From an uncultured Prevotellaceae bacterium (GTDB lineage Bacteria; Bacteroidota; Bacteroidia; Bacteroidales; Muribaculaceae): a stretch of DNA of 64,000 nucleotides. Positions 1 to 64,000 of this stretch are shown here, piece by piece. Both the position numbers and the translations under genes were made by a program. The notes beneath the pieces are model-generated. The model had not been told where the DNA came from and did no database searches. It was given only the letters and a program-made list of their open reading frames with translations. The stretch covers positions 26,562 to 90,561 of the forward strand of contig ONGE01000015.1 of assembly GCA_900317325.1 (NCBI GenBank). The letters run 5' to 3'. The first letter of the stretch is position 1, and the number at the start of each line of letters is the position of its first letter.

Positions 1-1224
1 GCGATCATCCTGGGCAACCATGAATTTGACAACGGCATGGAGGAACTTGCCGCCCATTACAAGAATGTCGATGCCACGAAAATCAGTGCCAACTACGACT
101 TCAGCGCCACTCCGCTCAACGGTCTGTTCCAGCCCTACTGGATCAAAGCCGTGGGCGACAAGCGCGTGGCATTCTTCGGCATCAACGTGAACCCCGAGGG
201 ACTGATAGCCGACATGAACTGCAAGGGTCTGCGCTACCGCAATGCCCCTGACGTGGCCGATGCCACTGCCCGCTACCTCAAGGAGGTGCAGGGTGTTGAC
301 TATGCCGTCATGGTGTCACACATCGGTTACAGCAGCTATGAACCCACCGAGCCCAACGACACGCTCATCATCGGCCAGAGTCATTACATCGACATGGTCA
401 TCAGTTCTCACTCCCACACCACCATCAAGCCCGGCGGAGGCATGGACCGTCACCGCAATGCCGACGGCAAACTGATTCCCATCGGCCAGAACGGCAAGAG
501 CGGCAAGTTTGTGGCCACCTACGACCTGGATCTGGAGACCGGCGACATCGTGTATGATCACATTCCGGTCGATGCAAGCTGGGACGATGAAGCCAGCCGC
601 TATACGGCCATGAACACTTGGCTCGACCAGTACCGCCATGGTGTGGACAGCATCATGAACAACCCCGTCGCCACCAGTGCCCGCTTCATGAAGAACTCGA
701 GCGATGCGGCTCAGAACTGGGTGAGCGATGCCGCTATGGAAATCATCAAGGAACTGTCAGGCATCAAGGACATCGATTGTGCCATCATGAACAAGGGCGG
801 CATCCGCACCGATATGCCCAAGGGCACCGTGACCGAGGGCGTCATCGGGTCAATGTTCCCGTTCGACAACCGTTTCGTCGTGCTGGAAATGCCCGGCACC
901 GAGCTGATCGAGAGCATCAAGCTGATGTGCGGTCGCGGCGGTGATGCCGTCAGCAAGGAACTCAAGGCGACCTACAACGACAAGGGCGAACTCGTGAAAG
1001 CCACTCTCAAGGGCAAGAAAATCGACCCCAACAAGACCTATATCGTGGCAACAATCGACTATCTGGCCAACGGCGGCGACTACATGACCCCCATGACCAG
1101 GTGCAAACGCCTGTTCGTCGATACCCAGAAGTATGGCAACCACATTCTCACCTACGTCAAGAGACTTGAGGCTGCCGGCAAGAAGATCGATGCCAAGGAC
1201 GACGTGAGAATCAAGAAGAATTAG
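1..1224 (+). CDS. 5'-nucleotidase / metallophosphatase, 5' end outside window
   Basis: The reading frame is open from base 1, so the gene starts upstream and 407 codons are visible. The first residues contain GNHEFDNG (about visible residues 5-12), the metal-binding motif of UshA-type calcineurin-like phosphoesterases. SHSHT near residue 136 fits the later histidine metal-ligand motif. The C-terminal half (about 230-390) matches the 5'-nucleotidase C domain, with NKGGIRTDMPKG and a YLANGGDYM stretch that forms part of the nucleotide pocket in this family. The family hydrolyses nucleoside monophosphates or UDP-sugars in the periplasm or at the surface. The signal peptide cannot be seen. In some Bacteroidales the phosphatase and C domains sit in two separate genes; here they are joined. 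The next gene starts 54 bases later on the same strand. Confidence 0.9.
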   Translation, partial: AIILGNHEFDNGMEELAAHYKNVDATKISANYDFSATPLNGLFQPYWIKAVGDKRVAFFGINVNPEGLIADMNCKGLRYRNAPDVADATARYLKEVQGVDYAVMVSHIGYSSYEPTEPNDTLIIGQSHYIDMVISSHSHTTIKPGGGMDRHRNADGKLIPIGQNGKSGKFVATYDLDLETGDIVYDHIPVDASWDDEASRYTAMNTWLDQYRHGVDSIMNNPVATSARFMKNSSDAAQNWVSDAAMEIIKELSGIKDIDCAIMNKGGIRTDMPKGTVTEGVIGSMFPFDNRFVVLEMPGTELIESIKLMCGRGGDAVSKELKATYNDKGELVKATLKGKKIDPNKTYIVATIDYLANGGDYMTPMTRCKRLFVDTQKYGNHILTYVKRLEAAGKKIDAKDDVRIKKN

Positions 1225-1278
1225 ACGTTAGTCCTGAGGGAATCTTTGGGAAGCAGAAACTAAAAAACACTTGATATA

Positions 1279-4200
1279 ATGACCAAATTCAATCGTATTT
1301 TGCTGACTGCGGTGGCTGTCGTGCTCGCTTTGAGTTCGATGGCTCGAGAATCAGCCAAACTGCCCAACATGTTCAACAGGGTGGATCAGGTGGCGATGAA
1401 CCAGTGGGTGGACAGCGTGTTCAACAGCCTGTCGCCCGAAGGCCGCATCGGCCAGCTCATCGTGGCTGGTGTGACGCCCTCGAGCAACGACGCCGCCCGC
1501 GACCTGGTGAAACGTCTTGTCTCCCAGAATCTGGTGGGCGGCCTCATCTATGAGAACAGCACCATGGCAGCTCAAGCCGAGATCACCAACCTGGCTCAAT
1601 CGCTGGCTGCCGTGCCCCTGATGATCACCATCGACGGCGAGTGGGGACTGGGCATGCGCCTCAAGGAAGTGCCCAATTTCCCCCGCAACCTCATCCTTGG
1701 AGCCATTGATGACGACATGCTCCTGTATGAGTACGGTCGCGAGGTGGCTCGCCAGTGCCGCCGCATGGGCATCCAGGTGAATTTTGCCCCAGTGCTCGAT
1801 GTGAACGACAACCCGCTTAACCCCGTGATCGGCACCCGCTCCTTCGGCGAGAGCCCCGAGCTGGTGGCACGTCATGCCATCGCCTTTGCCCGCGGACTGG
1901 AGGACGGCGGTGTGATGGCTGTGGGCAAGCATTTCCCTGGCCACGGCAATTCGAGCGAGGATTCTCACAAGACATTGCCCGTCATCAACAAGTCGCTGCA
2001 AGAGATCAACACCTGTGAGCTGGTGCCTTTCCGCCGCTTCATCGATGCCGGCTTGAGCGGTATCCTCACGGCTCACCTGCTGGTGCCGGCCATCGACAAC
2101 GCTAACGCTCCCACAAGTTTATCGTCGGGGTGCGTCAACGATGTGTTGCGTGACCAACTCGACTTCAACGGACTCATCTTCACCGATGCCCTAAACATGA
2201 AGGGTGCCACCCAGTTGCTCAAGGGCTCGGCCTGTGTCAATGCCCTGCTGGCCGGCAACGATGTCTTGCTCATGCCCGAAAACATCGGCGACGAGATTGT
2301 CGCCATCAAAGCTGCCGTCAGCAACGGCACCCTGAGCCAGAGCGTCATTGACGAGCGCTGCAAGAAAATCCTGCGCTACAAATATGCCCTCAACCTCACC
2401 GGCAAGCAACACGTCAACACGGCCAACCTGTTGAACGAGGTCAACTCGCAACGGGCCGAGGTGCTGAAGCGCCAACTCATCGCCGGCTCCATCACCGTGA
2501 TCAAGAACAACGACAATGTGCTGCCCATCCACAACCTGCAAAGCCGCCACATCGCCGTGGCGACTATCGGCAACGAGAAAGGGACAACGTCAAAGTTCAC
2601 CCGTCGCTGTGCCGACTATGCCCAGATCAAGCGCTTTGACCTTGACAAGGCTGGCAACGCCGCAGCGCTTGCCGAACTGCTGCACGACGGCCATTTCAAC
2701 ACCATCATTGTCGAGGTGGGCGATAACAGCGAGGAGTCTCGTGCCGCCCTCAATACCGTAGTCAAGAAATGCAAGAACCTGATTGTGGTGTTGACCTGCA
2801 AACCCTATGACATCAAGAATTACGGCACCGCCATCACCAACAAGCATGTGAAGGCCGTAGTGCTCACCTACGAAAACTCGACCCTGGCCGAGGACTATGC
2901 CGCTCAGACCATCTTCGGCGGCAACAGTGCCGGCGGTAACCTTCCCATCTCGTTGGCCTTTGAGGGCAAGAAGACCCGTTATCAAGCAGGCGACGGCATC
3001 CACTACGATGCCAACCGTCTGGGCTATTCCATTCCTGCCGAAGTGGGACTGGACAACCGCCTGACCGCTCAAATCGACTCGGTGTGCCGTCTGGGTGTTC
3101 AGCAGCACGCGTTCCCCGGCTGCCAAGTGATTGTGGCACGCCACGGCAAGGTGGTCTATAAAGGCTCCTTCGGCGCCATCGACTACAACAACCCCGTCAA
3201 GGTGGATGACAACACCTTGTTCGGACTTGCGTCGGTATCCAAGGCCACGGGCACCATCAGCGGTGTGATGAAGGCCTTTGACGACGGCAAGTTCCGCCTC
3301 GACGACAAGGCAAGCCAATACATTCCAGGCCTGCGCGACGGCGACAAGGAGGACATCACCTTCCGTGACCTGCTCTACCACGAGACCGGCATGCCCGCAT
3401 CGCTCAACATGTGGTACATGATGATGGACGACAAGAGTTACACCGGTGAGCTCATCGCCGGTGCCGAGGACGCCACCCACACCATCAAGATCATGAACGG
3501 CGCGTGGGGCCACAAGGACGCCAAGATGCGCACCGACATCCTGTCGCCCGTCAAGACCGACAAGTTCAACATCGCCATCGCCGACGGCCTGTGGGGCGGA
3601 CGCGTGACCTATGACTCGATCATGAACCGCATGTACCACGCCAAGTTGGGCAAGAAGAAATACCTGTACAGCTGCTGCAACTTCTCGTTGCTGGCCGATG
3701 CCGTGCAGCGCATGACCCACTCGCCGCTCAACTACTATGTGAACAACTACATCTTTGCCCCGCTGGGTGCCTATCACACGATGTACCGCCCGCTGAGCAA
3801 GTTCTCGCGAGACGAGATCGCCTATACCGAGAAAGACACCTACCTCAGGCGTCAGCACATCCATGGCTATGTCCACGATGAGTTGGCAGCTTTCTCGGGC
3901 GGCGTTCAGGGCAATGCGGGTCTGTTCAGCAACGCCAACGACCTGGCCAAGCTCTTCCAGATGTGGCTGAACGGAGGCACCTACGGCGGTGTGCGCCTGC
4001 TCAAGGCCTCGACCGTCGAGACGTTCACGACCCAGAAGAGCCCCAACAGCCACCGTGGCCTAGGCTTTGACAAGCCTGTCATTGGCGACCCCGATGCCAG
4101 CAACACCTGTGCCGAGGCAACCCCCGAGACCTTCGGTCACACCGGTTTCACGGGCACATGCTTCTGGGTGGATCCCAAGAACGACATGTTCTACATCTTC

Positions 4201-4302
4201 TTGAGCAATCGCGTTTGTCCCACGAGGAACAACCCGAACTTCGGACGCATCAGCGCCCGCAGCCACATCCAGTCCCTGATTTACAAGGCGATCAGAGATT
4301 AA
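1279..4302 (+). CDS. Secreted GH3 beta-N-acetylhexosaminidase fused to a serine hydrolase (beta-lactamase fold)
   Basis: This 1007-residue protein begins with a signal peptide (about residues 1-22). Residues about 35-370 are a NagZ-type GH3 domain: KHFPGHG at about 217-223 and the Asp-Ser-His triplet at 228-230 that supplies the catalytic dyad in NagZ. A GH3 C-terminal-like region follows (about 400-590). From about 600 the protein is a class C beta-lactamase/esterase-like domain with SVSK at 652-655 (nucleophile Ser652, Lys655) and HTG at 954-956. The usual Tyr-x-Asn motif reads Tyr-Ser-Cys at 797. NagZ enzymes remove GlcNAc from muropeptides; the serine hydrolase substrate is unknown and could be a muropeptide peptide or ester. 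Such fusions occur in Bacteroidetes. It probably acts in the periplasm in cell-wall turnover, which is inference. Confidence 0.85.
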   Translation: MTKFNRILLTAVAVVLALSSMARESAKLPNMFNRVDQVAMNQWVDSVFNSLSPEGRIGQLIVAGVTPSSNDAARDLVKRLVSQNLVGGLIYENSTMAAQAEITNLAQSLAAVPLMITIDGEWGLGMRLKEVPNFPRNLILGAIDDDMLLYEYGREVARQCRRMGIQVNFAPVLDVNDNPLNPVIGTRSFGESPELVARHAIAFARGLEDGGVMAVGKHFPGHGNSSEDSHKTLPVINKSLQEINTCELVPFRRFIDAGLSGILTAHLLVPAIDNANAPTSLSSGCVNDVLRDQLDFNGLIFTDALNMKGATQLLKGSACVNALLAGNDVLLMPENIGDEIVAIKAAVSNGTLSQSVIDERCKKILRYKYALNLTGKQHVNTANLLNEVNSQRAEVLKRQLIAGSITVIKNNDNVLPIHNLQSRHIAVATIGNEKGTTSKFTRRCADYAQIKRFDLDKAGNAAALAELLHDGHFNTIIVEVGDNSEESRAALNTVVKKCKNLIVVLTCKPYDIKNYGTAITNKHVKAVVLTYENSTLAEDYAAQTIFGGNSAGGNLPISLAFEGKKTRYQAGDGIHYDANRLGYSIPAEVGLDNRLTAQIDSVCRLGVQQHAFPGCQVIVARHGKVVYKGSFGAIDYNNPVKVDDNTLFGLASVSKATGTISGVMKAFDDGKFRLDDKASQYIPGLRDGDKEDITFRDLLYHETGMPASLNMWYMMMDDKSYTGELIAGAEDATHTIKIMNGAWGHKDAKMRTDILSPVKTDKFNIAIADGLWGGRVTYDSIMNRMYHAKLGKKKYLYSCCNFSLLADAVQRMTHSPLNYYVNNYIFAPLGAYHTMYRPLSKFSRDEIAYTEKDTYLRRQHIHGYVHDELAAFSGGVQGNAGLFSNANDLAKLFQMWLNGGTYGGVRLLKASTVETFTTQKSPNSHRGLGFDKPVIGDPDASNTCAEATPETFGHTGFTGTCFWVDPKNDMFYIFLSNRVCPTRNNPNFGRISARSHIQSLIYKAIRD

Positions 4303-4342
4303 TGACAAGTGAGATTTTTATTTATAGAGAGAATAGTTAGAT

Positions 4343-5344
4343 ATGAAAAAGTTTTCAATTTTACTTACGGCTTTGTTGCTGCTTGCATCATGCAGCAAGG
4401 GCTACAAGGTAACCGTCACCTTCCCTGACGACAGCGCCAACGGCGAAACCGCCTTCCTGACCGACTATGACACGGGCGACACCATCGCCACGGCCACTGT
4501 CGAGAATAATGCCTGCACCTTTGAGGGCAAGACCGAGAAGGGCTTCTTCGCACGCCTGTATGCGGGCGGCAACCCTTACGGCTTTATCGTCGAGCCCGGC
4601 GAGGTCAAACTTGACATTGCCGCCGGTACGGCCATCAGTCCGCTCAATGACAAGATGGCAGCCTGGAGCAAGGAGATGCAAGCCATCGCCGATGACACTA
4701 CCCTTACCGAAGCCGAGAACGACGCCCGCTATGCCGAGGGATTACTCAAGTTCTATCAAGAGAACAAGGACAACGCCATTGGTCCCTGGGCCTTCTGCAA
4801 CTATCTGATGTATAAAGATCTTCAGGAGGCCGACATTGATGCGCTGCTCAAGGATGCCCCCATCGAATATGCTCAGCTGAAGCGTGTCGAGAAAGCCAAG
4901 AACGCTGCCCGCCAGCTCATTGCCACTGCCGAGGGCCAGAAGTTCACCGACTTTGAGGTGAAGGCCGAGGACGGCGCCGTGCAGAAACTGTCGGACTATG
5001 TGGGCAAGGGCAAAGTCACTCTCGTGGACTTCTGGGCCAGCTGGTGCCCTCCCTGCCGTGCCGAAATCCCCAAGTTGCAAGCCCTCAAGGCCAAATACGG
5101 TGACAAGTTTGACGTGCTGGGCGTCGCCGTGTGGGACAATCCCGACGACACCCGTAAAGCGATGACCGAGCTCAATATCACCTGGCCCGTCATCATCGGC
5201 ACCCAGAAACTCACCGAGCCCACCGACCTCTACGGCATCAAGGGCATTCCCCACATCATCATCTTCGGCCCCGACGGCACCATCCTGTCGCGCGGCCTGA
5301 CCGGCGACGACCTTGCCAACAAGATTGCCGAGGTGGTGAAATAA
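4343..5344 (+). CDS. TlpA/ResA-like thioredoxin lipoprotein with DUF4369-type N-terminus
   Basis: The 333-residue protein has a lipoprotein signal ending LLASC, with the lipidated cysteine at residue 17. Residues about 22-130 look like the DUF4369 beta domain common in front of Bacteroidetes thioredoxins. The C-terminal 140 residues are a thioredoxin fold of the TlpA/AhpC-TSA group with WCPPC at 234-238, Cys235 and Cys238 being the redox pair, and a cis-proline region in KGIPHIII. It is expected to act as a periplasmic disulfide reductase. It follows the GH3 fusion by 40 bases on the same strand and may share its transcript. A hairpin terminator follows the stop codon. Confidence 0.88.
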   Translation: MKKFSILLTALLLLASCSKGYKVTVTFPDDSANGETAFLTDYDTGDTIATATVENNACTFEGKTEKGFFARLYAGGNPYGFIVEPGEVKLDIAAGTAISPLNDKMAAWSKEMQAIADDTTLTEAENDARYAEGLLKFYQENKDNAIGPWAFCNYLMYKDLQEADIDALLKDAPIEYAQLKRVEKAKNAARQLIATAEGQKFTDFEVKAEDGAVQKLSDYVGKGKVTLVDFWASWCPPCRAEIPKLQALKAKYGDKFDVLGVAVWDNPDDTRKAMTELNITWPVIIGTQKLTEPTDLYGIKGIPHIIIFGPDGTILSRGLTGDDLANKIAEVVK

Positions 5345-5379
5345 CACGATCACAGCCTGAGGCTGATCGCCTCACAAGG

Positions 5380-5415
5380 CAAGCGGCTGAGTTCTATCGG
5401 GAATTCAGCCGCTTG
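5380..5415 (+). terminator. Rho-independent-like terminator after thioredoxin lipoprotein
   Basis: An 11-bp perfect inverted repeat (CAAGCGGCTGA at 5380-5390 with its complement at 5405-5415, 14-nt loop) sits 35 bases after the stop codon. It is followed by TTG rather than a long T tract. The rest of the 327-base gap to ppdK (5416-5671) is AT-rich and holds the ppdK promoter; no gene was found in it. Confidence 0.6.
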
Positions 5416-5602
5416 TTGCATGATGAAGTCCGGCAAGGACGAGTCACATTCAATGCCTGAATGCCGCTGGAATTCAATTAAAAATGTAATGAAAAGCACT
5501 GCTTTTCCTTACAAAATGCCACATATTATAAAAACGGGTGAACTTGTTAATAAAAAATGCGTTTTTTAACAAGGATTATGCTAAAAATTGGGGTAAAATC
5601 AT

Positions 5603-5610
5603 TACCTTTG
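5603..5610 (+). promoter_or_regulatory. TAnnTTTG promoter element for ppdK
   Basis: TACCTTTG matches the Bacteroidetes sigma-70 -7 element. It lies 61 bases before the ppdK start in an AT-rich stretch. No confident -33 element was seen. Confidence 0.65.
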
Positions 5611-5671
5611 CACCGCATAATGAGAAATTCATAAATATTACCTAAATATTCAAACAGAAAAAGTTAAGTAA

Positions 5672-8389
<2,718 letters not shown>

Positions 8390-8413
8390 GCTAACTCAGC
8401 AGACATAATTTGC

Positions 8414-8449
8414 AAAGGGACCTGTACTACAACTTGGGCAGGTCCCTTT
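8414..8449 (+). terminator. Terminator of ppdK
   Basis: A perfect 11-bp stem, AAAGGGACCTG (8414-8424) with CAGGTCCCTTT (8439-8449) and a 14-nt loop, lies 24 bases after the ppdK stop. Confidence 0.75.
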
Positions 8450-8556
8450 CTGGTACCCGCATGAGGATTCCTGTCAATTATTCGGCAAAAACGTCGCATA
8501 ATGTGCGCCGTTAAGCAACGGAGAACACTTCTGTAAATCCCAATTCAGCAAATATT

Positions 8557-8910
8557 ATGAACATAGAAGATTATCGCGAGTATTGCCTGTCGCTGGGCAC
8601 TGACGTAGAAGAGAAATTTCCTTTCACGGCATTCAAGTATGCCTGTGGTGTATTGGTATTTTATGTTCATGGCCACATGTTTTCGTTCTTTGATTGTGAT
8701 AACTTCAGTGTCATCACGCTCAAGTGCCAGCCAGAGCGCATCGAAGACTTAAAAGCACAGTATGATTGTATCGGGAATCCGTACAACGAATCGCCCAAAC
8801 ATTGGATTGGCATCAATCCAGCGACTGCTCCCAATGCCCTGTTACAGGAACTGACACGGAACTCTTATGAGATAGTAAAGGCGAAGTATCAGAAAGTGAA
8901 GAAGAGATAA
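8557..8910 (+). CDS. MmcQ/YjbR family protein
   Basis: The 117-residue protein matches the small MmcQ/YjbR family: an N-terminal helix with EDYREYCLSL, a FPF-x-x-FKY segment, beta strands around MFSFFDCDNFSVITLKC, and the conserved closing part with HWIGINPATAP and a C-terminal helix. The family has a CyaY-like double-wing fold and has been proposed to bind DNA, but its cellular role is not settled. It stands alone between two terminators. No clear TAnnTTTG element was found upstream. Confidence 0.85.
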   Translation: MNIEDYREYCLSLGTDVEEKFPFTAFKYACGVLVFYVHGHMFSFFDCDNFSVITLKCQPERIEDLKAQYDCIGNPYNESPKHWIGINPATAPNALLQELTRNSYEIVKAKYQKVKKR

Positions 8911-8934
8911 CACGAACACATTAGACTATAATGG

Positions 8935-8969
8935 AGCGGTTGCATCCCGTCAATAAGGATGCAACCGCT
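8935..8969 (+). terminator. Terminator of the YjbR-family gene
   Basis: A perfect 13-bp inverted repeat (AGCGGTTGCATCC at 8935-8947, complement at 8957-8969) with a 9-nt loop follows the stop codon by 24 bases and is followed by TTGTCATTA. Confidence 0.7.
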
Positions 8970-9063
8970 TGTCATTACAGCAAGGACGGCACATCGAGCC
9001 GAATGTGAGAGAGCGACATCAGCATTTTTTTCAGCAAAACAACGCTTGAAATGAAAAAAGCAT

Positions 9064-9071
9064 TATCTTTG
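9064..9071 (+). promoter_or_regulatory. TAnnTTTG promoter element
   Basis: TATCTTTG followed by CAG, 33 bases before the ATG at 9105. Confidence 0.65.
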
Positions 9072-9104
9072 CAGTTTGTATACGAACCACATTACTGAAA
9101 CATA

Positions 9105-9479
9105 ATGGACAACAATCTCAAAAAGATACTCGACGACGACACCAACGGTTTGCTGACCTATGAGTACATCGCCAACAATATGGGCAACATCGATGATGAC
9201 ATGCCTGCGCTGGTCGACAATATGATACTTAAGGACCGCACCGGTCAGTTTGTAGTGAGCACAGCGCGCTATCTCAACGCCATCGACCGCGAGAAGTATG
9301 CCTCAAGCATCGACCTGCTGGTAAAGGCAGCGATTGCCAAGGACCGCGACCACGTCTATCTGGCCTACCTGGCCTCATCGTTGTGGGGCGCCGACTACAA
9401 GGAGCACGCTGCTGAACTGAGCGCCAACGACGACAACTTCCGCCGCATCTACAAGCGCCTCTATCCCGTGGGCATCTAA
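9105..9479 (+). CDS. Small acidic cytoplasmic protein, unknown function
   Basis: The family of this 124-residue protein was not recognised. It has no signal peptide or membrane segment, is rich in Asp/Asn/Tyr, and appears mostly helical. The N-terminal third (MDNNLKKILDDDTNGLLTYE) is acidic and the end is basic (FRRIYKRLYPVGI). A clear promoter element 33 bases upstream and codon use like its neighbours support a real gene. The cyclophilin gene follows 60 bases later on the same strand and may be cotranscribed. Confidence 0.7.
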   Translation: MDNNLKKILDDDTNGLLTYEYIANNMGNIDDDMPALVDNMILKDRTGQFVVSTARYLNAIDREKYASSIDLLVKAAIAKDRDHVYLAYLASSLWGADYKEHAAELSANDDNFRRIYKRLYPVGI

Positions 9480-9539
9480 TCAACGACGTTAATGACCTTA
9501 GAGTTTTAAGGCCAATTATCAGACAACAGACATTAATCA

Positions 9540-10403
9540 ATGAAGAGAGTTTTATTTTTATCTATCGTGATGGCGGCATTCGCGCTCATGGCCTGCTCGG
9601 CTAACGGAACAGGCGATGCAGCCAACAGTCCGGCCGCCGGCAAGACTACCGACAAGAAAATGACACAAGTAGAACTGGAAACGACCTACGGCAACATTAT
9701 CGTAGGGCTCTACAATGAGACACCCCTGCACCGCGACAACTTCATCAAGCTGGTGAAATCGGGCTATTACGACGGTGTGCTGTTTCACCGCGTGATCAAG
9801 GACTTCATGATCCAGACCGGTGATGGTTCCTCCAAGAACGCAGGCCCTGACACCATGCTTGGAGAGGGCGACCCCGGCTACACCATCGAGGCCGAGTTTG
9901 TGTATCCCAAGTATTTCCACAAGCGCGGAGCTCTGGCTGCAGCCCGCACGGGCGACCAAGTGAACCCCGAGCGCCGCAGCAGCGGTAGCCAGTTCTATAT
10001 CGTGACCGGCAAGATCTATGGCAGCGATGAACTCAAGATGATGACCCAGCGACTCGCCGACGTGCAGAAGCAGGACATCTTCCGCCGCCTCGTGAATGAG
10101 AACCAGGCCAAGATCCAGCAGATGCAGCAAAACCAAGACAATGCCGGCCTGCAAGCCTTGCAGAATGAGCTCATCCAGCAGACCGAGGCCGAGGCCGCTG
10201 CGCACCCCTTCAAGTTGACCGATGAGCAGATCAACGCCTATACCAGCGTGGGTGGCACGCCGCATCTCGACGGCCAGTACACGGTATTCGGCGAGGTCAT
10301 CAAGGGCATGGACGTGGTGGACAAGATCCAAAATGTCACGACAGGTCGCATGGACCGTCCCACTGTCGATGTCAAGATTATCAAGGCAACAGTCCTGGAA
10401 TAA
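9540..10403 (+). CDS. Cyclophilin-type peptidyl-prolyl isomerase, lipoprotein
   Basis: The 287-residue protein has a lipoprotein signal with the lipidation Cys at about residue 19 (ALMAC). The cyclophilin core is clear: ETTYGNIIVGLYNETPLHRDNF, the catalytic FHRVIKDFMIQTGDG, GSQFYIVTG, and the closing YTVFGEVIKGMDVVDKI. Between the last two motifs lies an insertion of about 80 residues, rich in Gln and predicted helical (about residues 165-240), typical of longer Bacteroidetes envelope cyclophilins. The expected role is proline isomerisation of exported proteins in the periplasm. A long perfect terminator follows. Confidence 0.92.
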   Translation: MKRVLFLSIVMAAFALMACSANGTGDAANSPAAGKTTDKKMTQVELETTYGNIIVGLYNETPLHRDNFIKLVKSGYYDGVLFHRVIKDFMIQTGDGSSKNAGPDTMLGEGDPGYTIEAEFVYPKYFHKRGALAAARTGDQVNPERRSSGSQFYIVTGKIYGSDELKMMTQRLADVQKQDIFRRLVNENQAKIQQMQQNQDNAGLQALQNELIQQTEAEAAAHPFKLTDEQINAYTSVGGTPHLDGQYTVFGEVIKGMDVVDKIQNVTTGRMDRPTVDVKIIKATVLE

Positions 10404-10422
10404 CAACCTACCACAATTATAC

Positions 10423-10462
10423 TATAGGGCTTATAAGGCATAATGGTCTTATAAGCCCTATA
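10423..10462 (+). terminator. Strong terminator after cyclophilin
   Basis: A perfect 15-bp inverted repeat (TATAGGGCTTATAAG at 10423-10437 and its complement at 10448-10462, 10-nt loop) is followed directly by TTTTTC. Confidence 0.9.
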
Positions 10463-10504
10463 TTTTTCAGAAAAAACACGTCAATTTGAAAAAAAACGGA
10501 AAAA

Positions 10505-10512
10505 TACCTTTG
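10505..10512 (+). promoter_or_regulatory. TAnnTTTG promoter element for the DUF349 gene
   Basis: TACCTTTG followed by CAG, 80 bases before the ATG at 10593, in an A-rich stretch. It implies a 5' leader of roughly 75 nt. Confidence 0.65.
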
Positions 10513-10592
10513 CAGTTGCGAAAAAATGAGTAAATTTGGGGTTTAGAATTTAACAACCAGAGTCATTTGGCACTTTTATAAAATCAATTATT

Positions 10593-12521
10593 ATGATGGA
10601 TTCGCGTGAACAATCTGAATCGATGAACAATCTCGAGAAGGATCAAACCTTGAACACTGAGCCCAAGAACGAGGTCCAGGAAATTGTGAATGAAGAAGTT
10701 AATGTAGAAGAACCCGCAACCGAGGAAGCACCTGCAACCGCAACCGAGGCTCCTGCCGAGGAGGCCCCTGCTCCTGTTGAAGAAGCACCCGCACCTGTTG
10801 AGGAAGCGCCCAAAGCCGAGGAACAGACTCGCCTGGATCTGGCCGGCAAGACCAAAGCCGAGCTGGTGGGCATGATGCGTGAGGCAGCCGCCCGTCCCAT
10901 CGAGGAGGTGAAAGACGAGGTGCAGGCCATCAAGGCCGCATTCTTTGCCCTGCGCCGCGACGAGTTGGCCAAGGAAAAAGAGGAATTCCTCGCTAACGGC
11001 AACAACGAGGCCGACTTCACTCCCAAAGAGGATGCTGACGAAAGCAACCTGAAGGAGCTGCTCGACGTGCTCAAGGAGCGCCGTACCGAGTACAACGCGG
11101 CACAAGAGGCCAACCGCGAAGCCAACCTCGAGAAGAAACGTCAGATCATCGCGCTTATCAACGAGATAGCCAACGACCCTGATAACATCAACCGCCAGTT
11201 CAACCGCGTCAAGCAGCTGCAACAGGACTTCAAGGATGCCGGTGAGGTCCCCCCCACAGCCGACACCGAGGTGTGGAAAGAATTCCAGCGTGCCACCGAG
11301 CGCTTCTATGACGTGCTCAAGATGAACAAGGAGCTGCGTGACTACGACTTCAAGAAGAACCTGGAGCTCAAGCAGCAGTTGTGTGAAGACGCCGAGGCCC
11401 TTGACGAGGAGACCGATGTAGTTGCTGCCTTCAGGAAGTTGCAGGAGATGCACACCAAGTGGCGCGAGATCGGCCCCGTAGCCAAGGAGCTGCGCGAGGA
11501 GTTGTGGGCACGCTTCAAAGCAGCCTCCAGCGCCATCAACAAGAAATATCAGACTTTCTTTGAGGATCGCAAGAGCAAGGAGAAAGAGAATGCCGATGCC
11601 AAGACCGAACTGTGTGAGAAGATCGAGCAAATCAGCACCGACGACCTCAAGACCTATGCCCAGTGGGACGAAGTCACCAAACAGATCATCGCCCTGCAAG
11701 AGGACTGGAAGAAGTTAGGATATGCCTCACGCAAGGCCAATGCGGCCCTGTTCGCACGCTTCCGCAAATCCTGCGATGAGTTCTTCGCCAAGAAAGCCGA
11801 GTTCTACAAGACGATGAAGGAGGAACTGAGTTCCAACCTGGCCAAGAAGATCGACCTGTGTGAGCGCGCCGAGGCCCTGATGGACTCCACCGAGTGGAAA
11901 GAAGCCACCGAGAAGTTCGTCGAGTTGCAGAAGGAGTGGAAGACCATCGGTCCCGTAGTGAAGAAGCACAGCGACGCCGTGTGGAAACGCTTTATCGCCG
12001 CTTGTGACCACTTCTTCGATCAGAAGAAGAAACAAAACGTCAACGTTCATGCTGTCGAGCACGACAACCTCAAGGCCAAGAAAGAGGTCATCGCCACACT
12101 CAAGGCCACCATCGAGGAGGCCGCCGAGGATGCTGCACAGACCGTACGCGACCTGATGGACCGCTGGCAGGAGATCGGACACGTTCCCTTCAAGGAGAAA
12201 GACAAAATCTATGCCCAGTACCGCGAACTCGTGGACAAGGCATTCGAGACGCTGAACATGCGTGGTTCTCGTCCGCGCGGCGAGGGCGGCTCACGTCCAC
12301 GCCAGGGTGGCGGTGACCGCAACCTGAGCGAGCGCGACCGTCTGGTTCGCACCTACGAACAGCGCATGAGCGAGCTCAAGACCTTCGAGAACAACATGGG
12401 CTTCCTGACCGCCAATACCAAGAGCGGCAACTCGCTCGTCCAGGAGATGGAACGCCGCATCGTCAGCCTCAAGGAAGAGATTGCCGAGCTCGAGCAGCGC
12501 ATCAAGGAGATGGACGCTTGA
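10593..12521 (+). CDS. DUF349-repeat protein
   Basis: The 642-residue protein starts with about 85 residues of Glu/Ala/Pro low-complexity sequence, including a near-exact doubling of an APVEEAP unit. It continues with about five helical DUF349 repeats, each with a W/Y-x-x-F-x-x-A-x-x-x-F/Y pattern (for example VWKEFQRATERFYD, LFARFRKSCDEFF, VWKRFIAACDHFF). A Gly/Arg-rich linker near residues 553-575 leads to a C-terminal coiled coil. The protein is cytoplasmic and the function is not firmly known; DUF349 proteins have been linked to chromosome or RNA-related roles in other bacteria. The start could be 10593 or 10596 (tandem Met) or 10623. Confidence 0.85.
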   Translation: MMDSREQSESMNNLEKDQTLNTEPKNEVQEIVNEEVNVEEPATEEAPATATEAPAEEAPAPVEEAPAPVEEAPKAEEQTRLDLAGKTKAELVGMMREAAARPIEEVKDEVQAIKAAFFALRRDELAKEKEEFLANGNNEADFTPKEDADESNLKELLDVLKERRTEYNAAQEANREANLEKKRQIIALINEIANDPDNINRQFNRVKQLQQDFKDAGEVPPTADTEVWKEFQRATERFYDVLKMNKELRDYDFKKNLELKQQLCEDAEALDEETDVVAAFRKLQEMHTKWREIGPVAKELREELWARFKAASSAINKKYQTFFEDRKSKEKENADAKTELCEKIEQISTDDLKTYAQWDEVTKQIIALQEDWKKLGYASRKANAALFARFRKSCDEFFAKKAEFYKTMKEELSSNLAKKIDLCERAEALMDSTEWKEATEKFVELQKEWKTIGPVVKKHSDAVWKRFIAACDHFFDQKKKQNVNVHAVEHDNLKAKKEVIATLKATIEEAAEDAAQTVRDLMDRWQEIGHVPFKEKDKIYAQYRELVDKAFETLNMRGSRPRGEGGSRPRQGGGDRNLSERDRLVRTYEQRMSELKTFENNMGFLTANTKSGNSLVQEMERRIVSLKEEIAELEQRIKEMDA

Positions 12522-12583
12522 TCCCAGGCTACTCCGGCAAGTCAAATGAATGCCTTGTAACTGTGTTCTAAAGCAAAAGCACC

Positions 12584-12626
12584 TACAACAGGAATTGTAC
12601 TGTCCGTCAGGACAATTCTTGTTGTA
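12584..12626 (+). terminator. Probable terminator after the DUF349 gene
   Basis: A 15-bp stem (TACAACAGGAATTGT at 12584-12598 against 12612-12626) with one G-T pair and a 13-nt loop that can itself pair, 62 bases after the stop. Confidence 0.55.
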
Positions 12627-12689
12627 TGGTTGCTTGACACGAACAAGTTATTGACTAATTACCTATAAGATACACTAAGCATAACCTAA

Positions 12690-14087
12690 ATGAAGAGCAA
12701 GGGCCGATATGGACAATTCGTCAGATGGATATTCAGCATCATCGACGTGCTGATTGTCAATCTGGCCTATGCTGCCACATTGTTGTGGCCTGCGACCACG
12801 GCGGCTGACAGCAACGGGATGTATGACCGTCCCATCTGGCTGGCGCTGAATGTGGCTATGCTGGTGTGTGTCTATTTCTACAATGATGTTCACGAGCGGC
12901 GCGTGTTCTATGCCGACAAGGTTGTGGGACAGGCGCTCAAACTGGTGCTCACCCATGCGGGCATCTTCATTGCGCTCGCCTCGTTCTTGAGCCAGTTTGA
13001 TGCTCCCTGGCAGCAGGTGCTGCTGTTCTACATCATCTTCTTTATCGCCCTGGCCACATGGTGGGTGCTCTCGCGCCAGCTGGTGAAACTGTATCGCAAC
13101 CAGGGCTTTAACTTCAAGCGCGTCATCGTCATCGGTGGCGGCACGGTGGGTGTGCGTCTCATCAACGAGATGCTGGGTGACCAAGGTTACGGTTACCACA
13201 TCGTGGGCTTCTTTGACAACAACCCCAAGGCCCGTTCGGCCTCGGCGGCCTATCAAGGCACGCTCGACGATGTGGAGCAGTTTGTCAAGACCCATCAGGT
13301 GGATGAGATGTTCTGTGCAGTCCCCGACATTGAGGACACTCAGAACGTCGCCCGCATGATCCGCATTGCCGACAACAATGCCGTGGACTTCTACTATGTG
13401 CCGCAGTTCGGCCGCACTGTCACCCGTCAGTTTGAGCTCAGTTCGGTGGGCGATGTCCCCATCCTGGCCGTTCACCCCTACCCGCTCAAGAATCCCATCA
13501 ACCGTCTGTTCAAACGCGCCTTTGACCTGTTGTTCTCGACGGTTGCCCTCCTGTTGTCACCCCTGGTCATCATTCCTGTGGCCATCGGTATCAAGTTGAC
13601 ATCGCCCGGGCCCATCTTCTTTGTGCAGCGACGCACGGGTTACCGTGGCCAAGCCTTCAACTGCTACAAGTTCCGCACTATGCGCATCAATGCCGATAGC
13701 GACACCCTGCAAGCGACCAAGGGCGACCCCCGTGTTACCCGCTTCGGCAACTTCCTGCGCCGCACGAGCATCGACGAGCTGCCGCAATTCTATAATGTGT
13801 GGCGCGGCGAGATGAGCATCGTGGGCCCTCGTCCCCACATGGTGGCCCAGACCGAGATGTACAGCGAACTCATCGACAAGTACATGCTGCGACACACCAT
13901 CAAACCGGGCATTACCGGTTGGGCTCAGGTGCGCGGTTATCGCGGCCAGACCGAGGAACTGTGGCAGATGGAGAAACGCGTTGAGTATGACGTGTGGTAT
14001 GCCGAGAACTGGAGCTTCTTCCTGGACCTTAAAATCATCGTCCGCACCATTTGGAATGCCCTCAAGGGCGAGGATAATGCTTATTAG
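12690..14087 (+). CDS. Polyprenyl-phosphate sugar phosphotransferase (WcaJ/undecaprenyl-phosphate glucose-phosphotransferase type)
   Basis: The 465-residue membrane protein has about four N-terminal transmembrane helices, a soluble Rossmann-like CoA-binding-type domain (RVIVIGGGTVGVRLINEM, about 145-165), a further helix, and a C-terminal bacterial sugar transferase domain. That domain shows FVQRRTGYRGQ, FGNFLRRTSIDELPQ and NVWRGEMSIVGPRPH, the conserved catalytic region of phosphoglycosyl transferases, then KPGITGWAQVRGYRG. The family transfers a hexose-1-phosphate to undecaprenyl phosphate as the first step of exopolysaccharide, capsule or O-unit synthesis. No other glycan assembly genes are adjacent, so it is a stand-alone initiating enzyme here. 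The donor sugar cannot be read from sequence. Confidence 0.92.
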   Translation: MKSKGRYGQFVRWIFSIIDVLIVNLAYAATLLWPATTAADSNGMYDRPIWLALNVAMLVCVYFYNDVHERRVFYADKVVGQALKLVLTHAGIFIALASFLSQFDAPWQQVLLFYIIFFIALATWWVLSRQLVKLYRNQGFNFKRVIVIGGGTVGVRLINEMLGDQGYGYHIVGFFDNNPKARSASAAYQGTLDDVEQFVKTHQVDEMFCAVPDIEDTQNVARMIRIADNNAVDFYYVPQFGRTVTRQFELSSVGDVPILAVHPYPLKNPINRLFKRAFDLLFSTVALLLSPLVIIPVAIGIKLTSPGPIFFVQRRTGYRGQAFNCYKFRTMRINADSDTLQATKGDPRVTRFGNFLRRTSIDELPQFYNVWRGEMSIVGPRPHMVAQTEMYSELIDKYMLRHTIKPGITGWAQVRGYRGQTEELWQMEKRVEYDVWYAENWSFFLDLKIIVRTIWNALKGEDNAY

Positions 14088-14124
14088 AGGTTAAAGGTTA
14101 AAGATCAAGGGTTAAGGGGGTGAT

Positions 14125-15969
14125 ATGACGCGGAAGGAAAATGCGTTGATGCTGCTGAGGAGCTGCTATGGCTATGACAGCTTCAGAGGGCAGCAATGGG
14201 ACATCATCGATCACACACTTGATGGCGGCGACAGCATCGTGCTCATGCCCACCGGAGGCGGCAAGTCGCTGTGTTACCAGATTCCTGGCCTGATGAGCGA
14301 GGATGGTTTCGCCATCGTCATCTCGCCCTTGCTGGCGCTGATGAACGACCAGATCGACGCCCTGCAACAGAACGGCATCCCCGCGCTGGCCCTGAACAGC
14401 GAGAAGAGCGAGAGCGAGAACCGCCAGACCGTCGACCTGCTGATGCAGGGCAAGGTCAAGTTGCTATACATCTCACCTGAAAAACTCCTGAGCGAAATTG
14501 ACCGCTGGTCAAGCAGCATCACCGAACGCATCTGCCTGTTTGCAGTCGATGAGGCGCATTGCATATCTCAATGGGGTCATGACTTCCGCCCCGAGTACAC
14601 TCAACTGGGCGCCCTCAAGCAACGCTTTCCCCACATTCCCGTGATGGCACTCACTGCCACCGCCGACCGCATCACGCGTGACGATATCGCCAAGCAGTTA
14701 GGCATTCCTGACGCACGTCTGTTCATCAGCTCGTTTGACCGTCCCAACATCTCGCTCAACGTGGTGCAAGGCTCTACCGGCAGGACCAAACTGCGGCAAA
14801 TCGTGCAATTCATCAACCTGCACCGCGGCGAGAGCGGCATCATCTATTGCCTGCGCCGCAAGGACACCGAGAACATGGCATCCCGACTCACTTCTCTGGG
14901 AATTGAGGCCCAGCCTTTCCATGCCGGCATGAGCGTGAAAGAGAAGCAGCGGGTGCAGCGCGATTTCATCAACGATGACGTGAAGGTGGTGTGCGCCACT
15001 GTCGCGTTCGGTATGGGCATCGACAAGAGCAACGTGAGGTATGTCATCCACAGCAACATGCCCCGCAACATCGAGAGCTATTACCAGGAAATAGGACGCG
15101 CAGGCCGCGACGGCCTTCCTGCCGAAGCCCTGCTGTTCTACAACTACGGTGACATGGTTACGTTGCAGCAATTCGCCCGCGAGTCAGGACAGGTGCAGAT
15201 CAACATGGACAAGCTGCGCCGTATGCAGCAATTTGCCGAGAGCACAGTGTGCCGCCGCCGCATCCTGCTGAACTACTTCAACGAGCGCTTTGACCACGAC
15301 TGCCACAACTGCGACGTGTGCAACAATCCGCCGGAACGTTTCGACGGCACGCGCTATGCCCAAATGGCCTTGAGCGCCATCAAGCGCACCGACGAGCAGG
15401 CCACCATGTACACCGTCACCGACATCCTGCGCGGCTGGCGCAAGGCCGAGGTCATCGAACACGGCTACGACCAGCTGAAGACCTTCGGCGTGGGACGCGA
15501 CCTCACCATCGCCGAGTGGAACGCCTATCTGCTGCAGATGCTTCAATTAGGCTTGTTCGATGTAGCCTATGATGAAAACAACCACTTGAAAATCACCGAA
15601 TTCGGCAACGAAGTACTCTACGGGAAACGCACCATCGAGTTGAGCCGATTTGAGCGCCGCGACTTCAAGAAGAGCAAGCCGCAGCCTGTCGAGGAGCCGG
15701 CCGCTCCCGAGATTATCGCTATCGAGCCCCAAAAGGTAATGGACAAGGCTCTGTTCGAGCGGCTGCGTGACGTGCGCAAGGCCCTTGCTAAGGCGAGCCA
15801 CATCGCCCCCTACATGGTCTTCAGCGACAAGTCGTTGCAGGCCATGGCGACAGAGAAACCGACAACGCAAGCCGAATTCGGCATCCTGTACGGCGTCGGC
15901 GAGGTCAAGTGCCAGAAGTACTGGCGCCCGTTCACCGCCGCCATCCGCGAGTATCTCGCCCACCAATAA
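14125..15969 (+). CDS. recQ: ATP-dependent DNA helicase RecQ
   Basis: The 614-residue protein carries all RecQ landmarks: the Q-motif region with FRGQQWDII, Walker A GGGKSLCYQIP (about residue 42 on), DEAH at 142-145, the aromatic-rich loop HCISQWGHDFRPEY, and motif VI EIGRAGRDG. A zinc-binding set of cysteines lies in CRRRILLNYF and HDCHNCDVC, followed by a winged helix and a C-terminal HRDC domain (about 535-610). It unwinds DNA 3'-5' in recombination and repair. It lies 37 bases downstream of the sugar transferase and could be cotranscribed. The intervening DNA contains GGTTAAAGGTTAAAG-like direct repeats. Confidence 0.97.
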   Translation: MTRKENALMLLRSCYGYDSFRGQQWDIIDHTLDGGDSIVLMPTGGGKSLCYQIPGLMSEDGFAIVISPLLALMNDQIDALQQNGIPALALNSEKSESENRQTVDLLMQGKVKLLYISPEKLLSEIDRWSSSITERICLFAVDEAHCISQWGHDFRPEYTQLGALKQRFPHIPVMALTATADRITRDDIAKQLGIPDARLFISSFDRPNISLNVVQGSTGRTKLRQIVQFINLHRGESGIIYCLRRKDTENMASRLTSLGIEAQPFHAGMSVKEKQRVQRDFINDDVKVVCATVAFGMGIDKSNVRYVIHSNMPRNIESYYQEIGRAGRDGLPAEALLFYNYGDMVTLQQFARESGQVQINMDKLRRMQQFAESTVCRRRILLNYFNERFDHDCHNCDVCNNPPERFDGTRYAQMALSAIKRTDEQATMYTVTDILRGWRKAEVIEHGYDQLKTFGVGRDLTIAEWNAYLLQMLQLGLFDVAYDENNHLKITEFGNEVLYGKRTIELSRFERRDFKKSKPQPVEEPAAPEIIAIEPQKVMDKALFERLRDVRKALAKASHIAPYMVFSDKSLQAMATEKPTTQAEFGILYGVGEVKCQKYWRPFTAAIREYLAHQ

Positions 15970-16106
15970 GACAACGAATTAAAAAAAGGAAAACAATAAA
16001 TACAATAAACACTAAGGCATCCGCGCTCTTTTTATTATCGCATGCCGGATGGAAATGTATTGATTGTACTTATTGTCTTCCTTTTCAGTATTGGCTTGGA
16101 GTGGTC

Positions 16107-17450
16107 TTAGATGATGCCGGTGAGGTAAAGGAAGATGAAGACTATCGACACGGGAGCGACATAACGCAGGCAGAAGATGAGATAAGACTCCATCCTGCCC
16201 TTCAGCAGGCCATTGTTGGTCAATTGCTCATGAATGATCTTGCGATCCATAATCCAACCCACATAGACGGCTGTGAACAAGCCACCCAAGAGCATAAAGA
16301 TGTTGCTGGCAGCATAATCCATCATGTCGAAGATGTTCTTCCCCCACAACTTGATGTCGTCAAGCACATTGAACGACAGGGCTGCCAATACCGCCAGAAT
16401 AACGGTAAAGAAAGCGGTCCAGGTGATGGCACGCGGACGAGACATCTTGTGCTCCTCGATCATGAATGTGATGGGAATCTCGCTGAGCGATATGGTCGAG
16501 GTCAACGAGGCGAAGAACACCAGCAGGAAGAACAGCAACGCCCAAAAATAGCCGCCTGTCATCTGCTGGAAGATACCCGGCAAGACCTCGAAGATGAGCC
16601 TCGGGCCGGCAGTGGGCTCCACACCAAAGGTGAACACCGCCGGGAAAATCATCACACCCGACAGAATGGCAACCATCGTATCAAGCAGGCCAACGGTGGC
16701 AGCGTCCTTGGTAAGCGAGGCATCGTCCTTGAAATAGGAACTGTAGGTCACCAGACACGAGATACCGATGGAAAGCGACAGGAAGGCCTGGCCCAGCGCA
16801 TCCAGCACGCCTCGCATGGTCAATTCCGAGAAATCGGGGTAGAACAGGAAGTTGAGTGCCTTCTTTGCTCCGGGCAATGATAACGACTTGACACAGAAGA
16901 TGATGAGAATCAAGAACAGCAGTGGCATCATGATGCTGGCCACGCGCTCAATGCCTTTCTCAATGCCACGGCTCATAACTATGAAATTCAGGACAAGGAA
17001 AAGCAATGTCCAGCCCACACAGCGCCAAGGGCTGGCCACCAGCGAGTTGAACATGATGCAGTACTCCTGTGATGTGTGACCATCCAGGTTGCCCATGGCC
17101 GCCTGGTAAAGATACTCGATAATCCAGCCGCACACCACGCTGTAGAAGCCGATGACGACAAAACTGCCGATGATGCAGACGTAGGTGAACAGGTAATACT
17201 TTTTACCCGGCGAGAGGCGCCGCAGGGCCGCCTTCATATTGCTGTGGGTAGAGCGGCCGATGATGAACTCACTCAATATCACGGGAATTCCCATCACCAG
17301 AATACAGCAGATGTACACCAGAATGAAGGCACCGCCGCCGTTCACGCCAGCCTCATAAGGGAAACGCCAGATGTTTCCCAAACCCACCGCCGAGCCTACC
17401 GCAGCGGCGATAGCACCCAGTCGCGTCGCAAATCCTACACGTTTAGCCAT
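16107..17450 (-). CDS. Neurotransmitter:sodium symporter (NSS/SNF) family transporter
   Basis: The 447-residue protein has about eleven to twelve hydrophobic helices. Its first helix carries the family signature: GAIAAAVGSAVGLGNIWRFPYEAGVNGGGAF holds the unwound TM1 region that in LeuT contacts sodium and substrate. TM6 and TM8 equivalents (SLSIGISCLVTYSSYF; FFASLTSTISLSEI) are also recognisable. It imports an amino acid or similar organic solute with Na+; the substrate cannot be told. It converges with recQ; the 137 bases between them show no strong terminator. A TACTTTTG promoter element lies 33 bases upstream. Confidence 0.92.
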   Translation of the reverse strand: MAKRVGFATRLGAIAAAVGSAVGLGNIWRFPYEAGVNGGGAFILVYICCILVMGIPVILSEFIIGRSTHSNMKAALRRLSPGKKYYLFTYVCIIGSFVVIGFYSVVCGWIIEYLYQAAMGNLDGHTSQEYCIMFNSLVASPWRCVGWTLLFLVLNFIVMSRGIEKGIERVASIMMPLLFLILIIFCVKSLSLPGAKKALNFLFYPDFSELTMRGVLDALGQAFLSLSIGISCLVTYSSYFKDDASLTKDAATVGLLDTMVAILSGVMIFPAVFTFGVEPTAGPRLIFEVLPGIFQQMTGGYFWALLFFLLVFFASLTSTISLSEIPITFMIEEHKMSRPRAITWTAFFTVILAVLAALSFNVLDDIKLWGKNIFDMMDYAASNIFMLLGGLFTAVYVGWIMDRKIIHEQLTNNGLLKGRMESYLIFCLRYVAPVSIVFIFLYLTGII

Positions 17451-17482
17451 AGTGTGTTCACATTATTTGGAATTATCATTGA

Positions 17483-17490
17483 CAAAAGTA
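17483..17490 (-). promoter_or_regulatory. TAnnTTTG promoter element for the NSS transporter
   Basis: On the minus strand the site reads TACTTTTG, 33 bases upstream of the transporter ATG. Confidence 0.6.
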
Positions 17491-17556
17491 GCACAATTTG
17501 ATGACCTGCACAAAACAACAATGATTTTTAGCAGTTTTCACGTAGCCCACACCGGT

Positions 17557-17889
17557 TCAGAACTGTGGCACCGGCTGCATGGGCACCGGAGCCGATGACG
17601 GGGGCGGCGACTTGCGCGCAGGGCGCTTTTTGGCATCACGGCGATGCGACGGACGCTTGGAGCGTGACGGCTTGTCGTGAGACTTGACCGCAGGCGAGGT
17701 CGCGCTATCGGTCACAGCATCGAACTGCGCTTGCTCGACGAGTGTTGACGGCACGGGCGATGCCTCACGCCACCCGCGAGAGATGACGATGCCAGTCAAG
17801 ATCAATGCAATCGCAAGCAGCACCACGATGGTGCCGCGACGCTCGCGCCTCGACATACCCCAAAAATCCTTTGTCTTGTTTAAGGTCAT
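17557..17889 (-). CDS. Small single-pass membrane protein with a basic Pro/Ser/Lys tail
   Basis: This frame is open from 17931, but a promoter element (TACTTTTG, 17902-17909, minus) lies inside that extension. The start MTLNKTKDFWGMSRRERRG at 17889 is therefore preferred, giving 110 residues. There is one transmembrane helix (about residues 20-38) after a RRERRG stretch. This arrangement resembles the N-terminus of Bacteroidetes helix-hairpin-helix (ComEA-like) proteins, but no HhH domain follows. The remaining 70 residues are Lys/Arg/Pro/Ser-rich and probably disordered in the periplasm. It may be a shortened relative; the function is unknown. Confidence 0.55.
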   Translation of the reverse strand: MTLNKTKDFWGMSRRERRGTIVVLLAIALILTGIVISRGWREASPVPSTLVEQAQFDAVTDSATSPAVKSHDKPSRSKRPSHRRDAKKRPARKSPPPSSAPVPMQPVPQF

Positions 17890-17901
17890 TCTGTATAATT
17901 G

Positions 17902-17909
17902 CAAAAGTA
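17902..17909 (-). promoter_or_regulatory. TAnnTTTG element 12 bases before an ATG
   Basis: Minus-strand TACTTTTG with the ATG at 17889 only 12 bases beyond its last G, so the transcript would have a very short leader. Confidence 0.6.
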
Positions 17910-18004
17910 CCAAAAAACGCCCAATCATCACGTCTTTCAGGTTTCAAAATGTGCGAAATGTAAATTTTTCTGAAAAAAAAGACGTCAAAATCACAAAAAA
18001 GCAG

Positions 18005-18012
18005 TACTTTTG
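18005..18012 (+). promoter_or_regulatory. TAnnTTTG promoter element for the VanZ-like gene
   Basis: TACTTTTG ending 36 bases before the ATG at 18049. It is divergent from the promoter at 17902-17909. Confidence 0.6.
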
Positions 18013-18048
18013 CCGATTGTGAACTAATACACAATTACTAAACTAGAC

Positions 18049-18504
18049 ATGAAAAGTTTTATTCTTTCCATCCCTAAAGGACTCCCATCGGCCATCATGA
18101 TTGCGCTGATGGTATTCTTCACATTCGCCAAGAACCCCCTTGGTGTGAACTCTTTGAAAGTATTTCCTTTTGCCGAGCAGGTCGGTCACTTAGTGCTGTA
18201 TTTCATTATTGCACTGGTGTTTATCCTTGATTATGCCAAAGCACGCCTCCCCCATCACAGCAAGGTTAATCAGGAAATCGGCTTAGCCGCCTCGGCCGCA
18301 ACCTTGTCGCTGATCATGGAAATCGGACTGATGTGGAAAACAGGTTTCAACTACGACATGAACAACGTGGTGGCTGCCACCATCGGCGCCGCACTTGCGT
18401 TCCTGTTCTACCACTACTGGCTGCTGCATCCGTTCCGCCACTACCTGTACCATTCAATTCAGCATCACTGGCGTTACCAGCACCGTCGCAAGAAAAAGAA
18501 ATAA
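18049..18504 (+). CDS. VanZ-like small membrane protein
   Basis: The 151-residue protein has about four hydrophobic helices and a very basic, His-rich C-terminus ending in a Lys/Arg run. The pattern of a first helix ending near a FAEQVGHLVLYFIIALVF segment, followed by a glutamate-containing helix (LSLIMEIGLMW) and NMNNVVAATIGA-like residues near the third helix, resembles short VanZ family proteins. VanZ proteins are linked to glycopeptide tolerance in Gram-positives, but in Bacteroidales the role is unknown. It is followed by a 17-bp palindrome that may terminate its transcript. Confidence 0.65.
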   Translation: MKSFILSIPKGLPSAIMIALMVFFTFAKNPLGVNSLKVFPFAEQVGHLVLYFIIALVFILDYAKARLPHHSKVNQEIGLAASAATLSLIMEIGLMWKTGFNYDMNNVVAATIGAALAFLFYHYWLLHPFRHYLYHSIQHHWRYQHRRKKKK

Positions 18505-18532
18505 CGATTTCTTTTTGAGAGAACATAGTTTT

Positions 18533-18573
18533 TTTAGGCGATATTTTTGTAAAGTTCAAAAATATCGCCTAAA
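18533..18573. promoter_or_regulatory. 17-bp perfect inverted repeat, candidate operator for the XRE-methyltransferase
   Basis: Left arm TTTAGGCGATATTTTTG (18533-18549) and right arm CAAAAATATCGCCTAAA (18557-18573) are exact complements around a 7-base centre. The right arm overlaps the TAAATTTG promoter element of the downstream gene, the expected geometry for autorepression by its N-terminal HTH domain. It could also act as a terminator for the upstream VanZ-like gene. Which role applies cannot be decided from sequence. Confidence 0.65.
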
Positions 18574-18577
18574 TTTG
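18570..18577 (+). promoter_or_regulatory. TAnnTTTG promoter element overlapping the palindrome
   Basis: TAAATTTG begins in the last four bases of the 17-bp inverted repeat and lies 28 bases before the ATG at 18606. Confidence 0.6.
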
Positions 18578-18605
18578 TCAGATTCTAACAAATCTATCTA
18601 TCGTT

Positions 18606-19766
18606 ATGTTTTTCTCTGACAAAATCAAGCGTTTGCGCATCGAGAGCGGCAAGTTACAGAAAGACCTGGCCAAAGCCATCGGCGTGGATGTACCCGCATA
18701 CAGCCGCTACGAACACGGCGAGCGACGTCCCAAGCGCGAGCAGGTCATCAGGCTGGCCCGCATCTTCAAGGTCGACAGCGACGAGCTGGTGGCCGCCTGG
18801 CTGGCCGATGAAGCCTATTCCCATATCGCTAACGACAAACTGGCCCCACGAGCAGCGGCCATGCTCCAGTCCATGCTAGGCGAGGACGGTTCTGAACAGC
18901 CCCAAGCCACTGAGATAGCCGAGCCATCAACCACCTTGAAAGATCACCCCGAGAGGACGATGGTCGCTCAGTTGGGGCGGTCACGGCTACCCCACTTCGA
19001 GCAAGGTGATGCTGCCACCGTGATGAGCCGCATCGAGGACGAGAGCATCGACTGCATCGTCACTACGCCGCCCTATTGGCGCCGCCGCACCCAAGGCACC
19101 GAAAGCATCACCGCCACCAACGCCATAGATTTTGTCAACGAGTTGCTCGAAGCCATGGCCCAGGCCTGGCGTGTGCTCAAGCCCCAAGGGTCGTTGTGGC
19201 TCAACATGGGCGACGACACCACCGACGGCTTTGTGCAAGGCATCCCATGGCGTGTGGTGCTGGCCATGATCGATCAGCAAGGCTGGCATCTGGTCAACGA
19301 GGTGGTGTGGAACAAGATCACAACCTCGCCTCAAGGCAGCCACGACCACCTGCGCAAGGTCCATGAATTCATGTTCCATCTGGTCAAGGACAACGACTTC
19401 TATTACAAAGACGAGGAACTGCGACACACCTGCGCTTTGATCTTGCGGCAGGAGAGCAAGGGGCGCAACAAGTCGTCGCGTGTCAAGGACAAGGCCCAGG
19501 GAATCGTTCCCGGCGACGTGTGGACCATCGGTGTGCAACGGTCGGGTATCGCCCACTACTGTGTAGCCCCCGACACCCTTTACCGGCTGCCCATCACCGC
19601 TACCTGTCCGCGTGACGGTATCGTTCTCGACCCCTACTGCGGCACGGGTACGGCCTGCCGCATCGCCTACGAGATGAACCGTCGCAGCATCGGCATCGAC
19701 ATCAACAAGAAATACATCGACCAGGCACGAGCCAGCATTGAACAGAAGCCCTTGAGCTTGTTCTGA
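18606..19766 (+). CDS. XRE-type HTH domain fused to a beta-class amino-DNA methyltransferase
   Basis: The 386-residue protein has an XRE/Cro-like helix-turn-helix at about residues 5-62 (KIKRLRIESGKLQKDLAKAI...YSRYEHGERRPKREQ). A linker of about 50 residues leads to a DNA N4-cytosine/N6-adenine methyltransferase. Catalytic motif IV is TTPPYW (153-158) and the AdoMet-binding motif I is DPYCGTG (from 342). Motif IV before motif I is the beta-class order. TPPY is between the SPPY typical of N4-cytosine and the DPPY typical of N6-adenine enzymes, so the target base is unclear. No restriction endonuclease gene is adjacent. The palindrome over its promoter suggests self-control by the HTH domain. 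The next gene is a separate ABC-F transcription unit. Confidence 0.9.
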   Translation: MFFSDKIKRLRIESGKLQKDLAKAIGVDVPAYSRYEHGERRPKREQVIRLARIFKVDSDELVAAWLADEAYSHIANDKLAPRAAAMLQSMLGEDGSEQPQATEIAEPSTTLKDHPERTMVAQLGRSRLPHFEQGDAATVMSRIEDESIDCIVTTPPYWRRRTQGTESITATNAIDFVNELLEAMAQAWRVLKPQGSLWLNMGDDTTDGFVQGIPWRVVLAMIDQQGWHLVNEVVWNKITTSPQGSHDHLRKVHEFMFHLVKDNDFYYKDEELRHTCALILRQESKGRNKSSRVKDKAQGIVPGDVWTIGVQRSGIAHYCVAPDTLYRLPITATCPRDGIVLDPYCGTGTACRIAYEMNRRSIGIDINKKYIDQARASIEQKPLSLF

Positions 19767-19801
19767 AATCACGAGTTCTCTTGTAATTGCAGGATTTTTT
19801 G

Positions 19802-19809
19802 TAATTTTG
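19802..19809 (+). promoter_or_regulatory. TAnnTTTG promoter element for the ABC-F gene
   Basis: TAATTTTG followed by CGG, 22 bases before the ATG at 19832. Confidence 0.65.
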
Positions 19810-19831
19810 CGGCCAAAATTACAATGCAGGC

Positions 19832-21772
19832 ATGATTTCGATCCAAGGTCTCAAAGTTGAGTTCGGCAGCCAAGTGCTGTTCGAGAACATCAGTTTCGTG
19901 GTCAACAAGCGTGACAAAATCGCACTTGTGGGCAAGAACGGAGCCGGCAAAACCACCATGTTGAGAATCATCACCGGTGAGCAACAACCCACCGGCGGCA
20001 CTGTTGCGCGCCAGGCCGACATCACCATCGGCTACCTGCCGCAGCAGATGGTGCTCAAGGACGAGCTCACCGTCAAGCAGGAGGCACAACGCGCCTTCGA
20101 GCACTTGCAGCAACTGGATGCCGCCATCGACCGCATGAACCAGGAGCTGGCCGACCGCACCGACTATGACAGCGAGGATTACCAGGACCTCATCGACCGT
20201 GTGGCACAGAAGACCGAGTTGCGTGCCCTGATGCAGAGCGAGAACATCGAGGCCGAAATCGAAAAAACGCTCACCGGTCTGGGATTTGAGCGCAGCGACT
20301 TTAACCGCCCCACCAGCGAGTTCAGCGGCGGCTGGCGCATGCGCATCGAGCTGGCCAAACTGCTGTTGCGGCGTCCCGACGTGCTCTTGCTGGATGAGCC
20401 CACCAACCACCTGGACATCGAGTCCATCCAGTGGCTGGAGTCCTTCTTGAAGAACCGCAACGGAGCACTGCTGCTGGTGTCGCACGACCGTGCATTCATT
20501 GATAACGTGACCAACCGCACCATCGAGATTTCACTGGGCAAGATCTATGATTACAAGGTGAACTACAGCCAGTTTGTGGAACTGCGCAAGGAGCGTGTTG
20601 AACAACAGATGCGCGCCTACGAGAACCAGCAGAAACTCATCCACGACACCGAGGACTTCATCGAGCGCTTCCGCTACAAGCCCACCAAGGCCGTCCAGGT
20701 GCAGAGCCGCATCAAGATGCTCGAGAAACTGGAGCGCATCGAGGTCGATGAGGTGGACCGCTCACGCATGAGGCTGAAATTCCCGCCTGCACCCCGCAGC
20801 GGAGACTATCCCGTCATTGCCGAGGACCTGCGCAAGGACTACGGCACGTTGAACGTGTTCCATGACGTGACGTTCACCATCAAGCGTGGCGAGAAAGTCG
20901 CCTTCGTGGGCAAGAACGGTGCGGGAAAATCAACGCTGGTCAAGTGTATCATGGGCGAAATCCCCTTTGACGGAAAACTCCAGATCGGGCATAACGTCAA
21001 AATCGGCTACTTCGCCCAGAATCAGGCGCAGCTGCTCGACGAGACACTGACCGTGCACGACACCATCGACTATGTGGCCGTGGGCGACATTCGCACGCGC
21101 ATCAACGACATCCTGGGAGCCTTCATGTTCGGCGGCAAGAACGCCGACAAGAAGGTCAAGGTGCTGAGCGGCGGCGAGAAGAGCCGCCTGGCGATGATAC
21201 GCCTGTTGTTGCAACCCGTCAACCTGCTCATCCTCGATGAGCCCACCAACCACCTGGACATGCCCAGTAAGGACGTGCTGAAAGAAGCCATTCAGGCCTT
21301 TGACGGCACCGTAATCGTCGTGTCACACGACCGTGATTTCCTGAACGGCATCGTGAACAAGGTCTATGAGTTCGGCGAACACCGCGTGCGCGAACACCTG
21401 GGCGGCATCTACGACTTCCTGCAGAAGAAGCAACTCGATTCCCTGCAACAACTGGAAATCAAGAACGCTCCCGCTACTGCCACAGCCCCTGCCGAGGAGG
21501 CCGAGACAACAGCCAGCCAGGGCAAGATGGACTACCAGCGGCAGAAGGAACGCGAGCGCCGCATCCGCCAGGCTGAGAAGAAAGTGAAAACCCTGGAGGC
21601 CCGCATCGCCGAGCTGGAACAACAACTCGCCGACATCGAGGACAAACTGTCCACCGCCACCAGCGAGGACCTCAACGTCTATTACACTCACTCCCAAGTG
21701 AGCCGCGAACTCGAGGAGGTGATGGCACAGTGGGAAGAGGCAGGCGAGGAACTCGAGAAAGTCAAAGCATAA
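19832..21772 (+). CDS. ABC-F family ATPase
   Basis: The 646-residue protein has two ABC nucleotide-binding domains and no membrane helices. Walker A reads GKNGAGKTT (about residue 35) and GKNGAGKST (about 362). The signature motifs are SGGWRMR and LSGGEKSRL, and both Walker B motifs continue into DEPTNHLD, the ABC-F hallmark. A charged linker lies between the domains (about 245-310), and a C-terminal coiled coil covers about 570-646. ABC-F proteins act on ribosomes, as translation factors or antibiotic-protection factors; which applies here is unknown. The acyltransferase gene starts 10 bases after its stop, so the two are probably one operon. Confidence 0.95.
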   Translation: MISIQGLKVEFGSQVLFENISFVVNKRDKIALVGKNGAGKTTMLRIITGEQQPTGGTVARQADITIGYLPQQMVLKDELTVKQEAQRAFEHLQQLDAAIDRMNQELADRTDYDSEDYQDLIDRVAQKTELRALMQSENIEAEIEKTLTGLGFERSDFNRPTSEFSGGWRMRIELAKLLLRRPDVLLLDEPTNHLDIESIQWLESFLKNRNGALLLVSHDRAFIDNVTNRTIEISLGKIYDYKVNYSQFVELRKERVEQQMRAYENQQKLIHDTEDFIERFRYKPTKAVQVQSRIKMLEKLERIEVDEVDRSRMRLKFPPAPRSGDYPVIAEDLRKDYGTLNVFHDVTFTIKRGEKVAFVGKNGAGKSTLVKCIMGEIPFDGKLQIGHNVKIGYFAQNQAQLLDETLTVHDTIDYVAVGDIRTRINDILGAFMFGGKNADKKVKVLSGGEKSRLAMIRLLLQPVNLLILDEPTNHLDMPSKDVLKEAIQAFDGTVIVVSHDRDFLNGIVNKVYEFGEHRVREHLGGIYDFLQKKQLDSLQQLEIKNAPATATAPAEEAETTASQGKMDYQRQKERERRIRQAEKKVKTLEARIAELEQQLADIEDKLSTATSEDLNVYYTHSQVSRELEEVMAQWEEAGEELEKVKA

Positions 21773-21782
21773 GAACAACATC

Positions 21783-22835
21783 ATGTCACAGATACTCAAC
21801 AACAATCCAGGGCAACCATCGGGCCGCATCGAGTATATCGATGCCTTGAGGGGCTTCACCATGCTGCTGGTCGTTTTCCATCACGTCGGCTCGCTGTGCT
21901 GGCACATCAAGGGCCTGGGAATCTCGGCCCACGACTACCTGATTCAGGTGCGCATGCCCATGTTCTTCTTCATCAGCGGCTTTGTCCTCTACAAGGCCGG
22001 TGTGGTGTGGAACTCACGTCAAGTCATCAGCTTCTTCCGCAAGAAAATACCGGTGCAGTTGATTTCGCCGTTCATCTTCTTCATTGTCTTCCTGCACCTC
22101 AGGCACACCCCGTTATCCGAGGCCATTGTCGTTCACGACAAGATCGGCTACTGGTTCACCTATGTGCTGTTCATCTACTATGTCTTCTATGCCGCAGTGA
22201 GGTTCTGCATCCGCAACAAGTGGTCAGGCCCGGTGCTGCTGCTCTTGGGACTGATGTTGTATCACATCAACTGGCCCCCGGTCTATGACGCCATCCCCCT
22301 GCCCGAGAACGTGATGGGCTTCCTGTCGATGCAGCAATGGCGTTACTTCCTGTTCTTTGTCATCGGTACGCTGGCCCGCGAGCATTTCCCTCGTGTCGAG
22401 CAATGGCTCGACAGCAAGTGGGTGCTACCCGTCTGCATCTGCACCTATTTCCTGATCAACGCTTTCAGCGACATGATCACGTTGCCCAGCCCGATGTTCA
22501 ATCTCATCACCACCTTGACAGGACTGGTGGTTTTGTTCTCATTCTTCAGGCTTAACCGCAACAGCTTGACCAAGGACAAGGTGGTGGGCCGCACGCTGCA
22601 ATATGTGGGTCGCCGCACGCTTGACGTGTACCTGATCCACTACTTCCTGATTCCACGCAATCTGGGATTCATTACCGTGTTCACCGACCATCCCATGCCC
22701 ATCATCGAGACCACGGTATCGCTCATCATCGCCATCCTGATCACTGCCGGCTGCTTACTTATCGGCAATATCATCAGGTTAAGTCCGCTGCTGGCACACT
22801 GGGCGTTCGGAGCCAAGTATCCGACCAAGCAATAA
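21783..22835 (+). CDS. Acyltransferase family 3 membrane protein
   Basis: The 350-residue protein has about ten transmembrane helices and begins with IEYIDALRGFTMLLVVFHHV, the typical start of acyltransferase-3/OafA-like proteins, with the conserved Arg and the HH pair in the first helix. The family moves acetyl or other acyl groups onto surface glycans or lipids across the inner membrane. It follows the ABC-F gene by 10 bases. The target glycan is unknown. Confidence 0.88.
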   Translation: MSQILNNNPGQPSGRIEYIDALRGFTMLLVVFHHVGSLCWHIKGLGISAHDYLIQVRMPMFFFISGFVLYKAGVVWNSRQVISFFRKKIPVQLISPFIFFIVFLHLRHTPLSEAIVVHDKIGYWFTYVLFIYYVFYAAVRFCIRNKWSGPVLLLLGLMLYHINWPPVYDAIPLPENVMGFLSMQQWRYFLFFVIGTLAREHFPRVEQWLDSKWVLPVCICTYFLINAFSDMITLPSPMFNLITTLTGLVVLFSFFRLNRNSLTKDKVVGRTLQYVGRRTLDVYLIHYFLIPRNLGFITVFTDHPMPIIETTVSLIIAILITAGCLLIGNIIRLSPLLAHWAFGAKYPTKQ

Positions 22836-22841
22836 ATAATC

Positions 22842-23003
22842 ATGTTGACCACCAGCACCATCACCAGCGGCAATGCTGACAACCCGGCATTAAGGAGGCT
22901 CTACGAGACGGCCTTCCCTGAAGGGGAGCAAATCCCCTATGACGACATCGTCGCCCTCTTGCGTGCCGCTTGGACCAATATGCCAGGTCAGCATGAGCAA
23001 TAA
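22842..23003 (+). pseudogene. N-terminal fragment of a GNAT acetyltransferase (53 codons)
   Basis: A short open frame starts 6 bases after the acyltransferase stop. Residues 17-43 (LRRLYETAFPEGEQIPYDDI and on) match the first helix region of a common GNAT subfamily (LYE-x-AFP-x-x-E-x-x-P). The frame then runs through AWTNMPGQHEQ to a stop, so the acetyl-CoA-binding part is missing. It is most likely a decayed gene, although a translated micro-protein cannot be excluded. Confidence 0.55.
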
Positions 23004-23046
23004 GACTATTTAACTATTCCCGTTTGTGTGAATCGTCACAAACGAC

Positions 23047-23054
23047 TACATTTG
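23047..23054 (+). promoter_or_regulatory. TAnnTTTG element 5 bases before an ATG
   Basis: TACATTTG ends 5 bases before the ATG at 23060, so transcription would begin at or next to the start codon. Confidence 0.65.
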
Positions 23055-23059
23055 CGGTC

Positions 23060-24016
23060 ATGAAGCGGGTTTTATCCATAGTCATGGTCATTGTCGCTCT
23101 TGTCGGTATGGCACAAGAGAGCCAAAGCATCAAGCTGCAGTTTGATCAAAGCAAGATCAGTCCGCAGTTCACCACGCCTGAACTACCTGGCACCGTCATG
23201 CCCATGACCAATATCAAACCCACTTTCAACGCCAATCTGCCCACCGCTGCCGACCTTAAACTGGACTATCACAGCCGCCTGAGCGACTCACTTGCCATCT
23301 ACCAGCAGCAGTGGCGCACGGCCCACCCTGCCCTGCCCCGTTTCAACTACGACACGAGCCCCTACAGCCACGATTGGTCGTCGGGTGGCGTCATCACCCG
23401 CATGGGTGGCGGCTATCTCACGGGAGCCGGTTCACACACGACCTATCCCGGCATGGGCAACATGGCGAGCGCCAGTATCGCTTTCATCATGCCCATGGGC
23501 GACCGTTTCCAGTTCACGGCCGGCTTGACAGGCAGCAAATACCACTTCGACCGCGCTGCATGGAACGACTACGGCGTGTTCGGCAATGCCTCGTTCAGGC
23601 TGAACGACCGTCTGTCACTCAATGCTTTCGGTCAATATTATGTCCATCAGCAGTTCCATTCGGTGGCTGCCATGCCGTTCCTGGGCAGTTCGTCCTATGG
23701 CGGCACGCTGGGCTGGAAAGCCAGCGACAGTTTCTCGCTCGACGTGGGCGCACGTCGCATCTATGACCCCTATACCGGCCGATGGCGCACCCTTCCCGTC
23801 GTGCAGCCCACGTTCAACCTGCTGGGCGCTCCCATCTCGATCGATGCCGGTCCATGGATATATCAGTTACTTGACGGGCTGCTCAATGGCGGCAAAAACA
23901 GCAAAGACTGGGGCGACCCGAAATATCGTCCTGTCACCGCCCCCGATGCCGTGCGCAACCAGCCCGGCTTCAACCCCAACAGCCCTGTGCCCATACCCGA
24001 CGCATTCCGGCACTGA
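23060..24016 (+). CDS. Secreted beta-rich protein of unknown family
   Basis: An upstream in-frame start at 23024 exists but lies before the promoter element, so 23060 (MKRVLSIVMVIVALVGMAQ) is chosen; it encodes 318 residues with a signal peptide. The mature part alternates hydrophobic and aromatic residues with Gly and Asn (for example FRLNDRLSLNAFGQYYVHQQF). This suggests beta hairpins of an envelope barrel or surface protein, although it lacks a recognised porin signature. The last 40 residues are Pro/Asn-rich. The family was not recognised. Confidence 0.75.
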   Translation: MKRVLSIVMVIVALVGMAQESQSIKLQFDQSKISPQFTTPELPGTVMPMTNIKPTFNANLPTAADLKLDYHSRLSDSLAIYQQQWRTAHPALPRFNYDTSPYSHDWSSGGVITRMGGGYLTGAGSHTTYPGMGNMASASIAFIMPMGDRFQFTAGLTGSKYHFDRAAWNDYGVFGNASFRLNDRLSLNAFGQYYVHQQFHSVAAMPFLGSSSYGGTLGWKASDSFSLDVGARRIYDPYTGRWRTLPVVQPTFNLLGAPISIDAGPWIYQLLDGLLNGGKNSKDWGDPKYRPVTAPDAVRNQPGFNPNSPVPIPDAFRH

Positions 24017-24024
24017 TCATTCTT

Positions 24025-24043
24025 ACCGAGGCTGATCCTCGGT
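24025..24043 (+). terminator. Small hairpin after the secreted protein gene
   Basis: ACCGAGG-CTGAT-CCTCGGT is a perfect 7-bp stem with a 5-nt loop, 8 bases after the stop. No T tract follows, so a terminator role is tentative. Confidence 0.4.
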
Positions 24044-24167
24044 CCACTTGACAGCACAATTCACAACGGGAGAACACTTGACAGGCTATTCCTTGAGTGG
24101 AAGGACTGTTTTAGTGAGTTTTAGGGATTTTTTGGGGTATGGATTTTGGCAGGTGGGAAAATGTGAG

Positions 24168-24175
24168 TATCTTTG
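24168..24175 (+). promoter_or_regulatory. TAnnTTTG promoter element for the Crp/Fnr gene
   Basis: TATCTTTG, 39 bases before the chosen ATG at 24215. The leader contains a 7-bp inverted repeat (AAACCAG 24182-24188, CTGGTTT 24195-24201) that may be a small hairpin or operator. Confidence 0.6.
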
Positions 24176-24214
24176 CACCTTAAACCAGCCTTTACTGGTT
24201 TTCCATCAATTGGC

Positions 24215-24916
24215 ATGGTAATAAAGAGTACAATAGAGGACATCATCCGGGAAGATTTGGCCGAGATCTGGTCTATCCTGAACAGCGAGGAGAAGCATCT
24301 CATCGCCGAGAACTTCATTGTCCACACCTACCGTAAGGGCCAAATCATCTACGCCGAGAAGGATGAGCCGCAATTCCTGTGGGTTCTCATCAAGGGCAAG
24401 GTGAAAAGGTTCAAGAACGGCGTGGGCGGCAAGCAGCAGATCCTGCGCCTGTACCGCCCCATCCAGTACTTCGGTTACCGCGCCTGGTTCGCCCATGAGC
24501 CCTATGTAGCCAGCACGATGGCCATCGAGCCGTCGCAGGTGGGTAGCATCCCCATGACGGTGGTAAAGAAACTCATCGATGGCAACATGCAGTTGGCTTG
24601 GTTCTTTATCCATGAGCTCTCAAAGCATCTGGGCGGCAGCGAATCCAAGGTGGTGACGCTGACCCAGAAGCACATCCGCGGCCGTCTGGCCGAGGCGCTG
24701 TGCATGCTGGTGGACAACTACGGCTATGAGGACGACGGCAAGACGCTCAAGATCTATATGGCTCGCGAGGACCTTGCCAACCTGTCGAACATGACGACCG
24801 CCAACGCCATCCGCACCCTCTCGACTTTTGCACAGGAACGCATCATCACCGTTGACGGCCGTCGCATCCGCATCGTTGACGAGCCCACGCTTCGTAACAT
24901 CAGCCGCTTTGGATAA
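24215..24916 (+). CDS. Crp/Fnr family transcriptional regulator
   Basis: The frame opens at 24173, but that start overlaps the promoter element, so MVIKSTIEDI at 24215 is preferred (233 residues). The first 130 residues form a cyclic-nucleotide-binding-like beta barrel (GQIIYAEKDEPQFLWVLIKGKVKRF). The C-terminal winged helix contains the recognition region REDLANLSNMTTANAIRTLSTFAQERII and GRRIRI. There are no cysteine clusters, so it is not an FNR-type oxygen sensor. The ligand and targets are unknown. The DUF4924 gene follows 20 bases later. Confidence 0.9.
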   Translation: MVIKSTIEDIIREDLAEIWSILNSEEKHLIAENFIVHTYRKGQIIYAEKDEPQFLWVLIKGKVKRFKNGVGGKQQILRLYRPIQYFGYRAWFAHEPYVASTMAIEPSQVGSIPMTVVKKLIDGNMQLAWFFIHELSKHLGGSESKVVTLTQKHIRGRLAEALCMLVDNYGYEDDGKTLKIYMAREDLANLSNMTTANAIRTLSTFAQERIITVDGRRIRIVDEPTLRNISRFG

Positions 24917-24936
24917 CCCCGCTCCTTGACGCCATC

Positions 24937-25503
24937 ATGATCATCGCTCAACAGAAACGCAAAGAAAACATTGCTGAGTACCTCCTGTACCTGTGGCAGG
25001 TCGAGGACTTGCTGCGTGCCTGCCATCTGGACATCGACACGGTGGACAAGGCGGTCATCTCCCGCTATGACGTCGACGAGGAGACTCGTCACGAGATACG
25101 CGAGTGGTATGAGTCTCTCATCAAGATGATGGAACTGGAGAACGTGCGCGAGAAAGGACACATCCGCGTGTGTCACAACGTGCTCATCCGCCTGAACGAC
25201 CTGCACCAGCAACTGCTGGCCGACCAGGGCCGTTTTCCCGACTACCATGCCGACTACTACCGCACCCTGCCCCACATCGTACAGCTGCGCTCCTCGTTGC
25301 CCGAGGCCGAGCGCCCCGGTGAGCTGGAGACCTGTTTCAACGCGTTGTACGGCGTGATGATGCTGCACTTGCAGGGCAAGGAGATATCCCAGGATACCGC
25401 CGCTGCGATTTCACAGATTTCTCACTTCATCGGCATGCTGGCGGCCTACTACAAGCGCGACGAGGAGAAACCTCTGTTCGGCGATAACCTAATCGAGAAT
25501 TGA
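24937..25503 (+). CDS. DUF4924 family protein
   Basis: The 188-residue, all-helical cytoplasmic protein begins MIIAQQKRKENIAEYLLYLWQVEDLLRA, the characteristic opening of the Bacteroidetes-specific DUF4924 family, and contains an HFIGMLAAYYKRD segment near the end. The function is unknown. Its stop overlaps the start of rfbD (ATGA at 25500), suggesting translational coupling. Confidence 0.8.
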   Translation: MIIAQQKRKENIAEYLLYLWQVEDLLRACHLDIDTVDKAVISRYDVDEETRHEIREWYESLIKMMELENVREKGHIRVCHNVLIRLNDLHQQLLADQGRFPDYHADYYRTLPHIVQLRSSLPEAERPGELETCFNALYGVMMLHLQGKEISQDTAAAISQISHFIGMLAAYYKRDEEKPLFGDNLIEN

Positions 25504-26396
25504 AAATGAGCGTTTTGAACCTTCTCATCACTGGAGCGAATGGCCAGTTGGGCCATGAGATGCGCAACGTGCTGGCCGATGACCGGCGCTTCAATGCCAT
25601 CTTTACCGATGTTGCCGGCGAGGACATCACCACGCTCGACATCACCGACGAGCAGGCAGTTGAACAAATCATGGCGGCAAACGCTATTGACATCATTGTC
25701 AACTGCGCTGCCTATACTGCCGTGGATGCCGCCGAGGACAACGAGCCGCTGGCGGCACGCCTCAATGCCGACGCTGTGGGCATCTTGGCCCGTTTCGCCA
25801 AGCGTCATGGTGCACGCATGGTGCACGTCTCGACCGACTATGTGTTTGACGGTCAAGGCTGTGTGCCCTACTCCGAAGACATGACCACCAACCCGCAGTC
25901 GGCCTACGGGCGCACCAAACTCGAAGGCGAGCGCCAGCTGCAAGAAGCACTGGGTGACGATGCCGTCATCCTGCGCACCGCCTGGCTCTATTCACTATAC
26001 GGCAAGAACTTTGTCAAGACGATGCTCACGCTGGGCAAGGACAAACCCGCCCTGAAGGTCGTGTTTGACCAGGTAGGGACGCCGACCTGTGCCCGTGACC
26101 TGGCTCGTGCCATCGTCACCGTGATGACTGCCGACCAATGGCATGGCGGCATCTATCACTATAGCAACGAGGGGGTCATCTCGTGGTATGACTTCACGCT
26201 GGCGATTCATCGCCTGGCAGGTATCACCACCTGTGACGTGCAACCGTGTCACAGCGATGAGTTTCCCGCCAAAGCCCACCGCCCCGCCTATAGCGTCCTG
26301 GACAAGACCAAGTTCAAGACCACGTTTGGCGTGACCGTCCCCTATTGGCTCGACAGCCTTGAGGCAACCATCAATCAACTCAGAACATCTAACTAA
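25500..26396 (+). CDS. rfbD: dTDP-4-dehydrorhamnose reductase
   Basis: The 298-residue SDR-type protein has a Rossmann start [12 protein letters not shown], the catalytic YGRTK (Tyr-x-x-x-Lys), and the family stretches [13 protein letters not shown] and [16 protein letters not shown]. It performs the final NADPH-dependent reduction to dTDP-L-rhamnose. The start at 25500 overlaps the DUF4924 stop; a second Met at 25506 is also possible. The rmlA, rmlB and rmlC genes are not in the window, so the rest of the pathway lies elsewhere. Confidence 0.94.
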
Positions 26397-26409
26397 AAAC
26401 TACAGAATA

Positions 26410-27987
26410 ATGTCCCTGACAACCGAAATCACCCGCCGCCGCACTTTTGCCATCATCTCTCACCCCGATGCCGGCAAGACGACGCTGACCGAGAAGCTGC
26501 TGCTCTTCGGTGGTGCGATTCATGTGGCCGGCGCCGTGAAATCCAATAAGATCAAAAAGACCGCCACCAGCGACTGGATGGAAATCGAGAAGCAACGCGG
26601 CATCTCGGTGGCCACCTCGGTCATGGGCTTCAACTACGGCGACTACAAGATCAACATCCTCGACACCCCCGGCCACCAAGACTTCGCCGAGGACACCTAC
26701 CGCACCCTCACTGCCGTTGACAGTGTCATCATCGTGGTGGATGTCGCCAAGGGTGTGGAGACCCAGACGCGCAAACTGATGGAGGTGTGCCGCATGCGCA
26801 ACACGCCTGTCATCATCTTTGTCAACAAGCTTGACCGCGAAGGCCGCGACCCGTTCGACATCCTTGACGAATTGGAGCAGGAACTGAAGATCGACGTGCG
26901 CCCCCTGAGCTGGCCCATCAACATCGGCGCTCATTTCAAGGGCGTATACAACATCTACGAGCACAACATCAGCCTGTTCAAGCCCGACAAGCAGCATGTG
27001 ACCGACCGTGTGGACATCAACGACATCAACGATCCCGCCATCGACGCTGCCGTGGGCAAGGCTGATGCCGAGAAACTGCGTGCCGACATCGAGCTCATCG
27101 ACGGTGTCTACCCCGACTTCAACACGCTTGATTATCTGGATGCCAAGGTGGCTCCTGTATTCTTCGGTTCAGCATTGAACACCTTCGGCGTGAAAGAGTT
27201 GCTGGACTGCTTCGTGCGTATCGCCCCGTCGCCCCGCCCCGTGACCGCCATCGAGCGAACGGTAGAGCCCGGTGAGGACAAGTTCACGGGCTTTGTGTTC
27301 AAGATCCACGCCAACATGGATCCTAACCACCGCAGTTGCATCGCCTTTGTCAAGGTGTGCTCTGGTGTGTTCCAGCGCAACGGCAATTACAAGCACGTGC
27401 GCTCGGGCAAGAGCTACCGCTTCAGCGCCCCCACAGCATTCATGGCTCAGAAGAAGGAAATCATCGACGAGGTTTATCCCGGCGACATCGTGGGTCTGCC
27501 CGACAACGGCATTTTCAAGATCGGTGATACCCTCACCGAGGGCGAAGAACTCCATTTCAAGGGCCTGCCCAGCTTCTCGCCCGAGATGTTCAAGTACATC
27601 GAGAACTCCGACCCGATGAAGACCAAACAGCTCAACAAGGGCCTGGAGCAGTTGATGGACGAAGGCGTTGCCCAGATGTTCATCAACCAGTTCAACAACC
27701 GCAAGATCATCGGCACCGTTGGACAGCTGCAGTTCGAGGTCATCCAGTACCGCCTGCTGCACGAGTATGGCGCCCAGTGCCGCTGGGAGCCCATCCACCT
27801 GTACAAGGCTTGCTGGATCGAGAGCGATGATGAGGATGCACTCGACGCATTCAAGAAACGCAAGCACCAGTTCATGGCGCTTGACCGCGAGGGCCGCGAC
27901 GTGTTCCTTGCCGACAGCAATTACGTCTTGCAGATGGCTCAGCAAGACTTCCCGAAGATCACCTTCCACTTCACAAGCGAATTCTAA
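26410..27987 (+). CDS. prfC: Peptide chain release factor 3
   Basis: The protein has 525 residues, close to the 529 of E. coli RF3. G1 is [10 protein letters not shown]3 DTPGHQDF, G4 NKLD, and the switch I region has [12 protein letters not shown], typical of RF3 rather than EF-G. The C-terminal part shows [18 protein letters not shown]. It recycles RF1/RF2 from the ribosome using GTP. An upstream in-frame ATG at 26359 overlaps the end of rfbD and adds 17 non-conserved residues, so 26410 is chosen. Confidence 0.96.
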
Positions 27988-28055
27988 TATCATCAAAATA
28001 ATCACAGAAGACTAGCAACCAGGAACTATGGACTAGAAACTAAAAAACGATAGCA

Positions 28056-29519
28056 ATGGAAAGATTAAGCAAATTATACAAGCAATTTGTGGGCAGTGAG
28101 CCCACTCAAATTGTGCTCATGGACAAGGCGGGCTCCAATCGCCAGTATTACCGCATGAGCGGTGAACGCTCCATCGTGGGCGTCATCGGTGAATCGCGCG
28201 AGGAGAACGACGCGTTCATCTATATGGCAGGACACTTCCGCCAGCAGGGACTTTCGGTCCCCGAGGTCTATGGCGTGAGCGAGGACCACATGGCCTATAT
28301 CCAGGAAGACCTGGGCAAGAAGCCCGAGAACATCCTGTGGAACAAGATACGCCGCAGCGCCCTGACCCATGCCTTCACCAGCGAGGAAAAGGAACTGCTG
28401 CGTCGCACAATGCGCGATCTGGTGGACATCCAGTTCCGCGGCGGAGAGGGCTTTGACTATAGCAACTGCTACCCCGCCCAATGCTTTGACGAGCGCTCCA
28501 TCAAGTGGGACTTGAACTACTTCAAGTACTGTTTCCTTAAGGCCACCGGCGTGGTTTTCAACGAGGACAAGCTGGAGAACGATTTCGAGAAGCTGACCCG
28601 CGACCTGCTGGCCATGCCCAGCGACACGTTCATGTACCGTGACTTCCAATCCCGCAACGTGATGCTCGTGGGTGACGCCGATCGTCCCGCCGATTGCAAA
28701 CTGGCATTCATCGACTTCCAGGGTGGCCGTCGCGGACCGTATTACTATGATGTGGCCTCATTCGTGTGGCAGGCACGCGCCAAGTATCCCGATGACCTGA
28801 AGAAAGACCTGGTCAATGCCTATCTGCAGAAACTCAAACAGTATGTGCCTGAACTCGACGAAAAAGTGTTCTATGAGAACCTGAGATTGTTCGTGCTCTT
28901 CCGCACGTTGCAGGTGCTGGGCGCTTACGGTTTCCGCGGCTACTTCGAGAAGAAGCCCGACTTCATGAAGAACAGCATTGTTCCCGCTGTTGCCAACCTG
29001 CGCAAACTGGTGATTGACAGGCCATTCACTCAATATCCCTACTTGAGCGTCCTCATCGATGAGCTGGTAAACCTCAAGGACTTCGTCAGCGAGGACAAAG
29101 GCCTCACCGTCAGGGTGATGAGTTTCGCCTACAAGAAGGGCATCCCTCACGACCCGTCGGGCAACGGCGGCGGCTTTGTGTTTGACTGCCGCGCGCTCAA
29201 CAACCCGGGCAAATACGACAAGTACAAAGCCTTCACGGGACTGGACCAGAACGTGATTGACTTCCTGAAGAAAGAGAGCACCATCGACCAGTGGCTGGAG
29301 CATGTCTATGCCCTGGTTGACGAATCGGTGGAACGCTATAAGAACCGCAAATTCACCGACCTAATGGTATGCTTCGGCTGTACCGGCGGTCAGCACCGTT
29401 CGGTCTATGCCGCCGAGCATCTGGCAGAGCACATCCACGACAGATTCAACGTGCGCGTCGAACTCTCGCATCGCGAGCAGCCCGACCACGAGCGCACCCT
29501 TAATCCCATTGACCGATGA
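28056..29519 (+). CDS. AmgK-like sugar kinase (APH fold) fused to a RapZ C-terminal domain
   Basis: Of 487 residues, the first about 340 form an aminoglycoside-phosphotransferase-fold kinase with the catalytic YRDFQSRNVML and the metal-binding IDFQGGRRGPYYYDVASF, closely like AmgK, the anomeric MurNAc/GlcNAc kinase. The last about 130 residues match the RapZ C-terminal domain: VMSFAYKKGIPHDP, FDCRALNNPG and the nucleotide-like loop GCTGGQHRSVYAAEHLA. In E. coli this RapZ domain binds glucosamine-6-phosphate. The stop codon overlaps the ATG of a MurU-like gene (ATGA), so the two products are probably made together, as AmgK and MurU are in Pseudomonas. The sugar specificity and the sensing role are inference. 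Confidence 0.85.
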   Translation: MERLSKLYKQFVGSEPTQIVLMDKAGSNRQYYRMSGERSIVGVIGESREENDAFIYMAGHFRQQGLSVPEVYGVSEDHMAYIQEDLGKKPENILWNKIRRSALTHAFTSEEKELLRRTMRDLVDIQFRGGEGFDYSNCYPAQCFDERSIKWDLNYFKYCFLKATGVVFNEDKLENDFEKLTRDLLAMPSDTFMYRDFQSRNVMLVGDADRPADCKLAFIDFQGGRRGPYYYDVASFVWQARAKYPDDLKKDLVNAYLQKLKQYVPELDEKVFYENLRLFVLFRTLQVLGAYGFRGYFEKKPDFMKNSIVPAVANLRKLVIDRPFTQYPYLSVLIDELVNLKDFVSEDKGLTVRVMSFAYKKGIPHDPSGNGGGFVFDCRALNNPGKYDKYKAFTGLDQNVIDFLKKESTIDQWLEHVYALVDESVERYKNRKFTDLMVCFGCTGGQHRSVYAAEHLAEHIHDRFNVRVELSHREQPDHERTLNPIDR

Positions 29520-30280
29520 AAGCACTGATTTTTGCAGCAGGATTGGGGACACGACTGCGCCCCCTGACCGACGACCGCCCCAAGGCGATGGTTGAGGTAG
29601 CCGGCAAGCCCATGCTTCAGCACGTCATTGAGCGTGTAGCAGCAGCGGGATTTAACGACATCACCATCAACATCCACCACTATGGGCAGATGATTATCGA
29701 CTTCCTGGAAAGGAATGACAACTTCGGGCTGAATATGCACATCAGCGACGAGCGCGGCCTGCTGCTTGACACCGGCGGCGGCATTCTCAAGGCACGCCAG
29801 TGGCTTGACGGTGATGAGCCCTTCCTAGTACACAATACCGACATCATTACCACGCTGGACCTCAAGGCGTTCTACGATTATCATGTGGAGCATTACGCAC
29901 TGGCAACCATCCTGGTCAAGGAGCGCATGACGCAACGTTATTTCCTGTTCGACGAAAACGACCGCCTGTGCGGATGGACCAATAAGGCGACGGGCGAATT
30001 CAAGCCCGACCCCGAGAAACTGCAGGGACGTGCCTTGCATGAACTTGCCTTCGGTGGTTTGCACGTGATATCGCCGCGCATCTTCCCGCACCTGGAGCGT
30101 TACCGCCGTCAAGAAGGCGAAAGATTCTCCATTGTGCCGTTCTATATCAACGAGTGCAAGCATCATCTCATCCATGGCTATCATCCTGACAGCGAATACC
30201 AGTGGCTCGACATCGGCAAGCCCGAGACGCTGGCCCAAGCCCAAGAGGTGTTGCAGAGCGACGACTTGGCATCACGTTAA
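29516..30280 (+). CDS. MurU-like sugar-1-phosphate nucleotidyltransferase
   Basis: The 254-residue protein begins AGLGTRLRPLTDDRPKAM, the nucleotide-binding signature of sugar nucleotidyltransferases, and later has LDTGGGI, FLVHNTDII (metal-binding Asp) and WLDIGKPE. Its length and its coupling to an AmgK-like kinase point to MurU, which makes UDP-MurNAc from MurNAc-1-phosphate in the cell-wall recycling route that bypasses de novo MurNAc synthesis. Related enzymes make GDP- or UDP-hexoses, so the substrate should be treated as likely, not shown. The start overlaps the previous stop by 4 bases. Confidence 0.85.
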   Translation: MKALIFAAGLGTRLRPLTDDRPKAMVEVAGKPMLQHVIERVAAAGFNDITINIHHYGQMIIDFLERNDNFGLNMHISDERGLLLDTGGGILKARQWLDGDEPFLVHNTDIITTLDLKAFYDYHVEHYALATILVKERMTQRYFLFDENDRLCGWTNKATGEFKPDPEKLQGRALHELAFGGLHVISPRIFPHLERYRRQEGERFSIVPFYINECKHHLIHGYHPDSEYQWLDIGKPETLAQAQEVLQSDDLASR

Positions 30281-30372
30281 AGCGCTAAATTTTTATAATC
30301 GCTTAAACTTTTAAGCTGTCGTCCCATCAAACAACCAGTTCTAAACTAGAGATCAAACACCAGAAACTTAAT

Positions 30373-30834
30373 ATGAAAAAGACATTAATCATCGCAGCCA
30401 TCATGCTGCTCGTGGCAGGCACCGTCACTCTTGACGCCCGCACCAAGAAGAAAGCGACCTCCAAGAAGGCCGCCACCACACAAGTCATCTTCACCGGTGA
30501 CATCGCCAACAAGGTAATCGGCTACAACGGCACTACCCCGCTCAACATTACCGTCAAGAACGGCGTCATCGAGAACATCGAGGTGCTCCCCAACCAGGAA
30601 TCGCCCAATTACCTCAAGCGCGCCAAGGACAAAGTGCTACCGCAGTACATCGGCAAGACCGTCGCCGAGGCCAAGAAACTCAAACCCGACATCGCCACCG
30701 GCGCCACCTACACCAGCGAAGCCCTCATCAAGAACATCCAGATGGGCCTCGACCAGGCGAAATCCTCATCCGCAAAAAAGGCTGCAACCACAAAGAAAGG
30801 CGCCACTAAAAAAGGCACCAAGAAGCGCCGCTGA
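30373..30834 (+). CDS. Exported FMN-binding domain protein with Lys-rich tail
   Basis: The 153-residue protein has a signal peptide (about residues 1-22), a Lys/Ala/Thr spacer, an FMN-binding domain (about 37-120) and a C-terminal tail of Lys, Ala, Thr and Gly (KKAATTKKGATKKGTKKRR). The domain shows the flavinylation motif region ATGATYTSEAL, in which a Thr is linked to FMN by ApbE-type transferases. It also has VENIEVL-like and YIGKTVAEAKKL segments. It is probably a periplasmic one-flavin redox carrier. No ApbE or partner oxidoreductase is in the window. The 92 bases upstream contain only a weak 6-bp hairpin at 30301-30316. Confidence 0.8.
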   Translation: MKKTLIIAAIMLLVAGTVTLDARTKKKATSKKAATTQVIFTGDIANKVIGYNGTTPLNITVKNGVIENIEVLPNQESPNYLKRAKDKVLPQYIGKTVAEAKKLKPDIATGATYTSEALIKNIQMGLDQAKSSSAKKAATTKKGATKKGTKKRR

Positions 30835-30903
30835 CTATCATCGGCGACCATTACATTGTATCACTTTTTGACATACAATTTTTCTTTATTCAAAAAAAAG
30901 TTG

Positions 30904-30911
30904 TATTTTTG
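30904..30911 (+). promoter_or_regulatory. TAnnTTTG promoter element for the toxin-antitoxin pair
   Basis: TATTTTTG followed by CAAAC, 30 bases before the antitoxin ATG. Confidence 0.65.
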
Positions 30912-30941
30912 CAAACAGGAACAATTCATCGTTAAGAGAGT

Positions 30942-31157
30942 ATGGAACTAACAACTACACAACTTGATACTATAACCTTGGAGATACCCAAGGCTGATGT
31001 TTCATTTCTTGAAGCACTAGTCAATCGACTGGGTTGGAAAATCAAGCGGGACAGACGTTCCATGTCTAACTATGAGAAAGCTCTCAATGATGTTGAATGT
31101 GGATGCGTCAATGAATATGACACGCCAGAGGATCTTTTTAACAAACTAGGCATCTGA
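30942..31157 (+). CDS. Probable antitoxin of a YafQ-type module
   Basis: The 71-residue protein lies directly before a YafQ-like toxin and overlaps it by one base (TGATG at 31155-31159), the usual antitoxin-toxin arrangement. It begins with a hydrophilic strand and a helix (ITLEIPKADVSFLEALVNRLGWKIKR), then a charged C-terminal part that would wrap the toxin. It shows no strong DinJ/RelB ribbon-helix-helix signature, so family membership rests on context. Its base composition is more AT-rich than its neighbours. Confidence 0.7.
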   Translation: MELTTTQLDTITLEIPKADVSFLEALVNRLGWKIKRDRRSMSNYEKALNDVECGCVNEYDTPEDLFNKLGI

Positions 31158-31447
31158 TGGCATATCGAATTACTACCACTAACCAGTTTGAGAAAGACGT
31201 TAAGCGATGCAAGAAACGCGGATTTCCCATGGGTGATCTACGTACTGTTATCAGCATGCTTGCTAAAGATGGAACACTACCTAGCATTTATAGTCCACAT
31301 AAACTGAGCGGCAATCGTGCCGGACAGTGGGAGTGCCATATCAAACCAGATTGGCTTTTAATTTGGGAACAATTTGATGATGAATTAAGGCTATTAATGC
31401 TTGCAACAGGGACACACTCAGACTTGTTTAGCAAGAACAGGCGATAA
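31157..31447 (+). CDS. YafQ-family mRNA interferase toxin
   Basis: The 96-residue protein carries the YafQ pattern: basic N-terminal helix (FEKDVKRCKKRG), HKLSG with His48, CHIKPDWLLIW with His61, Asp65 and Trp66, and GTHSDLF with His87 and Phe91. These are the positions implicated in E. coli YafQ ribosome-dependent mRNA cleavage, so the toxin appears intact. It is translated from an ATG overlapping the antitoxin stop. The module is AT-richer than its surroundings and may be a recent arrival. Confidence 0.9.
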   Translation: MAYRITTTNQFEKDVKRCKKRGFPMGDLRTVISMLAKDGTLPSIYSPHKLSGNRAGQWECHIKPDWLLIWEQFDDELRLLMLATGTHSDLFSKNRR

Positions 31448-31476
31448 ATCAATCAGAGCCAACATGCTCTTCAATA

Positions 31477-31504
31477 ACTGCAGACTCCCGAAAGAGCCTG
31501 CAGT
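31477..31504 (+). terminator. Terminator of the toxin-antitoxin operon
   Basis: ACTGCAGACTC pairs with GAGCCTGCAGT (one mismatch) around a CCGAAA loop, followed by CTTTCTTTTTATT. Confidence 0.75.
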
Positions 31505-31548
31505 CTTTCTTTTTATTAATTTCGACTTGAGGAATGCAAGATTCGCTA

Positions 31549-31556
31549 TACTTTTG
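31549..31556 (+). promoter_or_regulatory. TAnnTTTG promoter element for the ECF sigma gene
   Basis: TACTTTTG, 28 bases before the GTG start at 31585. Confidence 0.6.
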
Positions 31557-31584
31557 TGTTTGATCTATAAACGAGAGACTTGCA

Positions 31585-32127
31585 GTGACCGAACTTCAGA
31601 TTGTCAACGGAGTCAAGAACAGAGACCGGAAGGCCATGCACGAGATGTATGACCTGCTGGCCGGGGCAGCTATGGCTACCGCCGTGCGCTACCTTGGCGA
31701 CCGCGACGACTGCCGCGACGTGCTGCAGGATTGTTTCTTGAAGGCATTTACCCACATCGGTGAGTTTGACTATCGCGGTGCCGGTTCCCTGCGGGGATGG
31801 ATGATGAGGATTGTCGCCAACGAGTCCATCAACCGGCTTAAACGGCAATCCCGCATCACCTTCCTCGACTCCGATGATGTGGTACTGCCCGATGATGAGC
31901 CACCCGATATCGTACACGTCCCGCCAGAGGAAATCACCAGGATGATAGCCTCGTTACCGACAGGATACCGCATCGTGTTCAACCAATTCGTATTTGAACA
32001 CAAGAGCCACAAGGAGATTGCCCAATCGCTGGGCATCAAGGAGAACTCCTCGGCATCACAACTGCTGCGAGCCAAGCGACTGCTGGCCAAAATGATTCAC
32101 CAATATCAACAAAACCACGATGACTGA
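31585..32127 (+). CDS. ECF-type RNA polymerase sigma factor
   Basis: The 180-residue protein starts with GTG. Region 2 covers about residues 10-80 (DRDDCRDVLQDCFLKAFTHIGEF; GWMMRIVANESINRLKR). Region 4 covers about 110-170 (YRIVFNQFVFEHKSHKEIAQSLGIKENSSASQLLRAKRLL), matching Bacteroidetes ECF factors. No anti-sigma of the FecR type is adjacent. Instead the stop overlaps the start of a membrane-anchored beta-barrel-domain gene (ATG at 32120), which is the likely partner. Confidence 0.9.
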   Translation: MTELQIVNGVKNRDRKAMHEMYDLLAGAAMATAVRYLGDRDDCRDVLQDCFLKAFTHIGEFDYRGAGSLRGWMMRIVANESINRLKRQSRITFLDSDDVVLPDDEPPDIVHVPPEEITRMIASLPTGYRIVFNQFVFEHKSHKEIAQSLGIKENSSASQLLRAKRLLAKMIHQYQQNHDD

Positions 32128-33331
32128 CAAAGATTGGATCAAACAACTGCACTCCAAGATGGACGGACACCAGGAACCCGTCCCCGATGACCTGTGGCAG
32201 GATATCGAGAAGCAGTTGCAAGAGCATGAGGCACCGTCGCGCCCGATGCCCGCTTGGCGACGCTATGCCGCAGCCGCAGTGATTCTGGCAGTCATCGGAA
32301 CGGGTTGCCTGCTGTGGCTCAACAATGATGACACGACAGTCAATCATCCCGTCATCTCCATGACCAATCCTGATGCGAAGATGACCTCTGCCGCGACCCA
32401 TGATCAAGGTGAAACAACAGATCCAGTTCTTGATTCACGAGGCCCTGCACAACGATGGCCCCAATCATCGGCAATCAAGGCGACTCCAACAGCGACAGGA
32501 GGAAGCGACAACATTGCTCAGGCCAACATTCCGATGAAGGTTGCCGATATTCAAGAAAGTAGCAGTGACGAGCCCATCAAGCAGGAAACTGAACAGGCAA
32601 CTGAGCAGGCAAGCCAAACGCACCCGAAGAGCAATGAACGTCACGCTCAACCTGCATCCAATCCCCAGACTCCAGACCAAAGGATCATCAGACCCATCGC
32701 CAAGCGAGGCCCATTGACGCTGGGTTTGTACGCGTCTAACATTTTCAAGTCTGATGGGACCTCGAACAATAACCATTTTTTTGCTTTTGATCCGGTTCCA
32801 TTTTACCAACTGTCGTCAGACGTGCCCTCGGACTATAGCGAATATATCTTTACAGCTAAGCACCACGCGCCGTTGTCACTTGGCTTGAGTGTGCGTGTTC
32901 CCATCACAAACCGCTTTTCGCTCACCAGCGGCCTGGTCTATTCGCGGCTCAAGTCGGATTTCACCTCCCAAAGCAGGCATCGCGAGCAGACGCTGCATTA
33001 CCTGGGTGTGCCGATAGGTGCGACTTACACATTATGGAACTATCGACGCCTCAACATTTATGCTATCGGCGGCATGCAGGCCGACTTCAACGTCAAAGCG
33101 ACCCTCAAAGAGAACTCCCGCCCTAACCCCATCAGCATATCCAATGACCGCGTTCAGTTCTCTGCATTGGCGGGTCCCGGATTGCAGCTTGACCTTTCGC
33201 AGGGTTTCGGAATCTACATTGAGCCCACCGTCCGTTACTATTTCGACAACGGCAGCGACATCGAGAACTATTTCAAGGACAAACCCTGGAACATCAACCT
33301 GAATGCCGGCTTGCGCCTCACGCTGCAATAA
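32120..33331 (+). CDS. Single-pass membrane protein with C-terminal outer-membrane beta-barrel-like domain, sigma-factor partner
   Basis: The 403-residue protein overlaps the sigma gene by 8 bases. The first about 55 residues are cytoplasmic-looking and include VPDDLWQDIEKQL, a motif seen at the start of Bacteroidetes sigma-linked membrane proteins. A transmembrane helix follows (about 53-70), then a Gln/Thr/Ser-rich linker (about 75-195), then about 200 residues resembling the PorT/OMP beta-barrel families, with alternating strands ending in NLNAGLRLTLQ. The aromatic/hydrophobic C-terminal strand is typical of barrels. It may act as the anti-sigma for the preceding gene. How one chain could pass the inner membrane and also form a barrel is unclear. 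Confidence 0.75.
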   Translation: MTDKDWIKQLHSKMDGHQEPVPDDLWQDIEKQLQEHEAPSRPMPAWRRYAAAAVILAVIGTGCLLWLNNDDTTVNHPVISMTNPDAKMTSAATHDQGETTDPVLDSRGPAQRWPQSSAIKATPTATGGSDNIAQANIPMKVADIQESSSDEPIKQETEQATEQASQTHPKSNERHAQPASNPQTPDQRIIRPIAKRGPLTLGLYASNIFKSDGTSNNNHFFAFDPVPFYQLSSDVPSDYSEYIFTAKHHAPLSLGLSVRVPITNRFSLTSGLVYSRLKSDFTSQSRHREQTLHYLGVPIGATYTLWNYRRLNIYAIGGMQADFNVKATLKENSRPNPISISNDRVQFSALAGPGLQLDLSQGFGIYIEPTVRYYFDNGSDIENYFKDKPWNINLNAGLRLTLQ

Positions 33332-33358
33332 AGGTTTTCAGATTCCAGAGAAAATGAG

Positions 33359-33366
33359 TAACTTTG
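33359..33366 (+). promoter_or_regulatory. TAnnTTTG promoter element for the 2H phosphoesterase
   Basis: TAACTTTG followed by CC, 24 bases before the ATG at 33391. Confidence 0.65.
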
Positions 33367-33390
33367 CCAAGTTCAACAACATGACAAACG

Positions 33391-33915
33391 ATGAAAAGTT
33401 ATCTGGAAATCAAAGTGCCCATCTCCTTTGATGATTATTGGTTCAGGGAGTTGCGCGATTTGCTCGACGGTGTCGATATCCGTTGGCAACGTGGGTATTA
33501 TCATATCACAATGGCTTTCTTGGATTATGCCCCGGACAACGTGAACCTCGTGCCCGGACTCAGCGGGATTCTTGACGAGGCGATGGCGCCGACCATCACC
33601 TTCGACAAGCTTGACGCATTCGCCTCGGGCTATCACAGGCAAGTCATCCATCTCACGACCACCGATGCTCCCGACGATTTTTTGGAACTGGTCAAGGACA
33701 TCAGGCGCTATTTCCTCAGCAAGGGCTGTGAGATTCAATCCGACTTTAAGCTACACGTCACGCTGGGCCGTGTGCAAGACCCGAAGATGAACGTGCGCAA
33801 GCTCCAAGACATCATCAGCCAGGTGGACCTGCCCACGTTCACGATGGAACTGACAGGGGTCGAGTACCGCATCTTCCGCGGCAAGACACTTGGGCAATGG
33901 ACACTTGCCGATTAA
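33391..33915 (+). CDS. 2H phosphoesterase family protein (2'-5' RNA ligase-like)
   Basis: The 174-residue cytoplasmic protein has the two His-x-Thr motifs of the LigT/2H superfamily: YHITMAF (about residues 38-44) and LHVTLGRV (about 129-136). The symmetric lobe arrangement is as expected, and a closing ELTGVEYRIFRG strand is present. The superfamily acts on 2'-5' phosphodiester or 2',3'-cyclic phosphate bonds of RNA or small nucleotides. The substrate here is not known. It has its own promoter. Confidence 0.85.
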   Translation: MKSYLEIKVPISFDDYWFRELRDLLDGVDIRWQRGYYHITMAFLDYAPDNVNLVPGLSGILDEAMAPTITFDKLDAFASGYHRQVIHLTTTDAPDDFLELVKDIRRYFLSKGCEIQSDFKLHVTLGRVQDPKMNVRKLQDIISQVDLPTFTMELTGVEYRIFRGKTLGQWTLAD

Positions 33916-34003
33916 TAATCAGCACAAATTTTCACCTGACTGATGCAAGATTTCACAAGGGCATTGTTTAAGTGATAGAAAGAGTAATTAAAACGATTTG
34001 ACA

Positions 34004-35269
34004 ATGACAGCTTTTTTGAAATTATGGACTCTTGCAGCACTGATGCTGGTTACGACTGCATCCTGCAGCAACGACGATGACGTGAACACCGGCGAAGACG
34101 AAGTCGTTCAAATGCTCGCCTCGGCTACTCCCATTCAACTGAACGAAGCCCAACAACAGATGCGCAACATGAGCAACGAGTTTGCCTGGCAACTGTTCCG
34201 CACGACACAGCAATCCGACGACAACCAAGGCAGCAGCATCCTGTCGCCCTTGAGTGTGACCTACTTGCTCGGGATGATGGATGCGGGTGCCGGGGGCAGT
34301 ACGCGTGACGAGATCACCCGTGTGCTGGGATTCGGCAAGGATGTGACGGCAGTGAACGAATTCTGCAAGACAATGATTGACGGCGCGGGCAGTGCCGACC
34401 CTGTCGCCACGGTGAAAATCGCCAACTGCGTGGAAGTGAATTCGGCTTTAGGCATCAGTCTGCTCAAGCAGTATGTCGATGACATCACGCATTACTATAA
34501 CGCGCAGATCGACGCACTGGATTTCAACAATAACAACACGCTCAACATCATCAACAACTGGTGCAAGGACAACACCGATGGCATGATACCCAGCATCCTT
34601 GACAAGATCAATCCGAATGCTGCAATGTACATGCTCAACGCCATTTACTTCAAGGCCGACTGGACAGCGAAGTTCAACAAAGATCTTACCCGCAAGATGG
34701 ACTTCACCCTCGCCAACGGGTCAACCGTCAAGCGTGACCTGATGCACATCAAGGCACGCGCACTTTACGGCCAAGACGAAATGTGCGCCACGTTGCGCAT
34801 GCCCTTTGGCAACGGCGCTTACAGCATGTATGTCCTGCTGCCTGCCGAGGGTGTGTCGCTGGAGAAGTTCATCCAGGGCATGACCATCCAACAACTGAAT
34901 GCGCGCCTCTATAACATCGGCACCGCCGACATTGATGTCTTGTTACCCAAATTTGAAACTTCAAGTGACATCCAACTGATTGAAACGCTCAAGGATATGG
35001 GCATCACATCGGCATTTGACCCTAACAGAGCAGATTTCTCTAACATGAGTAATTCCAGCCTATGTGTTTCTCAGATGAAGCAAAAGGCAAAAATCGAGGT
35101 CAACGAGGACGGTGCCAAGGCTGCCGCTGTCACCGTTGCAGGATTTGTGCTGACAAGCGCAGCGAGCATCCCGAGAGTCGATTTCCATGCTACCCGCCCC
35201 TTTCTGTATCTCATTCTCGAGGAGCGCACCCGCAGTATCTTCTTCATCGGCACCTACTGCGGCGACTGA
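34004..35269 (+). CDS. Serpin-family lipoprotein
   Basis: The frame opens at a TTG (33998), but the ATG at 34004 is a better start, giving 421 residues. A lipoprotein signal ends TTASC. The body is a complete serpin: SPLSVTYLLGMMDAGAGGSTRDEI near residue 75, NAIYFKADWTAKF, and the C-terminal reactive-centre region with EVNEDGAKAAAVTVAGF, ending in HATRPFLYLILEERTRSIFFIGTYCGD. The short-residue hinge (AKAAAVTVA) predicts an inhibitory serpin; the scissile bond probably lies in the LTSAASIPR segment but cannot be fixed. Gut Bacteroidales serpins are thought to protect against host or bacterial serine proteases. Confidence 0.93.
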   Translation: MTAFLKLWTLAALMLVTTASCSNDDDVNTGEDEVVQMLASATPIQLNEAQQQMRNMSNEFAWQLFRTTQQSDDNQGSSILSPLSVTYLLGMMDAGAGGSTRDEITRVLGFGKDVTAVNEFCKTMIDGAGSADPVATVKIANCVEVNSALGISLLKQYVDDITHYYNAQIDALDFNNNNTLNIINNWCKDNTDGMIPSILDKINPNAAMYMLNAIYFKADWTAKFNKDLTRKMDFTLANGSTVKRDLMHIKARALYGQDEMCATLRMPFGNGAYSMYVLLPAEGVSLEKFIQGMTIQQLNARLYNIGTADIDVLLPKFETSSDIQLIETLKDMGITSAFDPNRADFSNMSNSSLCVSQMKQKAKIEVNEDGAKAAAVTVAGFVLTSAASIPRVDFHATRPFLYLILEERTRSIFFIGTYCGD

Positions 35270-35307
35270 CAGTAGGGCCTGGGCCAGTTAAAGCCCCCAT
35301 ATACGAC

Positions 35308-35341
35308 AAGCCGCTGAGTCGTCATTGCGACCCAGCGGCTT
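35308..35341 (+). terminator. Terminator between serpin and the convergent secreted protein gene
   Basis: AAGCCGCTG (35308-35316) pairs with CAGCGGCTT (35333-35341), with further pairing of GTCG/CGAC inside. GCTGTTTTT follows on the plus strand. Confidence 0.7.
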
Positions 35342-35360
35342 GCTGTTTTTCATCAGTTCC

Positions 35361-35810
35361 TTACTCGGGATTGGTTTTGATATCATAGATAATTCGGGCA
35401 TTCTCGGCAACCGTCTCGATGGGCGATCCGGCAGGAATAACCATCTCGGTCGAAGCCATGTCGGGGTTGGCATACTGATCAATAATCTCGCCGTTCTCAT
35501 CATAGACCGATACCTGGACGATGTTGAAATTGTTCCAGTCGTCGGTGAACTTGTACAACGTGAGTTTGTAGGCCACAGTCTTGTTGTAACCGCGTTCACG
35601 GGTATAAGCAGCCCTGGATTCGGGCACATCAAAGGAATTGCGCACCCAGACCAGGAAACTCTTTCCGTTGTCGCTCGTAGTGATATCGGGGCTGACTGCA
35701 ATGGTCTCACCGCCGGCCGAAATCATGTTAACCCAATCAGTCGCCTGAGCAACAGGTGCAGTCATCATCAGCGCAACAAGCGCCACTAAAGTCATAAAGA
35801 ATCTCTTCAT
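35361..35810 (-). CDS. Small secreted protein, possibly surface-adhesin-E-like
   Basis: The 149-residue protein has a signal peptide (MKRFFMTLVALVALMMTAPVAQA) and a mature beta-rich part. The pattern of a Trp-containing strand followed by SPDITTSDNGKSFLVWVRNSFD, then YNKTVAYKLTLYKF, resembles proteins with the surface-adhesin E-like domain, in which a colour of strands carries 'vWvk'-type motifs. The match is weak and the role unknown. A TACCTTTG promoter element lies 35 bases upstream, and it converges with the serpin across a shared terminator. Confidence 0.7.
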   Translation of the reverse strand: MKRFFMTLVALVALMMTAPVAQATDWVNMISAGGETIAVSPDITTSDNGKSFLVWVRNSFDVPESRAAYTRERGYNKTVAYKLTLYKFTDDWNNFNIVQVSVYDENGEIIDQYANPDMASTEMVIPAGSPIETVAENARIIYDIKTNPE

Positions 35811-35845
35811 TGTCTATCGTAGTTTTAATCGTTTTCTTGCGGCGG

Positions 35846-35853
35846 CAAAGGTA
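35846..35853 (-). promoter_or_regulatory. TAnnTTTG promoter element for the small secreted protein
   Basis: Minus-strand TACCTTTG, 35 bases upstream of the ATG at 35810. Confidence 0.65.
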
Positions 35854-36002
35854 TAAATAATTCATTAGATACTGGCTATTTCACAGAAACTTTTAAGACG
35901 GCCGCAACAAAAATGTTGTACGAAATCAATAATTATTGACAGTCTCTTTTTGCTTAAATCAAAAAAATGTCCAAAAAACTTGCACAATACCCCAAATGCT
36001 AT

Positions 36003-36010
36003 TATCTTTG
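36003..36010 (+). promoter_or_regulatory. TAnnTTTG promoter element with no gene downstream
   Basis: TATCTTTG followed by CAGC. No plausible ORF follows on the plus strand; a hairpin with a T tract begins 33 bases later. The 438-base gap 35811-36248 otherwise holds the promoter of the minus-strand secreted protein and the terminator of the M13 gene. Confidence 0.6.
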
Positions 36011-36016
36011 CAGCAA

Positions 36017-36074
36017 TATGATACTTTTTTCCTAGCAAGGCAGCTTCGTCGTGAGACGAGGCGCTTTTCTTTTA
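36017..36074 (+). ncRNA. Candidate short noncoding transcript
   Basis: A start about 7 bases after the promoter element and an end at the T tract would give an RNA of roughly 58 nt. It would consist of an unstructured U-rich 5' part and a terminal hairpin GCTTCGTC-GTGA-GACGAGGC with a GNRA-type loop. It resembles no RNA family known to me. Boundaries are inferred. Confidence 0.4.
36043..36074 (+). terminator. GNRA-loop terminator hairpin
   Basis: An 8-bp stem (one G-T pair) closes a GTGA tetraloop and is followed by GCTTTTCTTTTA on the plus strand. Confidence 0.6.
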
Positions 36075-36113
36075 AACATCCGTCACGATCACTCCCCCAC
36101 AACAGTCGTGTAC

Positions 36114-36149
36114 AAAAAAGGGAGACCGTCATTGACGACGATCTCCCTT
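36114..36149 (-). terminator. Terminator of the M13 peptidase gene
   Basis: Read on the minus strand, AAGGGAGA...TCTCCCTT with an inner GACG/CGTC stem is followed by a run of T. It lies about 100 bases past the M13 stop at 36249. Confidence 0.7.
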
Positions 36150-36248
36150 CACTCTACCATCTGTCGGTGGCCTAAGCCACAATACAGGTGAACAAACTAA
36201 CATTCATTGTTTATTATCTTATTGGCTAAGCGCCAGTAGCTTAACAAT

Positions 36249-38267
36249 TTACCAGATGATGGCGCGCTTCTCTTTGGGAATATACATCTTGTCACCGGGC
36301 TTGATGTTGAAAGCCTCATACCACTTGTCGATCATGGGCAGGGCAGCCATCACGCGCAGGTGGTTGGGTGAGTGAACGTCGCTGTTGACCAGGTTGGCGA
36401 TGTTCTCAGGGGTGCTGTTGCTAGCCCACACGCGTGCAAATGCCAGGAAGAAACGCTGTTCGGGGGTGAAACCATCGATGGTGGGCAGCGGTTCCACTTT
36501 CATGCGATCCTCAAAGGCGCGATAAGCGATTTTGAGTCCGCCGTTGTCGCTCACGTTCTCGCCCAGGGTCTTCTCACCGTTGACGTTGAGACCGGGCAAT
36601 GCTTCCTGCTGGCTGAACCAGTCGGCAAGAGCCTTGGTGCGCTGGTCATAGTTCGCCTTGTCCTCTTCGGTCCACCAGTTGGCCAGATTTCCCTCCTTGT
36701 CGAACTGGCAACCCTGATCGTCAAAGCCATGGGTCATCTCGTGGCCAATGACGGCACCGATAGCACCATAGTTACTGGCATAATCGGCCTCGGGATCAAA
36801 GAAGGGGGGCTGCAAAATGGCAGCGGGGAAGTTAATGCTGTTAAACATCGGATTATAGAAGGCGTTAACCGTCTGGGGCGAGCACGCCATCCTTGTCTTG
36901 TCCACGGGCTGGTGCCAATACTTGCGGATGGCAGCCTGGGTAACTTCTTGAGAGATACGGATGTAGTTCTCAATCAGGTTCTCGTTCTCGCGGATGTCGA
37001 TGTACTTTTCCATGTCTTCCCATTTGTCAGGATAGCCCACGTTGATGTACATGGCATGGAGTTTTTCTATAGCTTTGGCCTTGGTCTCCTCGCTCATCCA
37101 AGTGTTGTCCTTCAGGCGCTCCTCAAAGGCTTGCTGCAGGTCTTTGACGAGTTTCACTACTCGCTGCTTGCTGCTCTCGGGGAAATATTCCTGCACATAG
37201 AGTTTACCGATGCTCTCGCTCAGATAGCCACTGATCAAACCAACGGCACGCTTCCAGCGAGGCTGCTGCTCCTGAACGCCCGAAATGGTCTTGCTGGCTT
37301 CAAAGGCACGATCGGTGAAATCGTCTGAAAGGTAACCCGAACAAGTCTTTATCACTTGCAGTTCCATGTACGACTTCAGGTCTTCGATCGATGTATTGGC
37401 CAGAATATCCTCCACCTCATGCAGGGGCTCCAACTCACCCACGTTGATCATGTCGATGTCGGTGGGATAATGGACGGCATCACGATAGGCCACCCAATCG
37501 ATGCCGCTGAAGTCGTTGAGCAACTGCTCCCACGGCATGAAGTGAATGCTGGCGTAGGGGTCACGTTGGGCCACCTGATCCAGGGTCTTGACACCGATGC
37601 GTTGCTCGATGCTCCATTCGGCCTGCATCTTCTTCTCGGCCTCCTTGTCACTATAGCCCACCATCTTGAAGAAGTCCTTGTTCAGACTCTTGATGGCATC
37701 GACAACAACCTGCTGCTGCGCATTGGGATGGGCATAATACTCCTGAGGGAGCGATGCACCGCCATGACCGGCACTCATCATATACTCCGACGAGTTGAAG
37801 GGATTCATGCTCAGGCTGATGCCATAAGGCGCGGTGTTGAAACCCTTTGCCTCGAGTTCAAGCATCACTTTCATGAGATCCTTGCGGTTCTTGATGTCAC
37901 GCACCATCTTGAGATAAGGCAGGATGGGCTGATAACCCAGCTTGTTGCGCGTCACAGTGTCCATATACAAGCGGTAGAGGCTACCGATCTTCTGGCCGTC
38001 GGTGCCTTGCGGCATCTGCTTGCCGGCATACTCCATGATCAGCTCATTGATACGGTCATTGTTGAGTTCATACAGGTCGGTGAATGCACCGTTCTGCACA
38101 TGCTGCTTGTCCAGCGGGTTCTTCTCCAGCCAGGTGCCCACGGCATAGTGCCAGAAATCGTCACCGGGATTCACACTCAGGTCCATATTGGCCTTTCCTT
38201 CAAACGTCTGTGCCGCGCCGACTAAGCAAACAAGAGCCAGAGCAACGGCTAAAAAAATCTTTTTCAT
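36249..38267 (-). CDS. M13-family zinc metallopeptidase (neprilysin/PepO-like), copy 1
   Basis: The 672-residue protein has a signal peptide ending near residue 20. It contains the zinc motif HEMTH (His509, Glu510, His513) followed by GFDDQG, and the third ligand Glu570 in ENVSDNGG. The conserved NAFYNP and FPAAILQPPFFD segments precede the zinc site. The C-terminal end with IPKEKRAIIW is typical of M13 enzymes. Lack of a membrane anchor suggests a periplasmic oligopeptidase. It follows a sigma-factor/membrane-protein pair by 19 bases and is probably in that operon. A paralogue lies at 61643-63655. Confidence 0.95.
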   Translation of the reverse strand: MKKIFLAVALALVCLVGAAQTFEGKANMDLSVNPGDDFWHYAVGTWLEKNPLDKQHVQNGAFTDLYELNNDRINELIMEYAGKQMPQGTDGQKIGSLYRLYMDTVTRNKLGYQPILPYLKMVRDIKNRKDLMKVMLELEAKGFNTAPYGISLSMNPFNSSEYMMSAGHGGASLPQEYYAHPNAQQQVVVDAIKSLNKDFFKMVGYSDKEAEKKMQAEWSIEQRIGVKTLDQVAQRDPYASIHFMPWEQLLNDFSGIDWVAYRDAVHYPTDIDMINVGELEPLHEVEDILANTSIEDLKSYMELQVIKTCSGYLSDDFTDRAFEASKTISGVQEQQPRWKRAVGLISGYLSESIGKLYVQEYFPESSKQRVVKLVKDLQQAFEERLKDNTWMSEETKAKAIEKLHAMYINVGYPDKWEDMEKYIDIRENENLIENYIRISQEVTQAAIRKYWHQPVDKTRMACSPQTVNAFYNPMFNSINFPAAILQPPFFDPEADYASNYGAIGAVIGHEMTHGFDDQGCQFDKEGNLANWWTEEDKANYDQRTKALADWFSQQEALPGLNVNGEKTLGENVSDNGGLKIAYRAFEDRMKVEPLPTIDGFTPEQRFFLAFARVWASNSTPENIANLVNSDVHSPNHLRVMAALPMIDKWYEAFNIKPGDKMYIPKEKRAIIW

Positions 38268-38286
38268 TACTGTTCTTATTTAATAA

Positions 38287-38865
38287 TTAAACTTCTTCTA
38301 TCTGATCCAAAATGCTTTGGGCAGCATTGACGGCCTTGCAGTGATAGCGGTATCCGATCATTGCACCGATTGCAGCACCGATGATTACCGGCAGGAACAT
38401 CAGCCACGGGTTTGAACCCTCGGGGGCAAATTTCCAGCCCATCTCGTAGCAAGCCCACGAGAGCCAAGGGATGAGTAATGCCGGGGCTACATAATGTAAC
38501 CAGTTGTCGTAATGCTTCTTGAACGTTGCCATCACCCGTGCCACAGTAGCCAGGTCGGTGGTCATGAAATTCAGTTGTTCCACCGGGCGGTGGATCCAAT
38601 ACGTCGCCACGGCACAGAACACCATCATCAAGCAGGTTGCTATAGTGAAAGGCAAACTCCACACGTCGAGGAGCATCGAAAGGGGAATGATCAACAGACC
38701 GAATACGGCTGCTCCAATAACGGCGTTCTTGGTATAGTTGATATCCTTGGTCTTCATTTTCATGACCTCACGCAGCAATTGGTCGCTGACTATCTCCTGG
38801 TTGTCGAGATGTTCCTTCAAGACGGCCATCTGCTGGCGCATCTCAATGTAATCCAAATCTTCCAT
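38287..38865 (-). CDS. Membrane protein, likely partner (anti-sigma) of the adjacent ECF factor
   Basis: The 192-residue protein has a charged N-terminal helical part (about residues 1-45, EDLDYIEMRQQMAVLKEHLDNQEIVSDQLL) and four hydrophobic helices in two pairs (about 48-65, 72-90, 123-140, 155-172). It starts 2 bases after the sigma gene stop, so cotranscription is nearly certain. By position it is the candidate anti-sigma. No zinc-binding anti-sigma motif is present, and the family was not recognised beyond Bacteroidetes sigma-associated membrane proteins. Confidence 0.75.
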   Translation of the reverse strand: MEDLDYIEMRQQMAVLKEHLDNQEIVSDQLLREVMKMKTKDINYTKNAVIGAAVFGLLIIPLSMLLDVWSLPFTIATCLMMVFCAVATYWIHRPVEQLNFMTTDLATVARVMATFKKHYDNWLHYVAPALLIPWLSWACYEMGWKFAPEGSNPWLMFLPVIIGAAIGAMIGYRYHCKAVNAAQSILDQIEEV

Positions 38866-38867
38866 AC

Positions 38868-39344
38868 TTACATCTTTTTGAGTTGTTCTTTGATTCTGAA
38901 GAGTTTCACACCCACATTCTGTGCATTGATGCCAATGACGGCCCCAATCTCGTCATAGCTCAAGCCCTCGAGCCACATCATCACGATAGCCCTGTCGACA
39001 AGGGCCAGGCGGCTGATGCGCTCATGGAGCTGGCGAGCCTGTTTTGAGCTGGCGTCATCGTCCTCGAAGATGTTAGCGGTCATCGTCAGTGGCACACGCT
39101 CGCCTTCGCGCTTCTTCTTGCGCTGCTGATTGAGGCAGGTGTTCATGGCCACGCGATAAATCCACGTCGTTTCCTTGCTCTCGGCACGGAAACCGCCGAT
39201 ACCCTTCCAGATATTGATGAGCGTCTCCTGGAACAGGTCGTTGACCTCATCCTCGTCCTTGGAAAACATGTAGCACACGGTGTAGATGGTGCTCTTGTTT
39301 TCCCGCACCAGACGGGCAAATTTCTCTTCTTGTTGATTCATCAT
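38868..39344 (-). CDS. ECF-type RNA polymerase sigma factor
   Basis: The 158-residue protein shows region 2 with IYTVCYMFSKDEDEVNDLFQETLINIW and TTWIYRVAMNTCLNQQRKKK. Region 4 follows with ISRLALVDRAIVMMWLEGLSYDEIGAVIGINAQNVGVKLFRIKEQLKKM, as in Bacteroidetes ECF factors. The start may be 39344 or 39341 (tandem Met). It heads a three-gene operon with a membrane protein and an M13 peptidase. No clean TAnnTTTG element was found upstream; it may be self-regulated. The 181 bases to 39525 contain no gene. Confidence 0.9.
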   Translation of the reverse strand: MMNQQEEKFARLVRENKSTIYTVCYMFSKDEDEVNDLFQETLINIWKGIGGFRAESKETTWIYRVAMNTCLNQQRKKKREGERVPLTMTANIFEDDDASSKQARQLHERISRLALVDRAIVMMWLEGLSYDEIGAVIGINAQNVGVKLFRIKEQLKKM

Positions 39345-39525
39345 CGTTTTTGTTGTTTTGCCCGTTAGACGCAGTGTGCGACCAAAAAATTACAAAGAAT
39401 ACAACTTTTTTTCATAAAAAGATGCAAATAAGGGTCTCACCACCCTACTGTATCCACAATTAACTGACTAGCTAATATGCTGGATATCAGCTTACTATTT
39501 AAGAGTATTAATCATGTTTTGAAGT

Positions 39526-39615
39526 TCAACTAAACAAGTGCGGGATGGGTGATTTCATCCACAGTTCGAACACCTGGGCTCGTCCGGTGTCCTTAGGATT
39601 GACCTCCTGTTTCAT
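39526..39615 (-). pseudogene. Truncated copy of the CAT-like gene start (29 codons)
   Basis: From an ATG overlapping the stop of the flavin/zinc-ribbon gene (ATGA), 29 codons read MKQEVNPKDTGRAQVFELWM and then KSPIPHLFS. At least 19 of the first 25 residues equal the start of the CAT-like protein encoded at 40399-41016. The DNA is similar throughout (GGGTGATTTCATCCA on the plus strand in both). The rest of the gene is missing. It is a partial duplication or the remnant of a second CAT gene. Confidence 0.75.
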
Positions 39616-40337
39616 TCTATCACAAAGCTGCGGGGATAGTAATCGCTGTAGAAGCGGCCATCGGTTGCGGTGAACTTCAGCACGCAATAGTTGGGGTCTG
39701 TTACGCCGCCCGGATAGTATTCGGTGTCGCCATCCAGCCAAATCATCTGCTTGCTCTTGGCATCGGTCAGCACCTCCATGGTGCCGCGCAGCATCATGCC
39801 CTTAAACCCATCTGCATCGCAGAAGTAGATGGAAGCCTTGGGATTGGCTTTGTAATGTGCCACGCGCAGGGAGAAGGTGTTGGTCGTGAAGTAGAACGTT
39901 TTGATGCCCTCACGCACACGAGGCGACAGCATAGCCTTGGTGCAAGGGAAACCCTCCTGATCGACCGACGAGATAAAGGTGATGGGCAGTGTGTCGGCCA
40001 TCTTGGCAATCAGGTCTTTAACACCCGCCAGAGCAGGATTTTCAGGGATGGCGTCATTGATAGTCATCTCCTTGCGCCAACGCTTCAAGTGAGGGAAATA
40101 CATCTTCATCTGGCCGATGTACTCCTCCCTGGTAATGGGTTGCGGCAGGCCCTTGTTGACCTCGTCCACAAACTGGGCGCAATGCTCAATCATCTCCTCC
40201 ATGGTGCAGTCCTGCAAGAACTTGCCGTCCTTGTAGCAATAGATGCAATAGTCCTCATTCTTGCTGCCGTCGGCATTGGTGCCGAGCAGTTCCTGGGTGA
40301 GCGGCATGCCGCAGCTTTGACAAAATTTCTGTTCCAT
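39612..40337 (-). CDS. Zinc-ribbon plus pyridoxamine 5'-phosphate oxidase-like flavin protein
   Basis: The 241-residue protein opens with a putative zinc ribbon (FCQSCGMPL, then YCIYCYKDGKF; about residues 5-36) within a roughly 90-residue domain. A split-barrel flavin-binding domain follows (about 105-241), with LPITFISSVDQEGFPCTKAML and YFTTNTFSLRVAHYKANPKASIYF, as in general-stress-type PPOX proteins. The ribbon-PPOX fusion is found in anaerobes. The function is likely flavin- or heme-linked redox or stress related, not shown. A TATTTTTG promoter element lies 28 bases upstream. Confidence 0.85.
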   Translation of the reverse strand: MEQKFCQSCGMPLTQELLGTNADGSKNEDYCIYCYKDGKFLQDCTMEEMIEHCAQFVDEVNKGLPQPITREEYIGQMKMYFPHLKRWRKEMTINDAIPENPALAGVKDLIAKMADTLPITFISSVDQEGFPCTKAMLSPRVREGIKTFYFTTNTFSLRVAHYKANPKASIYFCDADGFKGMMLRGTMEVLTDAKSKQMIWLDGDTEYYPGGVTDPNYCVLKFTATDGRFYSDYYPRSFVIE

Positions 40338-40365
40338 ATTCTTTAGTTTTTATGTTTTAATTTAG

Positions 40366-40373
40366 CAAAAATA
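40366..40373 (-). promoter_or_regulatory. TAnnTTTG promoter element for the flavin/zinc-ribbon gene
   Basis: Minus-strand TATTTTTG, 28 bases upstream of the ATG at 40337. Confidence 0.6.
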
Positions 40374-40398
40374 GTCACGATGGTTCTATCCACCAAAT

Positions 40399-41016
40399 TT
40401 ATATGCTTTTAATGACATGTTGCAGTTCTTCTAAAAAATGTGCGGCGTGGCCGCCGTCCATCTGCGTGTGATGGAACTGGAAGGAAATGGGAAGGGAGAC
40501 TTTTAGCCACTTCTTGCGGTATCGGCCCCACATCACCATCGGGTTGCAGAACTGGTCGGTATATTGATTGACTATGCTGTCAAGTTCAGTCGCCGTCATG
40601 GCCGATGTTCCTATCACCATAGCATCATCAATAAAGGTGCTCTGACACGAACTGCTTGCCGACTGAGTCAACGCCGTATAGTCCCTGCTGAATTTCTCCA
40701 AGTCATCACAATAGGGGACATCGCAAGAGTTGATGCCCCCATTGCAGTTATTCACTATCACATTGACGGCTAAGCGGTCATACTTGTACAATTTCCCGTT
40801 CTGGGGCAACATGTAAAACTCCTCAATCCGTGATGCCGCCTTGCCGATGCACCAGCACAGGAACATGTTGAACTTGAGCCCGCGCCGCCGGCTCACCTTA
40901 TACAGCCGAGTCACGTCGAAGGTCTTGGTGAGCGTCACCATCGGCATGGGTGATTTCATCCATAACTCGAACGCCACCGCACGACTGGTATCCTTTGGAT
41001 TGATTTCGTGTTTCAT
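40399..41016 (-). CDS. Chloramphenicol acetyltransferase (CatA)-like protein
   Basis: A TTG-initiated frame opens at 41031, but the ATG at 41016 (MKHEINPKDTSRAVAFELW) matches the start of the related remnant downstream and is preferred (205 residues). The family's C-terminal motif is present: FQFHHTQMDGGHAAHFLEELQ contains the catalytic HHxxxDG. The Ser/Thr-rich strand and N-terminal NPKDTSRAxAF are also typical. Many gut Bacteroidales carry such CatA-like proteins whose natural substrate is not chloramphenicol, so resistance should not be assumed. It starts 25 bases after the BamE-like gene. Confidence 0.88.
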   Translation of the reverse strand: MKHEINPKDTSRAVAFELWMKSPMPMVTLTKTFDVTRLYKVSRRRGLKFNMFLCWCIGKAASRIEEFYMLPQNGKLYKYDRLAVNVIVNNCNGGINSCDVPYCDDLEKFSRDYTALTQSASSSCQSTFIDDAMVIGTSAMTATELDSIVNQYTDQFCNPMVMWGRYRKKWLKVSLPISFQFHHTQMDGGHAAHFLEELQHVIKSI

Positions 41017-41040
41017 CCGTTCTGTTTCCAATAGTTGTCA

Positions 41041-41370
41041 TCAATTGCGGCGATGGGGCGGGAATTCCTTGACGGTGTTGTAGGCAACCACCTTGCCTTC
41101 GTTGCCAAAGGTGACAACGAAGAGCATTTCCTCGGCGTCAATCACCTCACCGACCACCTTGCGGTAGCCCCACTGCTCACCTGTTTCATCGGCGTTCTTG
41201 AACAAGGGTTTCCCGAGCAAATGCTGGATGTCGCCCTTGTCCATTCCCAGTTCCACCTTATTAATCTTAGTGGTATCACGGGTAGCGATACAACTGTCTA
41301 AACCCAGATTTAACACGAGGACAAGCGCCACCGCTATGATTACCTCTTTCAATTTGATTATCGTTTTCAT
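41041..41370 (-). CDS. BamE/SmpA-like small lipoprotein
   Basis: With the start at 41370 (MKTIIKLKEVII; 41382 is a second option) the protein has 109 residues. A hydrophobic signal ends in a lipobox-like LDSC. The mature part has INKVELGMDKGDIQHLLGKPLF, the conserved Gly-Met...Leu-Gly-x-Pro pattern of BamE-type domains, then a two-stranded part with WGYRKVVGE and LFVVTFGNEGKV. It is probably an envelope lipoprotein, but a role in outer-membrane protein assembly is not shown. It follows the S41 gene by a few bases. Confidence 0.7.
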   Translation of the reverse strand: MKTIIKLKEVIIAVALVLVLNLGLDSCIATRDTTKINKVELGMDKGDIQHLLGKPLFKNADETGEQWGYRKVVGEVIDAEEMLFVVTFGNEGKVVAYNTVKEFPPHRRN

Positions 41371-41386
41371 TTTTTTGTTCATTTAA

Positions 41387-42517
41387 TTAGTTACCGTAAT
41401 TCTTGATGATATACTGCCAAGCCAGTTCCTTGTCATCCAAATTGATGACACAATCGGGTTCCATACAGGTGGCATCGACGGTGGCGGCATCGGGACGAGC
41501 AAAGTATTTACAGGATATGCTGCCCAATACCCCGGTGTTCGGGAGCCGATACGGCAGGATCTCGCCATAATGCGATGGCGAGAAAGTGGATGTCGTGCCG
41601 ATGATGGTGCCGATGTGATTGTCACGGGCCAGAGTCATGAGTATGCCTGCGCTACTGTAGGTCTTCGGCCCCATGACAAACACGACATTGCCCTCATAAA
41701 TCGCCGGTTGCTGGTATTCGGCAGGAATCTTGGGCGAGGGCATCTCATAGAGTTCGTCCTTGTGGCCGTCCTCCTCCCAGCGGGCCTTGACAGCGGCGAT
41801 TCTGGGATTATAGGCCGCCATGAGATTGGAAAAACGCAGATAGGTGGTATAATTCTCCAATTCTCCGATGGGATACAGGTGCTGGAGCAACGCGTCGCAG
41901 AGGCGGCTGCTGCCACCACCGTTGTACTGCGCATCCACGACCAGCGTCTTGATCTGCTTAGCATCCATCTCGGTGAACATGCCGTCCAAGAAAGCCTCGA
42001 AGGGGTTCTCGGGCATATCGACACATTGATTGAACTGCAGGTAGCATATACTCTCCTGCGGGAAAATGCGATAGTCGTAGAATGAGTCGTGACGGCTCAT
42101 GATGTGCTCCTTGTCGGCAGCTGCCGCGACCTCCGATTCTTGACTCTTTGCCATTCTGTTTTCTTGCAGGCGGGACAGCGTCGTGAGGTCGGTGTGCTTG
42201 TCGTGCAGGGGTCCCAGGACATCAATGAGGGCATCGACAAAGTCCTCATCGTTCTGAATGGTCCCGCACTGCTCAAGGAGTGCGTTTTTCTTGTTAAACC
42301 ACTCGGCACGTCGATCGGCCTTGATATAATAAGGATGGGTATCAGCCACCATATCCATGAAGAGGATCGCATCCTTCTGATACTTGTTGCCCGACTGATA
42401 TTCTGGCACGGTTTGATAAGCGGAATCGTCGAGGGCCTTGTATTGGCTCATATCCTGAGCCATCATGACCTGTAAGTACCCCAAGAGCAGAAAAAGGACA
42501 AAAATATATTTCTTCAT
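41387..42517 (-). CDS. Secreted S41-family (tail-specific) peptidase-like protein
   Basis: The 376-residue protein has a signal peptide. An N-terminal helical domain contains DTHPYY and LHDKHTDLTTL. The catalytic-like domain has TLVVDAQYNGGGSS, matching the 'D-x-R-x-N-x-G-G' strand of S41 peptidases with Arg replaced, and VFVMGPKTYSSAGILM, with Ser288-Ser289 at the nucleophile position. No PDZ domain was seen. A conserved Lys in the usual catalytic spacing is not obvious, so activity is uncertain. Confidence 0.78.
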   Translation of the reverse strand: MKKYIFVLFLLLGYLQVMMAQDMSQYKALDDSAYQTVPEYQSGNKYQKDAILFMDMVADTHPYYIKADRRAEWFNKKNALLEQCGTIQNDEDFVDALIDVLGPLHDKHTDLTTLSRLQENRMAKSQESEVAAAADKEHIMSRHDSFYDYRIFPQESICYLQFNQCVDMPENPFEAFLDGMFTEMDAKQIKTLVVDAQYNGGGSSRLCDALLQHLYPIGELENYTTYLRFSNLMAAYNPRIAAVKARWEEDGHKDELYEMPSPKIPAEYQQPAIYEGNVVFVMGPKTYSSAGILMTLARDNHIGTIIGTTSTFSPSHYGEILPYRLPNTGVLGSISCKYFARPDAATVDATCMEPDCVINLDDKELAWQYIIKNYGN

Positions 42518-42553
42518 TGTGTTCAGTTATATAGAATGATGATATAAGCTAAT

Positions 42554-43183
42554 TCACACCAATTGTCCTGGCAGGTGAAGTTTCACCTTTTTGGGGAAAG
42601 ACGCTTCATAGGCCTCGAAGGCGCCAGGGTTTTCATCGGCGACAAAGTAGCCCTTGGGAGGCTGGTAGGTTGCCTCGGTGACGCCGTTGCTTTCCAGCCA
42701 GCCGGGGATGAGTTCCTGAGCGAGAAAATAAGGCACCTCGGCATCACGGGGCTCGGCATGATAGTGAATCTTCAGCTTACTGGCCAGGTCAAAGCCCGCA
42801 TGGCGGTAGAAGTCGATGTTTCCCTCCATGCACAGGAAGCCGATGCCCAATTCGCGGGCCTTCTCCAAGGCATAGTTCAGTAACTTGAGGCCATAGCCCT
42901 TGCGCTTGTAATCGGGATGGATGCTGATGGGGCCGAAGGTCCATGAGGGCACCTTCGTGCCATCGTCGAGAACGAGTTGTGCCTTGGAAAACATGATGTG
43001 GCCGATGATGCGGTCGTCCTCTTCCATCACCAGATCCAGTTCGCGGACGAAATCGGGATTGCTGCGGTACTGGTTAAGCACATAGTGCTCGGTGCAGCCG
43101 GGACGATACACGTTCCAAAAAGCCTCGCGAGTGAGGTTCTCCACCTCACGGTAATCGCCGGGTTGTTCTAATCGAATCTTCAT
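42554..43183 (-). CDS. GNAT-family N-acetyltransferase
   Basis: The 209-residue protein has the GNAT core: MKIRLEQPGDYREVENLTREAF, GHIMFSKAQL, then FGPISIHPDYKRKGYGLKLLNYAL with the acetyl-CoA pyrophosphate loop RKGYGLKL, and a strand with IGFLCMEGNIDFYRHAGF. It is like YhbS-type GNATs. The C-terminal 60 residues extend beyond the core. The substrate is unknown. The region upstream (43184-43285) is filled with 9-bp and 7-bp period repeats. Confidence 0.9.
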   Translation of the reverse strand: MKIRLEQPGDYREVENLTREAFWNVYRPGCTEHYVLNQYRSNPDFVRELDLVMEEDDRIIGHIMFSKAQLVLDDGTKVPSWTFGPISIHPDYKRKGYGLKLLNYALEKARELGIGFLCMEGNIDFYRHAGFDLASKLKIHYHAEPRDAEVPYFLAQELIPGWLESNGVTEATYQPPKGYFVADENPGAFEAYEASFPKKVKLHLPGQLV

Positions 43184-43210
43184 TGTTCTTATTCATTGAT
43201 TTTACATTAG

Positions 43211-43281
43211 GGTCCTTAAAGTCCTTAAGGTCCTTAAAGACCCTAACTCCCAATTCCTAATTCCTAATTCCTAATTCCTAA
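43211..43281. repeat. Tandem intergenic repeats, 9-bp then 7-bp period
   Basis: Four 9-base units (GGTCCTTAA, AGTCCTTAA, GGTCCTTAA, AGACCCTAA; 43211-43246) are followed by CTCCCAA and four exact copies of TTCCTAA (43254-43281). The 9-base part can fold into an imperfect hairpin. It lies after the TonB-type receptor gene and before the GNAT gene, both on the minus strand. Confidence 0.85.
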
Positions 43282-43285
43282 CTCA

Positions 43286-45610
43286 TTACATTCTGGCCTT
43301 CTGTTTCTCGCCAGCGCCGGTACCGCGGTACTTGCTGCTGGCGGCGTTGAACTTCCAGGTGAGGTCAAGGGAGAAGGTGCGGCGGGCAGGATTGCCGGTG
43401 GTCAACTCACGCGGGCCGAAAATGGTAGCCCCGGCCTTGCTGGTGTTGAACAGGTCCATGCAGCGTGCGTCAACGGTCAGTGAGCCCATGCGGTGCAGGC
43501 TGATATCCTTCTGCACTCCGTTGTCGTAGTCACCGCGCGATGTCACTTGTAACAAAGCATTCAGGCGCCAGTCGTGCGGCAGCTCGATGTCGTTGTTCCA
43601 CGTCAAGCCCAGATACGGGTGGTTCAGCGTGAGGATGGAACCGTCGGCAGTCGGCGTCTTGTAGTTCTGGAAGATGGCAATCGCCGTCCATGTGGGATGC
43701 CAGCAACCAAACACGGGCCTCAACGACGGCATGACGGTCAGTCGGTTATAGCTCTCCTTGCTGTTGATGGGATGCACCAGGCTGATGAGCGGATCCTCAG
43801 AGCCGGGATAAGGCTCGGTGGACATCGTCTCGGAGTCCTTGATGCGTGCGTAGTTCAGCGACAGGTTCATCCACTGGTAGGCGGCATTGAAGACCAGGCT
43901 GTGGGTGTAGGTGGGCTTCAGGTAGGGATTGCCGCTCTGATAGCTGTAACGGTTGATATAGACGGTCGAGCTGGTGAGGCTGCTGTAGGCGGGGCGCTGG
44001 ATGTCGCGGCGGTAGGACAGCGACAGTTGCACCTTGCCCACCGGAGCCGACACCACAAACGTGGGGAACCAGTCGCCATAGTCGCGGCACACCTCATCTT
44101 CACGCTCATTGAAGTTATAATAGTCGTTCTTCAGGTGCTCGTAGCGCAGGCCCACCTGGGCGAATACCAGGCCGAAGCGGCGGCCGAACTCCACAAAGGC
44201 TGCCGTCGACGACTCGTTGATCTCGGTGTCGGTGGCCTTGACGGGAACACTAGCCGTTGCCGAGAACGAGTAGGCATCGGTGCGGTGGTTGTAGGAGTAT
44301 TCACCGCCCGCCGACAGGTTGCCCTGCCAAACGGGGTAACTCAGGATGAGCTTCGAGGCCCAGAAGTTGTTGCGGCTGCTGGTGTTGCTCTCAATGCTGC
44401 GGCTGACGTCGACGCCGTCCAGGACGGTTGTCTCGCTGGTGCTGCCCGGCGTCTCGGTGCGGTCAAACAGGCCGTCCACGTTCAGGTCAATGCCCAGCGA
44501 ACCCACCTTGCCGTTGTAATAGGCGTTGAAAATGTGCTTGCGGAAACGGTCGTGCTGCTCGACGTCGCTCACCGAGCGCTCGGTGAAGACGCCATTCACA
44601 TAGCTATCGGTGATGAACTGGTCATGGAAATCGGCGCTGGGGTGGCGGTCATACTTGTAAAAGGCGCCAAAGCTGTGGTTATCGTTGACCACATAATTCA
44701 CCTGAAGTTGGGGCGACAGGCCTTTCCAGATGTTCTTACCATCCTGCGTGACAAGGCCCTCGACCCGGTCAGAGCCCACAAAATAAGACAACTGGTTTTC
44801 CTGCAGCATCTTGGCGTGCCCGAAGCGGCCGCACCAGAACGAAGCGGTGACGTCCAGACCACCCGTGCGGTAGTTCAGGTCCAGATTGTTGGTAATCGTG
44901 TGGCCATACTGGTACATGCCCGACAGGTTGTCCTGGAAACTGAAGCCGTCGCCCTGCGCCTTCTTGAGCGTGATGCGCACCACGGCCTTGGTCGAGGCGG
45001 CATAACGGGCGCCGGGGTTCTGGATGACGTCGATGTGCTGGATCTGGTCGCTGCGCAGGCGGGACAGTTCGCTCACATCCTGCACTTTGCGGCCGTTGAT
45101 ATACACCTCGGCCTCGCCGCGTCCCAGCACCGTCACGGCGCCATCGCGCTTGGCCTCCAGCGACGGCACGCGGGCCAGTGCATCGGCCACGGTACCTGCC
45201 TTCTCAAGGATAGTCCCTTCGACAGTGGTGCGCATGGCTTCGCCCTTGACGCGGGTCTTGGGCAACTGGCTCTTCACGACCACCTCGCCCAGCAGCCAGG
45301 CATCCTCTTTCATCCTGATGGTCAGCCCCTCGGCGACACTTAGGTACTGCGTCTGATAACCGATGCAGGACACCTTGAGCAAGGCGCCATTCTTTTGGGT
45401 CAAGATGTGAAACTGTCCCTGCTCGTCGGTCATCGCACCCTGAACAAAAGCCGAATCGGGTAACGACAACAATACCACATTCACAAAGGGCATCGGCTCG
45501 CCCTTCTCGTCAACGACCAGACCTCCCACATCTGGAGTCTTGGCCATTGAAACCATTGTCACTAACGCAGCAGCCATCACGGATACCAACCTGAAATTCA
45601 CCTTTTTCAT
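43286..45610 (-). CDS. TonB-dependent receptor-like outer-membrane beta-barrel protein
   Basis: A start at 45628 is possible, but the ATG at 45610 (MKKVNFRLVSVMAAA) follows an AAAAGGTT ribosome-binding-like site and begins a good signal peptide (774 residues). A carboxypeptidase-regulatory-like domain (VVDEKGEPMPFVNVVLL; CIGYQTQYL) is followed by a plug-like domain with AGTVADALARVPSLEAKRDG and IDVIQNPGARYAAST. A large outer-membrane barrel domain ends in FSLDLTWKF before a basic tail. Without an adjacent SusD it is not a typical SusC; it fits the OMP_b-brl_3/TonB-like group. The substrate is unknown. It follows the LiaF-like gene by 42 bases. Confidence 0.9.
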   Translation of the reverse strand: MKKVNFRLVSVMAAALVTMVSMAKTPDVGGLVVDEKGEPMPFVNVVLLSLPDSAFVQGAMTDEQGQFHILTQKNGALLKVSCIGYQTQYLSVAEGLTIRMKEDAWLLGEVVVKSQLPKTRVKGEAMRTTVEGTILEKAGTVADALARVPSLEAKRDGAVTVLGRGEAEVYINGRKVQDVSELSRLRSDQIQHIDVIQNPGARYAASTKAVVRITLKKAQGDGFSFQDNLSGMYQYGHTITNNLDLNYRTGGLDVTASFWCGRFGHAKMLQENQLSYFVGSDRVEGLVTQDGKNIWKGLSPQLQVNYVVNDNHSFGAFYKYDRHPSADFHDQFITDSYVNGVFTERSVSDVEQHDRFRKHIFNAYYNGKVGSLGIDLNVDGLFDRTETPGSTSETTVLDGVDVSRSIESNTSSRNNFWASKLILSYPVWQGNLSAGGEYSYNHRTDAYSFSATASVPVKATDTEINESSTAAFVEFGRRFGLVFAQVGLRYEHLKNDYYNFNEREDEVCRDYGDWFPTFVVSAPVGKVQLSLSYRRDIQRPAYSSLTSSTVYINRYSYQSGNPYLKPTYTHSLVFNAAYQWMNLSLNYARIKDSETMSTEPYPGSEDPLISLVHPINSKESYNRLTVMPSLRPVFGCWHPTWTAIAIFQNYKTPTADGSILTLNHPYLGLTWNNDIELPHDWRLNALLQVTSRGDYDNGVQKDISLHRMGSLTVDARCMDLFNTSKAGATIFGPRELTTGNPARRTFSLDLTWKFNAASSKYRGTGAGEKQKARM

Positions 45611-45652
45611 AACCTTTTCTTTTAGCATTGGTTTATATTTTTCATTGACATT

Positions 45653-46204
45653 TCACGCTTGATTCTTTATGGTCACACCGCCCAAAAAGTTGCTTGCTAC
45701 AATATGCAGGCAAGGAGCGCCGTGAACCATGCGTCCACCGGTCTCGTCGCCCACCCCGCCGATGAAGCTGTGGCTCTTAACGATGATGTTTACACTTGTG
45801 GGCACAATCACCTCTACACCACCCAAATAGGTGTGGATATCTATCTCCTCATCCTCGCTGATGACAGCCTTGCGAAGGTCCAGACGCAGACCACCGCAGA
45901 AGGCATCGAGACGTGCTCCATGGAATGCCTCGCCTTGATAGGCATATTCATCGGCGCCAAAGCGGACCGCGCAGCAGATGCGCTTGCCGTCCTCGCCCTG
46001 GGGCACTGGCCGTTTCAGCCACTGGGACGGATTACGCTTAAAACTGTAAATAACAAGTTCGGCACCGATGTAGAGAAGCAGGACCGGGCCGAAATACTCG
46101 GTCCACGAATGGTCCCAGTTCAGTTGTAAGATGCCCCACATGTCTGCCAGCTTTATCAAGGCAGCCACGATGAAAATGATTCCGATGATTGATCTGCGTG
46201 ACAT
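45653..46204 (-). CDS. LiaF-like (cell-wall-active antibiotic response) membrane protein
   Basis: The start at 46204 (MSRRSIIG) is chosen over 46240 because the upstream residues are Cys/Arg-rich and non-conserved; it gives 183 residues. Two hydrophobic helices (about 6-24 and 38-55) lead to a C-terminal beta-rich domain with DAFCGGLRLDLRKAVISEDEEIDIHTYLGGVEVIVPTSVNIIVKS and a final NFLGGVTIKN, the repeated Phe/Leu-Gly-Gly pattern of LiaF and DUF1707/toast-rack proteins. LiaF regulates envelope-stress signalling in Firmicutes. Here it sits opposite a LytTR regulator. Confidence 0.82.
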   Translation of the reverse strand: MSRRSIIGIIFIVAALIKLADMWGILQLNWDHSWTEYFGPVLLLYIGAELVIYSFKRNPSQWLKRPVPQGEDGKRICCAVRFGADEYAYQGEAFHGARLDAFCGGLRLDLRKAVISEDEEIDIHTYLGGVEVIVPTSVNIIVKSHSFIGGVGDETGGRMVHGAPCLHIVASNFLGGVTIKNQA

Positions 46205-46307
46205 AACTTTTTTACGTTTATTGCAGCACCTGCGCTGCATGATTTACACTGCAAAGAAACGGCCAGGCCTCAATACAGACAAGTTTTTGGGATATTCTGC
46301 AGGTTTA

Positions 46308-46359
46308 TGTGACGAATGGCAGGGGTGCGTGTGATAAACTGCATTATTGTGACGAATGG
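46308..46359. promoter_or_regulatory. Two 12-bp direct repeats 40 bp apart in the LytTR divergon
   Basis: TGTGACGAATGG occurs exactly at 46308-46319 and 46348-46359, between the LiaF-like gene (minus) and the LytTR regulator (plus). LytTR domains bind pairs of direct repeats, so these are candidate binding sites. Forty bases is close to four helical turns, which would place both on one DNA face. Confidence 0.6.
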
Positions 46360-46383
46360 TTTGCCCAAGCGAGGCATTTATAT

Positions 46384-46391
46384 TACTTTTG
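46384..46391 (+). promoter_or_regulatory. TAnnTTTG promoter element for the LytTR regulator
   Basis: TACTTTTG ends 8 bases before the ATG at 46400. It excludes the longer in-frame start at 46316. Confidence 0.65.
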
Positions 46392-46399
46392 CACACTGT

Positions 46400-47329
46400 A
46401 TGAGTCCAGGACAAAAAGACACCATCACGACCCGCATCATCAGTACCGTGTTCACGGTGCTGGCGCTGGCCATTTTCAAGCCATTCGGGCTGGACTCACT
46501 GCAATGGATGGGCATTGTCCATCTGCTGGCGCTTGGCCTATTGGGGTTGGTGAGCTGCACGGCGACCGAGGGCATCATGAAGTATGTCGTCAAGAAACCC
46601 AGGTCGCTCGAGCATGGCGTTGACTACATCATCCGCCGCAATCTGTGGTTCCAGCTCATCAACACACCGCTTGTAGCATTGTTGATCTGCCTGTACCGCC
46701 ACTTTGTAATGAGTGACACGGTACCCGGCAATGTGCTCTCGTGGGGCAACTTCTTTGAGACACTGCTCATCATCGCCTTCTGTTCCTTTGCCATCGGCTT
46801 GTACTGGCGTTTCAAGTTCCGCAGCAAGTACCTGACGGCCGAGTTGGAGGAGACCCGCCAGCTCAACGAGCAACTGCAGGAACTCCAGAAGGCTGCCGAG
46901 CAACGCGCCCTTGCAGCCGAGTCGCTCATCGTTACCGAAACCGCCACAGCAGCCGAGCCATCGCCCGACGCCGCCCCTCTCATGCAAACCCTTACCCTCG
47001 CAGGATCGACCAGCGAAACGGTCATGGTGCACATTCCCGACCTATTATATATAGAAGCTGTGGGAAACTATGTGAAAATCTATCAACTGCAAGACAGTCA
47101 AGTGCGCACCGACATGCTGCGCGCCACCTCCAAGCAAGTCGAAGAAGACTTGCGGGCTTACCCCATGATCGTGCGCTGCCATCGCGCCTTCCTGGTCAAT
47201 CTGCAACAGGTGGAACAAATCGTCTCGCGTGCCGGCACCATGCAACTGGTCATCAAGCACTGCCAGGAGTCACTCCCCGTATCACGCAGCAACATGGCTC
47301 AGGTCAAGGAAGCCATCAAGGGCGTGTAA
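46400..47329 (+). CDS. Membrane-anchored LytTR-family transcriptional regulator
   Basis: The preferred start (MSPGQKDTITTR) gives 309 residues. Four transmembrane helices lie in the first about 145 residues. A coiled-coil segment follows (about 150-180), then a linker and a C-terminal LytTR DNA-binding domain (about 205-305). That domain has DLLYIEAVGNYVKIYQL, MIVRCHRAFLVNLQQVEQI and LPVSRSNMAQVKEAI. There is no receiver domain, so the membrane part is probably the sensor. It is divergent from the LiaF-like/TonB-type genes, which are its likely targets, with two direct repeats between. Confidence 0.9.
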   Translation: MSPGQKDTITTRIISTVFTVLALAIFKPFGLDSLQWMGIVHLLALGLLGLVSCTATEGIMKYVVKKPRSLEHGVDYIIRRNLWFQLINTPLVALLICLYRHFVMSDTVPGNVLSWGNFFETLLIIAFCSFAIGLYWRFKFRSKYLTAELEETRQLNEQLQELQKAAEQRALAAESLIVTETATAAEPSPDAAPLMQTLTLAGSTSETVMVHIPDLLYIEAVGNYVKIYQLQDSQVRTDMLRATSKQVEEDLRAYPMIVRCHRAFLVNLQQVEQIVSRAGTMQLVIKHCQESLPVSRSNMAQVKEAIKGV

Positions 47330-47429
47330 ATTCAAGCCTGAATGTTTTCATTCTTTGAATCTGAACTTGCAATTTGCAAGTTTGGCTCAATTTTGGCTGG
47401 AAAAAGTTGTGCAGTAACGGATTTTGCAC

Positions 47430-47437
47430 TAACTTTG
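47430..47437 (+). promoter_or_regulatory. TAnnTTTG promoter element for the phosphohexomutase
   Basis: TAACTTTG, 42 bases before the ATG at 47480. A 7-bp hairpin (AACTTGC/GCAAGTT, 47364-47382) lies between it and the LytTR stop. Confidence 0.6.
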
Positions 47438-47479
47438 TCAATTTGAACAATAACAACAACCTTATAAACCGAACCAAGT

Positions 47480-49231
47480 ATGTACGACGAGAAATTATTA
47501 CAGGAAGTGACCGCAAAGGCCAAGACTTGGCTTAGTGAGAGTTATGACGAGCAGACAAGGGCCGAAGTACAGGCAATGCTCGACAACGAAGACAAAACAG
47601 AGCTTGTAGAGTCCTTCTACAAGATTCTGGAGTTCGGCACCGGTGGTCTGCGCGGCATTATGGGCGCGGGCTGCAACCGCATGAACATCTACACGGTGGG
47701 CAGTGCGACACAGGGCCTGGCCAACTATCTGAAAGAGGCGTTCAAGGATCTGCCTCAGATTTCGGTTGTAGTAGGCCATGACGTGCGCAACAACAGCCGC
47801 CTGTTTGCCGAGACCGTGGCCAACATCTTCAGCGCCAACGGCATCAAGGTGTACCTGTTTGAGGGTCCCCGCCCCACTCCCGAGGTGAGCTATGCCATCC
47901 GTCGACTGGGTTGCCAGAGCGGTGTGAACATCACGGCATCGCACAACCCCAAGATCTACAACGGCTACAAGGCCTACTGGGACGACGGTGCTCAGGTGGT
48001 GGCTCCTCACGACGTGAACATCATCAACAACGTCAACGCCATCGAGGACGTGCGCGACATCAAGTTCAAAGGCAATCCTGACCTTATCCAGATCATCGGC
48101 GAGGATATTGACGGTCCCTACATCGAGGACATCTACACCCTGTCGCTCAGCCCCGAGGTCAACAAGAAGTACCACGACATGAAGATCGTCTACACGCCTA
48201 TCCACGGCGTTGGACGCTATATCGTGCCCCGCTCGATCGAGCGCTGGGGATTTGACAACATCATCCACGTGCCCGAGCAGGACGTGATGAGCGGCGATTT
48301 CCCCACTGTGGATTCCCCCAATCCCGAGATGCCAAGCGCCATGGCCATGGCTATCAAGAAGGCCGAGGAAGTGGATGCCGACGTGGTTCTTGCCAGCGAC
48401 CCCGACGCCGACCGCATCGGTCTGGTGATCAAGAATACCAAGGGCAAATATGAGCTCGTGAACGGCAACCAGATCCAGATCATCTTCCTCTACTACCTGA
48501 TGGTGCGCAACCGCGAGTTGGGCCGTCTGACCGGCGACGAATACATCGTCAAGACCATCGTTACCAGCGAGACCATCGCCAAGATCGCCCGCAAGGAAAA
48601 CATCAAGATGTTTGACTGCTTCACTGGCTTCAAGTGGATCGCTACCGTGATGCGTGAGATGGAAGGCAAGGGACGCTACCTGGGTGGCGGCGAGGAGAGC
48701 TACGGCTTCCTGCCCGAGACCTTCGTTCGTGACAAGGATTCAGTATCGTCCATCCCCTTGATGTGCGAGATCGCTGCATGGGCCAAGGATAAGGGTATGA
48801 CCCTGAACGACCTGTTCATCGACCTGTACATCAACTACGGCTACAGCAAGGAGCGCGGCATCAGCGTTGTTCGCCCCGGTAAGAGCGGCGCCGACGAGAT
48901 TGCTCGTATGATGGTCAACTTCCGCGAGAACCCGCAGCAGGCCATCGACGGCTCGCCCGTAGTACTCATCAAGGACTTCTTGAAACTCGAACAGCGCGAC
49001 ATGCGCACCGGCGAGGTCACCAAGCTCGACATGCCCGCCACCAGCAACGTGCTGCAATACTACACCGAGGACGGCACCAAGGTATCCATCCGTCCCTCGG
49101 GCACCGAGCCCAAGATCAAGTTCTATATCGAGGTGCACGACACCCTCGACAAGAAGGAGAACTACGATGCCAAGAACGAGTGGGCCGATGCCAAGATCGA
49201 CCGCATCTGCCAGTCACTCGGCATCGCGTAA
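47480..49231 (+). CDS. Phospho-sugar mutase (phosphoglucomutase/phosphomannomutase)
   Basis: The 583-residue protein belongs to the alpha-D-phosphohexomutase superfamily: GTGGLRGIMGAGCNRMN at the start, TASHNPKIYNGYKAYWDDGAQ with the phosphoserine, DPDADRIG for metal binding, GGGEESYGFL, and the phosphate-binding SIRPSGTEPKIKFYI at the end. Its length fits the larger bacterial PGM/PMM type. It interconverts hexose-6- and hexose-1-phosphates. It is followed 86 bases later by two sugar- or anion-type MFS transporters on the same strand; cotranscription is possible. Confidence 0.96.
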   Translation: MYDEKLLQEVTAKAKTWLSESYDEQTRAEVQAMLDNEDKTELVESFYKILEFGTGGLRGIMGAGCNRMNIYTVGSATQGLANYLKEAFKDLPQISVVVGHDVRNNSRLFAETVANIFSANGIKVYLFEGPRPTPEVSYAIRRLGCQSGVNITASHNPKIYNGYKAYWDDGAQVVAPHDVNIINNVNAIEDVRDIKFKGNPDLIQIIGEDIDGPYIEDIYTLSLSPEVNKKYHDMKIVYTPIHGVGRYIVPRSIERWGFDNIIHVPEQDVMSGDFPTVDSPNPEMPSAMAMAIKKAEEVDADVVLASDPDADRIGLVIKNTKGKYELVNGNQIQIIFLYYLMVRNRELGRLTGDEYIVKTIVTSETIAKIARKENIKMFDCFTGFKWIATVMREMEGKGRYLGGGEESYGFLPETFVRDKDSVSSIPLMCEIAAWAKDKGMTLNDLFIDLYINYGYSKERGISVVRPGKSGADEIARMMVNFRENPQQAIDGSPVVLIKDFLKLEQRDMRTGEVTKLDMPATSNVLQYYTEDGTKVSIRPSGTEPKIKFYIEVHDTLDKKENYDAKNEWADAKIDRICQSLGIA

Positions 49232-49317
49232 TCAATCAGGAGTCACTAACGACTAAGGACTAATAAAGAACCATTAATTAATAAACCAAATCATAAAAAT
49301 TAATTAAACAAAAAATT

Positions 49318-50943
49318 ATGTCAGAAAAGATTCAGACTTTAAGAGACTCTGCAGGAATGCGCTGGACGGCGCTGCTGTTACTCGCTTTGGGTATGTTCTG
49401 CAGCTACATTTTCATGGACATCCTGTCGCCCATCAAGGACTTGATGGAAACCACACGCGGTTGGGATTCCACTTCATTCGGACGAATGCAAGGCAGTGAG
49501 GTATTCCTCAATGTATGGGTATTCTTCCTGATTTTTGCCGGTATCATCCTCGACAAGATGGGTGTGCGCTTCACGGCTGTCCTGTCGGGTGCCGTGATGC
49601 TCATCGGTGCCATCATCAAGTGGTACGCTGTGAGTGATGCGTTCATCGGCACTGGCCTGGAGAACTGGTTCAACAGCCACCTGAACTGGAAGCCCATTGC
49701 CCCCTGGTTCGACATTCTGCCCTTCGCCGAGGGCATGCCCGCCTCAGCTAAATTGGCTGCTTGCGGTTTCATGATCTTCGGTTGCGGTGTCGAGATGGCC
49801 GGTATCACGGTGAGCCGCGGTATCGTGAAGTGGTTCAAGGGCCGCGAGATGGCTCTGGCCATGGGTAGCGAGATGGCACTGGCCCGTCTGGGTGTTGCCA
49901 CCTGCATGATCTTCTCGCCCTTCTTTGCCCGCTTGGGTGGCCAGGTGAGCGTTTCGCGCTCGGTTGCCTTCGGTGTCGTACTGATGTGCATCGCCCTGAT
50001 GATGTTTGTCGTTTACTTCTTCATGGACAGCAAACTCGACAAGCAGACCGGTGAGGCCGAGGAGAAAGACGACCCGTTCAAGGTGAGCGACATCGGCAAG
50101 ATTCTGACCAACAAGGGCTTCTGGATTGTATCGTTGCTGTGCGTGCTCTATTACAGCGCCATCTTCCCCTTCCAGAAATATGCCGTTAACATGTTGCAGT
50201 GCAACCTCACGTTCACCGAGGTTGATCCCAACTCGTTCTGGGCCAATGAGAGTCTGACCATCTATCAGTATATCGTGATGCTCATCGTAGCAGCCACCGC
50301 CTTCATGAGCAACTTCATGAAGAACAAGAGTGTCAAGTACTGCTTGCTCATCATTTCGATTGTTGCCCTCATCTGCTACTGCTACATGGGTTACATGCGC
50401 CAGAGTGCCGAGAGCGTCTTCGCCGTATTCCCCCTGCTGGCTGTGGGTATCACCCCCATTCTGGGCAACTATGTCGACCACAAGGGTAAAGCCGCCTCGA
50501 TGCTCGTGCTGGGCTCGCTGCTGCTCATCGTTTGCCACTTGACCTTCGCCTACGTTCTGCCACTGTTCAAGGGCAGCACGATTGCAGGCTTTGTCATGGC
50601 TTACATCACCATTCTGGTGCTGGGTTCGTCGTTCTCGCTCGTTCCCGCCGCCCTGTGGCCCAGCGTTCCCAAGCTGGTTGACTCCAAGATCATCGGTAGT
50701 GCTTACGCACTGATTTTCTGGATCCAGAACATCGGTCTGTGGCTCTTCCCGATGCTGATCGGTATGGTCCTCGACAAGACCAACCCCGGCGTTACCGACC
50801 CGACGAAGTATGACTATACCTGGCCCATGGTAATCTTTGCCAGCCTCGGTATTGCCGCTCTGTTGTTCGGTTTGTACCTCAAGGTGGTTGACAAGAAGAA
50901 GCACCTCGGCCTCGAGGAGCCCAATATCAAGCCTGAGGATTAA
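49318..50943 (+). CDS. MFS transporter, copy 1
   Basis: The 541-residue protein has about twelve hydrophobic helices. It carries the MFS motif A-like segment GIILDKMGVRFTAVLSG after TM2, a central charged loop (KLDKQTGEAEEKDDPF) and a Lys-rich C-terminus ending EEPNIKPED. Residues about 115-140 form an extra loop (ENWFNSHLNWKPIAPWFD) that is absent or shorter in the downstream paralogue. The substrate is unknown. A period-9 repeat that can fold as a hairpin lies between it and copy 2. Confidence 0.9.
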   Translation: MSEKIQTLRDSAGMRWTALLLLALGMFCSYIFMDILSPIKDLMETTRGWDSTSFGRMQGSEVFLNVWVFFLIFAGIILDKMGVRFTAVLSGAVMLIGAIIKWYAVSDAFIGTGLENWFNSHLNWKPIAPWFDILPFAEGMPASAKLAACGFMIFGCGVEMAGITVSRGIVKWFKGREMALAMGSEMALARLGVATCMIFSPFFARLGGQVSVSRSVAFGVVLMCIALMMFVVYFFMDSKLDKQTGEAEEKDDPFKVSDIGKILTNKGFWIVSLLCVLYYSAIFPFQKYAVNMLQCNLTFTEVDPNSFWANESLTIYQYIVMLIVAATAFMSNFMKNKSVKYCLLIISIVALICYCYMGYMRQSAESVFAVFPLLAVGITPILGNYVDHKGKAASMLVLGSLLLIVCHLTFAYVLPLFKGSTIAGFVMAYITILVLGSSFSLVPAALWPSVPKLVDSKIIGSAYALIFWIQNIGLWLFPMLIGMVLDKTNPGVTDPTKYDYTWPMVIFASLGIAALLFGLYLKVVDKKKHLGLEEPNIKPED

Positions 50944-50988
50944 GAAGCTGTCAGCTATTAGCATTTAGCTATCAGCATAAAACCATTA

Positions 50989-51033
50989 GACTTTAGGGAC
51001 CTTAAGGACTTTAAAGACTTTAAGGTCCCTATT
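50989..51033. repeat. 9-bp-period tract forming a 36-nt near-palindrome
   Basis: Units GACTTTAGG, GACCTTAAG, GACTTTAAA, GACTTTAAG and GTCCCTATT follow without gaps. Within it 50995-51030 is nearly self-complementary, with 11 bp of perfect pairing at its ends (AGGGACCTTAA/TTAAGGTCCCT). It may work as a terminator or attenuator between the two MFS genes. Confidence 0.85.
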
Positions 51034-51049
51034 CATTTAATCAAATCAC

Positions 51050-52414
51050 ATGAGAGAAGAAATAAGAAACACGATTGCGACGCGGGCGTGGGCACGGTGG
51101 ACCGTGCTGGCCATCGTGTCGTTCACGATGATGGCGGGCTATGTCGTCGCCAAGGAGATGTCCCCGCTGCAGTTTATGCTCGAGAAAGCCGCCCAGGACG
51201 GTGGTATGGGTTGGACGAGCGGCGAGTTCGGCATCTTTGCCGGGTCACGCGGGTTCTTCAACGTATTCCTGTTGATGCTGTTTGTGGGCGGCATCATCCT
51301 CGACAAGATGGGTGTGCGCTTCACGGGCATCCTCTCATGTGTGCTGATGCTGACCGGTGCTGCCGCCGTCTATGGTGTCATCACCTACACCTCGCCCGAC
51401 CCGATGTGGAGCGTCCCCCTGCTGGGTACCATCAAGCGCCAGGTGGCTCTGGCGGCGCTGGGATTCGCATTCTTCGGCATCGGCTATGAGATGTGCGGCA
51501 TCACGGTGTCCAAGGTTGTCGTGCGCTGGTTCTCGGGCAAGGAGATGGCCCTGGCAATGGGCTTACAGGTGGCCTTGGCACGTCTGGGCACTGCACTGGC
51601 GCTCAACTTCAGCCTTCCCATCGCTTTGAACTGGGGGCTTCCCAAACCGCTGCTTATCGGCGTATTCTGTGTGGGCGTTGGACTCATCGCCTACCTCTAT
51701 TACTGCACGATGGACCGCCGCCTGGACAAGGAGCAGGGCAAGCAAGAGATTGCCCAAGGTGATGACGAGAAGTTCCACTTCTCAGACATGAAAATCACGA
51801 TAAAGAATCCGGGTTTTTGGCTTATCACCCTGCTGTGCATGTTCTACTATTCGGCACTCTACCCCTTCCTGGACTTCGCCACCAAACTCATGATCTCCAA
51901 GTATGGTGTCGAGGCCGAGTTGGCCGGAGCCATCCCCTCTATCCTCCCCTATACCAGCATCGTGCTGACGCCGCTGTTCGGCGCGTGGTTCGACAACAAG
52001 GGCCGCGGTGCCACGATGATGGTCATCGGCAGCGTATTGCTGACTATCACCCTGTTCGTGTTCGCCATGCCACTCAACTCCAGTTGGATAGCAGTGACAC
52101 TGATGTGTGTGCTGGGCATCGCTTTCTCGCTGCTGCCCGCCGCCCTGTGGCCCGCCGTGCCCAAAATCGTGCCGATGAAGCAGTTGGGCACCTCCTACTC
52201 CATCATTTATTACATCCAGAACATCGGCCTGATGCTCATCCCCGTGCTCATCGGTAAAGTGCTGGAACGCAACACCGTGGGCGAGCAGGTGGACTACACG
52301 CATTCGCTCATCATCTTCGGCATCATCGGCGTGGGTGCCATCATCGCCTCAAGCCTGCTGCTGTGGATGGACCGCAAGCGCCACTACGGCCTCGAGAGCC
52401 CCAACATCGCATAA
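51050..52414 (+). CDS. MFS transporter, copy 2
   Basis: The 454-residue, roughly twelve-helix transporter is a paralogue of the preceding gene: it shares GGIILDKMGVRFTG, GIGYEMCGITVSK...WFSGKEMALAMG, PAALWPAVPKIV and a C-terminus ending RKRHYGLESPNIA. It probably arose by tandem duplication with later divergence. Its substrate may be related to that of copy 1. It ends at an 84-nt hairpin with a T tract. Confidence 0.9.
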   Translation: MREEIRNTIATRAWARWTVLAIVSFTMMAGYVVAKEMSPLQFMLEKAAQDGGMGWTSGEFGIFAGSRGFFNVFLLMLFVGGIILDKMGVRFTGILSCVLMLTGAAAVYGVITYTSPDPMWSVPLLGTIKRQVALAALGFAFFGIGYEMCGITVSKVVVRWFSGKEMALAMGLQVALARLGTALALNFSLPIALNWGLPKPLLIGVFCVGVGLIAYLYYCTMDRRLDKEQGKQEIAQGDDEKFHFSDMKITIKNPGFWLITLLCMFYYSALYPFLDFATKLMISKYGVEAELAGAIPSILPYTSIVLTPLFGAWFDNKGRGATMMVIGSVLLTITLFVFAMPLNSSWIAVTLMCVLGIAFSLLPAALWPAVPKIVPMKQLGTSYSIIYYIQNIGLMLIPVLIGKVLERNTVGEQVDYTHSLIIFGIIGVGAIIASSLLLWMDRKRHYGLESPNIA

Positions 52415-52435
52415 AATCCAAACAACAGAAAAATA

Positions 52436-52519
52436 TCAAACTACTTGAACAACAAGGAACAACTCTAACAACAATTAATCATGTTGTAGATGTTGTTTTA
52501 AGTTGTTCAAGTAGTTTGA
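52436..52519 (+). terminator. 84-nt hairpin with 18-bp perfect stem after MFS copy 2
   Basis: TCAAACTACTTGAACAAC (52436-52453) is the exact complement of 52502-52519. The 48-base interior continues to pair (AACAAC/GTTGTT and CAACA/TGTTG around internal loops). ATAAATTTTTTTTT follows on the plus strand. It is much longer than the other terminators in the window. Confidence 0.8.
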
Positions 52520-52559
52520 ATAAATTTTTTTTTGATAAGTTCCTGTCGTTTGCCGGATA

Positions 52560-53315
52560 TTACTGGCGGTGGATGACACTACCGCTGGCTTGATGGGTGG
52601 CCAAGACGAGCAGTTCGGCGATCTGGACGTGAGCAGGAGCGCTCACGGCAAAAGCGACACACTGGGCGATGTCCTCGCCTCTCAGCGGTTCGATACCTTT
52701 ATACACGTTATCGGCCTTTTCCTTGTCACCGTGGAAACGGATGACCGAGAAATTGGTCTCGACCAAGCCGGGCTTGATGTTAGTCACGCGTACCTTAGTG
52801 TGAGCCACATCGATGCGCAGACCGTCGCTCAGGGCCTTCACGGCCGACTTGGTGGCGCAATAGACGTTGCCGTTTGCATAGGCGGCATCGCCTGCCACAC
52901 TGCCGATGTTCACCACATGGCCGCGATCGCGCTTCACCATGCCGGGCACGATGAGGCGGGTCATCGTCAACAGGCCCTTGATGTTGGTGTCGATCATCGT
53001 ATCCCAATCCTCGTAGTTACCCTCATATTCAGGCTCCAGGCCCAATGCACCACCTGCATTATTGACCAGCACATCAATCTCTTGCCATTCGGCAGGCAGG
53101 CTGTTGATAGCTGCAGCGGCAGCCTCGCGGTCCCTCACATCGAACTCAAGGGTGATCACCCCAACGCCCAATTCCGACAGTTCACGGGCAAGCGCATCCA
53201 GGCGTTCGGCCTTGCGGCCCGTAATAATCATGTTGTAGCCAATCTCGGCCAATTTGCGCGCGCAGGCCTCACCGATGCCACTCGTCGCGCCAGTCACTAA
53301 TGCAATCCTGTTCAT
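52560..53315 (-). CDS. SDR-family NADP-dependent oxidoreductase (YdfG-like)
   Basis: The 251-residue protein has the classical SDR set: TGATSGIG at the N-terminus, LVNNAGG, the catalytic Ser in NIGSVAG, and YCATKSAVK (Tyr-x-x-x-Lys). PGLVETNFSVIRF and the overall length match YdfG, which oxidises L-allo-threonine, serine or 3-hydroxy acids. It has its own minus-strand promoter element at 53435-53442, which implies a leader of about 115 nt without an obvious ORF. Confidence 0.92.
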   Translation of the reverse strand: MNRIALVTGATSGIGEACARKLAEIGYNMIITGRKAERLDALARELSELGVGVITLEFDVRDREAAAAAINSLPAEWQEIDVLVNNAGGALGLEPEYEGNYEDWDTMIDTNIKGLLTMTRLIVPGMVKRDRGHVVNIGSVAGDAAYANGNVYCATKSAVKALSDGLRIDVAHTKVRVTNIKPGLVETNFSVIRFHGDKEKADNVYKGIEPLRGEDIAQCVAFAVSAPAHVQIAELLVLATHQASGSVIHRQ

Positions 53316-53434
53316 TTTATTCTATGTTTTTATTATTCGGGGACGAGAAGTGATGGAACACTCCTTATCGGCCCTTGTAGTTTGTGATTCCGTCGAGAAA
53401 AAGGATACCAGCCAATCCTGACCCATATCCATCA

Positions 53435-53442
53435 CAAAGGTA
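53435..53442 (-). promoter_or_regulatory. TAnnTTTG promoter element for the SDR gene
   Basis: Minus-strand TACCTTTG, about 120 bases upstream of the SDR ATG. The intervening DNA holds no gene I can support. Confidence 0.55.
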
Positions 53443-53522
53443 CACATTTTTTCGGACTTCGTTCCATCTCTCATCTGATTTGTTTTTTGCGAACTGTTGT
53501 GCGAGTTCCGGAAATTTCTGCG

Positions 53523-53530
53523 TATTTTTG
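53523..53530 (+). promoter_or_regulatory. TAnnTTTG promoter element
   Basis: TATTTTTG, 27 bases before the ATG at 53558. Confidence 0.6.
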
Positions 53531-53557
53531 TAGCCGTAACCATAAAGACTTGAAATA

Positions 53558-54082
53558 ATGATGACAATTATCGCCAATCTCACCTTGCTGGCAGCCGCGT
53601 TATTCGCCCTGTGCGCCATGTTGCGCTGGGACTCGCTGATGCAACAGCTGAACGGTTTTTCCAACCATCGCTACAACACCTGGCTCAGGCAGAGCGGTGA
53701 ACTCACTTCAATCAAGCGCCTTACCGTACTCGCCGTGCTCATCGCATGCTTCACCACCATGGCCCAGACTTCATGGATTGTCGTGATGATCCTGGCGGCG
53801 GTCCTTATCGGTCAAGGCATCGCCCTGTTCATGGCCAAACACGAGAAGCCCGTCAAGCATGACAAGCGCGTGACAATCCTGCTATTGTCGGCACTGGTGA
53901 TTGCACTCATCGCCGCCGGGGCCGCCGGCTACGCGGGCAGTCTCCAGAGCAAGGTCATCGCATCTCAGTCGGCCGCCATCACTGCCGTCATGATACTCGC
54001 CGTCTCGCCGCTGTTGATCATGCTGACAAGCTGGCTGTTGCACCCCATCTTGAAACACGGCAACGACAACCCCGATGACTAA
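53558..54082 (+). CDS. Four-helix membrane protein, possible stand-alone N-terminal domain of a MurF-type ligase
   Basis: The 174-residue protein has four hydrophobic helices. The stretch RWDSLMQQLNGFSNHRYNTWLRQSGE between the first two helices, with KRLTVLAV and TSWIVVMILAAVL after it, resembles from memory the membrane domain found in front of a Bacteroidetes MurF-like Mur ligase. Here the chain ends after LLHPILKHGNDNPDD and no ligase follows. It has a promoter and a terminator, so it may be expressed as a short protein. The family link is tentative; otherwise it is an unknown membrane protein. Confidence 0.6.
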   Translation: MMTIIANLTLLAAALFALCAMLRWDSLMQQLNGFSNHRYNTWLRQSGELTSIKRLTVLAVLIACFTTMAQTSWIVVMILAAVLIGQGIALFMAKHEKPVKHDKRVTILLLSALVIALIAAGAAGYAGSLQSKVIASQSAAITAVMILAVSPLLIMLTSWLLHPILKHGNDNPDD

Positions 54083-54089
54083 AAAAGAA

Positions 54090-54117
54090 AAGGCCGAACA
54101 CTTGAGGTGTCGGCCTT
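54090..54117 (-). terminator. Terminator shared by the aat operon and the membrane protein gene
   Basis: AAGGCCGA...TCGGCCTT with an inner CAC/GTG pair forms a stem. On the minus strand it is followed by TTTTCTTTTTT, so it mainly ends the aat transcript. Confidence 0.75.
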
Positions 54118-54143
54118 AACAGGTTTGTTCAATTCGGTGACAA

Positions 54144-54881
54144 TCACTGTTGTTCACCATCAATCTGTTCACTCGGGGTCTCTTCATCCACAATCGTTGT
54201 CAGAGGGCCCTTGTTGAGTTCCTTCAACCCCTCAGGGTTGAGGTATTCCATATATTCAACATAAGGGATGAAGCGGCCACCCATCGACTTGAGATGAGGG
54301 GTTTCCAACTGGCAGTCTATCAGCTTGCCACCGATGCGCTGCATGAATTTCGCAAGATGAATCAACGCCAACTTGGAGGTGTTGGGCTCACGGGAAAACA
54401 TACTCTCGCCGATGAAGCAATCACCCATCACAACCCCGTAAAGTCCTCCCGCAAGGTCACCAGCCTTGTTCCACACCTCGACGCTGCAGGCGTAGCCCTG
54501 TCGGTTAAGCTCGCGATAAGCAGTCATCATGTTCTCATCAAGCCAAGCTCCGGCCATGTAATACCTGTTGTCCACCTGGCTGCAGCCTTGGATGACACCG
54601 TCAAAATCACGATTGAAGGTCACCCGATAGATGCCCTTGTTCATGAGTGTGCGCATCGAGTGAGAAACGTGAATCTCGTCGGGGAAGACCACAAAACGCT
54701 GCATGGGACAATACCATGCAGGTTCGGGCCAGTCACGGAACGAGAACCACGGGAAAATGCCATAGCTGTAGGCCAGAATCAACCGGTCAACGCTCAAGTC
54801 ACCGCCCACTGCCAGCAGGCCATCCTCCTCGCCCATCCTGGGGTCAGGGAAAACGATGTCATCACTCAGTTGAAATATCAT
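54144..54881 (-). CDS. aat: Leucyl/phenylalanyl-tRNA-protein transferase
   Basis: The 245-residue protein matches Aat: FPDPRMGEEDGLLAVGGDLSVDRLILAYSYGIFPWF at the start, SPEPAWYCP-like WPEPAWYCPMQR, and the GNAT-like catalytic part VVMGDCFIGESMFSREPNTSKLALIHLA with CQLETPHLKSMGGRFIP. It transfers Leu or Phe from tRNA to proteins with N-terminal Lys or Arg, creating an N-degron. It is followed upstream in the operon by clpA (8 bases) and clpS. Confidence 0.96.
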   Translation of the reverse strand: MIFQLSDDIVFPDPRMGEEDGLLAVGGDLSVDRLILAYSYGIFPWFSFRDWPEPAWYCPMQRFVVFPDEIHVSHSMRTLMNKGIYRVTFNRDFDGVIQGCSQVDNRYYMAGAWLDENMMTAYRELNRQGYACSVEVWNKAGDLAGGLYGVVMGDCFIGESMFSREPNTSKLALIHLAKFMQRIGGKLIDCQLETPHLKSMGGRFIPYVEYMEYLNPEGLKELNKGPLTTIVDEETPSEQIDGEQQ

Positions 54882-54889
54882 CTTCTTCT

Positions 54890-57139
54890 TTATTCGGTCA
54901 ATCCAAGGTCATCAACAACATATTCTCCGCCTTGCTTGAGCGAGCCGAACAGGATTTCGCGCACCAGCCTGGACTTGAGGTGGTTGTGGATAACGCGATC
55001 CATCTCGCGGGCTCCATATTCCTGGCTGTAACCTTCCTGCAACAGCTGCTCGCGGGCCTTTTCACCCAACTTGAGCGTCACACCCTTGGGGGTGAGCATC
55101 TCCTGCAGTTCGCGCAGCTTCTTGTCCAGAATCATCCCCGCCATCACTCGGTCCATATCATTGAACACGACAATCGATGAGAGGCGGTTGATGAATTCGG
55201 GCTTGAATGTTTTCTTCACCTGCTTGAGCATGGCCTGGCCAGCTGTGACTCTCGAGGCAAAGCCCACCGTAGCCTGATGGGCGAACTGAGCGCCCGCGTT
55301 GCTGGTCATGATCAGCACCACGTTGCGGAAGACGGCCTTGCGACCCTTGTTGTCGCTCAACGTGCCATAGTCCATCACCTGCAGCAGCAGGTTGAAGATA
55401 TCGTCGTGAGCCTTCTCGATCTCGTCGAGCAGCAGCACGCAGTCAGGGTGCTTGCGCACGGCATCGGTCAACAGGCCACCATCGTCATATCCCACATAGC
55501 CCGCAGGCGAGCCGATGAGTTTGGCCACCGTGTGTTTCTCGACATATTCGCTCATGTCAAAGCGCACCAGTTCCACACCCATCTCCTTGGCCAGAACCCG
55601 CGCCACTTCGGTCTTGCCCACACCTGTGGGACCCACAAACAGGAGCGATGCCAGGGGTTTGTTCTCGTCGGTGAGGCCTGCTTTGGACATCTGAACGGCC
55701 TCAACAACCTGATTCACCGCTGTATCCTGGCCATAAATCTTCTCCTTGATGCGCGGTTCCAACGTCTCGAGTCGGCCGTTATCCTCCTCGTCCATCGTCA
55801 GGGCGTCAACCTTGGCAATGCGCGCCAGCACGCTGGCAATGAGAGCCTTGTCAACGCGGCGGTCTTCTCCTTCCTTGCGATTCATCTGCACCCAAGCACC
55901 GGCTTCGTCAATCAGGTCGATGGCTTTATCGGGCAGGTAGCGGTCAGTGATGTGACGAGCGCTGCCGGTGACGGCCAATTCCAGCGCATCATCATCATAT
56001 TTCACCTGGTGGAATTCCTCGTAGGACGCTTTCAGCATCTGGATAATCTTCATCGTTTCCTCGATGGTCGGCTCATCGATGGGGACTTGCTGGAAACGGC
56101 GCATCAGGCCCTTGTTGCGCATGATGTAGCGGTTGTACTCCTCGTAGGTCGTCGCGCCGATAAAGCGAACCTTTCCTCCCTCGAGATAAGGCTTGAGCAA
56201 GTTACTGGCATCCATTGAGCCTTCGCCGGTCTGTCCGGCGCCCACAATGTTGTGGATCTCGTCGATATAGAGGATGGAGCCTTTCTCGGCAGCGACACCC
56301 TTCATCACCGTCTTGAGGCGTTTCTCGAAATCACCACGAAACTGCGTGCCTGCAATGAGTGACCCCATGTCCAGCTGATAGATCTTGGCACCGGCCAACG
56401 TCTCGGGCACGTTGCCGTCGATGATGCGCTGCGCCAAGCCGTAGACGATACTGGTCTTGCCCACACCGGGATCACCGATGTGTAGCGGGTTGTTCTTGTC
56501 CTTGCGGCACAGCACCTGGATGGTACGGTCCAGCTCAGCCTCACGCCCGATGAGCGGGTTGTGGTCGCCAACATGATCGTTGATGCACAACACATAGTCA
56601 CGCCAAGCGCCCGAGGCCGAAGCATTCGGTGCCTGGCCTTGCTCGGCATCATCACCACTATCTGCATCATCAATGGGCTCCTCGGAATCACAGTAATCGT
56701 TCAATGCCGCCATGAAGACGCCAACATCCTCCTTGTGCACCAGCGCGTGCAAACAGTTGGCTGCAAAGGAGTCTTTCAATTCCATCATCACGTGCAGCAG
56801 GTGGGGCACATCGGCAACATCAATGCCGGAACTGGAACACTGAAGCTCCAATCCCTTCATGAGCATGTGATACTGATAGGAATACATTATCTTGACATCA
56901 GATTCATCGTCAGGAACGTGTTCCATGCCGGCTATGCGCTCCCGCAGTTTCTTGACAACGGCGGCAAGCTGGTCTTCGCTGGTGACTTCATTCATGGCTG
57001 CGACCACCTTGCTGTCGTTGAGCGACACCAGCAACACGTGCTCAGGCGTAATTAATGTATCCCTGTTCACGCTGGCGAGAGCTACTGCATCATTGAGCAG
57101 CGCACTGAGATGATCCGATAATTCAAATTCGTAAGGCAT
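54890..57139 (-). CDS. clpA: ATP-dependent Clp protease ATP-binding subunit ClpA
   Basis: The 749-residue AAA+ unfoldase has an N-terminal Clp-N domain (about 1-145), an acidic linker, a first AAA+ domain with Walker [10 protein letters not shown] (about 222-230) and a second with GPTGVGKTE (about 502-510). It lacks the long middle coiled-coil of ClpB. A VGF tripeptide (in ATVGFASRV) occupies the ClpP-docking loop position of E. coli ClpA (IGL). It delivers N-degron and other substrates to ClpP. It starts 44 bases after clpS. Confidence 0.96.
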
Positions 57140-57183
57140 ATTACTGATATGGTGTATTTCTCTGTTTTGTTCTTGAAGTTCAG

Positions 57184-57504
57184 TTACTCGGGTTCACAGG
57201 TGACCTTCAACGGGAAGCCCTCGTCACGTGCCATTGCCATGGCCTGGCAGGCCTTGGTCATCGCCACGTCATAGGTGTAAACACCCACTACGGCCTGACC
57301 CTCACGATGCACTTTCATCATCAGCACGACAGCTTCGTCAGCCGGTTTGCCGAATACCTGCTTGAGCACCTCGGTCACAAACTCCATCGTCGTGAAGTCA
57401 TCGTTGTGAAAAATCACCTTATAATGATGCGGCTCCTCGATCAAGACACGCTCTCGTGTCTTGGCACCGGTGCCTGTTCCTTGATTGGAATGAATGTCTG
57501 CCAT
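57184..57504 (-). CDS. clpS: ClpS adaptor for N-degron substrates
   Basis: The 106-residue protein contains HYKVIFHNDDFTTMEFVTEVL and VHREGQAVVGVYTYDVAMTKA. The NDD, Thr, Met and His positions that form the N-terminal-residue pocket in E. coli ClpS are all present. It hands proteins with N-terminal Leu, Phe, Tyr or Trp to ClpA. A minus-strand promoter element lies 28 bases upstream, so clpS, clpA and aat form one operon. Confidence 0.95.
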   Translation of the reverse strand: MADIHSNQGTGTGAKTRERVLIEEPHHYKVIFHNDDFTTMEFVTEVLKQVFGKPADEAVVLMMKVHREGQAVVGVYTYDVAMTKACQAMAMARDEGFPLKVTCEPE

Positions 57505-57532
57505 GACGGGATGTATCTTTATTATTGGATGA

Positions 57533-57540
57533 CAAATTTA
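57533..57540 (-). promoter_or_regulatory. TAnnTTTG promoter element for the clpS-clpA-aat operon
   Basis: Minus-strand TAAATTTG, 28 bases upstream of the clpS ATG. Confidence 0.6.
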
Positions 57541-57706
57541 GTCATTATTATAGAATACAGCAAATTTCATGCCACATCAGGATTGATTTGCCGCTGTCCG
57601 CCCCCCTGTTCATCATGTGAATGTGCATCAAACTGCCGATTGAAGATTTTTCAGCACAAGAGGCATAAAAAACAATAAAAAGTAAGCATTGCTCAAAAAA
57701 AAGCAG

Positions 57707-57714
57707 TATTTTTG
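57707..57714 (+). promoter_or_regulatory. TAnnTTTG element 7 bases before an ATG
   Basis: TATTTTTG followed by CATCATA and the ATG at 57722. It rules out the in-frame start at 57689 and predicts an almost leaderless mRNA. Confidence 0.65.
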
Positions 57715-57721
57715 CATCATA

Positions 57722-60574
57722 ATGAGAAAACGCGCTGGCATACAATACTTGAAGCGATTCCTGACACACCTGCTGCTGGCCGCTATACCGCTGATTGCCT
57801 TTCACCTGCCGATGCGAGGCGAGACGGTGGATTCATTGTACCTTGTTTTCATTAATGCCGAGGCCGGCCAGAGGCCCGACCTCGTGAATGCCGTGTCACA
57901 ACACCTCTACAAGGAACAAATCACCGACACACTGTACCAATGCGACAAGTCCACCAAGGACAACATGGTGGAAGCCATCATGCATTACCTCATGGCTGAG
58001 CATTACTATGACATGGGACAGTATGAAAACGCGCTCACCGAGGGTGAGAAAGCCCGCGACGTGATGGACAAGAAAAAACCGTCCAAGTTCCAGAGCGACG
58101 TGATGGGAATGCTCAGCAATGCCCAATACAGGATCGGAGACTATGACGAAGCCCTCAAGACCCTTCTCACGGCCTACGAAATCGACAAGAAACTCAACAA
58201 GCCCGAACTCATCAGCAGCGACTTGCACACGCTGGCAGCGATATACCTGGCAGTTGAACAACCCGTTCAAGGTATCCAATATGCCGAAAAAGCCATCGCC
58301 ATTGAGCGGAAACTCAATCGCACCGACCGTCTGGCAACAAGATTGGGACTGGCCAGCGAACTGTACCTCCTTAACAACGAACTCAACAAAGCCATCGCTG
58401 CCATCAACGAAGCCTACAAGATCGACAAGAAAGACCCTCGGCCCGAGAAAGCAGCCATCAGAATGGTGCAGATGGGCACTGTGTTCGAGGCGATGGGCAA
58501 ATTGAGCGAAGCACAGCAAATCATAGAGCAGGCCATTCCCACGCTCAAAAACAACGGTATCACCTACTCTCTCGCTATAGCTTACAACCAGCTTGGCAGC
58601 ATCAAACTCAAGACAAACAATCAGCAGGAAGCCATCGACTACTACAAGATGGCACTGGAACAAAGCATCAAATGCGGCTCCCCCAAGGTGGAGCGCATCG
58701 CCGAGCGCGGCTTGTGGGAGGCCATGCGAGAAAGCAATCCTAAAGGGGCACTGCTGCATCTGGAACGTTACTCTGAGCTCAATGACTCGATGGTGTCCGA
58801 GATGGCTGCAACACGCATCAAGGTCATCGAGACCACCAACCAGATCACCGAGCAGACCGAACTCGACAATAAAAACAAGCTGTTCATGCAAGTGTTGAAA
58901 TGGGGAGGTTTCGCTCTGGTGACCATGCTGGTGGCTCTCCTGGCTGGAGTTTTATACTCACGTCGCAAGGTCAATAATGCATTGAGGATACAACAGCAGA
59001 CACAAGACTTGAGAAACCGCTTCTTCAACAATATCACTGTCAAACTGCAGAATCCCCTATCGGTCGTGATGGGCGCCGGCCAGCAACTGCTCTCCAGCAG
59101 CAAGACCAATGCCGAGGAGAAGCGGCTGGGTGAGATGATTATCAACCACGGGCAGAACATGCTGGGACTGGTCAATCAACTGCTGGATATCGAGAACATT
59201 CAAACAGCCATCGAGAAACCCGATCTCAAGCGAGGAGACATCATGATGTTTGCCAGATTGCTGGTCGACAACTATACCGATGCGGCCCAACAGAAACTGA
59301 TTAATCTGGAATTCCTCTCGCCTGTCCACTCCCTGATGGTGACCTTTGCTCCCGATTACCTGCGCAGGATTCTACACATCCTCATCGATAATGGCATCAA
59401 ATTCACGCCACGCAACGGCAGAGTCACTGTCAAAATGACACCCATCGAATCCTCACGAATGAGACTCGAGGTTTCAGATACCGGCAAGGGGATTCCCACC
59501 GAAGAGATCAACCGCCTGTTTGAACCCATGACCCAGTCGATGAATGGCGATGACGGTGTGGACACAAGTCTGGGATTGTCGCTGGTCAATCAGATTGTCA
59601 ACGCGATGAATGGCACCATCAATATCGACAGCCACTTGGGACAAGGTTCCTCGTTCACCATCGAGTTCCCCGTCCGATATGACGAAGACCCTGCACAAGA
59701 CACAACAAGTGACAGCCACACGATGGCCGAGAATCTGATACGCCAACCCAAGAACGGCAAGCACAACCCCCTGGTGTTCATTGTCGAGAACAACGACGAT
59801 GTGGCCTTCTTCATTGCCAGCCTGCTCAACAAGAAATATAACCTGAGGTTTGCACGCGACGGGCAAGAAGCGTGGCAAACAGCCCAAGACATGGTGCCTG
59901 ACCTGATCATCAGCAACATCATCATGCCTGTCATGGATGGAAAACAATTAATCCAGAAAGTGCGCAACAGTGCATCCCTCAACCACATTCCCATCATCGC
60001 CCTGACCAACAGCAACAGCGAAAAAGAGCGATTGGCATGCCTGCAGGCTGGTGCCGATATCGTGCTGGTTAAACCGTTCAACTCCGATGAGTTGTGCCTA
60101 CAAGCCGAGCACCTCATCGAGCAACGGATGATGCTGCGCGAACGCTATCAGAAAGCAAGCGGCGCCGTGCCGGCCGATTCAGGTGCCAAACCGATGAGTA
60201 AGGAAGATCAAGATTTCATCAATAAACTCGTTGACATTATACATGTCCACATGACCAAAGAAAATGCCGACCTTGACATTGACAGCATTGCAGCAGCCTT
60301 GTCCTTGAGCCGCAAACAACTGCGCAACCGCATCGCGTCAATCACCGGCATGACCACAGTGGCCTTTGTGCTACAGGTGCGCCTGAATTACGCACGGCGC
60401 ATCATCAGCACCGAAGACACTCCCATGACAGCTGTCGCCAACCGTTGCGGTTTCCAGACGCTGTCACATTTCTCCAAAGCGTTTAAGCAACAGTTTGGCG
60501 TCAGTCCACAACAATTCCGCAAAAACATGGACGGCCTGGATTTAATTAACAACCCAAGAATAAGTAGCCAATAA
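57722..60574 (+). CDS. TPR hybrid two-component AraC regulator lacking both phospho-acceptor residues
   Basis: The 950-residue protein has an N-terminal signal or signal-anchor, a TPR-type sensor (about 35-370), and a membrane helix (about 395-415). It continues with a histidine-kinase dimerisation region, an HATPase domain (N box LIDNGIKFTP; G box SDTGKGIP), a receiver (about 680-800) and an AraC HTH (about 830-945). The H-box reads FFNNITVKLQNPLS: the expected His is Val440. The receiver reads DLIISNIIMPVMDG: the expected Asp is Asn732, and the acidic pair is ENN instead of DDN. ATP-binding and DNA-binding parts look intact. It probably signals without a His-Asp relay. Confidence 0.92.
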   Translation: MRKRAGIQYLKRFLTHLLLAAIPLIAFHLPMRGETVDSLYLVFINAEAGQRPDLVNAVSQHLYKEQITDTLYQCDKSTKDNMVEAIMHYLMAEHYYDMGQYENALTEGEKARDVMDKKKPSKFQSDVMGMLSNAQYRIGDYDEALKTLLTAYEIDKKLNKPELISSDLHTLAAIYLAVEQPVQGIQYAEKAIAIERKLNRTDRLATRLGLASELYLLNNELNKAIAAINEAYKIDKKDPRPEKAAIRMVQMGTVFEAMGKLSEAQQIIEQAIPTLKNNGITYSLAIAYNQLGSIKLKTNNQQEAIDYYKMALEQSIKCGSPKVERIAERGLWEAMRESNPKGALLHLERYSELNDSMVSEMAATRIKVIETTNQITEQTELDNKNKLFMQVLKWGGFALVTMLVALLAGVLYSRRKVNNALRIQQQTQDLRNRFFNNITVKLQNPLSVVMGAGQQLLSSSKTNAEEKRLGEMIINHGQNMLGLVNQLLDIENIQTAIEKPDLKRGDIMMFARLLVDNYTDAAQQKLINLEFLSPVHSLMVTFAPDYLRRILHILIDNGIKFTPRNGRVTVKMTPIESSRMRLEVSDTGKGIPTEEINRLFEPMTQSMNGDDGVDTSLGLSLVNQIVNAMNGTINIDSHLGQGSSFTIEFPVRYDEDPAQDTTSDSHTMAENLIRQPKNGKHNPLVFIVENNDDVAFFIASLLNKKYNLRFARDGQEAWQTAQDMVPDLIISNIIMPVMDGKQLIQKVRNSASLNHIPIIALTNSNSEKERLACLQAGADIVLVKPFNSDELCLQAEHLIEQRMMLRERYQKASGAVPADSGAKPMSKEDQDFINKLVDIIHVHMTKENADLDIDSIAAALSLSRKQLRNRIASITGMTTVAFVLQVRLNYARRIISTEDTPMTAVANRCGFQTLSHFSKAFKQQFGVSPQQFRKNMDGLDLINNPRISSQ

Positions 60575-60609
60575 AAGGCACTGATTCTTTTAAACCCGAC
60601 TAAACTGCT

Positions 60610-60795
60610 ATGCCAACCCCTGCAAAAACAAACAAGACGACTCAAAACGCCGAGTACCAACAAGCAGAACGACTTATCAACCAGAGTATCTCGAACATGG
60701 ATGCCGAGTCCCACATTGAGTATGGTAACACGATGGAGCGAAACAGTCAGCCTTCAAAATGGAAGAAATGGCTGTATAACTTACTGAGTCTGTAA
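60610..60795 (+). CDS. Possible 61-residue small protein
   Basis: A short ATG frame starts 35 bases after the hybrid regulator stop. The product is hydrophilic and Gln/Asn/Thr-rich, and ends in WKKWLYNLLSL, an amphipathic or membrane-touching tail. No promoter element or ribosome-binding site stands out and the family is unknown. It may be a real small gene or a chance frame. The rest of the gap 60575-60899 holds the promoter of the SGNH hydrolase. Confidence 0.35.
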   Translation: MPTPAKTNKTTQNAEYQQAERLINQSISNMDAESHIEYGNTMERNSQPSKWKKWLYNLLSL

Positions 60796-60863
60796 ATGAA
60801 GTGACAGTCATGACATAAGGTTCTTTTTTGACCAAATGATGATTCAAAAACGAGGATAATTTG

Positions 60864-60871
60864 TACCTTTG
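60864..60871 (+). promoter_or_regulatory. TAnnTTTG promoter element for the SGNH hydrolase
   Basis: TACCTTTG followed by GG, 28 bases before the ATG at 60900. Confidence 0.65.
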
Positions 60872-60899
60872 GGCTTTGAATCAAATCATGTATGGAATC

Positions 60900-61589
60900 A
60901 TGAAAAGGTTACTCATTATTACAATGGTATTCTGGAATCTTTTTTTCAATGGAGCAGCCCAGACTCCCGACTGGGCCAATAAAGCACGCTACGCCCAATC
61001 CAACCTCGAACTGCAAGAAGCCCAGCCCGACCCGATGCGTGTCGTGCTCATGGGCAACTCCATCACCGAGTTTTGGGAGGAGACACATCCCGACTTTTTC
61101 AAGAACAACCACCTGGTGGGTCGCGGCATCGGCGGACAAGTGTCGTCTCAGATGCTGGCGCGTTTTCGCCAAGACGTCATCAACCTCAATCCCCGCATTG
61201 TGGTCATCAACTGTGGTACCAACGACATTGCCGAGAACAACGGACCCTATGAAGAAGACATCACGATGGATAACATCAAATCGATGACCGAGTTGGCCAC
61301 GGCTCACGGCATCACAGTTGTGCTCTCGACAGTATTGCCTTGTGACAGTTTCTGCTGGAATCCGTCAGCCAAGGATGTTGTGTCCAAGATCCAGCACCTC
61401 AACCAGCGCATCAAGGAATACGCCGGCCAGCTCCAGTTACCGCTCATCGACTACTATCCCTCAATGAGTGTGGACGGAAGTTCATTGTTCCACGGATATA
61501 CCGAGGACGGTGTGCATCCCAATGCCAGGGGATATGACCAGATGGAAGCGTTGCTCTTGAATATGGTCAACGAACTCAGAAATATGTAA
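60900..61589 (+). CDS. Secreted SGNH/GDSL hydrolase
   Basis: The ATG at 60900 (MKRLLIITMVFWNLFFNGAAQ) gives a signal peptide and 229 residues; ATG 60888 is an alternative. The SGNH blocks are clear: block I GNSITEFW (Asn in place of the usual Asp after Gly), block II around RGIGGQVSSQML, block III NCGTNDIAEN, and block V DGVHPNARGY with the catalytic Asp and His. The family includes carbohydrate esterases and lysophospholipases; here a glycan deacetylase or esterase in the periplasm is likely. The M13 gene follows 53 bases later. Confidence 0.9.
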   Translation: MKRLLIITMVFWNLFFNGAAQTPDWANKARYAQSNLELQEAQPDPMRVVLMGNSITEFWEETHPDFFKNNHLVGRGIGGQVSSQMLARFRQDVINLNPRIVVINCGTNDIAENNGPYEEDITMDNIKSMTELATAHGITVVLSTVLPCDSFCWNPSAKDVVSKIQHLNQRIKEYAGQLQLPLIDYYPSMSVDGSSLFHGYTEDGVHPNARGYDQMEALLLNMVNELRNM

Positions 61590-61642
61590 CAACCAATTGA
61601 CAATCAAGATATTAACACAATAATCTTTAAACACAAAAAAGA

Positions 61643-63655
61643 ATGAGAAAAATCACATGCTTAATCATGGTACTCGCAGCCATGGCTGCAGTAGCCAATA
61701 ACGGCATTACCGCTGTTGACCGCAACAATCTGGATCCTCAAACCCGTCCCGGAGAGAATTTCTATCAGTATGCTTGCGGTGGATGGAAACTCAACCACCC
61801 GCTCGACCCGCAGTATGCGCGTTTCGGAACATTTGACCAGCTTGCCGAGAATAGTCGCAATCAGGTCAAGGACATCATCACCACATTGGGCACCAACAAT
61901 CCGCGTGGCAGCATCAAGCAGAAAGTGGGTGACCTCTATGCCCAAGGCATGGACAGCGTGAGACTTAATCAAGAGGGTATGGCCCCGCTGAAAGAAGGCA
62001 TTGACCAGTTCAAGACACTCACTCGCAGCGATTTCATGGCCGCCATTGCCTATCAGCACATGGGCATTGCCGCTCCTTTCTTCAATTCATCGGTGATGGC
62101 CGATCTGAAGGACTCCAACAGCAACATGCTTTACCTCATGCAAGGCGAACTGGGTATGGGAGACCGTGACTACTATCTGGACAATGACGCTAACACCGTT
62201 AAGGTGCGCAACGCTTACATCAACTACATTCAACAACTTTTCCAACTCATCGGTTACAAAAAGGGCAACGCTAAAAAGGCCGCACAGCACATTATGGCCA
62301 TTGAGACGGCTCTGGCTAAGGTGGCCATGACACGCGAGGAGACCCGCGATTACAGCAAGCTCTATAACGTCACCTCGCTGAATCAGCTCAGAGCCGACTA
62401 TCCCAATATCAACTGGAGCCAATACTTTGCAGGACTCGACATCAGCGAACTTGACAAGGTGTGCGTCTTCCAGCCCAAGTCGCTGGCCAAGGTCAACGAG
62501 ATGATGAAGACCCTTAAGGAAGAGGATGTCAGGGAGTACCTCATCTTCAAGTATGTTGACGCCGCAGCACCTTATCTGAGTGATGCCTTTGCCGACGCCA
62601 ACTTCGACATGTACAGCCGTGCCATGTCGGGCAAGCAGGTGAAGATGCCACGCTGGAAACACTCCCTGGATGTGCCTAACACCCTGCTGGGCGAAGCCGT
62701 GGGTCAGCTCTATGTGGCTAAATACTTCCCTGCCGACTCCAAGAAGAAGATGCAACAACTCGTTGACAACCTGAAAAAAGCCCTGGGCGAACACATTGCT
62801 ACCCTCTCGTGGATGAGCCCCAAGACTAAGGTCAATGCTCTGGTAAAACTCAACAGCTTTACCGTAAAGATCGGTTATCCCGACAAGTGGCGTGACTACA
62901 GTGCACTGGACATCGATCCCGGCAAGAGCTATTGGGAGAATATCATGGCTGCACGTCGTTTCCAAGCCGAATATGAATATGCTCAACTGGGTAAACCCGT
63001 TGACAAGGAACGCTGGTTCATGACACCGCAGACCGTCAATGCCTACTACGAGCCCTCGAGTAACGAAATCTGCTTCCCCGCAGGTATCCTGCAAGCGCCC
63101 TACTTCGACCCCAATGCCGACGAAGCCTGCAACTATGGCGCCATCGGCGTGGTGATCGGCCATGAGATGACCCACGGTTTTGACGACCAGGGACGCAACT
63201 TCGACCACAACGGCAACATGGTGGACTGGTGGACGGCCGAAGATGCTGCCAAGTTCCAGGAACTGGCCAATAAGCTGGGTGCGCAGTACAGCGCCGAGAT
63301 TGTTGCCGATGACGTGCATGCCAACGGCACCTTCACTATGGGCGAGAACATTGCCGACCATGGTGGCCTGCGTGTCGCTTACAGCGCATTCAAGAAGACC
63401 GAGCAGGGCAAGGGCGACAAGAAGATTGACGGCTTCACACCCGATCAGCGTTTCTTCCTGAGCTATGCCAACGTGTGGGCAGCCAACATCACTAAGGAGG
63501 AGATGCTGCGCCGCACCAAGGTTGACCCGCACAGCCTGGGCATAAACCGCGTGAATGTAGCCATCCGCAACCTGGAAGAGTTCTTCAACGCATTCAACAT
63601 CCAACCCGAGATGCCCATGTGGCGTGATCCCGCCGACCGCGTCATCATCTGGTAA
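61643..63655 (+). CDS. M13-family zinc metallopeptidase (neprilysin/PepO-like), copy 2
   Basis: The 670-residue protein has a signal peptide and the M13 hallmarks: HEMTH (His507 to His511), third ligand Glu568 in ENIADHGG, FPAGILQAPYFD, and a C-terminal WRDPADRVIIW end. It resembles copy 1 at 36249-38267 along its whole length, but it is not in an ECF-sigma operon. It may be cotranscribed with the SGNH hydrolase. It is probably a periplasmic oligopeptidase. Confidence 0.95.
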   Translation: MRKITCLIMVLAAMAAVANNGITAVDRNNLDPQTRPGENFYQYACGGWKLNHPLDPQYARFGTFDQLAENSRNQVKDIITTLGTNNPRGSIKQKVGDLYAQGMDSVRLNQEGMAPLKEGIDQFKTLTRSDFMAAIAYQHMGIAAPFFNSSVMADLKDSNSNMLYLMQGELGMGDRDYYLDNDANTVKVRNAYINYIQQLFQLIGYKKGNAKKAAQHIMAIETALAKVAMTREETRDYSKLYNVTSLNQLRADYPNINWSQYFAGLDISELDKVCVFQPKSLAKVNEMMKTLKEEDVREYLIFKYVDAAAPYLSDAFADANFDMYSRAMSGKQVKMPRWKHSLDVPNTLLGEAVGQLYVAKYFPADSKKKMQQLVDNLKKALGEHIATLSWMSPKTKVNALVKLNSFTVKIGYPDKWRDYSALDIDPGKSYWENIMAARRFQAEYEYAQLGKPVDKERWFMTPQTVNAYYEPSSNEICFPAGILQAPYFDPNADEACNYGAIGVVIGHEMTHGFDDQGRNFDHNGNMVDWWTAEDAAKFQELANKLGAQYSAEIVADDVHANGTFTMGENIADHGGLRVAYSAFKKTEQGKGDKKIDGFTPDQRFFLSYANVWAANITKEEMLRRTKVDPHSLGINRVNVAIRNLEEFFNAFNIQPEMPMWRDPADRVIIW

Positions 63656-63675
63656 CTCCTACTACCCTACAACAG

Positions 63676-63708
63676 TGAGGGGTGGTGCCACAACGGCATC
63701 ACCCCTCA
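63676..63708 (+). terminator. Terminator of the M13 copy 2 gene
   Basis: A 14-bp stem with one G-T pair (63676-63689 against 63695-63708, ACAAC loop) follows the stop by 20 bases and is followed by TTGTTTATAATA. Confidence 0.75.
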
Positions 63709-63762
63709 TTGTTTATAATACCACCGCTGCATCACCACCGCACCACCTCATCATCAACAACT

Positions 63763-63858
63763 TCTAGAAGATCTAGACGATCTAGAGACCCTAGAATATC
63801 TAGAACATCTAGATTATCTACATTCCGTTACATCCGTCATTTCCGTTTTATCCGTTAC
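63763..63858. repeat. Two consecutive 9-bp-period arrays next to the rRNA operon end
   Basis: Six units of the form TCTAGANNA (63763-63816; the fourth begins CCTAGA) are followed, after TCTACA, by four units alternating TTCCGTTAC/ATCCGTCAT/TTCCGTTTT/ATCCGTTAC (63823-63858). No ORF or known element explains them. Confidence 0.85.
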
Positions 63859-63864
63859 AGGCAA

Positions 63865-63904
63865 CAAAAAAACGAGGGAGCCAACCTTGACGATTGACTC
63901 CCTC
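63865..63904 (-). terminator. Terminator of the rRNA operon
   Basis: On the minus strand GAGGGAGTCAA pairs with TTGGCTCCCTC, followed by G and a run of seven T. It lies directly downstream of the 5S gene. Confidence 0.85.
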
Positions 63905-63908
63905 TTAG

Positions 63909-64000
<92 letters not shown>

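Follow-up and report, generated by a model that had tools for sequence, protein, structure and literature searches.

Our analysis of the window (the whole 64,000-nucleotide stretch of DNA) indicated that its hybrid two-component regulator (HTCS) belongs to a conserved clade in which neither the kinase site nor the receiver site is complete. Specifically, a complete kinase site (His, N box, and GxGxG) was found in 0/35 aligned full-length clade members compared with 31/32 comparison HTCSs, and a complete receiver site in 0/35 compared with 32/32. On the sequence evidence, the regulator is real, conserved, and functional, and we infer that it is independent of a phosphorelay. It is probably an HTCS-derived, membrane-anchored, and signal-gated transcription regulator from a lineage that gave up phosphotransfer. 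Given that related gut bacteria share the relay-less design, signaling probably proceeds without phosphate. The features of the locus are listed in Table 1.

Table 1 Features of the regulator and its locus (window positions; clade and comparison counts refer to 35 and 32 rows)
Feature	Position	Strand	Basis or count
TATTTTTG promoter box, ATG 7 nt downstream (near-leaderless)	57707..57714	+	
Doubly degenerate hybrid two-component regulator, 950 aa + stop	57722..60574	+	ORF and Pfam
Order in regulator: N-terminal signal/anchor, TPR, one TM, pseudo-HisKA, pseudo-HATPase, pseudo-receiver, AraC HTH	57722..60574	+	
TM (~residues 392-411) and signal region of regulator, predicted			Reading of sequence
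TPR region, residues 85-313	57974..58660	+	TPR_12 E 4.6e-27, further TPR models
HisKA/DHp, residues 431-494	59012..59203	+	PF00512 E 3.4e-08
Val440 codon GTC, phospho-His site	59039..59041	+	
HATPase_c, residues 545-651	59354..59674	+	PF02518 E 1.5e-24
Degenerate G2 box, residues 614-619, DTSLGL for GxGLGL	59561..59578	+	GxGxG 0/35 clade, 31/32 comparison
Receiver, residues 685-792	59774..60097	+	PF00072 E 1.2e-21
Asn690 codon AAC, second acid (Mg2+) site	59789..59791	+	N 31/35 clade; D 32/32 comparison
Asn732 codon AAC, phospho-Asp site	59915..59917	+	
Val781, K-3 switch aromatic site	60062..60064	+	V 35/35 clade; Y/F 31/32 comparison
AraC HTH_18, residues 856-934	60287..60523	+	PF12833 E 1.3e-21
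Arg870 for conserved recognition-helix Lys, S/CHIP-DK motif	60329..60331	+	R 35/35 clade; K 29/32 comparison
61-aa small protein, directly 3' of regulator	60610..60795	+	Pfam match none
GDSL-type hydrolase, likely start 60900, own TACCTTTG box 60864-60871	60861..61589	+	PF13472 E 4.9e-25; synteny
M13-family metallopeptidase	61643..63655	+	PF05649 E 2e-120; synteny

The open reading frame of the original prediction, its length, its domain order, and the residues Val440 and Asn732 were all confirmed by the codons and by Pfam. By Pfam, a sensor is followed in the same chain by HisKA, HATPase, receiver, and AraC HTH, an arrangement that is the architecture of an HTCS and joins DNA-binding and two-component domains in a single protein. 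The TM is predicted from our reading of the sequence, where a hydrophobic stretch (~392-411) divides the TPR part from the kinase part. With regard to the acceptor His and Asp within complete sites, which also mark an HTCS, no clade member carries the set (0/35 complete). The kinase part would be classed as a pseudo-histidine kinase (His missing in 29/35, G2 box broken in 35/35) and the receiver as a pseudo-receiver of the subset without Asp (Asp missing in 34/35, the query included, and no site complete).

Both relay residues were present in 31/32 comparison HTCSs and in 0/35 clade rows. The His site of the clade is occupied by Asn (19 rows), His (6), Gln (3), Arg (2), Lys (2), Val (1), Thr (1), or Ser (1), the Asp site by Asn (27), Ser (4), Asp (1), Thr (1), Glu (1), or Ala (1), and the second acid site by Asn (31) or Asp (4). 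In all six rows with His, Asp is absent and the G2 box is broken; the sole full-length row with Asp (L024) carries Asn440 and Asn690. As for the two copies that are not full-length, the G018 copy combines Asn440 and Ser732 with a broken G2 box, and one piece of the G020 copy has Asp, Asn690, and a broken G2 box while its other piece has Asn440. The N and G boxes had been described as intact; this does not hold for all of them, considering that G2 reads D614-T-S616-L-G618-L and that all three Gly occur in 0/35 clade members. The N box Asn is present in 31/35 clade rows. The acidic pair had been called altered, and this was right for Asn690, where the acid is lost, but not for E689, a position with E or D in all 67 rows. 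Other parts of the receiver site are kept, with Lys784 in 34/35 clade and 32/32 comparison rows and Thr762 in 35/35 clade rows.

A nearby, shifted location of the true acceptors is excluded, since the register is fixed by the near-invariant Pro445 (35/35 and 32/32), Gly740 (35/35 and 32/32), and Lys784. Sequencing error is also excluded, given that other assemblies have the same kind of change; a relative at 94% (L023) reads Asn440/Asn690/Asn732. In the available text of PMC12632262, the published background is 0.9% (722/76,471) for HisKA domains without His and 2.0% (3,111/152,269) for receivers without Asp. These low rates, together with the 31/32 comparison HTCSs that have His and Asp, argue that the residue losses are not due to chance. 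Overall, 20 positions conserved in the comparison HTCSs (≥29/32) were lost in the clade (≤17/35); eight of these are in or beside the His, G2, and receiver sites (H440, R443, G614, G616, G618, D690, D732, and A763), and one more, K870, belongs to the REC-HTH motif. The 70-row alignment omits L052, L053, and L002 (duplicates), L003 (distant), and the pieces L061, L065, and L066 (G018, G020), and its 32 comparison rows are a subset of the remaining genus matches, with many of the weaker rows, mainly from the L092 family, outside the set. A long-branch HTCS in G023 (L091) has Asn at the His site, altered G1/G2 boxes, and a complete receiver site, and is a pseudo-kinase whose receiver is seemingly live.

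The clade with the same substitutions that was to be sought by alignment does exist. Orthologs were identified in 37/101 genomes of the same genus (49-94% identity), comprising 35 full-length copies and those of G018 and G020. The sequences support the conserved, phosphorelay-independent subfamily envisaged in the original prediction, and we infer its mechanism. All 35 full-length frames are open (927-1008 codons, stop to stop), and most are ~50-60% identical to the query. The G018 copy lies in two frames owing to a frameshift in the HK-receiver linker, possibly an assembly error, and the G020 copy is spread over two contigs (55% and 61%). Goat and roe deer are the sources of the named relatives, which are Muribaculaceae assemblies. 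In samples of 397 family genomes (E 1e-130) and 247 order genomes (E 1e-95), the matches outside the genus were limited to four at 30-32% identity: G538 has one, and G179 and G268 together have three (L121-L123), which were intact when scored.

The 35 clade rows formed one group (SH-aLRT 100) on a long stem (0.76), and the clade had a support of 100/100 in a careful tree with 14 of the 35 rows. In a group of three relatives (L062/L063/L069) that have N440, S690, and A732, the G2 box is still intact and the switch Tyr still present. In the AU test, the clade was compatible both with this group (p = 0.464) and with L064/L067/L068 (p = 0.239), so the losses may be shared or separate. L062 and L063 sit in a different gene context from the clade regulator. 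The nearest intact relatives (L117, L118, and L119 in G004, G043, and G044) are located near a gene that, by eye, has a class II fructose-bisphosphate aldolase-like N-terminus.

The near-leaderless promoter is real and conserved. A TAnnTTTG box was located 5' of the regulator start in 31/37 loci and not found in 6/37, and the ATG follows the box by 5-7 nt in 25/37 loci and by 9-13 nt in 6/37. Assuming the usual Bacteroidetes promoter spacing, the leader of the regulator is presumably a few bases at most. A recurring TGGCATG-N4-TTGCT sequence lies 5' of clpS on the opposite strand (57559-57574, -), which we take to resemble the sigma-54 -24/-12 consensus; a TAnnTTTG box follows ~19 bp farther on, so that its TTTGC might act as a -33 element instead. 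A further heptamer, CATGACA, occurs 5' of 15/30 clade loci, where the commonest 7-mer in 40 shuffles reached 11 at most and 0/200 shuffles reached 15 for CATGACA. We regard it as a weak lead to a regulatory motif, given that it was chosen post hoc among related rows and is absent in the stretch from the window's own species. CATGACA was not enriched upstream of the GDSL gene (3/21 vs. 1.6 expected).

The target of the regulator was said to be unclear in view of its nearly leaderless promoter and for want of adjacent glycan-utilization genes. This stays true, with none of these genes among the immediate neighbors (ClpS/ClpA, small protein, GDSL hydrolase, M13 peptidase), but a conserved neighborhood that had not been described does exist. 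The regulator and the M13 gene are close and on the same strand in 21/21 ingroup neighborhoods displayed (21 of the 37 loci), with a GDSL match between them in 19/21 (missing in L101 and L128). Divergent clpS and clpA lie just 5' of the regulator in 17/21; L111 and L114 are without clpS, and L113 and L127 have this side rearranged, with an intact HTCS-GDSL-M13 block and a 5S rRNA near the 5' end of the regulator. Nine stretches around other relatives (L115-L123, including the degenerate copies of G055 and G025) had zero matches to these neighbors. In G073, clpS, GDSL, and M13 (90%) are present and the regulator is absent, with ~141 bp separating the clpS match from the GDSL match (L161 9532-9674). 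A ClpA tree of 30 genomes places G073 beside the regulator-bearing G078 (support 99), so this looks like a secondary and clean loss, and the regulator is therefore dispensable in at least one species. A 5S rRNA (63907-64000, -) is truncated by the contig end, and an rRNA operon is probably where the window stops; this may be the reason that many related contigs break off ~3 kb past the regulator.

A small protein is encoded at 19/37 regulator loci. Its profile (18 copies) gave 19 strong matches in the 101 genus genomes, all beside the regulator, and four more that were weak (E 7.6e-4 to 0.008) and located elsewhere. In 397 family genomes (E 1e-6, up to 15 candidates scored per genome), only those same 19 matches were recovered. 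I23, H35, E37, and Y38 are invariant in 18 rows, and the presence of the protein changes 7 times on the tree. Its residues were compared with those of the regulator in 1,137 column tests (best p = 1e-4), with 4 independent pairs on supported branches, which is insufficient for significance.

In typical receivers, the K-3 aromatic couples the receiver site to the output face (PMC12632262, in the text available). The clade has lost this aromatic, and its T+1 position is Ser in 23/35 and Ala in 7/35 rows compared with Ala in 32/32 comparison rows. S/CHIP-DK is described as the inhibitory REC-HTH interface motif of HTCSs in the part of PMC11253607 available, and most of it is kept in the clade (H 34/35, I 33/35, P 35/35, D 34/35), with Lys replaced by Arg in 35/35. 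The query motif is NHIP-DR, and the first position also varies in intact relatives (N in 12/32). The D and K of the motif were placed by the spacing given in that text (PMC11253607), and aligning the sequence to the solved chain 12aw_A gave the same register. That the switch aromatic is gone but the latch surface mostly kept argues against a simple, always-free HTH. An AlphaFold2 model of the window protein (with only L052 and L053 as further rows) had a mean pLDDT of 55.9 and a pTM of 0.35, and is too poor for interpretation of the REC-HTH interface.

Taken as a phosphorelay-independent regulator, the protein would bind a ligand with its TPR part in the periplasm, and the pseudo-HisKA coiled coil would hold the dimer and pass a conformational signal across the membrane. 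The pseudo-receiver may serve as a scaffold to retain or release the paired AraC domains without phosphate, and likely targets would include the regulator's own promoter, the linked small protein, the GDSL hydrolase, and the M13 peptidase. Some points speak against this explanation. Residual ligand or nucleotide binding could account for the kept receiver Lys/Thr and N box Asn, and with its inhibitory REC-DBD motif mostly kept, the HTH is not obviously freed. Moreover, conservation of the TPR-to-TM stretch (314-424), through which the signal would be expected to pass, is below that of the intact paralog (0.43 vs. 0.54). It is conceivable, albeit doubtful, that in this whole HTCS subfamily a purely mechanical membrane switch has taken the place of the phosphorelay, and that the immediately downstream, lineage-specific protein of 61-76 aa (invariant I, H-x-E-Y) acts as a dedicated modulator replacing phosphorylation. 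The link to the small protein is the least expected part of our findings.

Another reading is that of a former HTCS decaying toward a pseudogene under relaxed selection. We compared the regulator with its nearest relative (L052, 94%). The dN/dS (NG86) was 0.097 for the whole gene and 0.174, 0.124, and 0.113 for CA, DHp, and receiver, respectively, with zero amino-acid changes in residues 829-936 (HTH). In six species with both the degenerate protein and an intact paralog (15 species pairs), conservation (degenerate/intact) was 0.68/0.65 for REC, 0.71/0.63 for HTH, and 0.54/0.48 for TPR, compared with 0.55/0.69 for DHp and 0.54/0.63 for CA. The catalytic parts thus look relaxed and the output parts do not, and the receiver and HTH are the best conserved parts of the regulator. 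The variable His site, the G018 frameshift (if not an assembly error), the loss in G073, and the lower conservation of the HTCS (49-62%) than of the M13 neighbor (85-92%) outside the nearest relative are all in line with decay. Nonetheless, the low dN/dS, the unchanged HTH, the 35 open frames, the conserved neighborhood and promoter, and the residues newly fixed in 35/35 clade rows (V781, R870, G184, A760, and C773) largely refute this reading already, and we consider it very improbable.

It is also possible, yet unlikely, that the dead protein tunes a live HTCS or kinase in mixed dimers or bundles, with its HTH being secondary. A complex with another kinase had been suggested; phosphotransfer from such a kinase to this receiver is impossible because the receiver is without Asp and the second acid, which leaves allosteric partnering alone. 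The pseudo-histidine kinase DivL and the sensor-kinase crosstalk model RetS, as far as our sources describe them, would be precedents, and the DHp is retained. One candidate for the partner is the L002/L092 family of intact TPR-HTCSs, which (at ≥50% identity for L092) is present in 36/37 regulator-bearing genomes and has no match in G073 at E 1e-110. This co-occurrence falls within one subclade with apparently vertical inheritance of both genes and hence represents few independent events. Furthermore, G054 (91% complete) has the regulator without the partner, G029 (85% complete) has the partner without the regulator, and the REC and HTH, not the DHp, are best conserved. A relay through other residues, either His476 or Ser/Thr or small-molecule phosphorylation of the receiver, seems highly unlikely. 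His476 in the second DHp helix (59147-59149) is found in 31/35 clade rows where 29/32 comparison rows have Gln, and the receiver retains Lys784 and Thr762. However, the G2 box is broken, no compensating Asp in the receiver pocket was obvious among the acidic columns of the clade alignment, and, by an estimate from the helix hairpin alone, some one and a half turns separate His476 from the level of residue 440.

A phosphorelay-independent regulator of this kind would make blanket annotation of HTCSs as phosphorelays unsafe. Among the open-access matches listed, which is not proof of absence considering that most subscription papers lie outside, we did not recognize an HTCS clade without both sites, and BT4236 was the one HTCS precedent for His loss (PMC11253607, in the text available). 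BT4236 has Gln848 for His, and its authors suggest a phosphorylation-independent mechanism; it is a single protein with a reported His loss and a CSIP-EK motif. Our regulator differs in being a clade in 37 genomes with kinase site, receiver site, and switch all altered. With BT4124, BT4663, and BT1754 of Bacteroides, as described in the same available text (PMC11253607), the clade shares a single chain in which a sensor is followed by HisKA, HATPase, receiver, and AraC HTH, as well as the HIP and helix-6 Asp of the inhibitory motif. Unlike these HTCSs, it is without the His/Asp relay and without glycan genes among the neighbors examined, its G2 box is broken, its switch aromatic is lost, and its motif Lys is Arg.

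Hybrid transmembrane transcription regulators, in the available text of PMC10269533, are membrane-anchored with two-component domains, as is predicted for the clade regulator; that text makes no mention of members lacking the phospho-residues. The described pseudo-receivers and aspartate-less receivers have lost the second acid, the Asp, and the K-3 aromatic, and have a mostly non-Ala/Gly T+1, as in our clade, but the clade pseudo-receiver is fused behind a pseudo-kinase in one membrane protein; how bacterial pseudo-receivers switch on and off is given as an open question (available text of PMC12632262). The clade regulator, with its own HTH in the chain and linked genes at the locus, offers a readout for such switching. 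One genus holds a natural series, from intact relatives through the half-way L062/L063/L069 to 37 genomes with neither site complete. DivL and RetS, as far as we can tell from our sources, are degenerate or non-canonical kinases that exert control without a relay of their own, as proposed here. Both act on separate kinases, whereas the clade regulator carries its own HTH.
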